Positions 1 to 64,000 of a stretch of DNA of 64,000 bases are shown here, piece by piece; positions within the stretch are counted from its first letter, which is position 1, and every line of letters begins with the position of its first letter. The stretch is from Pseudomonadota bacterium (GTDB lineage: Bacteria > Pseudomonadota > Gammaproteobacteria > Xanthomonadales > Xanthomonadaceae): assembly GCA_018241125.1 (NCBI GenBank), contig JAFEEL010000009.1, positions 124,001-188,000 on the forward strand, read 5' to 3'. Position numbers and translations under genes: made by a program. The notes below the pieces were generated by a model that was not told the origin of the DNA, ran no database searches, and worked only from the letters and a program-made list of their open reading frames with translations.

Positions 1-410
1 TCCAGCCGCGCCTTGCAGGCGGCCATGGCGGCGGGTTTTTCATCCTTGGTGATTTCGACGCGCCACGTCGGCGGCGTGCATTCGGCCAGATCGTCGACCA
101 CGGTGAACGCGCGGCCCGGAAAGTCGGGAGCGATTTGTGCGGCGGTGTCGCGGGCGCGCTGCATCGGGCTGACCAGCAGCTCGTCGAAGTGCTCGCCGGC
201 CAGCCGGGCACCGGCCAGCCGCGCCTGCGCGATGCCGAGCGTGGACAGGTGCGGGCCGGGCATCTCGGGGATGGCTGGATCTTCGACATAGTTGCCGTGG
301 CGCACCAGCACGATGGTGCGCATCGCCGGTGCGTCGGCGGCCATCGCGACCGCGGTCAGCGCGAACAGTGATGCCAGCGAGACCAGGATCGGCAGCAGTC
401 GTCGCAACAT
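1..410 (-). CDS. Secreted histidine phosphatase family protein (3' end cut by window edge)
   Basis: The ATG at 410 opens a frame that runs off the left edge, so only about 136 N-terminal residues are visible. Residues 1-24 look like a Sec signal peptide (hydrophobic core, then AMA before ADAPA). The catalytic RHG motif of the phosphoglycerate mutase-like phosphatases is at residues 37-39 in LVRHGNY, followed by the family pattern LSTLGIAQARLAGARL and SPMQRARDTA. The phosphohistidine acceptor is therefore present, but the C-terminal catalytic His lies outside the window. A periplasmic phosphatase is likely; the substrate cannot be told. Confidence 0.8.
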   Translation of the reverse strand, partial: MLRRLLPILVSLASLFALTAVAMAADAPAMRTIVLVRHGNYVEDPAIPEMPGPHLSTLGIAQARLAGARLAGEHFDELLVSPMQRARDTAAQIAPDFPGRAFTVVDDLAECTPPTWRVEITKDEKPAAMAACKARL

Positions 411-441
411 TGTGGTGTCCCGCGTGGTGGTCGATGGCCCA

Positions 442-1584
442 TCATACGGGCGCCGGACGGCGGCGTGCGTGCAGCAACCACGCGCACGCGGTCAGCGCGC
501 TGCCGCCGAGGAAGGCGGCCTGTCCGCCGCCGTAGTGCCACAGCACCGCCGCGACCGCCGCGCCGAGCGTGCCGCCGACGCCGCTGCTGAAGCCGTACAG
601 CAAGCCTTGTCCGGCCGCTGCGCGCGCACCGGGAAAATACTGCGCCATCAGTCGCATCAGGCAGGCCTGGAACACCGCGAAGCTCAACGCGTGGCTGACT
701 TGGGTGACGGCCATGATCGAAAACGATCCGGCCCACAGCGCGGTGGCCGTCCAGCGCGCGGTGCCTACCGCGAGGCACAGCGACAGCAGCCGTGGTGCGC
801 CGAAGCGCGCGATCAATCCGGGCACGAACCAGAACATCACGATTTCGGCCAGCACGCCGATCGCCCACAGGATGCCCACGTGCAGGCCATCGTGGCCGTG
901 CGCCTGCAAGTGCAGGGTGTAGAACACGTAGAACGTGCCGAAGCCGGCCTGCGCGAGCATCGCCATCAGCAGAAAGCGCCGCACGCCGGCACGCTTCCAC
1001 AGGTGCCCGGCGGACGCCAGATGCGCTGCCGGTGGTGGCGGGCGTTCGTCGCTGTGCGGCCACGCCGCCAACAGCGCGGCGACCAACAGCGGCAAACACA
1101 ACCACGGGAATGCGCCATCGCCGAGGCGATCGAGCAACCAGCCGTAGCTGCCGGCCACGACCAGAAAGCCCAGTGATCCCCACAGCCGGATGCGCCCGTA
1201 GTCGTGGCTGGCCGCGCCCAGCGCAGTCAAGGTCATCGCCTCGAACTGTGGCAGCAGCGCGTTGTAGAACAACCCGAATCCCGCCATCACCGCCAGCAAC
1301 GGCCACGTGTTGCGAGTCAGGGTGAACAGCGCGAAGCAAGCCAGCGAAATCGCGCAGCCGTACACCAGCCACATCCCGGGGCGCGGACTGCGCGACAGGC
1401 CCGCTGTCCACGCCGGCGGGCCGAATACCCGCGAGGCATACCACAGGCCGATCATCGCGCTGGCCATGAAACCGCCGTGCCCCATCGACACCACCCAGCG
1501 CCCGACGTAAGGCGTGTACGCGCCGATGGCGGCGTAGTACCAGAAATAGAACTGCGCGTAGACGAAACGCTGGCGCGGGGTCAT
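442..1584 (-). CDS. MFS transporter, HcaT/nucleoside-symporter-like (MFS_1_like)
   Basis: Integral membrane protein of about 380 residues with roughly twelve hydrophobic segments. It starts MTPRQRFVYAQFYFWYYAAI, a beginning typical of the 3-phenylpropionate transporter-like branch of the major facilitator superfamily. I chose the ATG at 1584; the frame is open upstream to 1707, but that extension is not hydrophobic and looks unrelated to the family. It lies 31 bp upstream of the histidine phosphatase on the same strand, so the two may be co-transcribed. The substrate is not deducible. Confidence 0.8.
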   Translation of the reverse strand: MTPRQRFVYAQFYFWYYAAIGAYTPYVGRWVVSMGHGGFMASAMIGLWYASRVFGPPAWTAGLSRSPRPGMWLVYGCAISLACFALFTLTRNTWPLLAVMAGFGLFYNALLPQFEAMTLTALGAASHDYGRIRLWGSLGFLVVAGSYGWLLDRLGDGAFPWLCLPLLVAALLAAWPHSDERPPPPAAHLASAGHLWKRAGVRRFLLMAMLAQAGFGTFYVFYTLHLQAHGHDGLHVGILWAIGVLAEIVMFWFVPGLIARFGAPRLLSLCLAVGTARWTATALWAGSFSIMAVTQVSHALSFAVFQACLMRLMAQYFPGARAAAGQGLLYGFSSGVGGTLGAAVAAVLWHYGGGQAAFLGGSALTACAWLLHARRRPAPV

Positions 1585-1624
1585 CGACGCAATCCGGAAG
1601 ACACTTGCAACCTCGCGTGGGTGT

Positions 1625-1900
1625 TCATCCGAGGATTGAGTCCACCACATCCCCAGTGCCGAACCAGTCAGCCGCAAGATCGTCCCACGCAGGGTTGCCC
1701 GTGGCAATCAAGGCAATCTTCTTTGCGCGACGCCAGCCCTTGATTTGCTTTTCCCGCGTGATCGCCGCCAGCACATCATCGGTGTGTTCAAGGTGAACCA
1801 GACGAGTGACCCGATACTTGCCGGTGAATCCCTGAGTCGCGTGTGACTTGTGCTCATGAATCCGTCGCCCAATGTTGCCGGTGACACCCACGTAGAGCAC
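1625..1900 (-). CDS. GIY-YIG nuclease family protein, start uncertain
   Basis: This encodes a small URI-type GIY-YIG nuclease domain: LYVGVTGNIGRRIHEHK, then GFTGKYRVTRLVHLE and ITREKQIKGWRR, the usual order of conserved blocks. The first GIY strand lies upstream of the GTG at 1900: in-frame codons back to about 1936 read EYYVYILASRSGVLYVGV, but no ATG, GTG or TTG precedes them closely. The gene may use an unusual start or may have lost its start. A second GIY-YIG gene lies at 5885-6178. Repeats of another family begin about 120 bp upstream. Confidence 0.65.
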   Translation of the reverse strand: MLYVGVTGNIGRRIHEHKSHATQGFTGKYRVTRLVHLEHTDDVLAAITREKQIKGWRRAKKIALIATGNPAWDDLAADWFGTGDVVDSILG

Positions 1901-1936
1901 GCCAGAACGACTGGCGAGGATGTAGACGTAATATTC

Positions 1937-2271
1937 TCGAGACGTGCTCGGACCGTAGCGCGTGCAGCGCGGCCGTGGCTGTCGGCGCGGGCCGCGGCAT
2001 CGCGTAGGAAACGCCTGATACGTCGGATGTGGTGCGGATGCCGTTCATTTCCGGATGCAGCAGATCCCTCGCTGCGCTCGGGATGACACTTCGAGAAATT
2101 CGACCGGATCGTGTTGTCATCCCAAGCGCAGCGATGGATCTGCTTCCTGCTTTCACGACCAGCGTCGAGTGGGAGCACTCCATTGAGTGGGGGCGCCCCA
2201 TCCTGTCATCCCGAGCGGAGCGAGGGATCTGCTTCCGATGTTGGCAGCGGGAACAGGGCGGCAGTCGACCG
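1937..2271. other. Gene-poor interval between the GIY-YIG ORF and the DUF2461 gene
   Basis: I see no credible gene in this stretch of about 335 bp. It is dominated by three copies of a roughly 30-bp intergenic repeat, listed separately. ORFs crossing it carry the peptide HPERSEGS, which is translated repeat and not protein homology. Confidence 0.6.
2057..2236. repeat. Three copies of a 30-bp intergenic repeat (GTCATCCCGAGCG... type)
   Basis: Copies lie at 2057-2086 (reverse orientation), 2116-2146 and 2205-2236 (forward). The core reads GTCATCCCGAGCGNAGCGAG followed by GGATCTGCT. The first two copies face each other across about 30 bp, so this stretch could form a long hairpin. Copy 2 differs at a few positions (CCCAAGC, GCGATGG), as expected for drifting non-coding repeats. 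Confidence 0.8.
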
Positions 2272-2994
2272 TCAGAACTCCAGCTCCAGCGCCGCGCACA
2301 GGTAGTCGATCAGTGGCGCGACCCCGCGCAGGCCGGCCGATACGGACGTGAGAAGGCGCGGGCCGGTGACGATGTCGTCGGCAATGCGGGCGCTGGCGAC
2401 GAAGTTCTTGCGCTTGAGATCCGCGATCAGTTCGTGCTCGGGTGGGTAGCCGCGTGGTGGGCGCGTGAGGGATTCGTCATTCAATGCGAACTTGCGACGG
2501 AACGCAGGCGCATGCACCGCCTGCTTCCAACTGGCAGGATTTTCCACGATGAAGTCGCGGATGCGCCGCTGCGTGGCCGCTTCCGGGTGCCACAGGCCGC
2601 CGCCGATGAAGCTCTCGCCCGGCCCGATGTGCAGGTAGAAGGATGGCGCTTCGATGGCCGATCCGTGGCGTTGCAGCGTCGCCTCGGCCGCGGCGAGCTT
2701 GCTGCGCTCGTGGTAGAAGCGCGCGCCGGCCCAGGTTTTGTAAGGAGTCTTGTCGTTGCTGTAACGGGTGTCGCGGTGGATGCGGAACAGCGAACCGCCG
2801 ACGGGTTTCGGATCGGCGCGAAAGTGCGGGCTGATCGCCGCGAGTGGGCCTTGCAAGTCGGCGATCAGGCGCAGAAAAGGCTGGCGCAAGTGCTGTTCGT
2901 AGTCGGCCTTGTGATCGTGAAACCACGCGCGGTTGTTGTTCTTCCCCAGTGCGCGCAGGAAGCGGAAAGTCAGCGGGGTGAAGTAGGTCGCCAC
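2272..2994 (-). CDS. DUF2461 (TIGR02453) domain protein
   Basis: Soluble 240-residue protein starting MATYFTPLTFRFLRALGKNN. The blocks NNRAWFHDHKADYE, GGSLFRIHRDTRYSNDKTPYKTW and GPGESFIGGGLWHPE are diagnostic for the DUF2461 family, whose biochemical role is unknown. Its length is normal for the family. It follows sbcB in the same direction by 37 bp and may be its distal operon partner. Confidence 0.9.
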   Translation of the reverse strand: MATYFTPLTFRFLRALGKNNNRAWFHDHKADYEQHLRQPFLRLIADLQGPLAAISPHFRADPKPVGGSLFRIHRDTRYSNDKTPYKTWAGARFYHERSKLAAAEATLQRHGSAIEAPSFYLHIGPGESFIGGGLWHPEAATQRRIRDFIVENPASWKQAVHAPAFRRKFALNDESLTRPPRGYPPEHELIADLKRKNFVASARIADDIVTGPRLLTSVSAGLRGVAPLIDYLCAALELEF

Positions 2995-3031
2995 GGTCGT
3001 TTACTCCAGCACAGTCACGGCGCGTGGGTGA

Positions 3032-4465
3032 TCATGACAGGCTGGTGCGCAGTTCGCGGCCCCAGGCGTCCAACTGATCGAGCAGTGCCTGCGCACGACC
3101 ATCGCCGGCGCGCTCGACGCGCAAGCGTGCGATCGCGGCAGCATAGGTCTCGAATGAGTATTCGGACAACCCGACATCGCATTCCAACCGTTGGCGGCGG
3201 TGGGCGTCCCAGCGCTCGCGCTGCGCGACATCCAGCGATTCGGGCCAGTTGCGCGCCTGATAGCGAAACAACAGTTCGTGCAGGCGCGAGTCTTTGAGTT
3301 TGTTGGCGAACGCCGGCAAGTCCGCCGGTGCCGCATTGCGAATCCGCGTGAACAGCGCCAAATCACCGTTGGGGATGAATCGGTCGAACAGCGCGGCATC
3401 GGCATCGGCGGGCTGGCGGTCGCCCGGACGCGCGAAGACTTTCTGCACCTTTTCGATCAGCCCGGGCGCGTCGCGCAACTGCTGCGCTCGTCGCTGCGCC
3501 ATCGCGCGATCCAGTTGCAAGCGCTCGATATCCGGATCGCGCAAGGTCTTCAGCTCGACCAGCATCGGGCACTTGTTGAGATGGATCGCCTTGAGCGGGA
3601 TGCGCGCCACGCCCTCGGGCAGATCGGCGGCGGGCGTGTACAGGCGGTCGGCGATGTCGTCGGCGTCCAGATCGAGCAACGGCTGCGGATCGGCGCTCAG
3701 ATCGAAGGCGATCACTTGATTGGGAACCTCTGGACGCTGACAGATCGGCGCCACCAGCGCCGCATGGCGCCGGGCCGCCGGGAACTTGCTGGAAATGTGC
3801 AAGATCGGCGACATGCCTTCAGTGTCGAGCAGTCGGGCAACGTTGCGCTTGTCGCTCAATGTCAGCGCGTAGTCGAACAGCCGCGGGTGTGCGCGTTTGA
3901 GCAGGCGCGCCATGCCCAGCGTCGCCTGCACGTCGGCCAGCGCGTCGTGCGCGTGTTCGTGGCCGATGCCGTTGGCGGCGGTGAGGTCGGTGAGCTTGAA
4001 ACTGGTCGTGCCATCCCGGCGCCGCGGCCAGACGATGCCGTCCGGGCGCAGGGCATGGGCCAGGCGCAGCACGTCGAGCAGGTCCCAGCGTGAGTTGCGG
4101 TCTTTCCACTCGCGTGCATACGGGTCGTGAAAGTTGCGATACGCCGAAACCCGCACGAACTCGTCGTCGAAGCGCAGCGAGTTGAATCCGACCGCGCAAG
4201 TATGCGGCACGGAAAACTCGGCCATCATCTTGTTCACGAACTCCGCTTCGCGCAGGCCGTCGCGCAGCGCGTCCTGCGGGGTGATGCCGGTCACCAGCGT
4301 GGCTTCTGGCGATGGCAGCAGGTCGTCGGCGGGCCGGCAATGCAGTACCAGCGGCTCGCCGATCGGATTGAGGTCTCCGTCAGTGCGCTGGGCGGCGAAC
4401 TGGGCGATGCGCGAGCGCAGGTGATCCTTGCCGAAGGTTTCCAGGTCGTACCAGAGAAAGCTCAT
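3032..4465 (-). CDS. sbcB: Exodeoxyribonuclease I
   Basis: Degrades single-stranded DNA 3' to 5' during recombination and mismatch repair. The protein starts MSFLWYDLETFG, and the DxE pair of the DEDD exonuclease fold is visible in YDLETFG near residues 6-8. Further blocks include FNSLRFDDEFVR, and NGIGHEHAHDALADVQATLGMARLLKRAHP with the catalytic His/Asp region. At 477 residues it matches the family. An upstream in-frame extension to 4519 is unlikely because MSFLWYD is the family beginning. It begins 4 bp after the kmo stop on the same strand. Confidence 0.95.
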   Translation of the reverse strand: MSFLWYDLETFGKDHLRSRIAQFAAQRTDGDLNPIGEPLVLHCRPADDLLPSPEATLVTGITPQDALRDGLREAEFVNKMMAEFSVPHTCAVGFNSLRFDDEFVRVSAYRNFHDPYAREWKDRNSRWDLLDVLRLAHALRPDGIVWPRRRDGTTSFKLTDLTAANGIGHEHAHDALADVQATLGMARLLKRAHPRLFDYALTLSDKRNVARLLDTEGMSPILHISSKFPAARRHAALVAPICQRPEVPNQVIAFDLSADPQPLLDLDADDIADRLYTPAADLPEGVARIPLKAIHLNKCPMLVELKTLRDPDIERLQLDRAMAQRRAQQLRDAPGLIEKVQKVFARPGDRQPADADAALFDRFIPNGDLALFTRIRNAAPADLPAFANKLKDSRLHELLFRYQARNWPESLDVAQRERWDAHRRQRLECDVGLSEYSFETYAAAIARLRVERAGDGRAQALLDQLDAWGRELRTSLS

Positions 4466-4469
4466 GGAT

Positions 4470-5840
4470 TCATGCGTCCAGCGGGGGCAGCCGCGCGCGC
4501 ACCAGCGCATCGGTCGCATCCAGATTCACTTCTTCGACGCGTGCGCAGCCGCGCGTGGCTTCGATCAACAGCTCGCGTTGCACGCGCCCGCGTTCCAAGG
4601 CGGTGGCGTAGGGCACGCGGCGGAATGTCACCATCGCGTAACGCGGTACGAAGCGTTCGGGATGGCGCTGCGCCAGCAGGCGTTCGAGGTCGCGTTGCAG
4701 CAAGTAATCGGCATCGTCGACGCGGTCGCGCATCTCCAGATAATTTTCCAGCGCCATCTGCTGGATCGCCCGCGCGTTGGGCAGGCGCTGCGCCTGAAAT
4801 GCGGCGAACGCAGTCGCGAAATCGGTGGCATCGGCGATGTGCCGTGCCAGCGCCACGCAGTCCTCGAATGCGCAGTTCATGCCCTGCCCGTGGAAGGGCA
4901 CCATGGCGTGCGCGGCATCGCCCAGCAGCACCGCGCGGCCATCCAGATGCCAACGATCCAGATACAACGTTGCAAGTTGCCCGATGGGGTGCGCCGACCA
5001 ATCGGCATCGAACTGCGGAATCTGCGCCAGCGCGTCGGGGAAGTCGTGCGCGAACAGCGCCCGTGCTGCGGCCAAGTCGGGCAGGGCGTCGAATCCGGGT
5101 GCGCCATCGGCCGCGTGTTGCGGCAGGAACAAGGTGACGGTGAACGTGCGCTCGGTGTTGGGAAGGGCAATACACATGTAGCGCCCACGCGGCCAGATGT
5201 GCAGCGCGTTGGCTTCGATGCGGAACCCACCATCGGCCGCCGGCGGGATTTCCAGTTCCTTGTAGCCGTGGCCGAGCGATTCGAACCGCTCGCCCAGTGG
5301 CGTGATCGCGCCCATCGCGCCACGCAACGCGGAACCGGCACCGTCGGCGCCGATCAGCACGTTGAAGGCGTGTGTGTTCACGCTGCCATCGCGGTCGTCA
5401 ATAAAGCGGGCCTTCTTCGCGGTGAAATCCACGCCGTCCAGCCGTGCATGGAAGTGCAGCTTCGCGCCGGCCGCTTCGGCGGCATCGAGCAGCAACAGAT
5501 TCAGACGCCCGCGGTGCACCGACCAGATCACCTCGCTGTCGTCCTTGCCGTAGCGTTGCAAGGCGGTGTGGCCGTCGGCGAAATGCACCATGCGCCCGCG
5601 CATCATCACCGCTTGCGCCAGCACGGCCTCATGCAAACCGGCTTGCCGCAGCGCGTGCAGGCCACGCTCGGCCAGCGCGAGGTTGATCGAGCGCCCACCT
5701 TCGTAGCCGACCTGACGCGGATCGGCACGCTTCTCGAACACCTCCACGCGCCATCCCGCGCGCGCCAGCAGCGCCGCAAGCAGCGCGCCGGCGAGGCCGG
5801 CGCCGGCGATGGTGAGGGTAGTGTCGTGCCGTGGTTTCAA
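4470..5840 (-). CDS. kmo: Kynurenine 3-monooxygenase (FAD)
   Basis: Hydroxylates L-kynurenine to 3-hydroxykynurenine using NADPH and FAD. The Rossmann motif GAGLAG is at residues 13-18. GYEGGRSINLALAERGLHALR is a hallmark of KMO, and the second FAD motif reads LLGDAAHAMVPFHGQGMNCAFED. At 456 residues the length is typical. kynU and the ACMSD gene follow upstream on the same strand, which makes a kynurenine-degradation operon, now interrupted by the GIY-YIG element at 5852-6215. Confidence 0.95.
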   Translation of the reverse strand: MKPRHDTTLTIAGAGLAGALLAALLARAGWRVEVFEKRADPRQVGYEGGRSINLALAERGLHALRQAGLHEAVLAQAVMMRGRMVHFADGHTALQRYGKDDSEVIWSVHRGRLNLLLLDAAEAAGAKLHFHARLDGVDFTAKKARFIDDRDGSVNTHAFNVLIGADGAGSALRGAMGAITPLGERFESLGHGYKELEIPPAADGGFRIEANALHIWPRGRYMCIALPNTERTFTVTLFLPQHAADGAPGFDALPDLAAARALFAHDFPDALAQIPQFDADWSAHPIGQLATLYLDRWHLDGRAVLLGDAAHAMVPFHGQGMNCAFEDCVALARHIADATDFATAFAAFQAQRLPNARAIQQMALENYLEMRDRVDDADYLLQRDLERLLAQRHPERFVPRYAMVTFRRVPYATALERGRVQRELLIEATRGCARVEEVNLDATDALVRARLPPLDA

Positions 5841-5851
5841 GGCAATGGCTC

Positions 5852-6215
5852 GTCATTCCTGCGTAAGCAGGAATCCAGTGTCTGTCAGGCGATGATGCGT
5901 TCCCACAAATCGTTCCAATACGGATTCAGGGCTTCGACAAGTTCCTTCTTCCACTGTCTTTTCCATGCCTTGATTTGCTTCTCTCGAACGATGGCGGACT
6001 CCATGTTCTCGTGTTGCTCGTACCAAACGAGTCGGGTCACGCCGTACTTGTCGCTGAAGCCTTCTGTTTGATGCTCTCTATGCTGCCATATCCTCTGCAC
6101 GAGATTGCTTGTGACACCGACGTATAACGTGCCATTCCGTGCAGTTGCGAGTATGTACACATAAGGGTTCTTGTTCATGGGAAAGGCGCTGGATTCCTGC
6201 TTTCGCAGGAATGAC
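5852..6215. mobile_element. 364-bp GIY-YIG cassette bounded by 27-bp inverted palindromic repeats
   Basis: The left end 5852-5878 and the right end 6189-6215 are inverted copies of the same 27-bp sequence with one mismatch. Each copy is itself a palindrome with the core ATTCCTGCGAAAGCAGGAAT, resembling the dRS3-type repeats (ATTCC-N-GGAAT) described in Neisseria. The ORF between them fills the interval: its stop ends 7 bp from the left repeat and its ATG starts 11 bp from the right one. I found no clear target duplication. That it moves as a unit is an inference. Confidence 0.6.
5885..6178 (-). CDS. GIY-YIG nuclease family protein
   Basis: This 97-residue protein is almost all GIY-YIG domain: PYVYILATARNGTLYVGVTS supplies the GIY and YIG strands, then R29, GFSDKYGVTRLVWYE, and REKQIKAWKRQWK with the conserved basic helix. 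Such single-domain proteins resemble the UvrC N-terminal nuclease and homing endonucleases. The ATG at 6178 is the only plausible start, since upstream in-frame sequence (SFLRKQESS) is the translated repeat. The gene sits inside the kyn operon and is unrelated to that pathway. Confidence 0.85.
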   Translation of the reverse strand: MNKNPYVYILATARNGTLYVGVTSNLVQRIWQHREHQTEGFSDKYGVTRLVWYEQHENMESAIVREKQIKAWKRQWKKELVEALNPYWNDLWERIIA

Positions 6216-6228
6216 GGTACCGAAGAAC

Positions 6229-7536
6229 CTAATGTGCCGCATCCCGCCACCCGACGATCGCATCCACCAACTTCCACGCGTCCACGAAGCGGTTGTACAG
6301 CGGCGTGGGCGCGACGCGGATCACGTCCGGCTCGCGCCAGTCGCCGATGATGCCGCGCGCGTTCAGATGCTCGAACAGAGCGCGGCCGCGCGTGCGGCCA
6401 CCGATCACGCGCAGGCTGAGCTGGCAACCACGACGCTCGCGTTCCGGAGGCGTGACGATGTCGATGACACCCTGCAAGCGTACGCGGATCAGTGCTTCCA
6501 GATAGGCGGTCAACTCGATGGATTTCTCGCGCAGCCGGCCCATGCCGGCGCGATGGAACACGTCGAGCGACGCGCGCAACGGCGCCAGCGCCATGATCGG
6601 CGGATTGCTCAGTTGCCAGCCATCGGCACCGGGTGTCGGCGCGAACGTCGGGCCCATCTGGAAGCGGCTGGACTGGTCGTGGCCCCACCAGCCGGCGAAG
6701 CGCGGCAGTGGCGCGCGTGCATGGCGTTCGTGCACGAAACAGCCGGCGATCGCGCCGGGGCCCGCGTTGAGGTACTTGTAACTGCACCACGCGGCGAAAT
6801 CGGCGTCGGCGTCGTGCAACGCCAGTTGCAGATTGCCGGCAGCGTGCGCGAGGTCGAAGCCGACGGCGGCACCGTGCGCGTGCGCGAGGCGGGCGATGTG
6901 TTTCAGGTCGAACGCCTCTCCGGTGCGGTACTGCACGCCGGGCCACAGCACCAGCGCGGTGCGCGAGCCATGTTCGTGCAAGGCGCGTTCGATGCGCTCA
7001 AAGCCGATCAGGCCGGTGTCGGGATCGCCTTCGACTTCGATCAGCGCAGTCGCCGGATCGAATCCGTGAAAACGAATTTGCGATTCCACCGCGTAGCGAT
7101 CGGAGGGAAAACTACCGGCTTCGATGACGATGGCATGGCGTTCGGTCGTGGGCCGGTAGAAGCTCACCATCATCAGGTGCAGGTTGGTGGTCAGCGAGTT
7201 CATCGCCACCACTTCCGACGGCAACGCACCGGTGATTTCCGCCAGATGGCCGCGTACTTCCTCGTGATACGGCATCCACGGATGGCGGCCGTGGAAATGC
7301 GCTTCCACGCCCAGTCGCGCCCAATCGTCCAGTTCGGTGAGCAAGGCCTCGCGCACACCGCGCGGTTGCAGGCCCAGCGAGTTGCCGGTGAAGTAGAGCT
7401 GGTGATCTTCGCCCAGCGTCGGGTCGGTCGCCGGCGGAATCAGGAACTCGTCACGGAAATCGCGCAGCGGATCGGCGGCATCGCGGGTGCGGGCGTCGGC
7501 TTCGGAAGCCGCGAGGGTGAAGTGGGGGATGGTCAT
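6229..7536 (-). CDS. kynU: Kynureninase (PLP)
   Basis: Cleaves kynurenine or 3-hydroxykynurenine to (3-hydroxy)anthranilate and alanine. The blocks YFTGNSLGLQPRGVR, MNSLTTNLHLMMVSFY, GFDLAHAAGNL and WCSYKYLNAGPGAIAG, which holds the PLP Schiff-base Lys, define the family. Length 435 is normal. I chose the ATG at 7536 (MTIPHFTLAASEA) because it overlaps the ACMSD stop by 4 bp in an ATGA arrangement, which implies translational coupling. Confidence 0.95.
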   Translation of the reverse strand: MTIPHFTLAASEADARTRDAADPLRDFRDEFLIPPATDPTLGEDHQLYFTGNSLGLQPRGVREALLTELDDWARLGVEAHFHGRHPWMPYHEEVRGHLAEITGALPSEVVAMNSLTTNLHLMMVSFYRPTTERHAIVIEAGSFPSDRYAVESQIRFHGFDPATALIEVEGDPDTGLIGFERIERALHEHGSRTALVLWPGVQYRTGEAFDLKHIARLAHAHGAAVGFDLAHAAGNLQLALHDADADFAAWCSYKYLNAGPGAIAGCFVHERHARAPLPRFAGWWGHDQSSRFQMGPTFAPTPGADGWQLSNPPIMALAPLRASLDVFHRAGMGRLREKSIELTAYLEALIRVRLQGVIDIVTPPERERRGCQLSLRVIGGRTRGRALFEHLNARGIIGDWREPDVIRVAPTPLYNRFVDAWKLVDAIVGWRDAAH

Positions 7537-8552
7537 GGGCTGTTCCCGAATCGCGAAGCTGCCAGCCCCAGCCATTCCAGCGCGGTGCCGTGGTACAGCC
7601 GCGCTTGTCCCTTCGCATCCAGATCGAGTCCGTCGATGTAGCTGCCCGGCTCTTGTTCGCCCAGCGGGAAGGGGTAGTCGGTGCCCATCATCACCCGATC
7701 AATGCCGACGGTGTCGATCAGGTAGCGCAAGGCGCGGTCGTCGGCCACCCATGAATCGAAATACATGCGCGGCAAGTATTCGCGCGGATTGCGCGGGTTG
7801 TCGGTAGCGACCAGATCCGGGCGCATCTTGAAGCCGTGCTCGATGCGGCCGATGGTGTAGGGGAACGCGCCGCCGCCGTGCGCGAAGCAGACCTTGAGCT
7901 TGGGCAGGCGTTCGAGCACGCCGCCGAAGATCAGGCAGCAGGCCGCGCGTGCCTGCTCGGCGGGCATGCCGACCAGCCACGGCAGCCAGTATTTGGGCAT
8001 CGACTCCTTGCCCATCATGTCCCACGGATGCACGAGGATCGCCGCGCCCAGTTCGCTGGCGGCGCGGAAGAACTCGAACAGCTCGGGCGCGTCGAGATTC
8101 CAGTCGTTGACGTGGCTGCCGATCTGTACGCCTTGCAGGTCGAGCTGATCCATGCAGCGCTCGAGTTCCTGGATCGCCAGCCGCGGCGATTGCAGCGGTA
8201 CCGTGCCGATGCCGGCGTAGTGGCGCGGATGCGCGCGGCAAATCGTTGCGGTGTGATCGTTGAGCGATTGGTGCAGTTCCAGCGCATGGTGCGGCTTGGC
8301 CCAGTAACTGAACATCACCGGCACCGTGGAAATCACCTGCACCTGCACGCCGAAACGCGCGTAGTCGGCGATGCGCTCGTCGGCGTCCCAGGTCTTGGGG
8401 AAGATCTCGCGGAAGAACTTGCCGTCCTTGTAGATGCGGTGGCGGCCGTCGGCAGTGTGGTGGATCACCGGAAAGCGGGCGTCGCCGTACTTGGCGGACA
8501 AGTCCGGCCAGTCGCGCGGAAGGATGTGGGCGTGGACGTCGATCTTGAGCAT
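7533..8552 (-). CDS. 2-amino-3-carboxymuconate-6-semialdehyde decarboxylase (ACMSD), amidohydrolase family
   Basis: Removes CO2 from the ring-opened product of 3-hydroxyanthranilate, diverting flux away from quinolinate/NAD. The metal motif HAH is at residues 7-9, with further ligands in LVHPWDM, FAHGGGAFP and MMGTDYPFPLGE, all matching ACMSD. Length 339 is typical. It heads the operon ACMSD-kynU-(GIY-YIG)-kmo. The 3-hydroxyanthranilate dioxygenase that must act before it is not in this window. Confidence 0.9.
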   Translation of the reverse strand: MLKIDVHAHILPRDWPDLSAKYGDARFPVIHHTADGRHRIYKDGKFFREIFPKTWDADERIADYARFGVQVQVISTVPVMFSYWAKPHHALELHQSLNDHTATICRAHPRHYAGIGTVPLQSPRLAIQELERCMDQLDLQGVQIGSHVNDWNLDAPELFEFFRAASELGAAILVHPWDMMGKESMPKYWLPWLVGMPAEQARAACCLIFGGVLERLPKLKVCFAHGGGAFPYTIGRIEHGFKMRPDLVATDNPRNPREYLPRMYFDSWVADDRALRYLIDTVGIDRVMMGTDYPFPLGEQEPGSYIDGLDLDAKGQARLYHGTALEWLGLAASRFGNSP

Positions 8553-8657
8553 GCCCGCATTCTAGTCGCTGGCGCGTGATCGTGGGCGCGAGAATGGCGG
8601 TTGACAGGCCAGTGCGGCTCGGAAACGATGGGCCGCCAACCTCCGGGGAGCCGCCGC

Positions 8658-9773
8658 ATGCAACCCTCCGTCGCCGATCTGCTCGCTCAATACGATCCGC
8701 GCCTGCCGCTGGAAGATGCCTCGACCATCCCGGCGTCGTGGTACCTCGATCCGCGCGTTCTTGAACTGGAGAAGACGACCACGTTCTCGCACACCTGGCA
8801 GTTGGCCGCTCGCGCCGATCAGGTGCGCAGTCCCGGCGACTACGTGACCTGCGAAATCGCCGGCGAGCCGATCCTCGTGGTGCGCGGCGACGATGGCGTG
8901 CTGCGCGGATTCTTCAACGTCTGCCGCCACCACGCCGCCGCAGTGATGACGCAGCCGCAAGGGTGCGCGAAGAACCTGCGCTGCCCCTATCACGGCTGGA
9001 CGTACGCGCTGGATGGGGCGCTCAGGGGCACGCCGAGCTTCGTGTCCGAATGCCACTTCGAGCGCGGCGCGCACGGGCTGGTGCCGGTCGCATTGCACGA
9101 ATGGGAAAACTGGGTGTTCGTGCGATTGGACGCGCAAGGGCCGAGCTTCGAGGAGGGTTTCGGTTCCGGATTGCTGCACGAGATCGCTGCGCTCGGGCTG
9201 TCCGGCATGGGCTGGTTCGAGCGCCGCCACTACTACTTCGACTGCAACTGGAAGGTGTTCGTCGACAACTACCTCGATGGCGGCTACCACGTCCCGCACC
9301 TGCACAAGGGACTGGACAGCGTGCTCGATATCAAGAACTACACCATCGAAAACGGTGCGCGGCACTGCCTGCAATCCAGCCCGATCGTGAAAGGTACCGA
9401 GCACGCGCAGTTCGCGTCGGTGCGTGGCGGCGAGCGCGCGCTGTATTACTGGGTGCACCCGAACTTCATGATCAACTGGTACGAGGGCGTGATGGACACC
9501 AACCTCGTGCTGCCGTTGGGCGTGGATCGCACCGAGGTGATCTTCGACTTCTGGTTTGCCGATGTTTCGGACGCTGCACGCGAGCACAACCGCGCCAGCA
9601 TTGAAGTCGGGCAGATCATCCAGGACGAGGACATGGCGATCTGCAAGTCGGTGCAGCGTGGCTTGGGCTCACGTTCGTATTCGACCGGGCGGCTGTCGGT
9701 GCGCCGCGAGGCGGGCGAGCACCTGTTCCACCGGTTGTTGCATGGGGATTTGACGACCGGAGCGTCGTCATGA
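8658..9773 (+). CDS. Rieske non-heme iron oxygenase, alpha subunit (SRPBCC/RHO alpha C)
   Basis: The Rieske [2Fe-2S] ligands are C89-x-H91 and C109-x2-H112 (NVCRHHA...RCPYHGW). The mononuclear iron site follows at D203-x7-H211-x4-H216 in DNYLDGGYHVPHLHKG. The protein is 371 residues. The general shape and the WENWVFVRLD block resemble the choline monooxygenase/betaine-demethylase branch more than benzene-type dioxygenases. The ATG at 8658 lies shortly after GGGGAG. No reductase or ferredoxin gene is adjacent. A role in oxidative N-demethylation is inferred from the neighbours. Confidence 0.8.
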   Translation: MQPSVADLLAQYDPRLPLEDASTIPASWYLDPRVLELEKTTTFSHTWQLAARADQVRSPGDYVTCEIAGEPILVVRGDDGVLRGFFNVCRHHAAAVMTQPQGCAKNLRCPYHGWTYALDGALRGTPSFVSECHFERGAHGLVPVALHEWENWVFVRLDAQGPSFEEGFGSGLLHEIAALGLSGMGWFERRHYYFDCNWKVFVDNYLDGGYHVPHLHKGLDSVLDIKNYTIENGARHCLQSSPIVKGTEHAQFASVRGGERALYYWVHPNFMINWYEGVMDTNLVLPLGVDRTEVIFDFWFADVSDAAREHNRASIEVGQIIQDEDMAICKSVQRGLGSRSYSTGRLSVRREAGEHLFHRLLHGDLTTGASS

Positions 9774-11446
9774 ACCCCGGCTCGCGTGCCACATCGATTC
9801 GGGGAACGTCCGGATCACGATGTGCGCTGGTGACGCTGTCTATCCTGATGGCTTTTGGGTCTTTGGTGGTGCGAGCAGCAACGCTCCCTGAGTGCAGCCC
9901 GCAGCAGCTGGCGGGCTATTCGCCGGGTTATCAGGAGGTGGCGGCACACCGAAGATTCGAACTGCCGCTACTCAGCTATCCATTCGACAGCAAGCCGGGA
10001 CCTGTTTGGGGGATGCATGTGGCCGTGGGCGTGGATGCGAGTGGCCGGCCCGTGTGCGAGTCGCATCGCGTGGACTACAGGGGCAGGCCGCAGCCGATGA
10101 ATCCGCAACGGGAGTCGATTGTGCGTGCATCAGGCGATTGGCGTTATACCCCGTTTGTGAAGGATGGGCGGCCAGTGGAGGCTATTGTTGATGAGACCGT
10201 TTACGAACAGGAGTTGCCCAAGCGCTCGATGCCACTCCCCGTCATTGCGTCGAACGATGTCGAGATCACGCTGGATCGCGGTGAGTGCTTGGGCGATTGC
10301 CCGGTCTACACCGTCAATGTGCGGGGCGACGGCAGCGTGATATACGACGGCGACCACTATGTTGCGGTGCCGCTACATCTGGCCTATCGCGTTCCGGAAG
10401 CGGAGGTGGCGAAGTTGTTCGATGATGTCCGCCGAGCGGATATCTGGTCGCTGCGACCTTCGTATGAGTACGACATCACCGACATGCCAATGATGAAGCT
10501 GACGGTGCGCATGGGAACGCAAGTTCACACGATCAAGGACTATGTCGGATGGCGTGTTGGCATGCCGACGATCGTTGAGGACATCATGGGCGAAACAGAC
10601 GAGGTCGCCAGGACAGGCCCATGGAAAGCGTTTTCCGCCGACACCATCGCGCGGCTTCAGGCTATTCACTTCGACTTTGCGTCGCCGGATGGTGCGAAGG
10701 TGCTCGTTGGCGCGGTACGCGATCGGCGTGTACCTGACTGGTGGGTCATCCAACTGCTGGACTTGGGTGCGTCCATGCATGTGGATGGCGCGGGAAAGTT
10801 CCCGTTCATGGAATCGGATTCTGCCCTCGATTCCGCATTGCGCATGCGCCGAGATACGCTGGTCGATCCGCTGATTGAACGAGGTGCGTTGACCACGCTC
10901 GGGAAGCCCGATCAGGCCAAGATCGACGCCGCGTTTCGCGCGGCGATCTATGGTGGACAGTTGAAGCAAGTTCAGCGGATCTGGGACGCTGGAGGCCCTC
11001 GGTGGCGTCCGTCGCTTTCGTTCGATGATGTCTCCCGTGAAGATACGCCAAAGCACCTGCACCTCCCCGTGACTTTCGTGCTGCGCGGCACTGTGAATGC
11101 TGGCAGGCCGAGTGACACGTTTGCGATCGCGAGATGGTTGGTCGACAAGGGATGCGATCCGAAAGCGGTAGGACATTGGGGGACGACCTTGCTTCATGTG
11201 GCGGTGCGTTCTGGCGATCTGGAGTTTGTTCGCTATTTGCTTCAACGCGGCGTGGATCCGTCGTCGGTCAAGCCCGGAGGCGATTTGGCGATCATGGATG
11301 CCGAGGACGAACAGATCGCGTTGCTCCTGTTGGACGCGGGAACTGATTTTTCGCGGACGCCGTATGGCCGTCGACCCATGCGTGAGCTGGCCGCAGGCAA
11401 TGGCTGGAAGCATGTCTTGCAATGGCTCGATGCGCACAAACGCTGA
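9770..11446 (+). CDS. Secreted DUF6438 plus ankyrin-repeat protein
   Basis: The N-terminus is a signal peptide ending near VVRAA. Residues about 165-290 (VEITLDRGECLGDCPVYTVNVRGDG onward) match the DUF6438 pattern. The C-terminal third carries degenerate ankyrin repeats, the clearest being TTLLHVAVRSGDLEFVRYLLQRG. The ATG overlaps the Rieske gene stop by 4 bp, so translation is coupled. It ends 12 bp from a convergent gene. A periplasmic protein-binding role is plausible; the actual function is unknown. Confidence 0.75.
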   Translation: MNPGSRATSIRGTSGSRCALVTLSILMAFGSLVVRAATLPECSPQQLAGYSPGYQEVAAHRRFELPLLSYPFDSKPGPVWGMHVAVGVDASGRPVCESHRVDYRGRPQPMNPQRESIVRASGDWRYTPFVKDGRPVEAIVDETVYEQELPKRSMPLPVIASNDVEITLDRGECLGDCPVYTVNVRGDGSVIYDGDHYVAVPLHLAYRVPEAEVAKLFDDVRRADIWSLRPSYEYDITDMPMMKLTVRMGTQVHTIKDYVGWRVGMPTIVEDIMGETDEVARTGPWKAFSADTIARLQAIHFDFASPDGAKVLVGAVRDRRVPDWWVIQLLDLGASMHVDGAGKFPFMESDSALDSALRMRRDTLVDPLIERGALTTLGKPDQAKIDAAFRAAIYGGQLKQVQRIWDAGGPRWRPSLSFDDVSREDTPKHLHLPVTFVLRGTVNAGRPSDTFAIARWLVDKGCDPKAVGHWGTTLLHVAVRSGDLEFVRYLLQRGVDPSSVKPGGDLAIMDAEDEQIALLLLDAGTDFSRTPYGRRPMRELAAGNGWKHVLQWLDAHKR

Positions 11447-11458
11447 ATCCACGGTGCC

Positions 11459-12988
11459 TCACCGAGATGATGCCCCGAGAGCCGCCCGCGCCGCATTTCG
11501 CCCGCTCGCGCCACTGATGCCGCCGCCGCCATGCACGCCGCTACCGCACAGCCACAGTCCGTCGATGGGGGTGCGGTGGTTCGACCAGCCGGGGATCGGG
11601 CGCATGAAGAACATCTGGTCGATCTGGAGCTGGCCGTGATTGAGATCGCCCTCGGTCAGGCCCCAGGTGGATTCCAGATCGGTGGGCAGGATCGATGCGA
11701 TCTGGCGGATCGATGCGGGCAGCGCCGGGAAGTGTTCTGCCAGCGTAGCGACCGCGAGCCGTTCGAGCGGGCCGCGTTGTTCGGCCCACGTCGCCCCGCG
11801 CAGCGTGTAAGGGGCGAACTGGAAGTGAACCGAGACGATATCGGCATCGGTGGTGATTTCCAGATACGGCGCCGCTGAAATCTCGCCATATTTGGATGCA
11901 TCGAACGCGCGTTCGAGGTACTTCAGCGTCGGCGCATGCGCCAGCGTGCCCTCCGGAATGCCGTGCCTGCCATCGGTGCGCAGGTGCACCTTGGCGACGG
12001 CGCCGCGCATGCGGATCGACTGGGTGGCCCAGACGAACTCGGGCGGCAGTTCGCGTGCGCCCACCAGTTCGAGCAGGGCGTGGCGCGGATCGGCATCGCA
12101 GAGCACGGCCTTGGCCGCGATCCGTTCGCCGCTGGTCAACTGCACGCCGGTGGCGCGCTGTTTGTCCACCAGGACTCTCGTCACGGCCGCGCCGCAGCGC
12201 ACCTGTCCGCCGCGAGCCTGCAATGCGGCGACCAACGTGTCGGCGATGCGTGCGGTGCCGCCCGCCACCGGGGCGTGCGCCAGGCCGCCGCGGTTGCGCC
12301 AGTTGTGGATCAGGGTGAAACCGCCACCGGCCGACATCGAGCCCAACGTGTGGCCGTGGATGCCGACCGCCGCGATGGCCGCGCGCAGCGGTTCGGACTC
12401 GAACCATTCCTGCGTGAACGCCACCAGCGACATCGACAAGGTGCGGATGACGCCGAACATGTCACGACCGCCGAGCCGGCGCAGCGTCCAGCCGAGCTTG
12501 GCCAACGGCAGGCCTTCTCTGCGGAAGTTCACGTTCGGCAGGCGCGGCATCGCCGTGCGATAAGCAGCGTCGAGGAATGCGGCAGCTTTGTCCATGAAGT
12601 TCACGAAAGCCGGCCACGCTTGCGCGTCCTTCGCCGACAGCGTGCGTATCGATTCCAACGTGGCTGCGTCGTTGCCGGCAGCGACGAGGTGCAGACGCTG
12701 GCCACCCGGCAACAGCGCGATGTACGGCGCCCGCGCAGCGGGCTTGCCATCGAATCCGAACTTGCCCAGCCCGAGGTCGGCGATGATATCCGGGCGCAGC
12801 AGGCCGCCCGGATGGATCGGATCGACCGCAAATCCATCGCCGAACACGTGGCGTGCGAGCTGCCCGCCGGCGACGTCGCGGCGTTCGAGCACCAACACCT
12901 TCTTCCCCGCCTTGGCGAGGTAGTTCGCCGCGACCAGTCCGTTGTGGCCGGCGCCGATGATCAAGGCATCGTATGGATGGACGCTCAT
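11459..12988 (-). CDS. NAD(P)/FAD-dependent oxidoreductase, phytoene desaturase/PYROXD2-like
   Basis: This 509-residue flavoprotein opens with a dinucleotide-binding motif, ALIIGAGHNGLVAANYLAKAGKKVLVLERR, and closes with the second FAD motif PIDGLWLCGSGVHGGGGISG. The overall pattern is the crtI/PYROXD2 family. It is a diverged paralogue of the gene at 13185-14768 on the same strand. No carotenoid genes are nearby, so a carotenoid role has no support. The substrate may be an amine or a small acid linked to the neighbouring Rieske and GcvT-like enzymes. Confidence 0.8.
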   Translation of the reverse strand: MSVHPYDALIIGAGHNGLVAANYLAKAGKKVLVLERRDVAGGQLARHVFGDGFAVDPIHPGGLLRPDIIADLGLGKFGFDGKPAARAPYIALLPGGQRLHLVAAGNDAATLESIRTLSAKDAQAWPAFVNFMDKAAAFLDAAYRTAMPRLPNVNFRREGLPLAKLGWTLRRLGGRDMFGVIRTLSMSLVAFTQEWFESEPLRAAIAAVGIHGHTLGSMSAGGGFTLIHNWRNRGGLAHAPVAGGTARIADTLVAALQARGGQVRCGAAVTRVLVDKQRATGVQLTSGERIAAKAVLCDADPRHALLELVGARELPPEFVWATQSIRMRGAVAKVHLRTDGRHGIPEGTLAHAPTLKYLERAFDASKYGEISAAPYLEITTDADIVSVHFQFAPYTLRGATWAEQRGPLERLAVATLAEHFPALPASIRQIASILPTDLESTWGLTEGDLNHGQLQIDQMFFMRPIPGWSNHRTPIDGLWLCGSGVHGGGGISGASGRNAARAALGASSR

Positions 12989-13017
12989 GTCGCGTGTGCC
13001 AGCAGGATTCCGGGTCT

Positions 13018-13103
13018 CCTTCCCAAGCTTGCGGGGGAAGGCCGGGATGGGGGTGCTTTGTTGCGCCGGCCCCCTCCCGATCTATCCCCCGCAGGCGGGG
13101 GAG
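13018..13103. repeat. Palindromic G/C-rich intergenic repeat (CCTTCCC...GGGGAAGG family)
   Basis: One imperfect palindrome lies at 13018-13041 and a second at about 13085-13102 (CCCCCGCAGGCGGGGG), joined by a GGGATGGGGG / CCCCCTCCCG complementary pair. The same layout occurs at 55944-56048 between pyrG and kdsA. Located between two same-strand oxidoreductase genes. Confidence 0.75.
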
Positions 13104-13184
13104 AGGGCGAAAAGTTGCGTGGCAAGCCAGCGGCATCGCGCGTCGTGCGCGCAGTTGCTGCTGATGGGGCGATGTCGGCCGCGC

Positions 13185-14768
13185 TCATTTCCAATCCTTC
13201 AGCACTTCGGTCGCCGCCAGCTTGCCCGCCGCGCCCATCACGCCGCCGCCCGGATGCGCACCGGCCGCGCCGAAGTAGTAGCCCGGCAGTGGGGTGCGGA
13301 AATCGGCCCATTGCGGCGCCGGGCGCAGGAAAAATAATTGGTGCAGCAGCAGTTCGCCGTGGAAGATGTTGCCGCCGGTGATGCCGGCGATGCGCTCGAT
13401 GTCCTTGGGCGTGATCACCTGCTTGCCGACGATGCACTGGCGGATGTTCGGCGCGTACCGCTCGATCGTGTTGATGACCGTCTCGCCGAAGGCCTCCTTC
13501 TTCGCGTCGTCCCAGCCGCCGTCGATGTCGTAGGGCGCGTACTGCACGAAGCAGGACATCACGTGGTGCCCGGGCGGGGCCATGTCGCGGTCGATCATCG
13601 AGGGGATGATCATGTCGATGTAGGGGCTGGTCGAGAACGCGCCGTACTTGGCTTCGTCGTAGGCGCGCTCGATGTAGTCCATGCTCGGGCTGATCGAGAT
13701 CGCGCCGCGGTGCAGCGGGCCTTCGCCCGGCAGGCAGGTGAAGTCGGGCAGGGCGTTCAGGGCGATGTTGACCTTGCCCGACGACCCGCGCACGCGGAAG
13801 TTGCCGATCGCGGTGACGAACTCGTCGGGAAAGTGTTTGGGTTCGACGAACTGCAGGAAGCTGCGCTTGGGGTCGGCGCAGGCCACCACCACCTTGGCCT
13901 TGAGCTCGTCGCCGTTTTCCAGTGCCACCCCGCAGGCGCGGCCATTCTTGACGATGACCTGTTGCACCGGTGCATTGGTGCGGATCTCCACGCCCAGCGC
14001 CGCCGCCGAACGCGCGATCGCGGCAGATACGCCGCCGGTGCCGTTCTTGGCGAAACCCCAGGCGCGAAACGCGCCGTCTATTTCGCCCATGTAGTGATGG
14101 AGCAGAACATAGGCAGTACCCGGCGAGCGCGGCCCGAGAAAGGTGCCGATGATGCCGGACGCCGACTTGGTGCCCTTGAGCGGATCGAACTCGAACCACT
14201 CATCGAGCAGGTCGGCGGAGGACTGCGTCACCAGCTTGGCGATGCGGTAGAGATCCTTCTCGCTCAGCGATTTCGCGTATTGGCCGAGCTTGAGCATGCC
14301 CAGCAGATCGCGCGGACTCATCGACGACGGATCGGGCGGCACGAGGCCGATGATCGGCTTGATCGCCTTGGCCGCACGCGCCATGACGCGCCCGTACTCG
14401 TCGGATGCCTCGGCGTCCCTCGGGCTGTGGCGGTAGATTTCCTGCCGCGTGAGGTCGTGGTCATCCCACGCTGCGAGGTAGTCGCCGTTGTCCATCGGCG
14501 TGACCGTGCTCGGCAGTGGCAGGATCTTCAGCCCGTGTCGCGGCAGTTCGAGGTCGCGGATGATTTCCGGGCGCAGCAGGCTGACCACATAGGAGAACTC
14601 GGTGAAACGGTAGCCGGGGAAGATCTCCTCGGTCATCGCCGCGCCGCCGACGATTTCGCGGCGTTCGAGGATGCACACCTTCTTGCCGGCGCGCGCGAGG
14701 TAAGCCGCGGCGATCAGGCCGTTGTGGCCGGCGCCGATGACGATGGCGTCGAAGGTGTTGGTGGTCAT
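13185..14768 (-). CDS. NAD(P)/FAD-dependent oxidoreductase, PYROXD2-like
   Basis: At 527 residues it carries the FAD motif IVIGAGHNGLIAAAYLARAGKKVCILERRE at the N-terminus and GYYFGAAGAHPGGGVMGAAGKLAA at the C-terminus. LLHHYMGEIDGAFRAWGFAKNGTGGVSAAIA is characteristic of the PYROXD2 branch of the crtI-like family. Its ATG overlaps the stop of the upstream antitoxin gene by 4 bp, so it is translated as part of a toxin-antitoxin-oxidoreductase message. The paralogue at 11459-12988 follows downstream. Confidence 0.85.
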   Translation of the reverse strand: MTTNTFDAIVIGAGHNGLIAAAYLARAGKKVCILERREIVGGAAMTEEIFPGYRFTEFSYVVSLLRPEIIRDLELPRHGLKILPLPSTVTPMDNGDYLAAWDDHDLTRQEIYRHSPRDAEASDEYGRVMARAAKAIKPIIGLVPPDPSSMSPRDLLGMLKLGQYAKSLSEKDLYRIAKLVTQSSADLLDEWFEFDPLKGTKSASGIIGTFLGPRSPGTAYVLLHHYMGEIDGAFRAWGFAKNGTGGVSAAIARSAAALGVEIRTNAPVQQVIVKNGRACGVALENGDELKAKVVVACADPKRSFLQFVEPKHFPDEFVTAIGNFRVRGSSGKVNIALNALPDFTCLPGEGPLHRGAISISPSMDYIERAYDEAKYGAFSTSPYIDMIIPSMIDRDMAPPGHHVMSCFVQYAPYDIDGGWDDAKKEAFGETVINTIERYAPNIRQCIVGKQVITPKDIERIAGITGGNIFHGELLLHQLFFLRPAPQWADFRTPLPGYYFGAAGAHPGGGVMGAAGKLAATEVLKDWK

Positions 14769-15034
14769 CGACGGCGCGTTGCTTTCGCTGCGGGCTGGTC
14801 GTTGGCGGACGGATCGGACTTCGGAGCGCGGCGAAGATAGCCCATCAAGTCGGCCGGTTTGGCGTTGCCGCTCTTGCGCTGCAAGAATTCGGCGGCGGTC
14901 TCCATGGCGCCCACTTTTTCGGCGACGGCCACGGCGATGAATTGATTGAGCGACACGCCGTCTGCCTTGGCCAAACGTGCGGCAGCGGTCTTCACCGAGG
15001 CGGGCATTTTCAGCGGATATGCGCTTCGGCTCAT
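14765..15034 (-). CDS. HicB/CopG-like antitoxin of a PIN toxin pair
   Basis: This 89-residue protein begins MSRSAYPLKMPASVKTAAAR, then LAKADGVSLNQFIAVAVAEK, a ribbon-helix-helix pattern used by small antitoxin repressors. The basic, low-complexity C-terminus (AAKATRRR) may contact DNA or the toxin. The ATG at 15034 overlaps the toxin stop by 4 bp, and its own stop overlaps the next oxidoreductase ATG by 4 bp. The toxin-first order is the reverse of the common layout. Confidence 0.75.
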   Translation of the reverse strand: MSRSAYPLKMPASVKTAAARLAKADGVSLNQFIAVAVAEKVGAMETAAEFLQRKSGNAKPADLMGYLRRAPKSDPSANDQPAAKATRRR

Positions 15035-15456
15035 GATCTGGATTCCTCGATCCATTGTTTCGGCGTCACGATCGGCAGGTGAAAGCGTTTCGCCGCCTGC
15101 TCGAAATCGCGCAGGTTGTGTGTGATCAGTGCTTGCGCACGGCCGTTGACGGCCGCTTCCAGCACCAGTTCGTCCGCTGGATCGGGCAACTGGGGCCGCC
15201 ATCGGAAATGCACCTCCACCGGCTCGGCGGCGCTGGCAATCGCGGCGAGGATCGCCGCCACGTCGTCTTCTTCCAGCCCGCTGGCCAATCGGTGTTCCGG
15301 GCGCGACAACACTTCCTCATATTCCAGATACAGCGCGGTTGTCAGCAGCGGGCGGACAGAACCAAGCGCCACCTGCCGCAGCAGCAGGTTGCTTGCGCCG
15401 TTGCGGCTACGGAAGGCCGCGACGACGACCGAGGTGTCCAGCACGACACGATGCAT
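15031..15456 (-). CDS. PIN-domain toxin (TIGR00305 family)
   Basis: This 141-residue PIN ribonuclease has the first acidic residue at D7 (MHRVVLDTSVVVAAF), the second cluster in LPDPADELVLEAAVNG, and the family ending ITHNLRDFEQAAKRFHLPIVTP. It is the first gene of its operon, with the antitoxin overlapping its stop. PIN toxins of this type are expected to cleave RNA until bound by the antitoxin. A perfect 14-bp palindrome lies 16 bp upstream of the ATG. Confidence 0.85.
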   Translation of the reverse strand: MHRVVLDTSVVVAAFRSRNGASNLLLRQVALGSVRPLLTTALYLEYEEVLSRPEHRLASGLEEDDVAAILAAIASAAEPVEVHFRWRPQLPDPADELVLEAAVNGRAQALITHNLRDFEQAAKRFHLPIVTPKQWIEESRS

Positions 15457-15472
15457 GCCTCATACGATAGCA

Positions 15473-15486
15473 CATCTCATGAGATG
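15473..15486. promoter_or_regulatory. Perfect 14-bp palindrome CATCTCATGAGATG, candidate operator of the PIN operon
   Basis: The palindrome lies 17-30 bp upstream of the PIN toxin ATG at 15456. Ribbon-helix-helix antitoxins bind short palindromes of this kind for autoregulation. The assignment rests on position and symmetry only. Confidence 0.5.
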
Positions 15487-15514
15487 CCTTCATGGGTTCG
15501 CTGAACAATTCCAT

Positions 15515-15532
15515 CCCCCGCTTTCGCGGGGG
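15515..15532. repeat. CCCCCGC-TTTC-GCGGGGG hairpin between the PIN operon and the GcvT-like gene
   Basis: A perfect 7-bp stem with a TTTC loop. The sequence belongs to the same G/C palindrome family as 13085-13102 and 55944-56048. It could attenuate read-through from the GcvT-like gene, but no T-run follows, so a classical terminator is not supported. Confidence 0.55.
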
Positions 15533-15628
15533 CAGGCTCCGGACTGGTCAGTGGACGCCGTCCATGGCGTGCGGCGAACGCTGACAACGCTGCGTTTGCC
15601 TGACTGCGAACCCACCCAGTTCCGTCCG

Positions 15629-16825
15629 CTACTTCTTCTTCCACTCCGGTTCGTAAAACGGCAAGGTCACCACCTTGCACGGCGCGTACCGGCGCTGGTG
15701 CTCGACGGTGACTTCGATCTGCAAGGCCGTGCCGGGTGCGAAGTGCGGCCGCTGCACGTGCGCCAGCGCGATGTATTTCTTCAGCACCGGCGACCATGAA
15801 GAGGTCGATGCGTAGCCGATTTGCCGCCCGTGGCGCAGCACCGGCAGGCTGCCGCGCACAGCCATGCCGGGGATCTGCGGCGGCAGGCCGACCTGGGCGT
15901 AGAGTTGCTCCATGCCTTCCCATTCGATGTCCAGGCCCACCAGCTTCCACTGCGAGCCGTCGCGTTTTTCCTTTTCCAGCGCACGCCGACCGACGAAGTA
16001 GCCGGGCTTGTCCAACGCCACCGCCCAATCCAGCCCCATCTCCAGCGGCGAGGATTTCTGTCCTTCGATCCATGCGTGGTTGGCCGGCGTGTAATCGACA
16101 TCGACCATGAACAGACCCGCTTCCACTCGCGCCATGTCCATCGGCAAGATGCCGCAGGGGGTGATGGAATAGTCATGGCCGGCGACCATCAGCGCATCCC
16201 AGACTTTCAATGCGTGCTCGGCCTCCATCCAGATCTCGTAGCCCATGTCGCCGGTGTAACCGGTGCGCGAGATCGACACCGGCACGCCGGCCAGAGTGTT
16301 GGACATCGCGCGAAAATACTTGAGCTTGTCCAGCGGCTTCTTGCAGCAGGCATTGAGGATGGTGCGCGCTTTGGGGCCTTGCAGGCTCAACGCGCCCATT
16401 TGGTCGGTGATTTCACGGATCGTCACGTCCATGCCGACCGCGTTCATCGCCAGCCAGCGCAGCGAGGGCTCGGCGCTGGTCATGCGGAAACTGGATTCCG
16501 ACAGGCGCGTCACCGTGCCGTCGTCGAGCATCTTCCCTTCGTCGTCGCACCAGCCGGTGTAGAACACCTGACCGACCTTCATGTTCAGCACGTCGCGGGT
16601 GGTCACGCGGTGCAGCAGCGCGGCCGCGTCGGGGCCGTCGATCAGGTACTTCATCAACGGCGACACGTCGATCAGCGCGGCCGCATCGCGGATGGCCCAA
16701 TACTCGCGGTCGAGCGTCAGGTCGTAGGAACCGACCACGATGTAGCCGGCCCAGCGCCGCCAGTTCTGCGGCAGGCACAAGGCGCTGGTGCGTTCGTGGA
16801 AGGGCGTGCGCTTGAGGGCGAACAT
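15629..16825 (-). CDS. Aminomethyltransferase (GcvT/DmdA-like) folate-dependent protein
   Basis: This 398-residue protein has the GcvT fold blocks DREYWAIRDAAALIDVSPLMKYLIDGPDAAALLHRV, SRTGYTGDMGYEIWM and MARVEAGLFMVDVDYT, the last including the folate-binding Glu. The N-terminus FHERTSALCLPQNWRRWAGY and the length differ from ordinary glycine cleavage T protein. It more likely moves a one-carbon unit from a methylated amine or sulfonium compound to tetrahydrofolate. Together with the Rieske and FAD enzymes it may form a demethylation pathway. It is first on its strand. Confidence 0.8.
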   Translation of the reverse strand: MFALKRTPFHERTSALCLPQNWRRWAGYIVVGSYDLTLDREYWAIRDAAALIDVSPLMKYLIDGPDAAALLHRVTTRDVLNMKVGQVFYTGWCDDEGKMLDDGTVTRLSESSFRMTSAEPSLRWLAMNAVGMDVTIREITDQMGALSLQGPKARTILNACCKKPLDKLKYFRAMSNTLAGVPVSISRTGYTGDMGYEIWMEAEHALKVWDALMVAGHDYSITPCGILPMDMARVEAGLFMVDVDYTPANHAWIEGQKSSPLEMGLDWAVALDKPGYFVGRRALEKEKRDGSQWKLVGLDIEWEGMEQLYAQVGLPPQIPGMAVRGSLPVLRHGRQIGYASTSSWSPVLKKYIALAHVQRPHFAPGTALQIEVTVEHQRRYAPCKVVTLPFYEPEWKKK

Positions 16826-17001
16826 CGAGTGGGCCTGACCGCCGATCCGGCGCGTGAGCGGGCAGTATACGGAAGGTGCGTGCGCCAGCGCGCGCAGTTG
16901 CCAACGTCTGGCCCATCCGTGCGATGATCGCCCGGTCGGGCCGATGCCCGTTGCGGATGCCAGTGCCAGAGTCTGCCCGCCTCGGTGGACGAATCGACGC
17001 C

Positions 17002-18249
17002 ATGGAAGCCAAGTCGAACGAAGTCAAGATCGCCATCGCCGGCCTGCGGCAGGGGATGTATGTGTCGCGGCTGGACCGGCCGTGGATCGAAAGCCCCTTC
17101 ATGTTCGAGGGGCTGATGGTGTCCAACGAAGGCCTGCTGGCGCGCGTGCAGGCGCTGTGCAAGTACGTCTACGTGGATATCGCCCGCGGCGCGCGGCCCG
17201 ATGCCCGCTTCGTGCAAGTCGAAGCCACGCCGGCCGCGCAGCGCGGCGTGTTCTTGTCGGAGTTCGCGGCACTGCGTTCCACGACGTGGACGGTCAAGTC
17301 GGATGTCGAAGAGGAGCTGCCGGTCGCCGAGAAGGCGCACCACCACCTCGAACGCGGCATCGAGGAAATGATGACCGACCTGCACGCCGGTCGCGAACTG
17401 GAAATGGGCCGCCTGCGCGAGGGCGTGGGCGCGATGATCGATTCGGTGACGCGCAACCCGTCGGCGTTCGCGTGGCTGAAGGCGATCCGCAAGAAAAGCA
17501 GCTACGCCTACCAACACGCGCTGGGCTGCTCGGTCTGGGCTGCCAGCTTCGGCCGGCACCTGGGCATGAATCGCGAGGAAATCGACGATCTGGCGTTCGC
17601 CGGTCTGCTGTTCGATGTCGGCAAGACACGCTTGCCCAGCGATCTGCTGGAAAAATCCGGGCCGTTCGAAGATTCCGATCACCAGCAGATGCGCGTGCAT
17701 GTGCGGGCGAGCGTGGAAATCCTCGAGCACACACCCGGGATCACGCCACGCACCTTGCAAGCCGTTGCCAGCCACCACGAGCGCCACGACGGTTCGGGTT
17801 ATCCCAAGGGCCTGAAGGGCGCCACGATCCCGATCTTCGGTCGTCTGATCGGCCTGATCGACAGCTACGACGCCATGACCAGCACGCGCCCGTATGCCGC
17901 CGCGCGCTCGCCGCACCAAGCGGTGATGGAGCTGTACAACACGCGTGACGGGCTGTTCCAGGCCGACCTGGTGGAGCAGTTCATCCAGACCTGTGGTGTG
18001 TATCCGACCGGCTCGATGGTGGAGTTGTCCGACGGGCGCGTGGGCGTGGTCACCGCCGTGCACGACCTCAAGCGACTGCGGCCGAGCGTGATGGTGTTGC
18101 TGGACGCCGACAAGCGACCGCTGCCGGAGTTCCTTGCGCTGGACATGAGCCAGATCGAGGCTGACGCGCAAGGCCGTCTGCTCACCATCCGGCGCGGCCT
18201 GCCGGAAGGGTCGCACGGGATCGATCCGGCCGAATTGTTCCTCGACTGA
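17002..18249 (+). CDS. DUF3391-HD-GYP domain protein with altered HD pair
   Basis: The N-terminal DUF3391 (about residues 5-140) precedes an HD-GYP domain with HHERHDGSGYPKGLKG (GYP at 266-268) intact. The signature HD pair is changed: residues 204-205 are Phe-Asp in LLFDVGKTRLPSD (codon TTC at 17611). The missing His is a metal ligand in characterised c-di-GMP phosphodiesterases, so catalysis may be lost or altered. The ATG at 17002 (MEAKSNEVKIAI) begins the conserved region; upstream in-frame sequence is low quality. A GGDEF-EAL gene starts 9 bp downstream. Confidence 0.85.
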   Translation: MEAKSNEVKIAIAGLRQGMYVSRLDRPWIESPFMFEGLMVSNEGLLARVQALCKYVYVDIARGARPDARFVQVEATPAAQRGVFLSEFAALRSTTWTVKSDVEEELPVAEKAHHHLERGIEEMMTDLHAGRELEMGRLREGVGAMIDSVTRNPSAFAWLKAIRKKSSYAYQHALGCSVWAASFGRHLGMNREEIDDLAFAGLLFDVGKTRLPSDLLEKSGPFEDSDHQQMRVHVRASVEILEHTPGITPRTLQAVASHHERHDGSGYPKGLKGATIPIFGRLIGLIDSYDAMTSTRPYAAARSPHQAVMELYNTRDGLFQADLVEQFIQTCGVYPTGSMVELSDGRVGVVTAVHDLKRLRPSVMVLLDADKRPLPEFLALDMSQIEADAQGRLLTIRRGLPEGSHGIDPAELFLD

Positions 18250-18258
18250 AGCGCCCCG

Positions 18259-19575
18259 ATGCACGCCCGCGACGACATCACCGACCTGCCTGATCGCCGC
18301 GCTTTCGTCGATCTGCTGAAGGATGCCGTGCGTGATGCCGGACAGCGCGACACCAACCTCGGCCTGCTGGTGGTGGACATCGACCGTTTCACGCAGATCA
18401 ACGTCGCTTACGGCTATGGTTTTGGCGACCGTGTGCTGGCCCATCTGGCTGCCCGTCTGGGTGAAGTGGCGCGCCCGCACGATCGCATCGCGAGGGTGGG
18501 CGACAACCGTTTCGCGATGATCCTGCCGCGCTTGATGAACCGCGGCCACGGCGAACTGGCATCGCAGAAGGTCCTGCGCCTGCTGGAGATCCCGTTCGAG
18601 CATGACGACGTGCGCCTGCGCGTACCGGTGACGATCGGCGGGGCTTTGTGTCCGCAACACGCAACCCACGCCGGGCAACTGCTGGGCAAGGCCGAGCTGG
18701 CGTTGGCGATCGCCCGCAAGGAAGACCGCCGGTACGGATTCGCGCCAGACAGCGCCGCGGCCGGCACCCTGTCCGACCAGTGGGACCTGGAAATGGAGTT
18801 GTCCAATGCCATCGATCGCGACGAGCTGGCGATGTACTACCAACCGCAGGTGCACATCGCCGATCGGCGGGTGATCGGCGTGGAGGCGCTGATGCGCTGG
18901 AAAAACCGCAAGCGCGGCATGGTGCCTCCGGATGTATTCATTCCGCTGGCCGAGCGCACCGGCCACATCCGCAAGATGACGCTGTGGGCCATGAACACGG
19001 TGTTGCGCGAAGTCGGGCAATGGCGGCACGAGGTCGGGCCGTTGACGGTATCGGTGAACATGCCCAGCGAGCTGGTGGCGCATTCGGACTTGCCGGAACT
19101 GCTGCAAAACGCGTTGCAGTTGTTCGGCAGTCCGTCGGTGCGGCCGATGATCGAGATCACCGAGCGCTCGTTGATGGCCGGCGACCGCGTGATCGCGCAG
19201 CTCAAGCGCATCCGTGAACTGGGCGTGCGCGTGTCGATCGACGACTTTGGCACCGGCTACTCGTGCTTGGCCTACTTCCACAAGATTCCTGCCGACGAGC
19301 TGAAGATCGACAAGTCCTTCGTCTCGCGTTTGCTCACCGATACCGCCAGCGCCGACATCACCATGCTGATCATCGATCTGGCGCATCGCTTCGATCTGGA
19401 CGTGGTCGCCGAGGGCGTGGAAGACCAAGCCACCCTCGACAAACTCGCCAGCAGCGGCTGCGACAGCGTGCAGGGGTACTTCTTCGCCAAGCCCATGCCG
19501 GCCGCCGAATGCGAGGCGTGGTTGCAACGGTTCGTGCGCGCCGACCCCGGGTCATCCCACGGCATGCTGGCCTGA
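18259..19575 (+). CDS. Degenerate GGDEF - intact EAL domain protein (c-di-GMP phosphodiesterase)
   Basis: The GGDEF signature is replaced by VGDNRF at residues 80-85, so cyclase activity is unlikely. The EAL half keeps its key motifs: GVEALMRW, SVNMPSELV, IEITERSLM, SIDDFGTGYSCLAYF, LKIDKSFVS, VVAEGVED and QGYFFAKPMP. c-di-GMP hydrolysis is therefore expected. There is no membrane segment or recognisable sensor domain, so its partner may be the HD-GYP protein encoded 9 bp upstream. Confidence 0.85.
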   Translation: MHARDDITDLPDRRAFVDLLKDAVRDAGQRDTNLGLLVVDIDRFTQINVAYGYGFGDRVLAHLAARLGEVARPHDRIARVGDNRFAMILPRLMNRGHGELASQKVLRLLEIPFEHDDVRLRVPVTIGGALCPQHATHAGQLLGKAELALAIARKEDRRYGFAPDSAAAGTLSDQWDLEMELSNAIDRDELAMYYQPQVHIADRRVIGVEALMRWKNRKRGMVPPDVFIPLAERTGHIRKMTLWAMNTVLREVGQWRHEVGPLTVSVNMPSELVAHSDLPELLQNALQLFGSPSVRPMIEITERSLMAGDRVIAQLKRIRELGVRVSIDDFGTGYSCLAYFHKIPADELKIDKSFVSRLLTDTASADITMLIIDLAHRFDLDVVAEGVEDQATLDKLASSGCDSVQGYFFAKPMPAAECEAWLQRFVRADPGSSHGMLA

Positions 19576-19633
19576 GGGAACCGGCAGCCTGCGATACTGT
19601 CGAATGCCCCAGCCCCAGAGCACCCGACCCGCC

Positions 19634-20155
19634 ATGTCCGATTTCCTGCGCCCCTCGTTCCGTGTCGCCTTCCTGCTCGGCTTTGCCGCCTGCGCAGCCT
19701 TGATGGCCTACGCGCTGTACTCCCAGTACGTGCTCCATCTGGAGCCGTGCCCGCTGTGCATCTTCCAGCGCATCGCCATGATCGGCCTCGGATTGGTGTT
19801 CCTCGCCGGTGGCTTGGCGGGCCCCAAATCGCTACTGGGGCGTGGTTTCTGGGCCGTGCTGGCGACGCTGGTGGCAATCGCCGGGGCGACGGTATCGGCG
19901 CGGCACATGTGGATCCAGTCGCTGCCTCCGGACAAGGTACCGGCCTGCGGCGCACCACTGAAAGACATGCTGCAGATGGTCAAGTACGGCGGCACCACCT
20001 ACGGCAAGGTGATCGTGAAGGTGTTCGAAGGTTCGGGCGAGTGCGCCAAGATCAACTGGATCTTCCTCGGCCTGACCATGCCGGCGTGGGTGCTGATCTG
20101 CTTCGCGGCGCTGGCGGCGTGGGCGCTGCTTGCGGGGTTCCGACGTCGCGCTTGA
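19634..20155 (+). CDS. dsbB: Disulfide bond formation protein B
   Basis: Inner-membrane quinone reductase that reoxidises DsbA. It has four hydrophobic helices, the first redox pair in CPLC (C39, C42) and the second pair at C105 and C137. Length 173 is normal. The ATG at 19634 (MSDFLRPSFR) gives the usual short cytoplasmic start. It lies 58 bp after the EAL gene and may be transcribed independently. Confidence 0.95.
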   Translation: MSDFLRPSFRVAFLLGFAACAALMAYALYSQYVLHLEPCPLCIFQRIAMIGLGLVFLAGGLAGPKSLLGRGFWAVLATLVAIAGATVSARHMWIQSLPPDKVPACGAPLKDMLQMVKYGGTTYGKVIVKVFEGSGECAKINWIFLGLTMPAWVLICFAALAAWALLAGFRRRA

Positions 20156-20268
20156 TGCCGTGTTGGGCATGAGCTGCCAAGCAACGGTTAGTTGACGCCC
20201 CCCGGGCGGCGCTTGCCGGTTGCGGGCGCTGTGGCATGATGGTGCTGCGCCGCACCATCGAGCCTGCC

Positions 20269-21672
<1,404 letters not shown>

Positions 21673-21686
21673 CGGCGGGTTCGGCG

Positions 21687-21752
21687 TGGTTCGATCGCGG
21701 CCTCGACCCGGGATAAAGCCCCGGGTCTCGATCCGCGCCTCACCACGAACGG
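21687..21752 (+). repeat. Variant copy of the 55-bp hairpin repeat with an extended inner stem
   Basis: It begins TGGTTCGATCGCGGCCTCGA and ends CACCACGAACGG, as in the array at 42141-42360. The inner arm differs: GACCCGGG pairs perfectly with CCCGGGTC across an ATAAAGC loop. The outer CGCGG/CCGCG pair is kept. Confidence 0.75.
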
Positions 21753-21913
21753 GGTGTGTGATATGGCGATCGCGGCTGGCTTCCAACAGCCGGAGCCTGG
21801 TCAAGCCGCTCCCACAGAAGCATCCGCGCCTGAGCGCGAACGGGGTGTGTGATATGGCGATCGCGGCTGGCTTCCAACAGCCGGAGCCTGATCAAGCCGC
21901 TCCCACAGAAGCA
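21747..21913 (+). repeat. Tandem duplication, 91-bp period
   Basis: The 76-bp segment at 21747-21822 recurs at 21838-21913 with a single mismatch (CTGGTCAAG against CTGATCAAG). Each contains GGCTGGCTTCCAACAGCCGG, itself a small hairpin. This is a recent local duplication of an intergenic repeat. Confidence 0.85.
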
Positions 21914-22206
21914 GCTCTTGCAAAAACAGTTCCCACAGCAGCGGGTCGCTCGAATAGCTTGCTCTTGTGGGAGGGCCTTCCAGGCCCGATACCTTCCCTT
22001 GTCGTGGCTGGCTTCCAGCAGCCGCAGGCTGGTCCAGCCGATGTCATGGAAGTATTCGCGCATCACCACGAACAGGATTTCCCGATTCGCGCGAACCCCA
22101 AGAAGCCGCATGTGAGGATTGGACGCCGTCACGACTTCGCACCTCGGATCTTTTCTCCACAATCCCGGCTTGCGCTGGGATGACGCGATCAAGCGTCACC
22201 AACAAC

Positions 22207-22260
22207 CCGTTCGTGGTGAGGCGCGGATCGAGGGCGTAGCCCGAGGCCGCGATCGAACCA
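22207..22260 (-). repeat. Inverted copy of the 55-bp hairpin repeat
   Basis: Read on the minus strand it matches the unit at 42136-42190 almost base for base. The visible difference is GGGCTACGCCC where the array has GGGCTGCGCCC, a change in the hairpin loop only. Confidence 0.8.
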
Positions 22261-22263
22261 TAC

Positions 22264-22377
22264 TCACCGGTCGCGGCCCTCGGGCTTGGTTTGGCGCAGC
22301 GCGCTGTCGGCCCGCGCCAGCAGCGGCGCGAAATCATAGCCGGCCCAGCGCGCAGCGTGGGTGAGCGACAGCCGCGT
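22264..22377 (-). pseudogene. Remnant resembling the C-terminal end of a GGDEF domain
   Basis: A minus-strand frame ending in TGA at 22264 reads GYDFAPLLARADSALRQTKP then EGRDR-stop, which resembles the last helix of diguanylate cyclases (LLxRADxALYxAKxxGRDR). The frame is open for only about 64 codons, from a stop at 22456, and has no start or upstream GGDEF core. I read it as a decayed fragment; a chance match is possible because the stretch is short. Confidence 0.4.
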
Positions 22378-22428
22378 GGCGGAGCGCCGCTCCGGTATCC
22401 TTGACGCTCCGCCTGCACCCGAGCCGCC

Positions 22429-23391
22429 ATGGCCGCGTCGAATCCTTCCGCTCGATCACCCATCACCGCGCTGGTCGTCCACGGCGGTGCCGGCACTATC
22501 GTTCGCACCCAACTCACGCCCGAACGCGAGGCGTCGATCCGCGCCGGTCTGAACCATGCGCTGGATGCCGGCCATGCGGTGCTGCAAGCCGGCGGCAGCG
22601 CGCGCGATGCGGTGACTGCCGCGGTGGTGGCGCTGGAGGACGACGCCAACTTCAACGCCGGGCATGGTGCGGTGTTCAACCACGATGGCGTGAATGAGCT
22701 GGACGCTTCGATCATGGACGGGCACACGCTGGAAGCCGGTGCGGTGGCCGGTGTGCGTCGCGTGAAGAATCCGATCCAGCTGGCGCGTGCGGCGATGGAG
22801 AAATCCCCGCACGTGATGCTGGTCGGTACGGGTGCGGAAGGCTTCGGCCAGACCGTCCCGGACATCGCGTTCGTCGATCCGAAGTTTTTTTTCACCGAAG
22901 AACGCTGGCGCCAATTGCGGGCCGCGCAAGCCGAGGAAGCCGCTGGCGCGGTCGCACCGCCGAGCGCGCACTTCGGTACCGTCGGCGCGGTGGCGCTGGA
23001 TGCGCACGGTCACCTTGCCGCGGCGACTTCAACGGGCGGCATGACCAACAAGCGCTGGGGCCGCGTGGGCGATTCACCGATCATCGGCGCGGGTACGTAT
23101 GCCACCGACCGCTGCGCGGTGTCGGGCACCGGCTGGGGCGAGTTCTTCATCCGCCTCAACGTGGCGGCGGACATCTGCGCGCGCGTGGCCTATCGCGGCG
23201 ACGGCCTGCAAGCAGCGGCCGACGAGGTGGTCATGCACCGGCTGCCGGCGCTGGGCGGTGATGGCGGCGCGATCGCGGTGGACGCCGACGGCAACATCGC
23301 CATGCCGTTCAACACCGAGGGCATGTACCGCGGCTGGGTGCGCCCTGATGGCACACGCGGCACCGCGATTTTCGGCGACGACGCCCGGTAG
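22429..23391 (+). CDS. iaaA: Isoaspartyl peptidase / L-asparaginase (Ntn hydrolase)
   Basis: A precursor of 320 residues that cleaves itself before T184 in HFGTVGAVALD, the nucleophilic Thr of plant-type asparaginases. Supporting blocks are ALVVHGGAGTI, GHGAVFNHDGVNELDASIMDG, TSTGGMTNKRWGRVGDSPIIGAGTYA and GTGWGEFFIR. It removes beta-aspartyl residues from peptides or hydrolyses asparagine. The ATG at 22429 gives the full N-terminal strand. Confidence 0.92.
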   Translation: MAASNPSARSPITALVVHGGAGTIVRTQLTPEREASIRAGLNHALDAGHAVLQAGGSARDAVTAAVVALEDDANFNAGHGAVFNHDGVNELDASIMDGHTLEAGAVAGVRRVKNPIQLARAAMEKSPHVMLVGTGAEGFGQTVPDIAFVDPKFFFTEERWRQLRAAQAEEAAGAVAPPSAHFGTVGAVALDAHGHLAAATSTGGMTNKRWGRVGDSPIIGAGTYATDRCAVSGTGWGEFFIRLNVAADICARVAYRGDGLQAAADEVVMHRLPALGGDGGAIAVDADGNIAMPFNTEGMYRGWVRPDGTRGTAIFGDDAR

Positions 23392-23472
23392 CGGCGGTTG
23401 CCCGCCGCGGCGGACGGGTAGCGCGCCGCCTGTGGCAAACTACGCACTTCCGCCATCCTCGGTTCCGCATCC

Positions 23473-25065
23473 ATGCTGATCTTCGAGCAGTCCCAGCCCG
23501 GACGCACCGCCGCCGCCCAGCTTCCGGCCGCCATCGCCACCCCCGACCTGCCCGAACGTTTCCTGCGCAACACGCCCATCGGCCTGCCCGAGGTGTCGGA
23601 GTTGCAGGCGGTGCGCCACTACACGAATCTTTCGCGCAAGAACTTCTCGATCGATACCCAGTTCTACCCGCTGGGTTCGTGCACGATGAAGTACAACCCG
23701 CGCGCCTGCCACTCGCTGGCGATGCTCGATGGCTTCCTCGGGCGGCATCCGTATGCGCCCGAGTCGCTCAGCCAGGGTTTTCTGTCGTGCATGTACGAGT
23801 TGCAGGAGATCCTCGCCGACGTGACCGGCATGCAGGGCGGGGTGTCGCTGGCGCCGATGGCCGGCGCGCAGGGCGAGTTCGCCGGCGTGGCGATGATCAT
23901 GGCCTACCACAAGCACCGCGGTGATCTGGAGCGCACCGAAATCATCGTCCCCGACGCCGCCCACGGCACCAACCCGGCCACCGCGACGGTGTGCGGTTGC
24001 AGCGTTCGCGAGATCCCCACGCTGGCCAACGGCGACATCGACATCGAGGCGTTGAAGCAAGTGCTGGGCCCGAAAACGGCCGGCATCATGCTCACCAATC
24101 CTTCCACCATCGGCGTGTTCGAGCGGCGCATCGTGGAGATCGCCAAACTCGTGCACGAGGCCGGCGGGCTGCTGTATTACGACGGCGCCAATCTCAACGC
24201 CATCCTCGGCAAGGTGCGCCCGGGCGACATGGGCTTCGACGCCATCCACATGAACCTGCACAAGACCTTCAGCACGCCGCACGGCGGCGGTGGGCCGGGC
24301 GCGGGCGCGGTGGGCGTGAGCGAGCGCCTCAAGCCCTTCCTGCCGATCCCGATGATCGAGAAGGTGCAGCGCCACGCGCAGCCAGCGGCCGCGCCGCAGC
24401 CGGCACAGCCGCAAACGCACAAGGGCGGTCGCTATACCAAGATGAAGCACAAGCCGGTGACGGTTTCCGCGCCGGCGCCTGCACCGACTGCGTCGAGCGA
24501 GGAAGGCCCGTGGTACCGCTTCGTGCGCAAGAAGGATCGCCCGCTATCGATCGGCCGGTTGTCCACCTTCGCCGGCAACGCCGGGGTGCTGTTGCGCGCT
24601 TACGTGTACGCGCGGATGCTCGGTCGCGAAGGCATGCCGCGGGTGGCTGAGTACGCCACGTTGAATGCCAACTACCTCGCCGCGCAGCTGCGCAAGCGCG
24701 GTTATACGCTGGCCTATCCCGAGCGCCGCGCCTCGCACGAGTTCATCGTCACCGTGGCTCCGCAGAAGAAGGCGCACGGCGTGACCGCGCTGGATTTTTC
24801 CAAGTCGCTGCTCGACCACGGCATCCACGCCCCGACCAATTACTTCCCCTTGCTGGTGCCCGAGTGTCTGCTGATCGAGCCGACCGAGACCGAAAGCCGC
24901 GATACCCTCGATCGCTTCGTGGTGGTGATGAAGATGCTGCTGGACAAGGCCGCCCGCGACCCGGGCTGGATGAAGGGTGCACCTTACACCACGCCGGTGC
25001 GCCGTCTGGACGATGTGAAGGCGGCCAAGGATCTGGATCTGGCCTACGTACCCAAGGTCGCCTGA
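23473..25065 (+). CDS. gcvPB: Glycine dehydrogenase (decarboxylating) subunit 2, with internal insertion
   Basis: P-protein subunit of the glycine cleavage system, split type. PLP lysine is K264 in [31 protein letters not shown] and [16 protein letters not shown] are also diagnostic. Residues about 296-345 form an extra Ala/Pro/Gln-rich and basic segment ([18 protein letters not shown] region, 24358-24507) between the catalytic and C-terminal domains, giving 530 residues against about 480 expected. Subunit 1 is not nearby. The ATG at 23473 fits the family start. Confidence 0.92.
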
Positions 25066-25096
25066 GACGGCACGGGCGCACGGAGAGCCCACGCAC

Positions 25097-25486
25097 ATGC
25101 CAGCCGAATTCAACAGCCACCTGCCGCGGGGGCCGGCGGGCGTGTGGCGGGCGCTGAAGTGGTCGTTGCAGGGCATCGGCACCTGCTGGCGCACCGAGGA
25201 GTCATTCCGGCTGGAAGGCTGGTTGCTGCTGGTGTTCGTGCCGGCCGGTCTGTGGCTGGGACAAACCGGCATCGAGCGGGCCATCCTGCTGGGCAGCCTG
25301 CTGCCGGTGCTGGCCGCCGAACTGCTCAACTCGGCGATCGAAGCGCTGATCGAACGCTATGGTTCGGAGCACCACGAAATGGCCGGGCGCGCCAAGGACA
25401 TGGGCTCGGCGGCGGTGTTCCTGATGATGATGAACGTGTTGTTGTGCTGGGCGCTGGTGCTGGCGCCGCGCTGGTTGGCGCACTGA
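25097..25486 (+). CDS. dgkA: Diacylglycerol kinase
   Basis: Small inner-membrane kinase that recycles diacylglycerol to phosphatidate. It has three hydrophobic segments and the conserved active-site stretch LAAELLNSAIEALIERYGSEHHEMAGRAKDMGSAAVFL. At 129 residues it is close to the E. coli enzyme. It follows gcvPB by 31 bp and precedes the TerC-like gene by 9 bp, so the three may share a transcript. Confidence 0.93.
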   Translation: MPAEFNSHLPRGPAGVWRALKWSLQGIGTCWRTEESFRLEGWLLLVFVPAGLWLGQTGIERAILLGSLLPVLAAELLNSAIEALIERYGSEHHEMAGRAKDMGSAAVFLMMMNVLLCWALVLAPRWLAH

Positions 25487-25495
25487 ACGGGGACG

Positions 25496-26257
25496 GTGGT
25501 CTTGGACTGGATCTTCGACAGCAACACCTGGATCGCGCTGGTCACGCTGGCCACGCTGGAGATCGTCCTTGGCGTGGACAATCTGGTGTTCATCTCGATC
25601 TCGGTCAGCAAGCTGCCGGCCGATCGACGCCCGCTGGCGCGCCGCGTCGGCTTGGCGCTGGCCTGCCTGACCCGCATCGCCCTGCTCATCACGCTGGCCG
25701 AGCTGGCGCGGATTACCACTCCGCTGTTCGAGTTGATGGGGCGCTCGGTGTCCCTGCGCGACCTCGTGCTGCTGGCGGGCGGCCTGTTCCTGGTGGTCAA
25801 GGGTGTCCTCGAAATTCAAGGGACGGTGCAGGGGCAGGGCGAGGAAGAGGACGTGTCGACGCGACCTTCGGCGATTTTCGGCCGGGTGATCTTGCAAATT
25901 GCAGTCATGGACATCGTGTTTTCACTCGACTCGGTCATCACCGCCGTGGGCATGGTGAAGGACATTCCGGTGATGGTGGCGGCAATCGTGCTGGCGGTGC
26001 TGGTGATGATGTTCGCTGCCAATCCGGTGGGCGATTTCATCGACCGTCACCCGACCGTGAAGATGCTCGCGTTGGCTTTCATAGTGCTGATCGGCGGTGT
26101 CTTGATCGCCGAGGGCGTGGGCGCGCACATCGATCGCACCTACCTGTATGTGGCGATGGGTTTCTCGGGCCTCGTGGAAGTGCTCAATCTGGTCGCCAAG
26201 GCGCAGGCCGACTACCGGGCCCAGATGCGTGCGCATCGCTCGGAACGCGATCAGTGA
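25496..26257 (+). CDS. TerC family integral membrane protein
   Basis: It has about seven hydrophobic segments, with the conserved acidic motifs LEIVLGVDNLVFISI and MDIVFSLDSVITAVGM of TerC/YkoY-type proteins, which are linked to metal (manganese) export. Length is about 253. The start is either GTG at 25496 or TTG at 25502; GGGGAC at 25489-25494 is better spaced for the TTG. The Arg/Asp-rich tail is cytoplasmic. Confidence 0.85.
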   Translation: MVLDWIFDSNTWIALVTLATLEIVLGVDNLVFISISVSKLPADRRPLARRVGLALACLTRIALLITLAELARITTPLFELMGRSVSLRDLVLLAGGLFLVVKGVLEIQGTVQGQGEEEDVSTRPSAIFGRVILQIAVMDIVFSLDSVITAVGMVKDIPVMVAAIVLAVLVMMFAANPVGDFIDRHPTVKMLALAFIVLIGGVLIAEGVGAHIDRTYLYVAMGFSGLVEVLNLVAKAQADYRAQMRAHRSERDQ

Positions 26258-26296
26258 GGCTTCTTCGTGGCTGCTGGCGCGCCGTCCCGATCCGCC

Positions 26297-26653
26297 TCAG
26301 GCACCCGGCGCGCCGGCACGGAAGATGAAGTACACCGCACCGACGATGCACAGTCCAGCCCACAGGAAATCGAGCTTGAGCGGCACCTTCATGTACAGCA
26401 CGGCGAAGGGTACGAACACACTCAGGGTGATCGCCTCTTGCAGGATCTTCAGCTGCCCCAGGGTCAGCACGCCGTAGCCGATGCGGTTGGCCGGCACTTG
26501 CAGCAGATACTCGAATAACGCCACGCCCCAGCTCAGCACGGCGGCGATGAACCACGGTTTGGCGTGCAGCGTCTTCAGGTGCCCGTACCATGCGAACGTC
26601 ATGAAGATGTTGCTCAGGCACAACAGGACGACGGTCGAGGCGATCTGGCGCAT
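26297..26653 (-). CDS. DMT superfamily protein (DUF486)
   Basis: This 118-residue protein with four hydrophobic helices matches DUF486: SNIFMTFAWYGHLK, WGVALFEYLLQVPANRIGY and QLKILQEAITLSVFVPFAVLYM. Members are small drug/metabolite-transporter relatives of unknown substrate. It faces the TerC gene tail to tail. Confidence 0.9.
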   Translation of the reverse strand: MRQIASTVVLLCLSNIFMTFAWYGHLKTLHAKPWFIAAVLSWGVALFEYLLQVPANRIGYGVLTLGQLKILQEAITLSVFVPFAVLYMKVPLKLDFLWAGLCIVGAVYFIFRAGAPGA

Positions 26654-26704
26654 GGCGATGTTCGGGCGGTGGGTGGCGGCCCGATTATCGCCGGTGCTGC
26701 GACC

Positions 26705-28015
26705 TCAGGATGCCGGCACCGATTCTCCGGCCTCGGTCGCGACGATCACCCGGTCGCGGCCCTCGGACTTGGCCCGGTAGAGCAGCTGGTCGGCAAGGCG
26801 CAACAGATCCTCGCCGGCGTTTGCGTGGCGTTGATCGACGACCCCGGCACTGACCGTGAAGCCGGGCAGGCCGCCGCGTTGGGTGATGCGCGGCAACTCG
26901 CTGCGGATGCGTTGCACGACCTGTGCGGCGTGCGCGGCATCGAAGTCCGGCAGCAACAGCACGAACTCCTCGCCGCCGATGCGGCAGGCCAGGTCCTCGC
27001 TGCGGATCGACTGTCGCAGTGCGTTGGCGAATGCCTTCAGTGCGCGATCGCCGACCTCGTGGCCGTGGGTGTCGTTGATCTTCTTGAAGTGGTCGATGTC
27101 GGCCATCACCAGGGCGAAGGCGGTGTGGTGTTCGTGCAACTGCGCCAGACGGGCATCGAGTACGCGGCGGTTGGACAGGCCCGTGAGCGGATCGGTGGCC
27201 GCTTTCATCTCCGAAGCAACCATCGACCGGATCACCGTCAAGCGCGTGCCGACGCGATTGGCGTGGGTGGTGAGCAGTTGCAACAGGCGGAACAGGTCAG
27301 GGTCGCCGGTCTGGCCCAGCGAGCGCAGCATGCCGGTACCGCGCCCGGCCACCATCACCGGGGTGCAGGCGGCCGCGCAGGTGGTTTCGATGCGCCCGCC
27401 GAGCCCCGGGCATGCGCTGAGCGACATGCTGTCTTCGTACACCATGCCCTGACCGCGGCGTACCGCCGGGCAATCGCCAGCGCGGCGGATGTTGCAACGC
27501 GCGGCGGCCGGCATGTCGCCGACCGTGATCGTCTTGCTGATTTCGCCTTCCGGATCGTCCGCCAGCAGCAGTTGCGTGGACGACCCGGCCTGCAGCGATT
27601 CGAGCGCCTGTTCGGAGATGCGCAGGACCGCGGCCTCATCTTCCGCGATGTCGAGCGCGTGCTGCAGCCGTCCATCGGTCTCGATCGCGCGCAGGCGTTC
27701 TTCGAGATGGGCGGCGCGATTGGTCAACTCGCGATTGGCATCGTCGAAACGCTCGCGCAGTGGCGCGAACACCAGCAGCCAGGCGCCGGCGCCGGCCAGA
27801 GCGAGAAAAATGGCCAGGCCAGCCACGATCTGTGCCTCCACGCCGTAGCGGGCGAGGTACAGGATCGTGATCAGTGCGGACAAGAAGAACGCGCCGGCGA
27901 CGATCGCCAACTGCGCCCGGAAGGAGCGGCTGAGCAAGCCTGCCGTGCTGGTGGGTGCCGGTTGCGTGGGCTTTTCGGTCGGAGTCTGGCTGGCGTTGGC
28001 GCTCGTGGGCTTCAT
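26705..28015 (-). CDS. Membrane-anchored GAF-GGDEF diguanylate cyclase
   Basis: Residues about 30-90 hold two membrane helices, followed by a short coiled stretch (LTNRAAHLEERLRAIETDG). A GAF-like domain with several Cys (RCNIRRAGDCPAVRRGQ, SACPGLGG, TTCAAACTPVMV) leads to a complete GGDEF domain with DPLTGLSNRR, DIDHFKKINDTHG and the active RIGGEEFVLLLP. It should make c-di-GMP. The Cys cluster suggests metal or redox sensing, which is an inference. It is divergent from lgt. Confidence 0.88.
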   Translation of the reverse strand: MKPTSANASQTPTEKPTQPAPTSTAGLLSRSFRAQLAIVAGAFFLSALITILYLARYGVEAQIVAGLAIFLALAGAGAWLLVFAPLRERFDDANRELTNRAAHLEERLRAIETDGRLQHALDIAEDEAAVLRISEQALESLQAGSSTQLLLADDPEGEISKTITVGDMPAAARCNIRRAGDCPAVRRGQGMVYEDSMSLSACPGLGGRIETTCAAACTPVMVAGRGTGMLRSLGQTGDPDLFRLLQLLTTHANRVGTRLTVIRSMVASEMKAATDPLTGLSNRRVLDARLAQLHEHHTAFALVMADIDHFKKINDTHGHEVGDRALKAFANALRQSIRSEDLACRIGGEEFVLLLPDFDAAHAAQVVQRIRSELPRITQRGGLPGFTVSAGVVDQRHANAGEDLLRLADQLLYRAKSEGRDRVIVATEAGESVPAS

Positions 28016-28084
28016 GGGCTGACCTGCCTGCGGTGACGTAGGATCGGCTTGTCCGGACTATGGCCCAGCCTGCGCAGGTCGAAC

Positions 28085-28098
28085 CTGACCCAGATCAA
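28085..28098 (-). promoter_or_regulatory. Possible FNR/Anr-type box (TTGATCTGGGTCAG)
   Basis: On the minus strand the site matches the FNR consensus TTGAT-N4-ATCAA at 8 of 10 fixed positions. It lies about 70 bp upstream of the diguanylate cyclase ATG and about 100 bp upstream of lgt in the other direction. Sequence match only. Confidence 0.3.
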
Positions 28099-28197
28099 GG
28101 GATCGACATCGCGCCCGTGTTAGCGCGCGTACGCGCAAGCCCGCCGTCTGCGACAATGGCGGTTTGCCGCCCGTCAGGCGGCACGCCCGAACGACGC

Positions 28198-29139
28198 ATG
28201 CGCCACTATCTCCACGACATCGACCCGATCGCGCTGCGCCTGCCGGGGTTCGACCTGTTCGGCGCGCACTACCAGCCGGCGATCCACTGGTACGGGGTGA
28301 TGTACCTGCTGGCGTTCGTCACCGCGTGGTGGCTGGGCGCGCGACGGGTGCGCGCGGGCCGGTTGCCGGGCGTGGACGCGCAGGCCTACGGCGATTTGAT
28401 GTTCTACGCCATGCTCGGCGTGGTCTGCGGTGGGCGCCTGTGGTACATGCTCACCTATGTTTCGCCGGGCTGGATCATCCAGGATCCCGGCGCGATCTTG
28501 CGCGTGTGGGACGGCGGCATGAGCTTCCACGGCGGCCTGCTGGGTGTGCTGGCGGCGTGCTGGTGGTGGTCGCGCCGGCACCGCCTGCACTTTTTCGACA
28601 CCATGGATTTCATCGCGCCGCTGGTGCCGCCGGGGCTGTTCTTCGGGCGTCTGGGCAACTTCATCAATGGCGAGCTGTGGGGCAAGCTCAGCGATGCGCC
28701 ATGGGCGGTGATCTTCCCCAAGGGCATCACCGCCGGGCCTTACCAGAACCTCGATGCGCGGCAGTTGCAGGTGCTCGCGCAGCAAGGCGCGCTGGAGGGC
28801 TGGGCACGGCATCCCTCGCAGTTGTATGAAGCCACGCTGGAAGGGCTGGTGATGTTCGTGGTGCTGTTTTCGTATTCGGCCAAGCCGCGCCGGCGCTATG
28901 CGGTGGGCGGTTTGTTCGCGCTGATGTACGGCTGCTTCCGCTTCGCGGTGGAGTTCGTGCGTGTGCCTGACGAACAACTCGGCTACCTGGCCTTCGGCTG
29001 GTTGACGATGGGGCAGGTGCAGTCGATCCCGCTGATCCTTGGTGGCTTGGCGCTGTTGTGGATGTCGCGCAAGGCGCCGGTGCTGGAGCCGCTCGTGCCA
29101 GCATCGCCCGCGCTTGCGACGGATGCCGATCGACGCTAA
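28198..29139 (+). CDS. lgt: Prolipoprotein diacylglyceryl transferase
   Basis: Inner-membrane enzyme that transfers diacylglycerol to the lipobox Cys of prolipoproteins. It has seven hydrophobic segments, the Lgt signature [18 protein letters not shown], and the catalytic region [12 protein letters not shown] with Y and H. The ATG at 28198 ([10 protein letters not shown]) begins the conserved region. In related genomes lgt is commonly followed by thyA; here a vapBC pair lies between them. Confidence 0.95.
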
Positions 29140-29160
29140 AGTTAGCTAACTGGACTAACT
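29140..29160. promoter_or_regulatory. Candidate operator of the vapBC pair (AGTTAGCTAACT plus ACTAACT half-site)
   Basis: A perfect 12-bp palindrome at 29140-29151 is followed by a matching ACTAACT half-site at 29154-29160, just upstream of the antitoxin ATG at 29178. Phd/YefM-type antitoxins repress their own promoters through such paired palindromes. Assigned by position and symmetry. Confidence 0.5.
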
Positions 29161-29177
29161 CGTTGCAGGCCATCGTC

Positions 29178-29417
29178 ATGGCGAACACGGTCAATATCCA
29201 CGAAGCCAAGAGCCGGTTGTCCGAACTGCTCGCGCTCGTCGAGCGCGGGCAGGACGTGACCATCGCCCGCGCCGGCAAACCGATTGCGCGACTGGTTGCG
29301 ATCGGCCGTGGGCGCAAGCGCAAACTGGGGATGCTCGAGGGCAAGGTCGCGATTCCCGCGGCGATCATCGAGCCGTTGCCGCCAGATGTCGTTGCACTGC
29401 TTGCGGGCGATGCGTGA
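29178..29417 (+). CDS. Phd/YefM-type antitoxin
   Basis: This 79-residue protein opens MANTVNIHEAKSRLSELLAL, the DNA-binding Phd fold, and continues VERGQDVTIARAGKPIARLV, the standard antitoxin pattern. The C-terminal part should wrap the toxin. The start at 29178 is preceded by a long upstream open frame within the lgt end that is not coding. The stop overlaps the toxin ATG (TGATG), so the pair is translationally coupled. Confidence 0.88.
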   Translation: MANTVNIHEAKSRLSELLALVERGQDVTIARAGKPIARLVAIGRGRKRKLGMLEGKVAIPAAIIEPLPPDVVALLAGDA

Positions 29418-29803
29418 TGCGGTTTTTGCTCGACACCCATGTGCTGGCATGGGCGCTGGGCGAGCGCCGGAAACTTTCCGCCGCCGTACTCGATCAGTTG
29501 GCCGATCCTGACAACGAGGTTTTTTTCAGCGCCGTGAGCATTTGGGAGATCGCCATCAAATCGGCGCTGCTGCGAGGCGGGTTCGATCTGTCGCCGCGAT
29601 TGATCGCCGATGCGGCCACGACCACCGGGTTTCAGCGCTTGCCGGTGACGGTGGAACACGCGCTCGCCATCCACGCACTTCCCCCGCTGCATGGCGATCC
29701 ATTCGACCGCATGCTGGTGGCGCAGTCGCGCTGCGACGGCTTGCACCTGCTCACGCGCGATGCCGCGCTGAGCGGCTATGGCGACTGGATCCAACTGGTT
29801 TGA
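29417..29803 (+). CDS. VapC-type PIN ribonuclease toxin
   Basis: A PIN-domain toxin of 128 residues: MRFLLDTHVLAWALGE has the first acidic residue, SAVSIWEIAIKSALLRGG the second, and DPFDRMLVAQSRCDGLHLLTRD the third and fourth. This is the Phd-partnered PIN subfamily. It probably cleaves tRNA or rRNA when free. It ends 18 bp before thyA. Confidence 0.9.
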   Translation: MRFLLDTHVLAWALGERRKLSAAVLDQLADPDNEVFFSAVSIWEIAIKSALLRGGFDLSPRLIADAATTTGFQRLPVTVEHALAIHALPPLHGDPFDRMLVAQSRCDGLHLLTRDAALSGYGDWIQLV

Positions 29804-29821
29804 CGCTCACCGGGCAACCCC

Positions 29822-30616
29822 ATGCAGCAGTACCTCGACCTCCTGCGCCATGTGCTCGAACACGGCGCCCACAAGTCCGACCGCACCGGCACCGGCACGC
29901 GCAGCGTGTTCGGCTGGCAGCTGCGCTTCGACCTCGCGCAGGGCTTTCCGCTGGTCACCACCAAGAAGCTGCATCTGCGCTCGATCGTGCACGAGCTGTT
30001 GTGGTTCCTGCGCGGGGAAACCAACACCGGCTACCTGCGCGCCAACATGGTGACGATCTGGGACGAGTGGGCCGACGCCAGCGGCGAACTCGGGCCGGTG
30101 TACGGCAAGCAATGGCGGCGCTGGGCCGGCGCGGATGGCGTGGAGATCGACCAGATCCGCTGGGTGGTCGAAGAAATCAAGCGCAACCCGGATTCGCGGC
30201 GGCTGATCGTGTCGGCGTGGAACGTCGCCGACTTGCCGCAGATGGCGCTGATGCCCTGCCACGCGTTGTTCCAGTTCTACGTTTGCGATGGCAAGCTGAG
30301 CTGCCAGCTCTACCAGCGCAGCGCCGACATCTTCCTCGGCGTGCCGTTCAACATCGCCAGCTACGCCCTGCTCACGCACATGCTGGCGCAGGTGTGCGAT
30401 CTGGGCGTCGGCGATTTCGTGCACACGCTGGGAGATGCGCATTTGTACGAGAATCATCTCGAACAGGCTCGCGAACAGTTGGCGCGCACACCGCGCCCGC
30501 TGCCGTCGTTGCGCCTGAACCAGGACGTGCGCGATGTCTTCGCTTTCGGCTACGACGACATCGCGATCGACGGTTACGATCCGCACCCGGCGATCAAGGC
30601 GCCGGTGGCGGTGTGA
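29822..30616 (+). CDS. thyA: Thymidylate synthase
   Basis: Converts dUMP to dTMP using methylene-tetrahydrofolate. The catalytic Cys is C146 in [13 protein letters not shown]. Other marks are [46 protein letters not shown] and [12 protein letters not shown]. Length 264 equals E. coli ThyA. folA overlaps its stop by 4 bp, which fits shared folate metabolism. Confidence 0.97.
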
Positions 30617-31128
30617 GTGCGACCATCGCCCTGATCGCCGCATTGGATCGCCGCTTCGCCATCGGTCGCGGCAATGCGCTGCCGTGGCACCTGCCCGACG
30701 ACCTCAAGCGTTTCAAGGCGCTCACCCTCGGCAAGGCCGTGCTGATGGGGCGCAAGACCGCCGATTCGCTGGGGCGGGCGCTGCCAAAGCGGCGCAACCT
30801 GGTGCTCACGCGCAGCGACCGTGCACCGTTTCCTGGAATGGAGGTGGTGGCTTCGCTGGACGATGCCATGCAGCGTGCCGATGACGAGCTGATGGTGATC
30901 GGCGGCGGCGAGGTGTTCGCGCTGGCGCTGCCGCTGGCCACGCGCATGTATCTGACGCATGTGGATACCGAGGTCGCCGGCGCGGATACGTTTTTTCCGG
31001 CATTCGAAGAATCGGACTGGCGTGTCGTCGCGCACGCAAGCCACCCTGCCGATGCACGGCATGCGTGCGACTTCGCGTTCGTGGATTACCAACGCACACC
31101 GGTCGCATCGCAGGTGCATTGCGCCTGA
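30613..31128 (+). CDS. folA: Dihydrofolate reductase
   Basis: Regenerates tetrahydrofolate from the dihydrofolate made by ThyA. The conserved blocks are [70 protein letters not shown] and DTFFPAF. I placed the start at the GTG 30613, which overlaps the thyA stop (GTGA) and puts [10 protein letters not shown] at the N-terminus; the larger frame extending back through thyA is a shadow. 171 residues. Confidence 0.95.
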
Positions 31129-31194
31129 CAGCCGGCTGGCGGCCGATCGTTGCGTTCGTGATCGATTGCCGCGTGCGGGTGCGTCGCGCGCGAT

Positions 31195-31884
31195 CTACGC
31201 CGCGTCGATCAACGCTTCTGCGGCGGTCAGTGCCTGCACGGAGTCGGCATCGCCGCTGTCGATCAGGTGCGGGCGCAGGGCGGTGACGAAGGTGCGCAGC
31301 CGGTGCTCGTCGGTCGGCAAATCCGCATCGTGGAGTTCGCGCGCCAGCACCACGGCTTGCGAACTGCAATGGAAGACCATCGGGTAATTGCGCAAGTTGG
31401 CATGCGCGGTCGCCAGCAAGCGACTGGCTTGCAATTCGGCTTGCTGGTCATTGGCCTGAGTCGCGCTGGCTTGCAGCGTTTCGGCGGCCGATACCATGTC
31501 GTTCCAGCGTTGTCCTTGTTTTGCGCTGATGGCCCGCTCGTGCAGTTCTTGCATCTGCGCCTGATGGGCGACGAACCGCGCCATCGCGTCGGGCTCTTCC
31601 TCGCCGTGGACGGGTTGCGGCGCTTCGGGCGCCGGTGGTGGCTCCACCGCGGGTGGCGGCTCTTCGGCTCGCGCCGACTCCATCGCGGGCGGCGGTTCTG
31701 GCACGGGCTCCGTTACTGGCAGGGGCTCTGGCACGTGCGGCGGTTCCGGCGCGTCCCAAATCTGTTGCACCGACGGCGCGGCGGGCGGTGGCGGTGGCGG
31801 CGGACTGACCGGCGCCGGGGTGGGCGTCGGAGGTGGCACAGGCGCATCCGCACGACGGCCGAAGATTTTGGAAAGCCAGCTCAT
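31195..31884 (-). CDS. Proline-rich hypothetical protein
   Basis: I do not recognise this 229-residue protein. It begins MSWLSKIFGRR, an amphipathic possible membrane-targeting helix, then has a long Pro/Glu/Ala stretch (residues about 15-95) and an alpha-helical C-terminal domain with a TPR-like look (RAISAKQGQRWNDMVSAAETLQAS, LLATAHANLRNYPMVFHCSSQAVVLAREL). It has no signal peptide. It lies tail to tail with folA and 104 bp from apaH. Confidence 0.6.
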   Translation of the reverse strand: MSWLSKIFGRRADAPVPPPTPTPAPVSPPPPPPPAAPSVQQIWDAPEPPHVPEPLPVTEPVPEPPPAMESARAEEPPPAVEPPPAPEAPQPVHGEEEPDAMARFVAHQAQMQELHERAISAKQGQRWNDMVSAAETLQASATQANDQQAELQASRLLATAHANLRNYPMVFHCSSQAVVLARELHDADLPTDEHRLRTFVTALRPHLIDSGDADSVQALTAAEALIDAA

Positions 31885-31988
31885 GTCGCGATCCCCTCGT
31901 CCAGGTCGGTAGCCGGTGGAGCGGCTGCATTCGTCTGTCCGGTCGCACTGTGCGCCCCGCGCGGGACACGGTCAATGGCCGATATGGC

Positions 31989-32816
31989 TCAGGGCGTGCG
32001 TCCGGCGACTTGCACGATGCGCGGCGGTTGTCCGGGCGGCACCAGCTCCAACGCCGTCAATGGCCCGCCCCAGACGCAGCCGGTGTCGATGGCATGCACG
32101 CCACCGCCGATCATCAGCCCGAGCGTGGACCAGTGCCCGCAGACGATGTTCAACTCGCGACGGGCTTGGCCGGGCACGGCGAACCACGGATACAGCCCGG
32201 GTGTCTGCGTGCCCGGCGCGCCTTTGGCGTCGAAGGCGATGCGCCCGTGCGCGGTGCAATAGCGCATCCGTGTGAACACGTTGATGATTGCGCGGTCGCG
32301 CTCGATGCCCTTGAGCTTGGGCGACCACGCCGGCTTGTCGCCGTACATGTTGCGCAGCAGCTTGTCGCGATCGGGGCCTTGCAGGTGCGATTCCACCTCG
32401 CGGGCGCGTTTTTCCGCGATGGCGATGTTCCACTTGGGCATCAGCCCGGCGTGCAGCATGCACCAGCCGGCGCCGCGCTCGATGTGCAGCAGCGGCAACG
32501 AGACCAGCCAGTCGAGCAGGACGTCGCGGTCGGGCGCGAACAGGATCGCTTGCAGATCCGGATTGACCTTGCGTTGCTCGACTTCGCGCCGTTGCGCGAT
32601 CGATAGCAGGGCCAGATCGTGATTGCCCAGCACCACCGTGCTGTGGATCGACAGCGAATGCACCAGCCGCAACGTGTGCAACGATTGGCCGCCACGGTTG
32701 ACCAGATCGCCGCAGAACCACAGGCGGTCGCGGGCCGGATCGAAAGCGATCTTTTCCAGCAGGCGCTGCAACGGGTCGTAGCAGCCCTGCAGATCGCCGA
32801 TGGCCCAGGTCGTCAC
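31989..32816 (-). CDS. apaH: Bis(5'-nucleosyl)-tetraphosphatase, symmetrical
   Basis: Hydrolyses Ap4A to two ADP and also removes Np4 caps from RNA. The calcineurin-like metallophosphatase motifs are GDLQGCYD, WFCGDLVNRGGQSL and VVLGNHDLALL, with HAGLMPKWNI and GHWSTLG further on. 275 residues. It is the last gene of the lptD-surA-pdxA-rsmA-apaG-apaH group, 15 bp after apaG. Confidence 0.95.
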   Translation of the reverse strand: MTTWAIGDLQGCYDPLQRLLEKIAFDPARDRLWFCGDLVNRGGQSLHTLRLVHSLSIHSTVVLGNHDLALLSIAQRREVEQRKVNPDLQAILFAPDRDVLLDWLVSLPLLHIERGAGWCMLHAGLMPKWNIAIAEKRAREVESHLQGPDRDKLLRNMYGDKPAWSPKLKGIERDRAIINVFTRMRYCTAHGRIAFDAKGAPGTQTPGLYPWFAVPGQARRELNIVCGHWSTLGLMIGGGVHAIDTGCVWGGPLTALELVPPGQPPRIVQVAGRTP

Positions 32817-32831
32817 GCGGCCGGCCTGCGA

Positions 32832-33212
32832 TCAGTGCAACGTGCGCGGCACGGCCAGAGTGAAGGCCGGGATCGGTGCCTCGAAGCGGGTGCCGTCGTC
32901 GGCGACCATGCCGTAGCTGCCCTGCATCGTGCCCACGCTGGTTTCCAGCACCGCGCCGGAGGTGTACTCGAAGCGCTCGCCCGGACGCAGCCAGGGTTGT
33001 TCGCCGACCACGCCGTCGCCGCGCACTTCTTCCACGCGGCCATTGGCGTCGGTGATGATCCAGTGGCGATCGAGCAGGCGCGCGGCCAGCTTGCCGGTGT
33101 TGCGGATGCCGATGGTGTAGGCGAACACGTAGCGATCCTCGCCCGGCCGCGACTGCTCGTCGAGGAAGCGTGTGGTGATCTCGATCTCGAAGGCGTAGGA
33201 GGGCTCGGTCAT
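32832..33212 (-). CDS. apaG: ApaG protein (DUF525)
   Basis: 126-residue beta-sandwich protein of the ApaG family, linked by genetics to Co2+/Mg2+ efflux. Conserved blocks are [42 protein letters not shown] and [22 protein letters not shown]. It sits 9 bp after rsmA and 15 bp before apaH, the usual order. Confidence 0.95.
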
Positions 33213-33221
33213 GGCGGCATT

Positions 33222-34019
33222 TTACGGCATCGGTGCGACCGGTTGGCCGTGATCGGCCAAGCGATTGGCCAGCGCAATGAAATCGTCCACGCCCACCTGC
33301 TCGGCGCGCGCGCCCGGATCGATGCCGCCTCTGGCGATGGCAGCGGCATCGCACATGCCGGACAAGGCATTGCGCAGGGTCTTGCGGCGCTGTCCGAAGG
33401 CCTCGCGCACCACTCGCGCGAACAGCGCCGCATCGGCAATGCCGATATCGGCAACCGGGCGGGGCACGAGTCGCACCACCGCCGAATCCACCTGCGGTGG
33501 CGGGCGGAACGCGGCCGGCGGCACGTCCAGCAGCGGCTCGACGGTGCAGTACGCCTGCAACATCACGCTCAATCGCCCATACACCTTGCTGCCCGGCGCG
33601 GCGGCCATGCGCTCGACCACTTCCTTTTGCAGCATGAAGTGCATGTCGGCGATGTGCGCTGCATGGTCGAGGCAATGGAACAGGATCGGCGAGGAGATGT
33701 TGTAGGGCAGGTTGCCGACCAAACGGATCTGCCCATTGCCGGCCAGTGCGGAAAAGTCCACCGCCAGCACGTCGCGATGGATGACTTCCAGCGCGCCGTC
33801 ACGGCCATCCAGTGCGCGCAAGGGGTCGATCAGGTCGCGGTCGAACTCGATGACCGTGAGCGCACCGTGGCGACGCAGCAATGGAATCGTGAGCGCACCT
33901 TGTCCCGGGCCGATCTCGACGATGCGCTCGCCCGGTCGCGGATCGATCGCCAGCACGATGTCGTCGATGACGCGGGCGTCGTGCAGGAAGTGCTGGCCGA
34001 GGGATTTTTTGGGCGGCAT
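33222..34019 (-). CDS. rsmA: 16S rRNA dimethyladenosine transferase (KsgA)
   Basis: Dimethylates A1518 and A1519 of 16S rRNA. The protein starts MPPKKSLGQHFL; the SAM motif IVEIGPGQGALTIPLL, catalytic NLPYNISSPI and FRPPPQVDSAVVRL are present. Length 265. I chose the ATG at 34019, since upstream in-frame codons translate a 7-bp repeat (LLPAPCS...). The array begins directly before the ATG, so the mRNA leader is CCCTGCT-like and has no Shine-Dalgarno. Confidence 0.95.
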   Translation of the reverse strand: MPPKKSLGQHFLHDARVIDDIVLAIDPRPGERIVEIGPGQGALTIPLLRRHGALTVIEFDRDLIDPLRALDGRDGALEVIHRDVLAVDFSALAGNGQIRLVGNLPYNISSPILFHCLDHAAHIADMHFMLQKEVVERMAAAPGSKVYGRLSVMLQAYCTVEPLLDVPPAAFRPPPQVDSAVVRLVPRPVADIGIADAALFARVVREAFGQRRKTLRNALSGMCDAAAIARGGIDPGARAEQVGVDDFIALANRLADHGQPVAPMP

Positions 34020-34254
34020 GGAGCAGGGAGCGGGGAGCAGGGAGCAGGGTGCAGGGAGCAGGGAGCAGGGAGCGGAGAGCAGGGTGCAGGGAGCAGGGAG
34101 CAGGGAGCAGGGAGCAGGGAGCAGGGAGCGGGGAGCGGGGAGCGGGGAGCGGGGAGCAGGGAGAGCAGGGAGCAGGGAGCAGGGAGCGGGGAGCAGGGAG
34201 CGGGAAGCGGGAAGCGGGAAGCGGGGAGCGGGGAGCAGGGAGTGGGGAGCCGGA
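34020..34254. repeat. Heptanucleotide array, about 33 units of GGGAGCA/GGGAGCG
   Basis: Nearly uninterrupted 7-bp periodicity over about 235 bp, with point variants (GGGTGCA, GGAGAGC, GGGAAGC) and one short indel near 34163. G-triplets recur every 7 bp, which meets the G-quadruplex pattern many times over. The G-rich strand is the template strand for rsmA, whose ATG abuts the array. Confidence 0.95.
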
Positions 34255-34269
34255 GATGAGCGTTGAGAG

Positions 34270-34884
34270 TCAGGGCTTGGGTTTGCTGGTGCTCTCGGGC
34301 GCGCTTTGGGGCTTGCCTTGCGTCGGAGAGGTGGCAGTCGGCGGCGTCGGGTTCGCTGCGCGGGTGGCAGGCGAGGTGTTCGCAGGTGATGCAATGATCG
34401 GCTCCGGCAGGCCCTGCGGCGCCATCTGGATCGGTGCGGTCGGTCGGGCGCCGATGTCGATGCTGTGCGGCAGGTACAGCGCGTACCCGCCGAGCCCGGC
34501 CAGGGCGGCGGCGCAGATGAGGATTTGCACTCCGATCCGGCGTGCGGCCGCTCCGCGGCGCACCCGCGTCGGGCCCAGCACCCAGCCGCCGGGTGGCGGG
34601 TACTGGGTGGCCGCGAACACGCGCCGCGCATAGCGCACCGAATACCAGGCCGCCGCAAGCAGACCGATCCCGCACAGGTAAGCCAGATCGTACAAGCGGT
34701 GCAGCAGGGCGTAGGGATTGGCGTGCGTGCCCCAGTAGCGAAACAGCAGCCAGGTGAGCACGATGGCGACCATGCCGACGAGCAGCCAGCGGCGCAGCAG
34801 ACGCTGCTGCGCCGGATCGCCGCGTACCACCTGCGCAGGGTCGCGGTCGGGGTCGGGCTTGGAACCACGCGCTGCGCTGATCAT
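34270..34884 (-). CDS. Hypothetical membrane protein with three hydrophobic helices
   Basis: This 204-residue protein is not recognised. Hydrophobic segments fall at about 34-52 (LLVGMVAIVLTWLLF), 63-82 (YDLAYLCGIGLLAAAWY) and 117-137 (GVQILICAAALAGLGGYALYL). A C-terminal Pro/Thr/Ser tail follows. It lies between pdxA (3 bp) and rsmA, where the conserved gene order normally has nothing. The repeat array separates it from rsmA. Confidence 0.65.
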   Translation of the reverse strand: MISAARGSKPDPDRDPAQVVRGDPAQQRLLRRWLLVGMVAIVLTWLLFRYWGTHANPYALLHRLYDLAYLCGIGLLAAAWYSVRYARRVFAATQYPPPGGWVLGPTRVRRGAAARRIGVQILICAAALAGLGGYALYLPHSIDIGARPTAPIQMAPQGLPEPIIASPANTSPATRAANPTPPTATSPTQGKPQSAPESTSKPKP

Positions 34885-34887
34885 CGT

Positions 34888-35871
34888 CTACCGATCCTGG
34901 TGGCGTGCTTGCGCCATCGCCGCCGCCACGTCGATGGCATGTTGCAGACTGGACGGATCGGCACTGCCACGACCGGCCAACTCCAGCGCGGTGCCGTGAT
35001 CGACCGCCACGCGCGGGTAGGGCAAGCCAAGCGTGATGTTCACCGCATCCGCGAAACCGGCGTATTTGAGCACTGGCAATCCCTGATCGTGGTACATCGC
35101 CAGCACGACGTCGAAATCCTTTCGGACGGACGGCAGGAAAGCGGTATCGGCCGGCAACGGCCCGAGCAACTGCATGCCCTGCGCCCGCAACGAGTCCAGT
35201 GCCGGCACGATGCTGTCGATCTCCTCGCGACCGAGCCAGCCGCCTTCGCCGGCGTGCGGGTTCAGGCCGAGCACGGCGATGCGCGGCGTGCGGATTCCAA
35301 AGTACCGATCCAGCGCGGCGTGGACGATGCGCAGGTCGCGCTCCAGCGTCGCTCGGGTGATCGCGGCAGGCACGTCGCGCAACGGCAGGTGCGTCGTCGC
35401 CAACGCCACCCGCAAGGGTTGTGCGCCGGTTGTGGCGAGCATCATCACCACCGGACAGTTGGCATCGGCGGCCAGCAGTTCGGTGGTGCCGGTGTAGGCG
35501 ATGCCGCCGGCATTGATGCTGGCCTTGTGCACCGGGCCGGTGACCAGCGCATCGGCCAAGCCCTCGCGGCAGCGGCGTGCGCCGGCCAGCAAGGCGTCGA
35601 TCACCGTCCGTGCATTGCAAGGGTCGGGATGCCCGAACTGCGTCGGTACCGCCTGCGGCAGCGGCAACACGGCCAGTTCGCCCGCGCCGGCGCACGCATC
35701 GGGATCGCGGATGCGCAGCGGCAAGCGCAACGCGTGTGCGGCGGCGAGCAGGGTGTCCGGATCGGCCAGCGCCAGCAGCTCGACGTGGCGTTCGTGCTGG
35801 GCAATGCGGACGCACAACTCCGGGCCGACCCCCGCCGGTTCGCCCGGAACCAGGGCCAGCCGCGGCCGCAT
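34888..35871 (-). CDS. pdxA: 4-hydroxythreonine-4-phosphate dehydrogenase
   Basis: Oxidises 4-phosphohydroxy-threonine in pyridoxal phosphate synthesis. It begins MRPRLALVPGEPAGVGPEL; metal-binding and catalytic His occur in VTGPVHKASIN, AVLGLNPHAGEGGWLGREE and VLAMYHDQGLPVLKYAGF. ALATTHLPLRDVP is also conserved. About 327 residues. The ATG at 35871 lies 5 bp after the surA stop; longer in-frame extensions overlap surA and are not coding. Confidence 0.95.
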   Translation of the reverse strand: MRPRLALVPGEPAGVGPELCVRIAQHERHVELLALADPDTLLAAAHALRLPLRIRDPDACAGAGELAVLPLPQAVPTQFGHPDPCNARTVIDALLAGARRCREGLADALVTGPVHKASINAGGIAYTGTTELLAADANCPVVMMLATTGAQPLRVALATTHLPLRDVPAAITRATLERDLRIVHAALDRYFGIRTPRIAVLGLNPHAGEGGWLGREEIDSIVPALDSLRAQGMQLLGPLPADTAFLPSVRKDFDVVLAMYHDQGLPVLKYAGFADAVNITLGLPYPRVAVDHGTALELAGRGSADPSSLQHAIDVAAAMAQARHQDR

Positions 35872-35876
35872 GGCGA

Positions 35877-37196
35877 TCAGCTGGCCGGGTTCAGGCGGAT
35901 GTCGACGTAGGCTTCGGAGCGGATCTGGCGCAGGAAGGTATCGTACTGATCGCCGGCCTTGCGGCGCAGGATCGCATCGCGCGCCGCCTCGCGCGCCGCC
36001 TGTTGGCTGACGTCGGTGGTGCGCGTGGCCAACAGTTTGATCACGTGCCAACCGACGTTGCTCTGGAACGGCTGCGACACCTCGCCGTCTTTCAACTTCT
36101 GGACTTCCTGCGCGACCGCGGTGCCCCAGCCGTCGATCGGGAACCAGCCCATGTCGCCGCCCTTGGCCCGGGTTTCGGTATCGTCGGAATCCTTGCGTGC
36201 CACGTCGCCGAAGTCGGCGCCGCCGACGATCTGCGCACGCAGCGCATCGATCTTGGCCTTGGTTTGTTCGTTGCTCACGCCGGGAGCGAACTTCACCATC
36301 AGATCCAGCGCGTGGTACTCGGTGGCTTGCTGGGGCGCGCTCTGTCCGGCCTGGCGCACTTCCACCAGCTTGAGCAACTGGAAACCGCTGCTGCCGCGGA
36401 TGGGCTGCGTCACATCGCCGGGCTTGAGGGTCTTGACCACGGTGGCGAAGGCCGGCGGCACCTCATCTAGGCTGCGCCAGCCCAAGTCGCCGCCTTCCAG
36501 CGCGTTCTGGCTGTCCGAATACCGAATGGCCGCCGCCGAGAAGTCCATCTTGCCGTTCACGATCAAATCGCGAACGTCCTCGATCTTCTTTTGCGCGGTG
36601 CGCACCTGATCGGGCGTGGCGTCGGGCGGCAGGCCGACGAGGATGTGCGCCAAGTGGATTTGCGGGCCGCCGGCACGTTGCGTCGCCAGCTCGTTGTCGA
36701 TCTCGGTGTCGCTGACTGCCAGCTGGCCTTCGACCACTTTTTGTTGCAGCTTCTGGATGGTCAGTTCGTCGCGCACCGATTTGCGGAACTCGTCATAGTT
36801 CATGCCTTGCGCGGCAACTCGTTGCTGCAACTGCGCCGGAGTGATCTTGTTTTGTGCGGCCAGCTGGGAAATGCTCTGGTCGACGTCCGCGTCGGAGGTC
36901 TTGATCCCGGCGTTTTCCGCGCGGGCCAATTGCAGGTGGGTGAGCACCAGGCGTTCGAGCACCTGCTTTTCCAGTTCGTCCTCGGGCGGCAACTGGTTGG
37001 CGCGACCGGCGTACTGTGCCTTGATGTTGCGCACGGCGCGGTCGAGCTCGCTGCGCAGGACGATGTCGTCATCGACGACGGCCACGATGCCGTCGAGCCG
37101 GTTGGCGCCGGCGGGCGCTGCGGCCTGGGCGTGCGCGACGGGAACGGCGGCCAGCGGAGACAGCGCGAGCAACAACGCGAGAAGGAATTTCGTCAT
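35877..37196 (-). CDS. surA: Periplasmic peptidyl-prolyl isomerase/chaperone SurA
   Basis: Escorts outer-membrane proteins, LptD among them. A signal peptide ends near AHAQA (residue 24), followed by the SurA N-domain (LDGIVAVVDDDIVLRSELDRAV) and two parvulin domains: IHLAHILVG to FQLLKLVEV, and YHALDLMVKF to GWHVIKLLA. Length 439. It lies directly downstream of lptD on the same strand. Confidence 0.95.
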   Translation of the reverse strand: MTKFLLALLLALSPLAAVPVAHAQAAAPAGANRLDGIVAVVDDDIVLRSELDRAVRNIKAQYAGRANQLPPEDELEKQVLERLVLTHLQLARAENAGIKTSDADVDQSISQLAAQNKITPAQLQQRVAAQGMNYDEFRKSVRDELTIQKLQQKVVEGQLAVSDTEIDNELATQRAGGPQIHLAHILVGLPPDATPDQVRTAQKKIEDVRDLIVNGKMDFSAAAIRYSDSQNALEGGDLGWRSLDEVPPAFATVVKTLKPGDVTQPIRGSSGFQLLKLVEVRQAGQSAPQQATEYHALDLMVKFAPGVSNEQTKAKIDALRAQIVGGADFGDVARKDSDDTETRAKGGDMGWFPIDGWGTAVAQEVQKLKDGEVSQPFQSNVGWHVIKLLATRTTDVSQQAAREAARDAILRRKAGDQYDTFLRQIRSEAYVDIRLNPAS

Positions 37197-37253
37197 GGAA
37201 GAAGTCTTCGGATGGTTCGATTTGACGGCCCGAGCATACGCCGGGCGCGCGGA

Positions 37254-39521
37254 TCAGCGTGAATAGCCAAGGATATCACGCTCCAGCAAGGTGCCGGTGT
37301 CGCGGCCGAGTGAACCCAGGCCTTTGAGCTCGATCTCCAGAAATATCGCGGTGTCCTTGTCGCCCGAGGTGTCGTGGATGTAGCGCCGCGCCAGCGCGCG
37401 CACGGCCATGCAGCAGTCTTGCCACTCCACGCCGGCAAGACCCTCCAGCGTAGAGTGGTCGAGCAGGGAATAGTTCCAGCGGCCGAGCAGTCGCCAGTTT
37501 TCGTTCAGCGGATAGATGAACGAGACATCGGACTGACGGATCAGGTCGGGCCGATAGCGGTAGCCGACGCTGACGATGCCGCCGTGGCCAAAATGGTACT
37601 GGGCGCGCACACCGAACAGGTCGCTGCGGCCGCTGTGCGGGTCGTACAGGTATTCGGCCCCCATCGTCCAGTGGTCGTCCAGCGCCAGGTTGGCGTTCAC
37701 CGCCAGATCGCTGCGCCCCAGTGCCGCGTAAGGATCGCCCGGCAGCAGCACGCGCGGAGGCTGGAAGTAGCGGATCTGGCCGATGCTGGCATTGAACCAT
37801 TCGTGCCCGTCGCTGGCATCGAGCAGGCGGGTGGTGATCGCGGCCGTGAGCTGGTTGGCGTTGGTCTGGCGATCGGCGCCGGCGAAGGTGTTGGTGCGGA
37901 ACAGTTGATCCCAGGCGAACGAGTATTGCTGGGTGTCGAACACCGGCAGGTCGTCCTGATTGCGATAGGGCACGTACAGGTAGTACAGGCGCGGTTCGAG
38001 CGTGTTGATGAAGGCGTGCCCGAACAGGTTGGCGTCGCGCTCGAAGAAGGCGCCTGCGTCCACGCTGGCGATCGGCATGCCGCGGCTGGGGGACGTACTG
38101 TCGCCGGGTGCGACGGGTTGCTCGAGTTGGTAGCGGGTGTAGCGGTAGCCCAGTTCCGGGCGCACATACCAAGCGGCGCTCGAGAACGGGGTCGCCACGT
38201 AGGGATAGAAATCCGTGCGCGAGCCGCCGGGCAGTTCGTCGTGCTCGAAGCGCACCGCCTCGCTGCGCACACCCAGTTCCAGGTGTTCGCCGAACGGCTG
38301 GTTCCAGCGGAACCATAGATCCGGGGTGCGCCGGAAGGGTTCGAGCGCCTTGGTCAGGTTCGGGTCGGTGATCTGCCAGTCCTGTACATACAACCCGGCC
38401 GTCCAGTAGCGGCCGCGCCCGTAAACGCCAGCCGTGCTGGACAGCAGGCCGATGGCATTGGCAAACGGCTGCTCGCTGAAATCCTGCAGATAGCCCGGAT
38501 CGCTGACGTGGTGGATGTCGGTCAGGGCGTAGAACTGCGGGGTGAAGCTGGTCACCGTCTGGATGTCCAGCGAGCCGCGATCACGATGCACCTGACGATC
38601 GTCGGGCAGCCAGGTGGCGTTGATGATGCCCTGGCCATGACTGGCCGTGATGTATCGAAACTGGCCGTCGAGCATCAAGCCCCGATCGCCGAAGTAGCGC
38701 CCGGTCAAGGTGGCGTCGTAGTTGGGCGCGAGGTTGAAATAGTAAGGCACGCTGAGCATGAAGCCGCTGCGCTCGGACATGCCGAAACTGGGCGTCAGCA
38801 GGCCGCTCTTGCGCTCGTTGTCCAGAGAGAAGCTCATCCAAGGCAAGTACAGCACCGGGACGTTGCCGATTTTCACCGTCGCCCCGTGCGCGGTGCCGAC
38901 GTTGGTCGTGCGATCCATGTCCACCTGGTCGGCATGGATCTCCCACTTGCGGTCTTGCGGGTCGCAAGTGGACCAGGTGGCATCCCAAAAGCTTTCCTGA
39001 TCGCCCTCGACCTTGCCGTGGTCGCCTTGTCCGTTGCCGCGGGTATTGCGCAACTGATACTGGATGCGCTGGCTCTGGGTGGACAGCGTGGTGATGTCCT
39101 TGCCGCGGTCGCCATCGGCGCGGTCGGCGGTCAGGCGCACCGTGTTGTCTTGATACTTCACGTTGCCCAGCGCTTGCCAGGTGTCGTGGTCGTGGTCGTA
39201 GCTGACGTGGTCGGCGAACGTCCACTGGTCGGCGTGACGGATCTCGACATGGCCATCGAACACGCTGATGCCGACCTTGCTCAAGTCGGCCAGATCGGCC
39301 TGTACATCGGCCGGCGCGGTGGGGCGCTCGGACGCCTTGCCGATCGGCGCGATTCCGGGAAACTCGGGGACGGCGTTGCCGCGGCACAGGACAAACTCGT
39401 CGGCCGGGTGCTTGAGCGTGGGATCCTTGCGTGGAGCGCCGTTGGCCGCGGGCTTGGCATAGGCGGTGCAGGCCAGGGCGATGGCCAGGCACAGAGGCAG
39501 CAATCGGATGCCGGAACGCAA
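37254..39521 (-). CDS. lptD: LPS-assembly protein LptD (TTG start)
   Basis: Outer-membrane beta-barrel that inserts lipopolysaccharide. The proposed TTG start at 39521 gives MRSGIRLLPLCLAIALACTAYA, a good signal peptide, and has a TGGAGA Shine-Dalgarno about 8 bp upstream. The N-terminal OstA domain (about 75-210) includes HVSYDHDHDTWQALGNVKYQ, followed by the barrel (about 240-755) with LYLPWMSFSLDNERKSGLLTPSFG. The upstream frame to 39713 translates heptamer repeats. A conserved C-terminal Cys pair is visible in EWQDCCMAVRALARR. Confidence 0.92.
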   Translation of the reverse strand: MRSGIRLLPLCLAIALACTAYAKPAANGAPRKDPTLKHPADEFVLCRGNAVPEFPGIAPIGKASERPTAPADVQADLADLSKVGISVFDGHVEIRHADQWTFADHVSYDHDHDTWQALGNVKYQDNTVRLTADRADGDRGKDITTLSTQSQRIQYQLRNTRGNGQGDHGKVEGDQESFWDATWSTCDPQDRKWEIHADQVDMDRTTNVGTAHGATVKIGNVPVLYLPWMSFSLDNERKSGLLTPSFGMSERSGFMLSVPYYFNLAPNYDATLTGRYFGDRGLMLDGQFRYITASHGQGIINATWLPDDRQVHRDRGSLDIQTVTSFTPQFYALTDIHHVSDPGYLQDFSEQPFANAIGLLSSTAGVYGRGRYWTAGLYVQDWQITDPNLTKALEPFRRTPDLWFRWNQPFGEHLELGVRSEAVRFEHDELPGGSRTDFYPYVATPFSSAAWYVRPELGYRYTRYQLEQPVAPGDSTSPSRGMPIASVDAGAFFERDANLFGHAFINTLEPRLYYLYVPYRNQDDLPVFDTQQYSFAWDQLFRTNTFAGADRQTNANQLTAAITTRLLDASDGHEWFNASIGQIRYFQPPRVLLPGDPYAALGRSDLAVNANLALDDHWTMGAEYLYDPHSGRSDLFGVRAQYHFGHGGIVSVGYRYRPDLIRQSDVSFIYPLNENWRLLGRWNYSLLDHSTLEGLAGVEWQDCCMAVRALARRYIHDTSGDKDTAIFLEIELKGLGSLGRDTGTLLERDILGYSR

Positions 39522-39613
39522 GGATCGATCTCCAGAGAAAGGGTCGCTGCGGCGACCGCCGATTCGCGCGGTTGCGCGAGCCGGCGTGCGGCGGTGCAAT
39601 AGCTTGCCATACT

Positions 39614-39655
39614 GAGGACGGAAGACGGAGGACAGAGGACAGATGACAGAGGGAC
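39614..39655. repeat. Heptanucleotide array, 6 units of GAGGACA type
   Basis: Units are GAGGACG, GAAGACG, GAGGACA, GAGGACA, GATGACA and GAGGGAC. It lies about 93 bp upstream of the lptD start, purine strand on the template. A further short run (CCTCAGT repeated) covers about 39722-39741 and forms the last codons of the HDAC-like gene. Confidence 0.85.
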
Positions 39656-39722
39656 GGTGAAACCGACGCACGTTGGCTGTCCCCTCTGCCTTCGGGAGAG
39701 GGGGCCACAACATGCCGGGTTC

Positions 39723-40646
39723 TCAGTCCTCAGTCCTCAGGGCGGCCACATGCGCCACCGCGCTCTCGCGCAGGGCCTGCATGTCGTAGCCGCCTTCGAG
39801 CATCGACACCAGCCGCCCGCTGGCGTGGCGGTCGGCGATCACACACAGTTGCGTGGTGAGCCAACCGAAGTCCTCGGCAGTGGCCTGCAAGTTGGCCAGC
39901 GGGTCGCGGTGGTGCGCGTCGAAACCGGCCGAAACCAGCACCAGCTGCGGGCGAAAAGCGTCCATCGCCGGCAGTAACGTCTGCGCCCACGCCTGCCGCA
40001 ACGCCCGGCCGTCGGCACGCGGCGGCAGCGGCACGTTGCGCACGTTGCCAACTCCCTGCTCGCTGGCCGCCCCGGTGCCCGGGTACAGTGGCCACTGGTG
40101 CGACGACAGGTACTGCACGCGCGGGTCGTGGGCGAAGATGTCCTGTGTGCCGTTGCCGTGGTGCACGTCGAAATCGGCGATGCAGACGCGCTCAAGTCCG
40201 TGCGCAGCCAGAGCATGGGCGGCGGCCACGGCGATCGAGTTGAACAAGCAAAAGCCCATCGCGGCGCCGCGTTCGGCGTGGTGCCCCGGCGGGCGTACCG
40301 CGCAGAATGCGCGCCGCGCTGCGCCGCTCATCATCGCATCGACAGCCGCGATGCCGGCGCCTGCCGCGCGCAGCGCCGCTTCGGCCGACTCTGCGGACAT
40401 CGCGGTGTCCGGGTCGATCTGGCGCCGGCCGTGCACCGGCGTGTCGAGGATGGCGGCGATGTGCGCGTCGCCGTGCACGCGCGCCAGTTGTGTGCGCTGT
40501 GCGGCCGGCGCGATGCGCCAGCTGAGCGCGGGGAACGTCATACCGATGGCGTCGATCACCTGCACCAGACGTTGCGGGCACTCGGCATGGTCGGCGCCCG
40601 GATCGTGGCGCAGACAGGCCGGGTGGGTGAACAGCAGCAGGCTCAT
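39723..40646 (-). CDS. Histone deacetylase-like (class II HDAC/AcuC-AphA superfamily) hydrolase
   Basis: Zn-dependent deacetylase fold: RPPGHHAERGAAMGFCLFNSIAVAA has the catalytic His pair, CIADFDVHHGNGTQDIF the Zn ligands, and LVLVSAGFDAHHRDP the third ligand. Bacterial members act on acetylpolyamines or acetoin-related substrates. The start MSLLLFTHPACLRH at 40646 overlaps the cobalamin adenosyltransferase stop by 4 bp. The final codons (ALRTED) come from a 7-bp repeat. Confidence 0.9.
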   Translation of the reverse strand: MSLLLFTHPACLRHDPGADHAECPQRLVQVIDAIGMTFPALSWRIAPAAQRTQLARVHGDAHIAAILDTPVHGRRQIDPDTAMSAESAEAALRAAGAGIAAVDAMMSGAARRAFCAVRPPGHHAERGAAMGFCLFNSIAVAAAHALAAHGLERVCIADFDVHHGNGTQDIFAHDPRVQYLSSHQWPLYPGTGAASEQGVGNVRNVPLPPRADGRALRQAWAQTLLPAMDAFRPQLVLVSAGFDAHHRDPLANLQATAEDFGWLTTQLCVIADRHASGRLVSMLEGGYDMQALRESAVAHVAALRTED

Positions 40647-41197
40647 GCCTTGCGGCGTTCGTGGTTCCACAACACTTCGCCGTGGCCGCTGGTGCGGGCC
40701 AGCACGCGGGCGAGCACGAACAACAGGTCGGACAGGCGATTGAGGTAGCGCACCACTTCCGGGCGCACGCTTTCTACGCGGGCCAAGGCGATGGTTTCGC
40801 GTTCGGCGCGGCGCGCGATGGTGCGCGCCAGATGGCAGTGCGCTGCGGCGATGCCGCCGCCGGGCAGGATGAACTCCTTGAGCGCCGGCAGATCGGCGTT
40901 GAAGCCGTCCAGACGCGCTTCCAGTCGCACCACGTCAGCATCGAAGATCGCCGCGTGGCCCGGAATGCACAACTCTCCGCCCAGATCGAACAGCTGGTGC
41001 TGCACCGCGGTCAGGCACTCGTGCGCAGCCTCGGGTAAATCGCCCGCCAGCACGATGCCGATAGCGCTGTTGAGTTCATCCACCGTGCCGTAGGCGCACA
41101 CCCGCAGTGAATCCTTGGGCGTGCGGCTGCCGTCGCCGAGGCCGGTCGTGCCATCGTCACCGGTGCGGGTGTAGATCTTGGAGAGGCGGTTGCCCAT
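40643..41197 (-). CDS. ATP:cob(I)alamin adenosyltransferase, PduO type
   Basis: Makes adenosylcobalamin from cob(I)alamin and ATP. SKIYTRTGDDGTTGLGDGSR is the PduO ATP-binding loop; ILPGGGIAAAHCHLARTIARRAERE and YLNRLSDLLFVLARV follow. 184 residues. The neighbouring membrane protein encoded upstream (41297-41872) could supply the cobalt or corrinoid. Confidence 0.93.
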   Translation of the reverse strand: MGNRLSKIYTRTGDDGTTGLGDGSRTPKDSLRVCAYGTVDELNSAIGIVLAGDLPEAAHECLTAVQHQLFDLGGELCIPGHAAIFDADVVRLEARLDGFNADLPALKEFILPGGGIAAAHCHLARTIARRAERETIALARVESVRPEVVRYLNRLSDLLFVLARVLARTSGHGEVLWNHERRKA

Positions 41198-41296
41198 GAC
41201 GAGCCTGGCTCAGGGACTGCATTCGTGGCTCGAAAAATTCCGTTCGTGGCGAGCCGGTCGAACCATGATCGGAATCGCGCTGTGACGGCCCCGCGC

Positions 41297-41872
41297 TTAC
41301 GCAGTCTGCGTGCGCAGTTGCGGCAGGCGGGCGCGCAGCAGCGCGAAGCCACCGAACAGGGCGGCCGAATAGAACAGCGTGCCCAATACCGTCCACTGGA
41401 AGAACGGCAGGCCGGCGACGTAGCAGGCGGTCAGGCCGTGCGCGCAGGCATCGCCCAGTGTGGCATCGGCGGAGAGCCACGTGGCGAAGTTGGTGGTCAG
41501 GTAGAACAGCACCGAGCCGGCCAGCGATGCGCCAAGCACGTTGCCCGCGTTGGCGCGACCGCGCAGGGCGAAGCCGAGCAGGCAGCACAGCACGATGCTG
41601 ACGTAGATCGCCACGAAGTGCGCATTCAGGAAATAGTCGGCATACAGCCCGCCGTTGACCATTCCCAGAACGATATCGGATACCAGCATCGCCAGCAGTG
41701 GCACTGCCAGCGCCCACCCGCGCCGCGCGAAAAAGGCGCCCCCGAACAGGCCGACCGCTTCGATCGGCGAAAAATTCGGCGGGTGCGGCAGTAGGCGCGA
41801 GAGCGCGGCAAGCACGATCATGCCGACGAGCACCAGCGGGCCGGTGGACAACGAACGCAGGGTCTGGGTCAT
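41297..41872 (-). CDS. DUF6580 putative membrane transport protein
   Basis: Hydrophobic 191-residue protein with about six helices. The N-terminal PHPPNFSPIEAVGLFGGAFF and the central DIVLGMVNGG are typical of DUF6580, whose shape resembles the S components of energy-coupling factor transporters. It starts MTQTLRSLSTG at 41872. It lies 99 bp upstream of the PduO-type adenosyltransferase on the same strand. A corrinoid or cobalt transport role is an inference from this adjacency. Confidence 0.75.
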   Translation of the reverse strand: MTQTLRSLSTGPLVLVGMIVLAALSRLLPHPPNFSPIEAVGLFGGAFFARRGWALAVPLLAMLVSDIVLGMVNGGLYADYFLNAHFVAIYVSIVLCCLLGFALRGRANAGNVLGASLAGSVLFYLTTNFATWLSADATLGDACAHGLTACYVAGLPFFQWTVLGTLFYSAALFGGFALLRARLPQLRTQTA

Positions 41873-42408
41873 GGCGGTGCTCGATCGATGCAAGGCGCGT
41901 GGCGCGATGCAGCGAATGATAGCGCAATGCCGCAGCGCGGGGCATGCGTCGCATGGCGATGGCGCGATCGGTGGATCCCGATGGCCCGGGCTGCGTCCTC
42001 GATCCGCGCCTGCCCTCGAACGGGCATTTTTCACAGTCTCCAAGTCACCGTTCGTGGTGAGGAGGACGTGTCGAGATCGAAGATCGAGCACGTCCGTCTC
42101 GAACCACGCTTGTGCGGGGAAACCTCCGAGGCGGTGGTTCGATCGCGGCCTCGGGCTGCGCCCTCGATCCGCGCCTCACCACGAACGGGATATTCGATCG
42201 CGGCCTCGGGCTGCGCCCTCGATCCGCGCCTCACCACGAACGGGATATTCGATCGCGGCCTCGGGCTGCGCCCTCGACCCGCGCCTCACCACGAACGGGA
42301 TATTCGATCGCGGCCTCGGCCTTCGGCCTCGACCCGCGCCTCACCACGAACGGGATAGTCGATCGCAGTCTGAAGTCCCGGGATTGGACGTCGCGCTACC
42401 ATGTGCGC
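41873..42408. other. 536-bp intergenic region between DUF6580 and ubiH genes, largely repeats
   Basis: Besides the tandem array (42141-42408, listed separately) there are degraded relatives at about 41987-42024 and 42048-42062. Promoters for both divergent genes must lie here, but none is clear against the repeats. Confidence 0.6.
42141..42370 (+). repeat. Tandem array of a 55-bp hairpin-forming unit, four full copies plus part
   Basis: Units begin at 42141, 42196, 42251 and 42306, with a truncated fifth at 42361. Each has an outer stem CGCGG/CCGCG and an inner stem (GGGC-TGC-GCCC in copies 1-3, GGCC-TTC-GGCC in copy 4), then CACCACGAACGG. Since 55 is not a multiple of 3, successive copies read in different frames, yet all stay open. 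Confidence 0.92.
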
Positions 42409-43644
42409 ATGAAGCAGAACATCCACGACGTGCTGATCGTCGGCGGCGGCTTGGTCGGCGCCAGCTTGGCCTGCGCACTGGAAGGCCGCGGGCTGGACGT
42501 GGTCCTGGTCGAGTCCGAGCCGGCGCGCCCACCGATGATCGCCGATACCGATGCGCGCAGCCTCGGGCTTGCCGCGGCTAGTCTCAATGCACTGGCCGCA
42601 CTGGGCGTCTGGCGCCATCTTGCGAACCTGCCGGCACCGATCCGGCGCATCCACGTGAGCCGTCGCGGCGATTTCGGCACGGTGTTGCTGCGCGCCGACG
42701 AATACGGCCGCGAAGCGTTCGGCGGCGTGGTCGCGGCGCCGGCGTTGGGCGCGGCCCTGCAGGCGCGCTTGCGTGAGTTGCGTGGCCTGCACCATCGGGT
42801 GGGTGCCAAGCTGGTCGCGTTGCGCGAATCAGACGATCGCCGCGAGGCGGAGATTGCGCACGGCGATGCGGTCGAAGCGATCGCCGCGCGCTTGGTGATC
42901 GGCGCCGACGGCACGCAATCGGCGGTTCGCCAAGCGGTCGGGATCGACGCGAGCACGCACGACTATGCCCAGCACCTGTTCGCCGGCAGCGTGCGCGCCA
43001 CGCGGCCAGCCGACGGGCAGGCGTGGGAGCGCTTCACCGATTCCGGGCCGGTGGCGCTGTTGCCGCGTGCGGGCGGCGACTACGGCTGCATCTGCACCGT
43101 TGCGACCGCCGATGCGGCGCGTGTGGCCGCGCTGGACGGCGGCGGTTTCATCGCCGAGCTGCAAACGCGCTTCGGCTGGCGCGCCGGGCGCTTCGTCGCG
43201 GTCGGGCGGCGTTCGGCGCATCCGCTGCGTCAACTGGTCGCGCAGCGCATCGTCGCGCCACGCGTCGTGCTGATGGGCAACGCCGCGCAGACACTGCATC
43301 CGGTCGGTGCGCAGGGTTTCAACCTCGGCTTGCGCGATGCACTTACCTTGGCCGAGTTGTTGCGCGAGGTGCGCGGCGGCGACATCGGGCAAGCCGGCGT
43401 GCTGGATGAATATGCCCGGCGGCGTGCCGAAGACCGCGCGCAGACCCTGCGTTTTTCCGACGGACTGGCGCGGCTCACGTCCAACCCCGCCATGCCGCTG
43501 CGCTTGCTGCGGTCAGTGGGTCTGGGCGCGCTGGCGTCGTCGTCCGGATTGCGGGCACGCTTCGCCGGCGGGGCGATGGGGTTTCGTGGCCGCGTGCCCG
43601 ATTTGGCACGGGACGAGACCGTCGTGTTGGAGAACGAGCGATGA
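42409..43644 (+). CDS. ubiH: Ubiquinone-biosynthesis flavin hydroxylase (UbiH/COQ6 family)
   Basis: FAD monooxygenase of ring hydroxylation in ubiquinone synthesis. It begins MKQNIHDVLIVGGGLVGASLA; DARSLGLAAASLNALAALGVW and VLMGNAAQTLHPVGAQGFNLGLRDA are UbiH-type motifs. 411 residues. The upstream in-frame extension to 42112 is the 55-bp repeat array, so the ATG at 42409 is the true start. The next gene overlaps by 4 bp. Confidence 0.85.
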   Translation: MKQNIHDVLIVGGGLVGASLACALEGRGLDVVLVESEPARPPMIADTDARSLGLAAASLNALAALGVWRHLANLPAPIRRIHVSRRGDFGTVLLRADEYGREAFGGVVAAPALGAALQARLRELRGLHHRVGAKLVALRESDDRREAEIAHGDAVEAIAARLVIGADGTQSAVRQAVGIDASTHDYAQHLFAGSVRATRPADGQAWERFTDSGPVALLPRAGGDYGCICTVATADAARVAALDGGGFIAELQTRFGWRAGRFVAVGRRSAHPLRQLVAQRIVAPRVVLMGNAAQTLHPVGAQGFNLGLRDALTLAELLREVRGGDIGQAGVLDEYARRRAEDRAQTLRFSDGLARLTSNPAMPLRLLRSVGLGALASSSGLRARFAGGAMGFRGRVPDLARDETVVLENER

Positions 43645-44834
43645 GACGGCGTGACCCGTTCGACGTGGTGGTGGTCGGCGCCGGCGTGGTCGGCAGTGCC
43701 ACCGCCTTGGCGTGCGCGCGTGAAGGGCTGCGCGTGGCGGTGGTCGAGCCGCGTGTGCCAGCGGCATGGCACGCCGATGCGCAGGACCTGCGGGTGTTTG
43801 CGCTGGCGCAAGACGGCATCGACTTGCTCGACGATCTGGATGTGTGGGGCGCCATCGCGCCGCACGCGCAGCCCTATCGGTCGATGCGGGTGTGGGATGC
43901 GGCCGGCGGCGGCGAGTTGTGTTTCGAGGCGCAGCGCTATGGCCGCGACGCACTGGGCTGGATCGCGGAAGGCGCATTGCTCGCCGATCGCTTGTGGAGC
44001 GCCTTGCAGCTCGCCGGGGTGACGCTGCGCTGCCCGCAGGCGGTGGTGGGGATCGACGGTGATGGCGTGGAATCGGGTGATGGTTCGGCGGTCGCGCTGC
44101 GGTTGGACGATCACTCCACGCTGCGCGCGCGCTTGGTGATCGCCGCCGACGGTGCCGATTCGAAACTGCGCGACATGGCGGGGATCGCGTTGGTGCGCCA
44201 CGACTACGGCCAGCGCGGGCTGGTGGCATTCGTGCAAACCGAAATGGCGCATGCCGACACCGCGTGGCAGCGCTTCCTGCCGACCGGGCCGCTCGCGTTC
44301 CTGCCATTTCGCGACGGCCGCTCGTCGATCGTGTGGACCTTGCCGGACGCCGAAGCCGCGCGCTTGCTGGCGGTGGACGATGCCACGTTCTGCGCCGAAC
44401 TCACCCGCGCCTTCGACGCCACGCTGGGCGAGGTGGTGGCGGTGTCGCAGCGGGCGGCGTTCCCGTTGCGCCGGCAGCTTGCCGAGCGCTTCGTCGCCGG
44501 GCGCATCGTGCTGTGCGGCGATGCCGCACACGCGGTGCACCCGTTGGCCGGACAGGGCCTGAACGTCGGGCTGCGCGACGTGATCGCGTTGCGCAAGATG
44601 CTGCGCGCGGCGCGCATGCGCGGTGCCGATATCGGTGCGCCGCACCGGTTGGCGCGCTGGGGGCGCGAACGCCGCAGCGAAAGTGCCGTGGCCGCTTGGA
44701 CGTTCGACGGCATCAACCGCCTGTTTTCCACTGATGCGCCGCTGCCGACGTTGCTGCGCGGGCACCTGCTCGGGCTGGGCGGGCGCGTCCCGGGGATGGA
44801 TGGACTGCTGTGGAAGCGCGCGGCGGGGGTGTAG
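43641..44834 (+). CDS. Second UbiH/UbiF/COQ6-family FAD hydroxylase
   Basis: 397-residue relative of the preceding gene: FDVVVVGAGVVGSATALACAREG, DGADSKLRDMAGIALVRHDYGQRGLVAFV and VLCGDAAHAVHPLAGQGLNVGLRDVIAL. It probably hydroxylates a different ring position in the same pathway (UbiF- or UbiI-like). The ATGA overlap with the upstream gene indicates coupled translation. Confidence 0.85.
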   Translation: MRRRDPFDVVVVGAGVVGSATALACAREGLRVAVVEPRVPAAWHADAQDLRVFALAQDGIDLLDDLDVWGAIAPHAQPYRSMRVWDAAGGGELCFEAQRYGRDALGWIAEGALLADRLWSALQLAGVTLRCPQAVVGIDGDGVESGDGSAVALRLDDHSTLRARLVIAADGADSKLRDMAGIALVRHDYGQRGLVAFVQTEMAHADTAWQRFLPTGPLAFLPFRDGRSSIVWTLPDAEAARLLAVDDATFCAELTRAFDATLGEVVAVSQRAAFPLRRQLAERFVAGRIVLCGDAAHAVHPLAGQGLNVGLRDVIALRKMLRAARMRGADIGAPHRLARWGRERRSESAVAAWTFDGINRLFSTDAPLPTLLRGHLLGLGGRVPGMDGLLWKRAAGV

Positions 44835-44842
44835 GAGAAGCC

Positions 44843-44884
44843 GGGAGACGGGAGATGGGAGACGGGAGACGGGAGATGGGAGGA
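44843..44884. repeat. Heptanucleotide array, 6 units of GGGAGAC/GGGAGAT
   Basis: It starts 8 bp after the UbiF-like stop and ends 17 bp before the convergent DHFR-like gene stop, so it sits in a 3'-3' gap and not in a leader. The unit also appears inside the larger array at 53185-53409. Confidence 0.9.
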
Positions 44885-44901
44885 GCGGACGTACTGCCTG
44901 T

Positions 44902-45570
44902 TCACGTCATTTCACTCGCCATCGCCTTGCGTCGGGCCATCTCCTTCTCGCTCGGCTCGCCACTTGCGAACGAGCCCGGCCGAATATCGCCCGCCGGCAC
45001 ATAGGTGCTCATCACGACCCCGTTGTTGGAAACCTGTGAGCGAACCAGTTGTAGCGCCGACGGCTTGGCAGCGTCACCGAAGAGGCGCTTGCCGCGCCCA
45101 AGCACCACCGGGAAAGTCCACACGTTGTACTCGTCGATCAGCGCGGCCGCCTGGAGTGTTTGAATCAGATTGCCGCTGCCGATCAGTTGAAGGTCAGGCC
45201 CCGCCTGAACCTTGAGTGCGGCGATCGCCGAAACCACATCGCCGTGGAGCAGGGTTGAATTATTCCAACTCAGTGATTTGCGCGTGCGCGAGGCGACGTG
45301 CTTTTCCGCGCTGTTGAGCGTCTTCGCAACCGGATCGTCCTCGGATTGATATGGCCAGAACGCTTCGAAGATTTCATAGGTTTTGCGACCGAGCACCAGG
45401 ACGCGATCCTTGCCATCGAAGCCTGCTGCGGAAATGTCCATGCTTTCGTCCGCGTAGGCGAACATCCAGCCGCCAAGGGCAAAGCCGCAAGTGGGGTCTT
45501 CCTGTGGCGCTCCGGGTGCTTGCATGACGCCGTCGAGCGACGCAAACGTCGATGCGATGAGCTTCCTCAT
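44902..45570 (-). CDS. Dihydrofolate reductase family (RibD C-terminal-like) protein
   Basis: 222-residue member of the RibD_C superfamily: MRKLIASTFASLDGVMQAPG, VLVLGRKTYEIFEAFWP, ASRTRKSLSWNNSTLL, LQLIGSGNLIQTL and VVLGRGKRLFGD. It is not the housekeeping DHFR, which is at 30613. A strong GGAGGATTT ribosome site precedes the ATG at 45570. Its codons look less GC-rich than those of neighbours, so recent transfer is possible. Reductase substrate unknown. Confidence 0.85.
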   Translation of the reverse strand: MRKLIASTFASLDGVMQAPGAPQEDPTCGFALGGWMFAYADESMDISAAGFDGKDRVLVLGRKTYEIFEAFWPYQSEDDPVAKTLNSAEKHVASRTRKSLSWNNSTLLHGDVVSAIAALKVQAGPDLQLIGSGNLIQTLQAAALIDEYNVWTFPVVLGRGKRLFGDAAKPSALQLVRSQVSNNGVVMSTYVPAGDIRPGSFASGEPSEKEMARRKAMASEMT

Positions 45571-45629
45571 GGAAATCCTCCGGTTGTGAAACGAATCTCG
45601 CCCGTGCGCGCCATCACCGCCATCGCCAA

Positions 45630-46169
45630 TCAGCGCAACACCCGCCGCGCGCCGAGGTAGTGTTCGCGCCAGTAATAGCCGTTGATCGCGTCCAACCGCA
45701 CGGTGCCGCCGACGTTGGGGGCATGCACGAAGCGGCCTTGGCCAACGTAGATGCCGACGTGCTGGACGCGGGCCCCACCGAAAAACACCAGATCGCCCGG
45801 TGCGAGGTGGGCATCGCGGATCTGCGGCACCGGCAGCGCGGCGATGTCGGCAGCGGTGCGCGGCAGGGCCAGATGATCGATGTCGCGGAACACGAAGTTG
45901 ACCAAGCCGCTGCAATCGAACCCGCTTGCCGGGGTATTGCCGCCGCGCACGTAGGGCGTGCCGACCAGACCGATGGCGCGCATCAGCACCGCGTTGGCCA
46001 TCGCCGGGTCGGTCGCGGCGACGTCGACGATGGCGATCGGTGCGATGCGATGGCCGGCCTCGCCCGGCTGCCGTGTGACGTGCCGCTGCCCGCAGCCGGC
46101 CATGAGCAACCCGCACGCTGCAACCAGCGCGCAGGCCGATGCGTTGCGCCCAAACCGACTACTGCTCAC
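45630..46169 (-). CDS. NlpC/P60 family peptidoglycan hydrolase lipoprotein
   Basis: The lipobox LMAG-C26 marks it as a lipoprotein. The papain-like NlpC/P60 triad is C86 (GFDCSGLVNFVF), H137 (VQHVGIYVG) and H149 (FVHAPNVGG). It should cut D-Glu/mDAP bonds of stem peptides in the periplasm, as Spr/MepS does. 179 residues. It is divergent from slyD. Confidence 0.92.
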   Translation of the reverse strand: MSSSRFGRNASACALVAACGLLMAGCGQRHVTRQPGEAGHRIAPIAIVDVAATDPAMANAVLMRAIGLVGTPYVRGGNTPASGFDCSGLVNFVFRDIDHLALPRTAADIAALPVPQIRDAHLAPGDLVFFGGARVQHVGIYVGQGRFVHAPNVGGTVRLDAINGYYWREHYLGARRVLR

Positions 46170-46270
46170 GATCCATCTCGCCGTCCTGTGTGTGCGTCGT
46201 TTGCTTTGCGCAATTCGCTTGAGTTGCTGGTGCCGGCTGCGCCCAACTTGCGTTTGGTCTTCCGACCCTC

Positions 46271-46329
46271 GTCATCCGCCTTCTGTCCTCCGTCCTACGT
46301 CCTCTGTCTTCTGTCATCCGTCCTCTGTC
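46271..46329. repeat. Heptanucleotide array, 8 units of GTCCTCT type
   Basis: Units are GTCATCC, GCCTTCT, GTCCTCC, GTCCTAC, GTCCTCT, GTCTTCT, GTCATCC and GTCCTCT. The complement of GTCCTCT is a rotation of the GAGGACA unit at 39614. It lies about 100 bp upstream of slyD with the pyrimidine strand sense to slyD. Confidence 0.9.
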
Positions 46330-46431
46330 TGCGATAATGCCCGCCGCGTCCGTGCGCCGCGTCGGCACCCGGCATAGCTTGCCGCGTCGCCGCCACTGCG
46401 TCACCCCCTTCAACCCATCCTGCGAGCCGCC

Positions 46432-46914
46432 ATGAAGATCGACAAGAACGCCGTCGTCCGCCTGCATTATTCCGTTACCGAGGTCGGTGGCGGGCCGATC
46501 GAGGATTCGCGGGTTGGCGAGCCGCTGTCGATCCTGGTCGGCCACAAGAACATCATCCCCGGCGTGGAAAACGCGCTGCTCGGACACGAGGCCGGCGACC
46601 GCATCGAGGTCACCGTCGGCCCGGAGGAGGGTTACGGGCACCGCCACGAGAACGCCATCCAGCGACTGCCGAAAAAGAAGTTCGGCAAGCACGCCGTGCT
46701 CAACGCCGGCGACCTGGTGATGCTCAAGACCGATCAGGGCCAGCGCCCGGTGGTCGTGCACAAGGTCGGCATGACCGTGGTGGACGTGGATCTCAATCAC
46801 CCGATGGCCGGCAAGACGCTGGCGTTCGATATCGAGGTGGTCGAAGTGCGCCCGGGCAACGATGAGGAAATCGCACACGGCCACGTGCATGGCGCGGGCG
46901 GTCACGCGCATTGA
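46432..46914 (+). CDS. slyD: FKBP-type peptidyl-prolyl isomerase SlyD
   Basis: Prolyl isomerase, chaperone and nickel-binding protein. The FKBP domain starts MKIDKNAVVRLHYSVTEVGG and includes LVGHKNIIPGVENALLGHEAGD; the inserted IF domain reads LPKKKFGKHAVLNAGDLVML. The short His-rich tail (EEIAHGHVHGAGGHAH) is the metal-binding segment. 160 residues. Confidence 0.95.
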   Translation: MKIDKNAVVRLHYSVTEVGGGPIEDSRVGEPLSILVGHKNIIPGVENALLGHEAGDRIEVTVGPEEGYGHRHENAIQRLPKKKFGKHAVLNAGDLVMLKTDQGQRPVVVHKVGMTVVDVDLNHPMAGKTLAFDIEVVEVRPGNDEEIAHGHVHGAGGHAH

Positions 46915-46972
46915 CTTCCCGACCTCCCCGGCGGGGAGGGTGCTGCCGTTTCCAGAGGTTGCAAGCGTCGCA

Positions 46973-48256
46973 ATGAATCCAACCCACGCATTGCCAATCG
47001 CCTGCGCCGCCGGCCCCTCGGCCGACGTGTTGGTCGTCGGCGGCGGGGTGATCGGTCTGGCTTGCGCGCTGGAACTGGCGCGCGCCGGGCGACAGGTGCG
47101 TGTGCTGGAAATGCACGGCCTCGGATCGGGCAGTTCGCACGGCAACTGCGGCACCATCACCCCCAGCCATTCCGAGCCGCTGGCAATGCCCGGGGTGATC
47201 GCCAAGGGCCTGCGCTGGGCGCTGCAGGCCGATGCGCCGTTGTACATCCATCCGCGCTTCGATCTGACGCTGTGGGGTTGGCTGTGGCGCTTCGCGCGGC
47301 GTTGCAACGATCGCCACGCGCGCCCCGCCACCCAGGCCAAAGCAGCGCTGTTGCAGGCTTCGCGCACGATGCTGGAGGCATTCGTCGCCGAGCACGCGTT
47401 GGATTGCGAGTTCGAGACCCGCGGCTTGTTGTACGCCTACACCGACCCGCGCCAGCGCGACGCCGATCTGCACGATCTGCGTTTGCTGCGCGAAGTCGGT
47501 GTGCACGCCGAGCCGTGGGATGCGGGGCGCATGCAGGTCGAGGAGCCGTCACTGCGCGATGACATCATCGGCGGCCTGTATTTTCCGAACGACGCCAGCC
47601 TGCGCCCGGATCGTTACGTCGCAGAACTGGCGCGGTTGGCGCGTGCGGCCGGCGTGGAACTGATCGAAGACTGCGCGGTGCTTGGTTTTTGCCGCGAGCG
47701 CGAGCGCGTCGTCGGCGTTGATACCGCGCGTGGATTGCAACGCGGGCGCGACGTGCTGCTCGCAGCCGGCGCGTGGTCGCCGTTGCTGTCCCGCCAGATC
47801 GGCTTCGAGCTGCCGATCCAGCCCGGCAAAGGCTATTCGATCACCTTCGATGCGCAGCGCAAACCACCGCGGCATCCGCTGGTGTTGCGCGAGCGCAGCG
47901 TGTGTGTGACCGCGTGGGGCAGCGGCTTTCGCCTTGGCAGCACGATGGAGTTTTCCGGCTACGACGCTAGCCTCAACCGTGTGCGCCTGGACGCGCTGGT
48001 GCGTGGCGCCGGGCAGTACTTGCGCGAACCACCGAGCGGTGCGCCCCGCGAAGAATGGTACGGCTGGCGACCGATGACTTACGACGACCTGCCGATCCTG
48101 GGGCGCGCGCCGGGCTGCGACAACCTGTGGCTGGCGACCGGCCACGGCATGCTGGGAGTGAGCATGTCGCTGGCCACCGGACGGCTGCTGGCCGATCTGA
48201 TGTGCGGGCGCGAGGCACTGCTCGACCCGGCGCCGTATTCGGCGTTGCGATTTTGA
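46973..48256 (+). CDS. D-amino acid dehydrogenase-like FAD oxidoreductase (DadA family)
   Basis: DAO-fold flavoprotein: DVLVVGGGVIGLACALELARAG, GSSHGNCGTITPSHSEPLAMPGV, LPIQPGKGYSIT and MTYDDLPILGRAPGCDNLWLATGHGMLGVSMS are DadA-type blocks. It probably passes electrons from D-amino acids (possibly cis-4-hydroxy-D-proline) to the respiratory chain. The ATG at 46973 is chosen because FAD-binding begins soon after. About 427 residues. The N-formylglutamate deformylase follows 20 bp later. Confidence 0.85.
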   Translation: MNPTHALPIACAAGPSADVLVVGGGVIGLACALELARAGRQVRVLEMHGLGSGSSHGNCGTITPSHSEPLAMPGVIAKGLRWALQADAPLYIHPRFDLTLWGWLWRFARRCNDRHARPATQAKAALLQASRTMLEAFVAEHALDCEFETRGLLYAYTDPRQRDADLHDLRLLREVGVHAEPWDAGRMQVEEPSLRDDIIGGLYFPNDASLRPDRYVAELARLARAAGVELIEDCAVLGFCRERERVVGVDTARGLQRGRDVLLAAGAWSPLLSRQIGFELPIQPGKGYSITFDAQRKPPRHPLVLRERSVCVTAWGSGFRLGSTMEFSGYDASLNRVRLDALVRGAGQYLREPPSGAPREEWYGWRPMTYDDLPILGRAPGCDNLWLATGHGMLGVSMSLATGRLLADLMCGREALLDPAPYSALRF

Positions 48257-48276
48257 TCTGCGGAGGGCCTGGCGGA

Positions 48277-49053
48277 ATGGATGTGTATCGACTGCATCGC
48301 GGCACCGCGCCGTTGTTGGTCAGCCTGCCGCACGATGGCACCGCGATCCCCGATGCGATCGCCGCGCGCATGACGCCCGCGGCACGGCGTGCGCCCGACA
48401 CCGATTGGCATGTTTCCCGCCTGTACGATTTCGCGCGGGCGATGGGCGCGAGCGTGATCGTGCCGAAGCATTCGCGCTACGTGGTCGATCTCAACCGCCC
48501 ACCGGACGATGTGTCGCTGTATCCGGGCCAGAACACCACCGGCCTGTGCCCGATCGTGCAGTTCTCCGGGGCGCCGGTATACCTGCCCGGGCAGGAGCCG
48601 ATGCCCGCCGAGGTCGCTGCCAGGGTCGAAACGTATTGGCACCCGTACCACCACGCGCTGCAAGCCGAGATCGCACGGATCCACGCCGCGCACGGGCGCG
48701 TGCTGTTGTGGGAAGGCCATTCGATCCGTGGCGAAGTGCCGTTCCTGTTTCCGGGCCGGTTGCCGGACCTCAACGTCGGCACGGCCAGCGGGGCCAGTTG
48801 CTCTGCCGCCGCGCAAGCGCGCATCGAGGCGGCGCTGGCCGCACAAAGCGCACACGATTTCGTGGTCAACGGACGTTTCAAGGGCGGTTACATCACCCGT
48901 CACTACGGCAATCCGGCGCACGGCATCGACGCGGTGCAGATGGAAATCAGCCAGCGCATCTACATGGACGAAGATACGTTCGCTTGGGACGATGCCAAGG
49001 CGTCGGCGGTGCAGGCGGCGATCCGAACCCTGATCGCAGCAGCGCTGGGTTGA
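48277..49053 (+). CDS. hutG: N-formylglutamate deformylase
   Basis: Zn-dependent amidohydrolase of the FGase family that releases formate from N-formyl-L-glutamate in histidine breakdown. SLPHDGTAIPD, DTDWHVSRLYDFA, SRYVVDLNRPPDD, WEGHSIRGEVPFLFPGRLPDLNVGT and GRFKGGYITRHYGNP hold the metal and substrate residues. 258 residues. No other hut genes are here. The ATG at 48277 has GGCGGA just upstream. Confidence 0.92.
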   Translation: MDVYRLHRGTAPLLVSLPHDGTAIPDAIAARMTPAARRAPDTDWHVSRLYDFARAMGASVIVPKHSRYVVDLNRPPDDVSLYPGQNTTGLCPIVQFSGAPVYLPGQEPMPAEVAARVETYWHPYHHALQAEIARIHAAHGRVLLWEGHSIRGEVPFLFPGRLPDLNVGTASGASCSAAAQARIEAALAAQSAHDFVVNGRFKGGYITRHYGNPAHGIDAVQMEISQRIYMDEDTFAWDDAKASAVQAAIRTLIAAALG

Positions 49054-49062
49054 ATCGCGCGA

Positions 49063-50343
49063 TCACGCGCGCGCCGGGTGTTTGGGCTCGACCTTGGGCA
49101 GCAACCACGCCAGCAACCCGATGGCGGGCAGGAACGCGCAGATGCCGTACACCGACTCGATGCCGATGTGGTCGGCGAGCACGCCCAGCAGCGCCGCGCC
49201 AAGCCCGCCCAGACCGAACGAAAATCCGTAGAAGATCCCCGATACCACGCCGGTGCGCCCGGGCAGCAGTTCCTGCGCGTACACCACGATCGCCGGGAAC
49301 GCCGAGGCGATGATCAGGCCGATGCACACCGTCAGCACGGTGGTCCACAGCAGGTTGGCGTGCGGCAGCAGCAGGGTGAACGGCAGCACGCCCAGGATCG
49401 AGGCGAAGATCACCACGCGCCGGCCGATGCGGTCGCCGATCGGGCCGCCGGCCATCGTGCCGGCCGCGACCGCGCCGAGAAACACGAACAGGTGGATCTG
49501 CGCGGCCTGCGCGCTGAGATGGAATTTTTCCATCAGGTAAAACGTGTAGTAGCTCGACAGACTGGCCAGATAGAAGAACTTGGAGAACAGCAGCCCGATC
49601 AGCGCGCCCATCGCGATTACCACCGTGCGCCGCGGCAACCGCGACTGCGCGTGCGCGGCCTTGGCAGCGCGGCGATGCGCCGGCAGGTGCTCGCGGTACC
49701 AGTAGCCGATGCGGGTGAGCAGGATGATGGCGAGGATCGCGGCGATGGCGAACCACGCCACGCTGGTCTGTCCGCGCGGCATCACGATGAAGGCCGCCAG
49801 CAGCGGCCCGCAGGACGAACCGAAATTGCCGCCGACCTGGAAGATCGACTGCGCCAGCCCGTGTTGCCCGCCCGAGGCCATGCGCGCCACCCGCGACGAC
49901 TCGGGATGGAACACCGACGAGCCCGATCCCACCAGCGCGGCGGCCAGCAGCAGCACCGGGAAGCTGGGCGCGTGCGACAGCAGCAGCAGGCCGGTGAGCG
50001 TGAAGCCAATGCCCACCGCCAGCGAGAACGGCCGCGGATGGCGGTCGGTGTAGATGCCCACCAGCGGTTGCAGCAGCGAGGCGGTGAGCTGGAAGGTGAG
50101 GGTGATCAGGCCGATCTGCGCGAAGCTCAGGTCGAAGTTGACCTTCAGCAAGGGGTAGATCGCCGGCAACAGCGACTGGATCAAGTCATTGAGCAGGTGG
50201 CAGAAGCTCAAGGTCAACAAGATCGGCATCGCCGCACGCACGGCGCTGGCGGTGGGCGAGGGTGCGGTGGCCGGCAGCGGCGCGGCCGGGGCGGGCGTGG
50301 CGGCGATGGCGTCCTGCGAAAAATCCGGAGCGTGCTCGTTCAT
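49063..50343 (-). CDS. MFS efflux transporter, fosmidomycin-resistance (Fsr) type
   Basis: A 426-residue protein with twelve hydrophobic helices. The motif A region is GIYTDRHPRPFSLAVGIGFTLTG, and GSGSSVFHPESSRVARMASGGQHGLAQSIFQVGGNFGSS is the Fsr subfamily mark. The first 40 residues are a cytoplasmic Ala/Pro tail. It converges with hutG with 9 bp between the stops. The export substrate is unknown. Confidence 0.88.
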   Translation of the reverse strand: MNEHAPDFSQDAIAATPAPAAPLPATAPSPTASAVRAAMPILLTLSFCHLLNDLIQSLLPAIYPLLKVNFDLSFAQIGLITLTFQLTASLLQPLVGIYTDRHPRPFSLAVGIGFTLTGLLLLSHAPSFPVLLLAAALVGSGSSVFHPESSRVARMASGGQHGLAQSIFQVGGNFGSSCGPLLAAFIVMPRGQTSVAWFAIAAILAIILLTRIGYWYREHLPAHRRAAKAAHAQSRLPRRTVVIAMGALIGLLFSKFFYLASLSSYYTFYLMEKFHLSAQAAQIHLFVFLGAVAAGTMAGGPIGDRIGRRVVIFASILGVLPFTLLLPHANLLWTTVLTVCIGLIIASAFPAIVVYAQELLPGRTGVVSGIFYGFSFGLGGLGAALLGVLADHIGIESVYGICAFLPAIGLLAWLLPKVEPKHPARA

Positions 50344-50394
50344 GCGCCCATTTTCGCGCCAAATCGCGGCGTGTGCTGGATGGTGGCCAAAGTG

Positions 50395-53486
<3,092 letters not shown>

Positions 53487-53515
53487 TCAACCTGAACGAC
53501 GGCATCCGACTGCGT

Positions 53516-53572
53516 TTGTTAACCATCTGTTTTTACAATAAAAAAATTGTTAAGCCTGAACAACCTGTTCAG
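53516..53572 (+). promoter_or_regulatory. A/T-rich promoter/operator island
   Basis: TTGTTA (53516-53521), a 17-bp spacer and TAAAAA (53539-53544) form a sigma70-like promoter for the gene at 53694. ACAAT/ATTGT is an inverted pair around an A-run (53535-53550). CTGAAC-N5-GTTCAG (53556-53572) is a perfect dyad just downstream, which could be a repressor site. This is the most A/T-rich stretch of the window. Evidence is motif-level only. Confidence 0.4.
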
Positions 53573-53693
53573 CTTGAGTTCTGGAAAAGGCGTGGAAAGT
53601 GCGCCATCGCTCGTGGACGGCCGGCTGGTTTGGGCCGCCCTCGAACCCCGCAGGAGCCCTGCCAACAGCGCCACCGCAAAGGAGACTTTCCGC

Positions 53694-53984
53694 ATGCGTC
53701 GTCTGATGATCGCCTTGTCGATTGCCGGTTTCATCGCCACTCCCATCGCCCTCGCGCAGGGCAAGCACCACGCCAGCAGCCACGCCAGCACGCACAAGGC
53801 CAGCACGCATCAGGCCGCTCGCGGCAATCACCATCATCTGGCGCAAACGTCCCATCAGGGCCGCCACGGCAAGGCTGAGCGCCCACAGGCATTGGCCAGC
53901 AACGGCAAATCCCGCAATCGCCATCACGTCGCTGCCGCGCCGCAAGGGCCGGACGAAGAAGAGGTCATGCAGCCCGAGCTGTAA
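53694..53984 (+). CDS. Small secreted histidine-rich protein
   Basis: This 96-residue protein starts MRRLMIALSIAGFIATPIALAQ, a signal peptide, and then is rich in His, Ser, Ala and Lys (KHHASSHASTHKASTHQ and RNRHHVAAAP), ending EEEVMQPEL. AAAGGAGA precedes the ATG at 53694, a good ribosome site. The His clusters suggest periplasmic metal binding. It is not assignable to a family I know. A terminator follows at 54005. Confidence 0.65.
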   Translation: MRRLMIALSIAGFIATPIALAQGKHHASSHASTHKASTHQAARGNHHHLAQTSHQGRHGKAERPQALASNGKSRNRHHVAAAPQGPDEEEVMQPEL

Positions 53985-55928
<1,944 letters not shown>

Positions 55929-55943
55929 ACAACAGTAATTTTT

Positions 55944-56048
55944 CCTTCCCCCGCCAGCGGGGGAAGGTGCCGAAGGCGGATGGGGGTATTGCGTTCATGG
56001 GTGCATGCCACGCCCCCATCCCGACCTTCCCCCGCCAGCGGGGGAAGG
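55944..56048. repeat. Paired palindromic repeat between pyrG and kdsA, carrying the kdsA ribosome site
   Basis: Identical 24-bp palindromes (CCTTCCCCCGCCAGCGGGGG plus AAGG) lie at 55944-55967 and 56025-56048, joined by complementary GGATGGGGG and CCCCCATCC arms, so the whole 105 bp can fold into one structure. The second copy ends in AAGG of AAGGAG, the Shine-Dalgarno for kdsA at 56059. Confidence 0.85.
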
Positions 56049-56058
56049 AGAAAGGCCG

Positions 56059-56892
56059 ATGAACCTGTGCGGCTTCCAAGTCGGCCTCGACCAACCCTTT
56101 TTCCTGATCGCTGGCCCCTGCGTGATCGAGTCGTTGCAGTTGCAACTTGATACCGCAGGCACGCTCAAGGAAATCACCGCCGCGCTCGGCATTCCATTCA
56201 TTTTCAAGTCCAGCTTCGACAAGGCCAATCGCACGTCGGGCAGCAGTTTTCGCGGCCCGGGCATCGACGAAGGGTTGAAGGTGCTGGCCGAAGTGAAGCG
56301 CCAGATCGGCGTGCCGGTGCTCACCGACGTGCACGAATACACGCCGATGGACGAAGTCGCCGCGGTCGTGGATGTCTTGCAAACCCCGGCCTTCCTGTGC
56401 CGGCAGACCGATTTCATCCGCAAGGTCGCGTCCGCCGGAAAACCCGTCAACATCAAGAAAGGCCAGTTCCTGTCGCCGTGGGAGATGAAACACGTCGCCG
56501 CCAAGGCGCTGGCAACCGGCAACGCGCAGATCATGGTCTGCGAGCGCGGCGCCAGCTTCGGCTACAACAACCTCGTGTCCGACATGCGCTCGCTCGCAGT
56601 GATGCGCGACACCGGCTGCCCGGTGGTGTTCGATGCCACGCACTCCGTGCAACTGCCCGGCGGCGCGGATGGCAAGTCCGGCGGCCAGCGGCAGTTCGTG
56701 CCGGTGCTGGCGCGCGCGGCGGTTGCGGTGGGCGTGGCCGGCGTGTTCATGGAAACCCATCCAGACCCTGACAGGGCGCTCAGCGACGGGCCCAATGCGT
56801 GGCCGCTGGGGAAGATGAAGGCGCTGCTGGAGGCGTTGAGGACGCTCGACGAGGTCACCAAGCGCGTTGATTTTCTCGAAATGCAAAGCTGA
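56059..56892 (+). CDS. kdsA: 2-dehydro-3-deoxyphosphooctonate aldolase (KDO-8-P synthase)
   Basis: Condenses PEP with arabinose 5-phosphate for LPS core synthesis. [60 protein letters not shown] and [14 protein letters not shown] are the family blocks. 277 residues. The ATG at 56059 ([13 protein letters not shown]) follows AAGGAG. Upstream in-frame sequence is the palindromic repeat. Confidence 0.96.
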
Positions 56893-58314
<1,422 letters not shown>

Positions 58315-58329
58315 AGGCCAGCACCTTCC

Positions 58330-58764
58330 ATGTATCGTCTGCTCGCCCTCATCCTGCTGGTGCTGATCGTGTTGCTGCAATACAAGTTGTGGCAGGGCGA
58401 GGGCAGTTGGACTTCCGAACAGGCGCTGCAACGGCAAGTGGAAGAGCAGCAGGTGGAAAACGCGAAACTCAAGCTGCGCAACGGTGCGCTCGCCGCCGAG
58501 GTCGAGGATCTCAAGCACGGCGAAGCGGCGGTGGAAGAACGCGCGCGCACCGAACTGGGCATGGTCAAACCGGGCGAGACGTTCTACCGCGTGGTCGAGC
58601 CCTCCTCGCCGGGCGCCGACACCCCCGCCGAGGATGTGCCGGAAGACGCCGGATCGACGAACGCATCTTCCGCGGCGAGCGCCGTCGTACCGGGCAAGCA
58701 CCACGCGCACGCATCGGGAAAACGCGACACCGGCGCCGCATCGAAGCAGGCTTCGCCACGATGA
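58330..58764 (+). CDS. ftsB: Cell division protein FtsB with long C-terminal tail
   Basis: Bitopic divisome protein. One N-terminal membrane helix (LLALILLVLIVLLQYKLWQG) is followed by a coiled coil (ALQRQVEEQQVENAKLKLRNGALAAEVEDLKHG) and the FtsB end (ARTELGMVKPGETFYRVV). The tail beyond residue about 95 is an Ala/Ser/His/Pro extension not found in E. coli FtsB (103 residues). eno-ftsB-ispD is the usual order; the ispD ATG overlaps its stop. Confidence 0.93.
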   Translation: MYRLLALILLVLIVLLQYKLWQGEGSWTSEQALQRQVEEQQVENAKLKLRNGALAAEVEDLKHGEAAVEERARTELGMVKPGETFYRVVEPSSPGADTPAEDVPEDAGSTNASSAASAVVPGKHHAHASGKRDTGAASKQASPR

Positions 58765-59462
58765 CGTGGGCCATCGTGCCGGCCGCTGGATCCGGTGCAC
58801 GTTTCGGCGGTGATATTCCGAAGCAGTATTGCCTGCTGGATGGCAAGCCGCTGCTCGCGCAAACCCTGTTCCGCCTGCTCGCGCCCCCGCGAATCGACGG
58901 CGTGATGCTGGCGCTGGCTGCGGACGATGCACACTGGCGCACGCTGCATCATGATTTCGGCAAGCCGGTGCTGACCTGCGTCGGTGGCGTGGATCGGGCT
59001 GCCTCGGTGCTGGCTGCATTGCGTGCGCTGCCGGCGGCTGTGGGTGATGCCGACGTGGTGCTGGTGCACGACGCCGCGCGCCCCTGCGTGCGCGTGACCG
59101 ATCTGGATCGCCTGCTCACCACCGCCAACGCCGAACGCGACGGTGCGCTGCTCGCCGCGCCGGTGGGCGACACCCTCAAGCGCGCCGATGCCCGTGGGTG
59201 CGTGGATGCAACGGTTGCCCGTAATGGATTGTGGCGCGCACTCACGCCGCAGGCGTTCCGTCGCGGGCTGTTGACCGATGCGCTCGAGCGCGCCGATGCT
59301 GATGGCATCACCGTGACCGACGAGGCGATGGCCATCGAGCGCATGGGTCTGCATCCGCGCCTGGTCGATGGCCGGCAGGACAACATCAAGGTGACGGTGG
59401 CCGAGGATCTGGCGCTGGCCGAACACATTCTCGCCATCCAGCGCCACGAAGGTGAGCCATGA
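58761..59462 (+). CDS. ispD: 2-C-methyl-D-erythritol 4-phosphate cytidylyltransferase
   Basis: Makes CDP-ME in the MEP isoprenoid pathway. [27 protein letters not shown] is the nucleotide loop; [30 protein letters not shown] and [10 protein letters not shown] are conserved. 233 residues. It overlaps ftsB (ATGA) and ispF (ATGA), so all three are translationally coupled. Confidence 0.96.
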
Positions 59463-59947
59463 AACCCGCCATTCGCATCGGTCAGGGCTTCGACGCGCAT
59501 GCGTTCGCCGACGGCGACCATTTGATGTTGTGCGGCGTACGCGTGCCGCACCCGCGCGGGGTGGCCGCGCATTCCGATGGCGATGTCGCCATCCACGCGC
59601 TGTGCGACGCGATCCTCGGCGCGTTGGCGCTGGGCGACATCGGCCAGCATTTCCCGCCCTCCGATCCGCAATGGCGCGGCGCCGACAGCCGCGTGTTCCT
59701 GCGTCATTGCGTCGAACTGGCTCGCGTGCGGGGCTGGTATGTCGGTAACGCCGACATCACCGTGATCTGCGAGCGCCCGAAGATCGGCCCGCATGCGCAG
59801 GCCATGCGCGCAATGCTCGCGCAGGATCTGGCGGTGGCGGCGGATGCGGTGTCGGTCAAGGCCACCACCACCGAGCGCATGGGCTTTTGCGGGCGCGCCG
59901 AAGGCATCGCCGCGATGGCGGTGGTGCTGCTGCATGCCGACGCCTGA
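59459..59947 (+). CDS. ispF: 2-C-methyl-D-erythritol 2,4-cyclodiphosphate synthase
   Basis: Acts two steps after IspD in the same pathway. [11 protein letters not shown] has the metal-binding D-x-[26 protein letters not shown] and [26 protein letters not shown] complete the family pattern. 162 residues. The start is coupled to the ispD stop. Confidence 0.96.
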
Positions 59948-59963
59948 AAACTCGGGAGTGGAC

Positions 59964-61055
59964 ATGCTGACGATCGGGCCGTTCGGCCCGCCAGTGTTGC
60001 AGGCGCGCATGCGCGAGACTCCGGAAGATTTCTTCGTGGAGGAGCTGCCGCTGTTCGAAGCCAGCGGTGCCGGCGAGCACCTGTTGTTGACGATTGAAGA
60101 GCGCGGCATGAACACCGCGTTCGCCGCCGGCTTGATCGCGCGTTGGGCCGGAGTGCCCGAATCGGCCGTCAGCTACGCGGGAATGAAGGATCGCCACGCG
60201 CTGACGCGGCAGCGCTTTTCGGTGCACCTGCCAGGGCGCGCAGCGCCGGACGTGGCCGGTTTGGAAACCGGGGATCTGCGCGTGCTGGATGCCGCGCGGC
60301 ATGCACGCAAGCTGCAGCGGGGTGCGCTGCGCGGCAATCGTTTCGTCTTGCGCTTGCGTGAGATCGTCGGTGACCGCGCGGTGATCGACGCCCGCTTGCA
60401 GGCCATCGGCGAACGCGGGGTTCCGAATGCATTCGGCGAGCAACGCTTCGGTCACGGCGGCGCCAACATCGAGGCCGCCAGAGCGATGTTCGCCGGTCGC
60501 CGCGTGCGCCGCGAGCAGCGCTCGATCCTGCTCTCGGCGGCGCGTTCGGAACTGTTCAACCGCGCGCTGGCCGCGCGCGTGGCCGACGGTAGTTGGGAAA
60601 CCGGGCTGCCCGGTGAGGTGTGGATGCTCGGCGGCAGCCACAGCGTGTTCGGCCCCGAGCCCGATTCGGCGACGCTGGCCGAACGTGTGCACCGCCTCGA
60701 CATCCACCCGACCGGGCCGCTGTGGGGCAGGGGAGAACTGCGCACGCGCGATGCGTGTCGCGCCTTGGAAGAGGCCGTACTCGCCGATGCGGCGGATTTG
60801 CGCGATGGCCTGGAACGCGCCGGCCTGTCGCAGGAGCGGCGTACCTTGCGCGTGGCGGTGGCCGGTCTGGCGTGGACGTGGCTGGCGGACGACGTGCTGG
60901 AGTTGCGCTTCGAACTGCCGCCGGGCGCCTATGCGACGAGCCTGCTGGCAACGCTCGGAGTAGTCATGGATGCCGCCGCGCGCAGCGGCGGTTCGATCAA
61001 TCCGACGGGCGGCGTGGAGCGGCACTTGCACGGCGATCCGGTGGGCGTAGATTGA
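59964..61055 (+). CDS. truD: tRNA pseudouridine(13) synthase
   Basis: TruD family: [20 protein letters not shown] begins the core, [22 protein letters not shown] holds the catalytic Asp, and [18 protein letters not shown] is the family signature. 363 residues. The ATG at 59964 follows CGGGAG by about 5 bp, so the larger upstream frame overlapping ispF is rejected. Confidence 0.95.
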
Positions 61056-61107
61056 GGCTGCGTCCATGCCGGGCGGCGTGGGCGGTTCCCCCCAACGGGA
61101 GATGGCC

Positions 61108-61338
61108 ATGAACGCCAACAGGATTCTCGTGCTGGTTCTCGCCGGTGCCGTCGTGTGTCTGGCTGGCTGCTCGACCTTCAGCAAGAAGGGCGACCCGAGC
61201 GCCATGGCGGGCCCGTACGACAACCTCGATCAAGGCTATATGGCGCGCATCAATGCGCAAGCCAAGGCCCGCGGCGATGTCGTGATCTGGGTGAACCCGC
61301 CACGCAAGGACGTGGCTTCGACCCAGCAGCCGCATTGA
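61108..61338 (+). CDS. Small lipoprotein of unknown function
   Basis: This 76-residue precursor reads MNANRILVLVLAGAVVCLAGC with lipobox LAGC, so the mature protein is about 56 residues. The mature part (KGDPSAMAGPYDNLDQGYMARINAQAKARG...) shows no known domain. CGGGAG lies about 7 bp before the ATG at 61108, favouring this start over the ATG at 61102. It sits between truD and the convergent Smr gene. Confidence 0.7.
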   Translation: MNANRILVLVLAGAVVCLAGCSTFSKKGDPSAMAGPYDNLDQGYMARINAQAKARGDVVIWVNPPRKDVASTQQPH

Positions 61339-61366
61339 CGGTGCATGGTCGGACGCGGGTAGCCGT

Positions 61367-61918
61367 TCAGGTGCCGCGCCGCCGTGCCAGCAATGCGAGC
61401 ACGGCGCCGCCGCCGCTTTTGGGCGCGGTCGCATAGGCCAGCACGTCGGCGCGCTGGTGCAGAATGCGCTCGACCAGCGCTTTGAGGACGGGGCGTCCAC
61501 CCGGCGAGTGCAGGCCCGAGCCGTGCAGGATGCGCACGCAACGATTGCCCTGCTCGCTGGCGTGGATCAGGAACTCGCGCAGCAGGGCTTCCGCGCGACG
61601 TTGATCCAGCCCGTGCAGGTCGAGTTCGTCCTGCGCCGCGTAACGACCGCGTTGCAGATCGCGCAACACGTCGGCCGGTACGTCGTGGCGGCGGTGGGCG
61701 ACGAGTTCGCCCATCGCTTGTGCCAACGCACCGGCATCGACGTTGTGTGACTGCGCCAAGGCGGCGCGTTCGTCGGCTTGCCGCTTGGCCGCGGCGACCT
61801 TGCCGCGTGGCGGGCGTGGCGGCGCGGACACGTCGGGCAGGCGGCGCACCGCACCGATCGCGGCACGGAACGCGGCGGCATCGGAATCAGGAGCCGGCTC
61901 ATCGTCGGAATCGTGCAT
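61367..61918 (-). CDS. Smr domain protein
   Basis: 183-residue protein with a C-terminal Smr (MutS2-like) endonuclease domain: ELDLHGLDQRRAEALLREFL, then RILHGSGLHSPGGRPVLKALVERIL, the last of these the LHGxG motif. The N-terminal 80 residues are low complexity and basic. Its start ATG at 61918 lies 14 bp after the kinase stop. Confidence 0.88.
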   Translation of the reverse strand: MHDSDDEPAPDSDAAAFRAAIGAVRRLPDVSAPPRPPRGKVAAAKRQADERAALAQSHNVDAGALAQAMGELVAHRRHDVPADVLRDLQRGRYAAQDELDLHGLDQRRAEALLREFLIHASEQGNRCVRILHGSGLHSPGGRPVLKALVERILHQRADVLAYATAPKSGGGAVLALLARRRGT

Positions 61919-61932
61919 CGAAAGCGGCCCCG

Positions 61933-64000
61933 CTATTTTTCGCCTGCCGGCTTGGGATGGAGGGCGTCGCGCCGCGCCTGCCACTTCGTCGCTTCGGCAG
62001 AGTTTCCAGTGGCCTTGTAGAGCGCGATCAGCGGATCGATATAGCCGCCCATCTGCCAATGATCGCTGCCCAGATCGTGCTGCCGTTGCGCAATGGCGGC
62101 CAGATAATGCGGTTCGGCCTCGGCGTAGCGCTTGCCCTTGGCCAGCGCGTTGGCGAGCTGGAACTCGGTTTCGCCGGTCACGTCGCTGCTGGCGCCAAGC
62201 AGGGCCTTGGAGTCGGCCAAGGCCGAGCTCTCAATCGCGATCGCCTCGTCGACGCGACCGACGTCGAGCAAGTAGTTGCCGTAGTTGCCCGCGGCGATGA
62301 TCGAGTTCATGTGGTGTTCGCCGTACAGCCTGCGCGTCCCCTCCCAGGCGCGCTGGTAGTAGGGGCCGGAGGCGGCGATCTTTTCCGGCGTGCCTTGCTG
62401 GCGCAGCGCGCCGGCGAGGTTGGAAACCACGTTGATGGTGGCGCCGTGGCTGGGCCCATAGAGTTTTTCGTCGATCGCCAGCAGCTTTTCCAGGATCGCC
62501 GCGCCTTGGGCGTAGCGGTGCGATTGCAGGTACATCACCGCGAAATCGTTCAAGGTGTCCAGCGTCTCGGTGCCCTGCGCGCCGTACACGCGCGTGCTGC
62601 GTTCGAGCACGTCCCGATAGATCGCTTCGGACTGCGCGTAGCGGCCCAGCGATGCCAGCAAGGACGCATGCAGCGCCAGTGCGCGAATCTGCAGCTTGCT
62701 GTCGCGGCCACTGACGCGGACGATGGCTGGCAGGATGGCTTCGAGCTGGGAATTGGCGGCGGCGATGTCGCCCTTGTACCAGGTGTTCTCCGCCATCTGC
62801 ACGCCACTGAACAAGGTCTCCGGGTCATCGGCGCCGCGCGTGCGGGTGAGTGCAGCGACGTTTGCCCGGAAGATCGTGTCCGCCTCGCCGGGTTGGCTGG
62901 CGTAACTCAGGTCGAGCGCGAGGGTGCGCTGGATTTGCAGGGTTTTCAGCGCATCCGGGCCCAGCCCGCGAACGGCCGACGCGTAGGCTTTGCGTGCGAA
63001 CACCAGTGATCGGTCGTACTCGGCCAGGCTGCGATAGCTCTCGCTGATGGTGTCCTGGATGGAGGCCAGCACGTCGGGTTGGTTGACCAACTGGGCTTGC
63101 GCGCGTGCCGCAGCGCGATCGAGCACCAGGTGCAGCAGTTTCTTGTCGAGGTACTTGGCTTGATTGGGATCGACGCCGGACAGCACGTCGCTCAGGAACG
63201 CGGTGGTTTCGCGCGCTTTGACCGCCTCGGCGCGCGCGCGGAGCATGCCGATTACCGCCGCCGCGGTCCCGGCGATCAGCGCCAGTGCCACCACGATGGC
63301 GGCGATCAGCGTAGTGCGGTTGCGCCGGGCGTAACAGCGCAGCCGATAGCCGCGGGTGGGCGGGACGGCGACCAGTGGGTAATGGCGCAAGAAGCGTTCG
63401 ACATCTTCGGCCAGCGCCTGCGCGGAGTCGTAGCGTTGCGTGCGCTCGGGGGCGATGGCGTGCGCGATCAGCCAGCGCAGCGCGTCCGGCATCGCCGACA
63501 GGGCGCGCGCCAACTGCGGATCGGGCGTCGCGTCGGCCGCAACTGCGTGCCCGAGCGAAGCCTGCAATGCGGCATGCAGCGCCGTGTTGCCGACACCGCT
63601 TGCGCGCAACTGCTGTTGCAATCCGGGCGCGGCCAGCAGCTCGAACAAGATCACGCCCAACGCATACACGTCCGAGCGCACGTCGATTTCCGCCGCGCGT
63701 CCGGCCGCCTGCTCGGGGCTCATGTAACCGTGCGTGCCCACGCTCTGCGACACCGAGGTGGAAGCGCGCGCGCCGCCTTCGCCGGCGCCGCCGCTGCCGG
63801 TGGCGACGCCGAAGTCGATGATCTTCGGGCTTGCCTGCCCGTCCACCTGCGCGACCAGCACATTGCCCGGCTTGAGGTCGCGGTGGATCACGCCCTTCTG
63901 GTGCGCGTGCTGCACACCCTTGCAGACGCGCACGAACAACTCCAGTCGTTCGCCCAGGCTCAAGCCATGCTGCGTGCAGTATTCGACCAGCGTCTGTCCG
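61933..64000 (-). CDS. Ser/Thr protein kinase with TM helix and TPR repeats (5' end beyond window)
   Basis: The frame runs off the right edge, so the ATG and glycine-rich loop are missing. The visible part starts in the kinase domain: VIHRDLKPGNVLV (catalytic loop), KIIDFGVATG (DFG), YMSPEQAAG (activation end). Then come RTTLIAAIVVALALIAGTAAAVIG (TM helix) and a long TPR-like region (SYRSLAEYDRSLVFARKAYAS, RYAQSEAIYRDVLERSTRVYG, RYAEAEPHYLAAIAQR). This is a Pkn-type receptor kinase; its partners are unknown. Confidence 0.88.
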   Translation of the reverse strand, partial: GQTLVEYCTQHGLSLGERLELFVRVCKGVQHAHQKGVIHRDLKPGNVLVAQVDGQASPKIIDFGVATGSGGAGEGGARASTSVSQSVGTHGYMSPEQAAGRAAEIDVRSDVYALGVILFELLAAPGLQQQLRASGVGNTALHAALQASLGHAVAADATPDPQLARALSAMPDALRWLIAHAIAPERTQRYDSAQALAEDVERFLRHYPLVAVPPTRGYRLRCYARRNRTTLIAAIVVALALIAGTAAAVIGMLRARAEAVKARETTAFLSDVLSGVDPNQAKYLDKKLLHLVLDRAAARAQAQLVNQPDVLASIQDTISESYRSLAEYDRSLVFARKAYASAVRGLGPDALKTLQIQRTLALDLSYASQPGEADTIFRANVAALTRTRGADDPETLFSGVQMAENTWYKGDIAAANSQLEAILPAIVRVSGRDSKLQIRALALHASLLASLGRYAQSEAIYRDVLERSTRVYGAQGTETLDTLNDFAVMYLQSHRYAQGAAILEKLLAIDEKLYGPSHGATINVVSNLAGALRQQGTPEKIAASGPYYQRAWEGTRRLYGEHHMNSIIAAGNYGNYLLDVGRVDEAIAIESSALADSKALLGASSDVTGETEFQLANALAKGKRYAEAEPHYLAAIAQRQHDLGSDHWQMGGYIDPLIALYKATGNSAEATKWQARRDALHPKPAGEK

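Follow-up and report, generated by a model that had tools for sequence, protein, structure and literature searches.

Ssn of Neisseria, reportedly described in a 2025 Nature Communications paper, is said to be a site-specific single-strand nuclease acting on NTS repeats and to modulate transformation or recombination in that genus. The repeats of the CGTC-1 REP family, which includes the dRS3 repeats of Neisseria, are characterized by a CGTC tag, an 8-bp stem starting with AT, a 4-nt loop and a CCA tail, and the part of the 2013 description available to us presents CGTC repeats as apparently without a dedicated transposase and as not associated with transposase genes (Di Nocera 2013, PMC3733652). 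Among the papers listed by a literature search, none was found to tie GIY-YIG proteins to CGTC repeats, and the accessible part of PMC12707154 held nothing relevant to a link between nuclease and repeat. Here, a small GIY-YIG gene enclosed by two inverted CGTC-type repeats was analysed in the window, i.e. the whole 64,000-nucleotide stretch of DNA under study, and compared with its relatives in other genomes.

A GIY-YIG gene enclosed by CGTC repeats at kynU-kmo

The features of the locus are as follows.

4470..5840, minus strand: kmo, a kynurenine monooxygenase-like FAD protein (name probable, from operon context), downstream neighbour; TTG start; Pfam FAD_binding_3
5851..6216, minus strand: whole cassette, 366 bp including the outer CGTC tags at both ends
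5852..5878, plus strand: kmo-side CGTC-type palindrome, GTC tag outward and CCAG tail facing the gene
5885..6178, minus strand: GIY-YIG nuclease gene, 97 aa, single domain, 49.7% GC; Pfam PF01541, E 8.8e-16
6189..6215, minus strand: kynU-side CGTC-type palindrome, inverted copy, 26/27 identical
6229..7575, minus strand: kynU (kynureninase), upstream neighbour; Pfam KYNU_C and Aminotran_5

Along the minus strand, kynU (7575-6229) is followed by a 27-bp palindrome, the GIY-YIG gene (6178-5885), the inverted palindrome copy and kmo (5840-4470), with spacings of 13 bp from the kynU stop to the repeat, 10 bp from there to the gene, 6 bp from the gene to the second repeat and 11 bp to the kmo start. 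The sequence-only reading had proposed a 97-codon GIY-YIG gene that lies between inverted 27-bp palindromes (26/27 positions matching) and splits kmo from kynU; coordinates, Pfam and arm comparison all agree with this, and its term 'minimal cassette' is a fair description. In each repeat, the CGTC tag faces outward, the first two positions of the 8-bp stem are AT, the loop has 4 nt and the tail reads CCAG. The sole mismatch between the arms falls in the loop, and their likeness runs slightly past 27 bp (36 nt at 89%). On its own, each palindrome folds as a hairpin with 8 bp in the stem and 4 nt in the loop, and when the whole cassette is folded as a single strand the two arms pair together (z −4.7). 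No match to the 20-mer core arose in dinucleotide-preserving shuffles, versus three reported matches at two places in the real sequence. The exact stem variant (TCCTGCG, three bases, GCAGGA) was found at two places only in its own genome, both at the cassette, and looser CGTC-type copies amount to 16 by pattern, dispersed and with the cassette's two included.

The GIY-YIG domain (PF01541) spans residues 5-77 of the 97-aa protein, and Y8, G21, R29, H33, E66 and N85, which we take to be the catalytic-type residues of GIY-YIG, are kept in 94-99% of 143 aligned relatives. Searching NCBIfam with the protein yielded no family, and the single PDB sequence match at E ≤ 0.1 was UPF0213 / BH0048 (1zg2, E 1.3e-4). 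The gene looks foreign because its GC content of 49.7%, versus 66.2% for the window, lies below that of all 1275 sampled stretches of equal size, and by this composition the cassette probably arrived horizontally.

Close inverted pairs are rare in the window without being unique to the cassette, as 27-bp pairs less than 500 bp apart with no more than 3 mismatches occur at three further places. Inverted pairs of at least 27 bp are located at 21723-21760 with 22199-22236 and at 55939-55969 with 56023-56053, away from both GIY-YIG genes of the window, and one CGTC-type repeat occurs at 22158-22184. The second GIY-YIG gene (1625-1951, minus strand) is 53% identical to the first and has 57.5% GC; beside it, on one side only, lie three palindromes of another class (TGTCATCCCGAGCG..AGCGAGGGATCTGCTT) at 2059-2088, 2115-2147 and 2204-2236. 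Genes related to this second one in genomes G035 and G149 (L237, L238) have the same TGTCATCCCGAGCG..AGCGAGGGATCTGCTT class on both sides.

The nuclease family and its repeats across genomes

By combining 70 relatives from one genome scan with more from further searches and removing exact duplicates, 143 loci were obtained. At 91 of the 143 loci, an inverted pair scoring at least 17 was detected no more than about 220 bp from the GIY-YIG gene, versus 0/143 when one arm was shuffled and 24/143 when the arms were taken from different loci; control windows displaced by 900-1300 bp gave a pair in 1 of 321, versus 66 of 108 for the genes of the loci concerned. The other 52 loci had no detectable inverted pair by this test; five of them come from Legionella yabuuchiae, in whose contigs at least five related GIY-YIG loci lack a flanking pair that could be detected (L063, L064, L065, L069, L070).

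Co-variation was analysed in the 80 pairs that carry the outer GTC(A/G)(T/C) tag, the other 11 of the 91 being short or without this tag, and some of them clearly not CGTC-type. The outer stem 5-mer was the same in both arms of 68 of these 80 cassettes, versus 17 expected from random pairing, and protein distance correlated with repeat distance (Mantel rho 0.47; 0 of 1000 permutations as high). For 24 of 26 cassettes with paralogues in 11 genomes, the repeat was nearer to that of the closest foreign-genome protein than to the repeat of the paralogue in its own genome. Together, the Mantel correlation and the paralogue test indicate that the pairing goes with the protein rather than with the genome. 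The tree of 76 related GIY-YIG proteins was poorly resolved (97 columns). It is well supported that the gene family is statistically tied to CGTC repeats across many lineages, and that repeat type tracks protein type.

Gene and dispersed repeats also occur together. By calling the gene at E ≤ 1e-12 from similarity to one query, it was identified in 49 of 149 family genomes, in which the median dispersed-repeat count was 20, versus 0 in genomes without it (Mann-Whitney p 3e-19); at least one repeat was present in 48 of the 49 gene-bearing genomes versus 31 of the 100 gene-less ones. In all 12 genera with both states the mean repeat number was higher in the gene-bearing genomes (within-genus permutation p 5e-5). 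After two repeats per gene were removed, the gene-bearing median was 18 with 9 of 49 genomes at zero (p 2e-13). Exceptions are found on both sides, in that 9 of the 100 gene-less genomes hold at least 10 repeats and one gene-bearing genome holds none. A palindrome common everywhere but not enriched near the gene had been named as the picture that speaks against a tie; the CGTC-type pattern is indeed widespread (79/149 family genomes), yet it is strongly enriched at GIY-YIG genes, and the proposed search with and without the gene recovered the same repeats in some gene-less genomes as well.

Close CGTC neighbours prefer one arrangement, since in four congeners those within 400 bp comprise 17 outward inverted pairs ('+-', two gene cassettes included), 8 same-direction pairs and no '-+' pair. 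Six dispersed elements of congener G002 (L175-L180) have terminal repeats (CTAGGGAAGGTCTGAA and variants) and enclose a central CGTC doublet, 54-55 bp from start to start; they resemble MITEs that an unrelated transposase has mobilised. Two contigs of G000, C12 and C65, carry tandem arrays with 76-bp and 88-bp spacing and one CGTC repeat per unit (L191, L192).

Beyond the family, 36 records of the plasmid collection matched, some of them whole chromosomes judging by size. The first-ranked was a 2.17-Mb, chromosome-sized Neisseria gonorrhoeae record encoding a 65% identical protein, the gene of which lies among dRS3-type repeats. One of these repeats follows the gene within a few bp, the upstream arm found is about 300 bp off, and this record contains 61 copies of the repeat pattern. 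The N. gonorrhoeae gene is probably the published ssn, and by sequence the window nuclease would belong with the GIY-YIG nucleases of CGTC/NTS repeats, the kind reportedly known as Ssn/NTS. An inverted pair within 350 bp was present in six of seven examined plasmid-collection matches, the Photobacterium one being without it; the pair of the Rhizobium match is long, and CGTC type is not established for it. Close pairs, with a different stem in each species, are present in Azospirillum lipoferum, Sinorhizobium meliloti and Novosphingobium aromaticivorans, and CGTC repeats are listed for all three in the available part of PMC3733652. The Lysobacterales repeat pattern had 7 copies in the A. lipoferum record and 0 in the S. 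meliloti and N. aromaticivorans records. The A. lipoferum cassette sits between sufB and sufC, a second case inside an operon. None of 50,697 phage records matched the GIY-YIG gene, which rules against a phage origin of the cassette.

Turnover at kynU-kmo and gene-less forms

A kmo match (E ≤ 1e-80) was present in 140 of the 149 family genomes, and 70 kynU-kmo junctions from these were read, a non-random set made of the 30 best kmo matches and 40 others mostly in score order; leaving out L110, which lacks a kynU match, gave 69, of which one with a gap of about 1 kb (L113) was covered by the GIY search only. A GIY-YIG gene was found at 11 of the 69 junctions (G000, G001, G002, G003, G011, G035, G089, G090, G116, G149 and G162), four of them broken, by frameshift or decay in G089, G090 and G149 and by a stop in G116. 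The G163 junction has an inverted pair without a gene, those of G072, G130 and G171 have one repeat each, and a symmetric palindrome occupies that of G019. The distribution of the gene over a quick kynU tree requires six changes, four of them forced by well supported branches. The empty-site comparison that had been suggested for kmo-kynU therefore finds both occupied and unoccupied alleles, and the opposite picture, in which every relative carries the gene here, holds halfway, with three of four congeners carrying one. In the fourth, G004, kynU and kmo overlap with no repeat at the junction, and neither the gene nor a pattern copy was found anywhere in its 71% complete genome.

The right junction is alike in G000-G003, and comparison of these with G004 gave no common target duplication. 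An ordinary target duplication at kynU-kmo was considered and none was found; in G003 alone (L107), some 50 bp from the 5′ coding end of kmo recur upstream of the cassette, in a version that has diverged from the functional kmo copy. The GIY proteins of G000-G003 form two pairs, 78-81% identical within and 59-63% between. The kynU of G003 is 92.4% identical to that of G001 versus 86.0% to that of G000, whereas its GIY protein is 78.4% identical to that of G000 versus 62.9% to that of G001; the sister species G116 and G162 share 97.7% identity in kynU versus 62.5% in GIY. These identities disfavour one old insertion followed by vertical descent, although AU tests, applied to the genus's four kynU-kmo genes and to the full nine in the tree, did not reject one clade (p 0.61 twice), and in both sets the constrained trees uniting these genes scored above the quick free tree. 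Replacement or repeated arrival would fit best, a view taken because of the protein identities, the trees not proving it.

Forms without the gene are found elsewhere as well. At gltA-lpxB, an intact cassette of S. meliloti Ak57 stands beside a copy with most of the gene deleted, and the same place in Sinorhizobium K101 has a single, slightly degenerate symmetric palindrome that consists of both outer repeat halves and is closely followed by a further degenerate repeat. The 149 genomes contain 161 outer-outer palindromes, spread over 51 of them, versus one inner-inner palindrome in one genome; the latter is an undercount, since the inner-inner pattern demands one more base at either side and its tail varies more. 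The lone inner-inner palindrome matched is L260 of G023, CTGGATCCCAGC..GCTGGGATCCAG. One genome, G167, holds 30 outer-outer palindromes (e.g. L261-L263), equal to its ordinary-repeat count, the next highest genome having 7. G162 and G116 each hold repeats in the hundreds. Five of the six symmetric sites in G162 were compared with G116, which has two clean doublets between the same flanks, two messier repeat clusters and one site without a repeat; of two matches from this comparison in G089, the one examined showed no repeat.

The symmetric forms fit outward doublets that may have collapsed through their cores, and decay would run from doublet to symmetric palindrome. Slippage is enough for such a collapse, and deletion between the repeats can account for a lost interior; nuclease-driven excision, or the reverse course of insertion into a palindrome, are possible alternatives. 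REPINs undergo the same kind of collapse to one palindrome, as described in the accessible part of Bertels and Rainey (PMC3116915).

Readings of the unit and known systems

The pairing, co-variation and co-occurrence of gene and repeat, the differing genes present or absent at one junction, and the gene-less and symmetric forms observed here lead us to favour, with a probability of roughly 0.75, a single-domain GIY-YIG nuclease of the Ssn kind that sits inside an outward inverted doublet of its own cognate CGTC repeat, the whole being one genetic unit that was horizontally acquired and is turning over. The CGTC repeats would fold into hairpins in single-stranded DNA, and the GIY-YIG protein would recognise and nick these hairpins. 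The gene and its two repeats would behave as a single unit, acquired horizontally and gained or replaced several times at kynU-kmo, and the unit would decay into a gene-less doublet and then into a single symmetric palindrome, the dispersed copies being the same repeat population without the gene. The nuclease activity may help the repeats to spread or persist.

A possible though not favoured account makes the protein a resident single-strand nuclease that controls incoming or single-stranded DNA and modulates transformation or recombination, with the repeats as its marks, spread by other means such as MITEs or recombination and then kept or used. The Neisseria homologue, 65% identical and lying among dRS3-type repeats, suits this account, as do the tracking of protein by repeat type and the conservation of the catalytic-type residues. 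It has to contend with genes that are patchy (49/149 family genomes) and often broken (4/11 at kynU-kmo) and with the foreign composition of the window gene, and for these reasons the genes look selfish rather than housekeeping.

Doubtful, in our judgement, is an autonomous mobile unit, in which the GIY-YIG nuclease would itself excise and insert repeat doublets with or without the gene, as is proposed for RAYTs and GTAG REPs. It draws on the predominance of outward pairs in the four congeners (17 versus 8 versus 0), the gene-less doublet at the G163 kynU-kmo junction, the differing GIY proteins at one junction in sister species, the greater number of repeats where the gene is present, and the cassette inside another operon, sufB-sufC of A. 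lipoferum. In the genomes compared, however, no transposition, no strain-level insertion and no consistent target duplication was seen; 6 of the 17 outward pairs lie in the MITE-like elements of G002, so another agent probably moved them; and the searches gave no phage match in 50,697 records and 36 plasmid records that include whole chromosomes. To our knowledge, GIY-YIG enzymes do not join strands, which counts against autonomous movement as well. To the sequence-only reading, nuclease and repeats had looked like an autonomous element. Its tie between the two is upheld by enrichment, arm agreement, co-variation and co-occurrence, and the cassette comes and goes at kynU-kmo, but self-driven RAYT-like movement is unproven. 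A broader and likewise tentative idea, to which we would not commit, is that GIY-YIG nucleases of this kind are enzymes dedicated to the spread of CGTC REPs and form with them a second REP system, which would nick single-stranded hairpins without an HUH transposase, with cassettes as its autonomous form, doublets as its dependent form and symmetric palindromes as scars.

Improbable is a homing-type element, whose nuclease would cut an empty symmetric palindrome and whose cassette would be copied into the loop, leaving the outer repeat halves as the split target. Gene-less alleles made of two outer halves, in Sinorhizobium K101 versus S. meliloti Ak57, in G019 and at the two clean G162/G116 sites, are what it predicts, and the excess of outer-outer palindromes (161 in 51/149 genomes, versus 1 in 1/149 for the undercounted inner-inner form) points the same way; yet slippage between two palindromic cores gives the same products, with the REPIN collapse as a precedent (PMC3116915, in its available part), the G004 junction is empty without any palindrome, and one of the five G162 sites has no repeat in G116. 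Chance capture of a foreign gene between two copies of a common intergenic repeat is hardly credible even for a repeat class found in 79/149 genomes, being disfavoured by both the shifted-window control (66/108 loci versus 1/321 windows) and arm agreement far above random pairing (68/80 versus 17).

Under the favoured reading of a nuclease inside its cognate repeats, the enzyme-substrate question becomes a concrete one, namely whether the nuclease creates, spreads, removes or merely uses CGTC repeats, and many natural enzyme-site pairs are on offer for a nuclease class said to be single-strand and site-specific. Like Ssn/NTS of Neisseria, the window system has a small single-domain GIY-YIG protein, and its 65% homologue lies there among dRS3-type repeats with many dispersed copies; unlike it, the window gene is tightly enclosed by one inverted pair within an operon, and its own genome has few dispersed repeats (16 by pattern, 2 for the exact stem variant). 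The window host also differs from Neisseria in having Lysobacter and Pseudoxanthomonas as its nearest named relatives. A distant sequence match to the window protein is UPF0213 / BH0048 (PDB 1zg2, E 1.3e-4).

The REP/RAYT system (REPtron) and REPINs resemble the cassette in palindrome pairs flanking a gene whose product co-varies with them, in gene-less doublets and in collapse to one long palindrome, as far as the available parts of the sources go (PMC3116915, PMC8266576). RAYT is an HUH tyrosine transposase acting on GTAG REPs, whereas the window protein is a GIY-YIG protein and the tag CGTC; Pfam found GIY-YIG only and no HUH/Y1 domain in the cassette, the tag of which is not GTAG. The RAYT comparison made from the letters alone is thus best kept as a functional analogy, with no homology implied, the GIY-YIG protein not being an HUH/Y1 transposase. 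With CGTC-1 REPs as presented in the available part of PMC3733652, the cassette shares the outer CGTC tag, the 8-bp AT-starting stem, the 4-nt loop, the CCA tail and the inverted dimers, and it differs from them in that its repeats bracket a GIY-YIG gene, while that text gives CGTC repeats no dedicated transposase. The GIY-YIG nuclease is thereby a candidate partner for the CGTC REPs, dRS3 included, that were reported in 2013 without an apparent dedicated transposase (PMC3733652).
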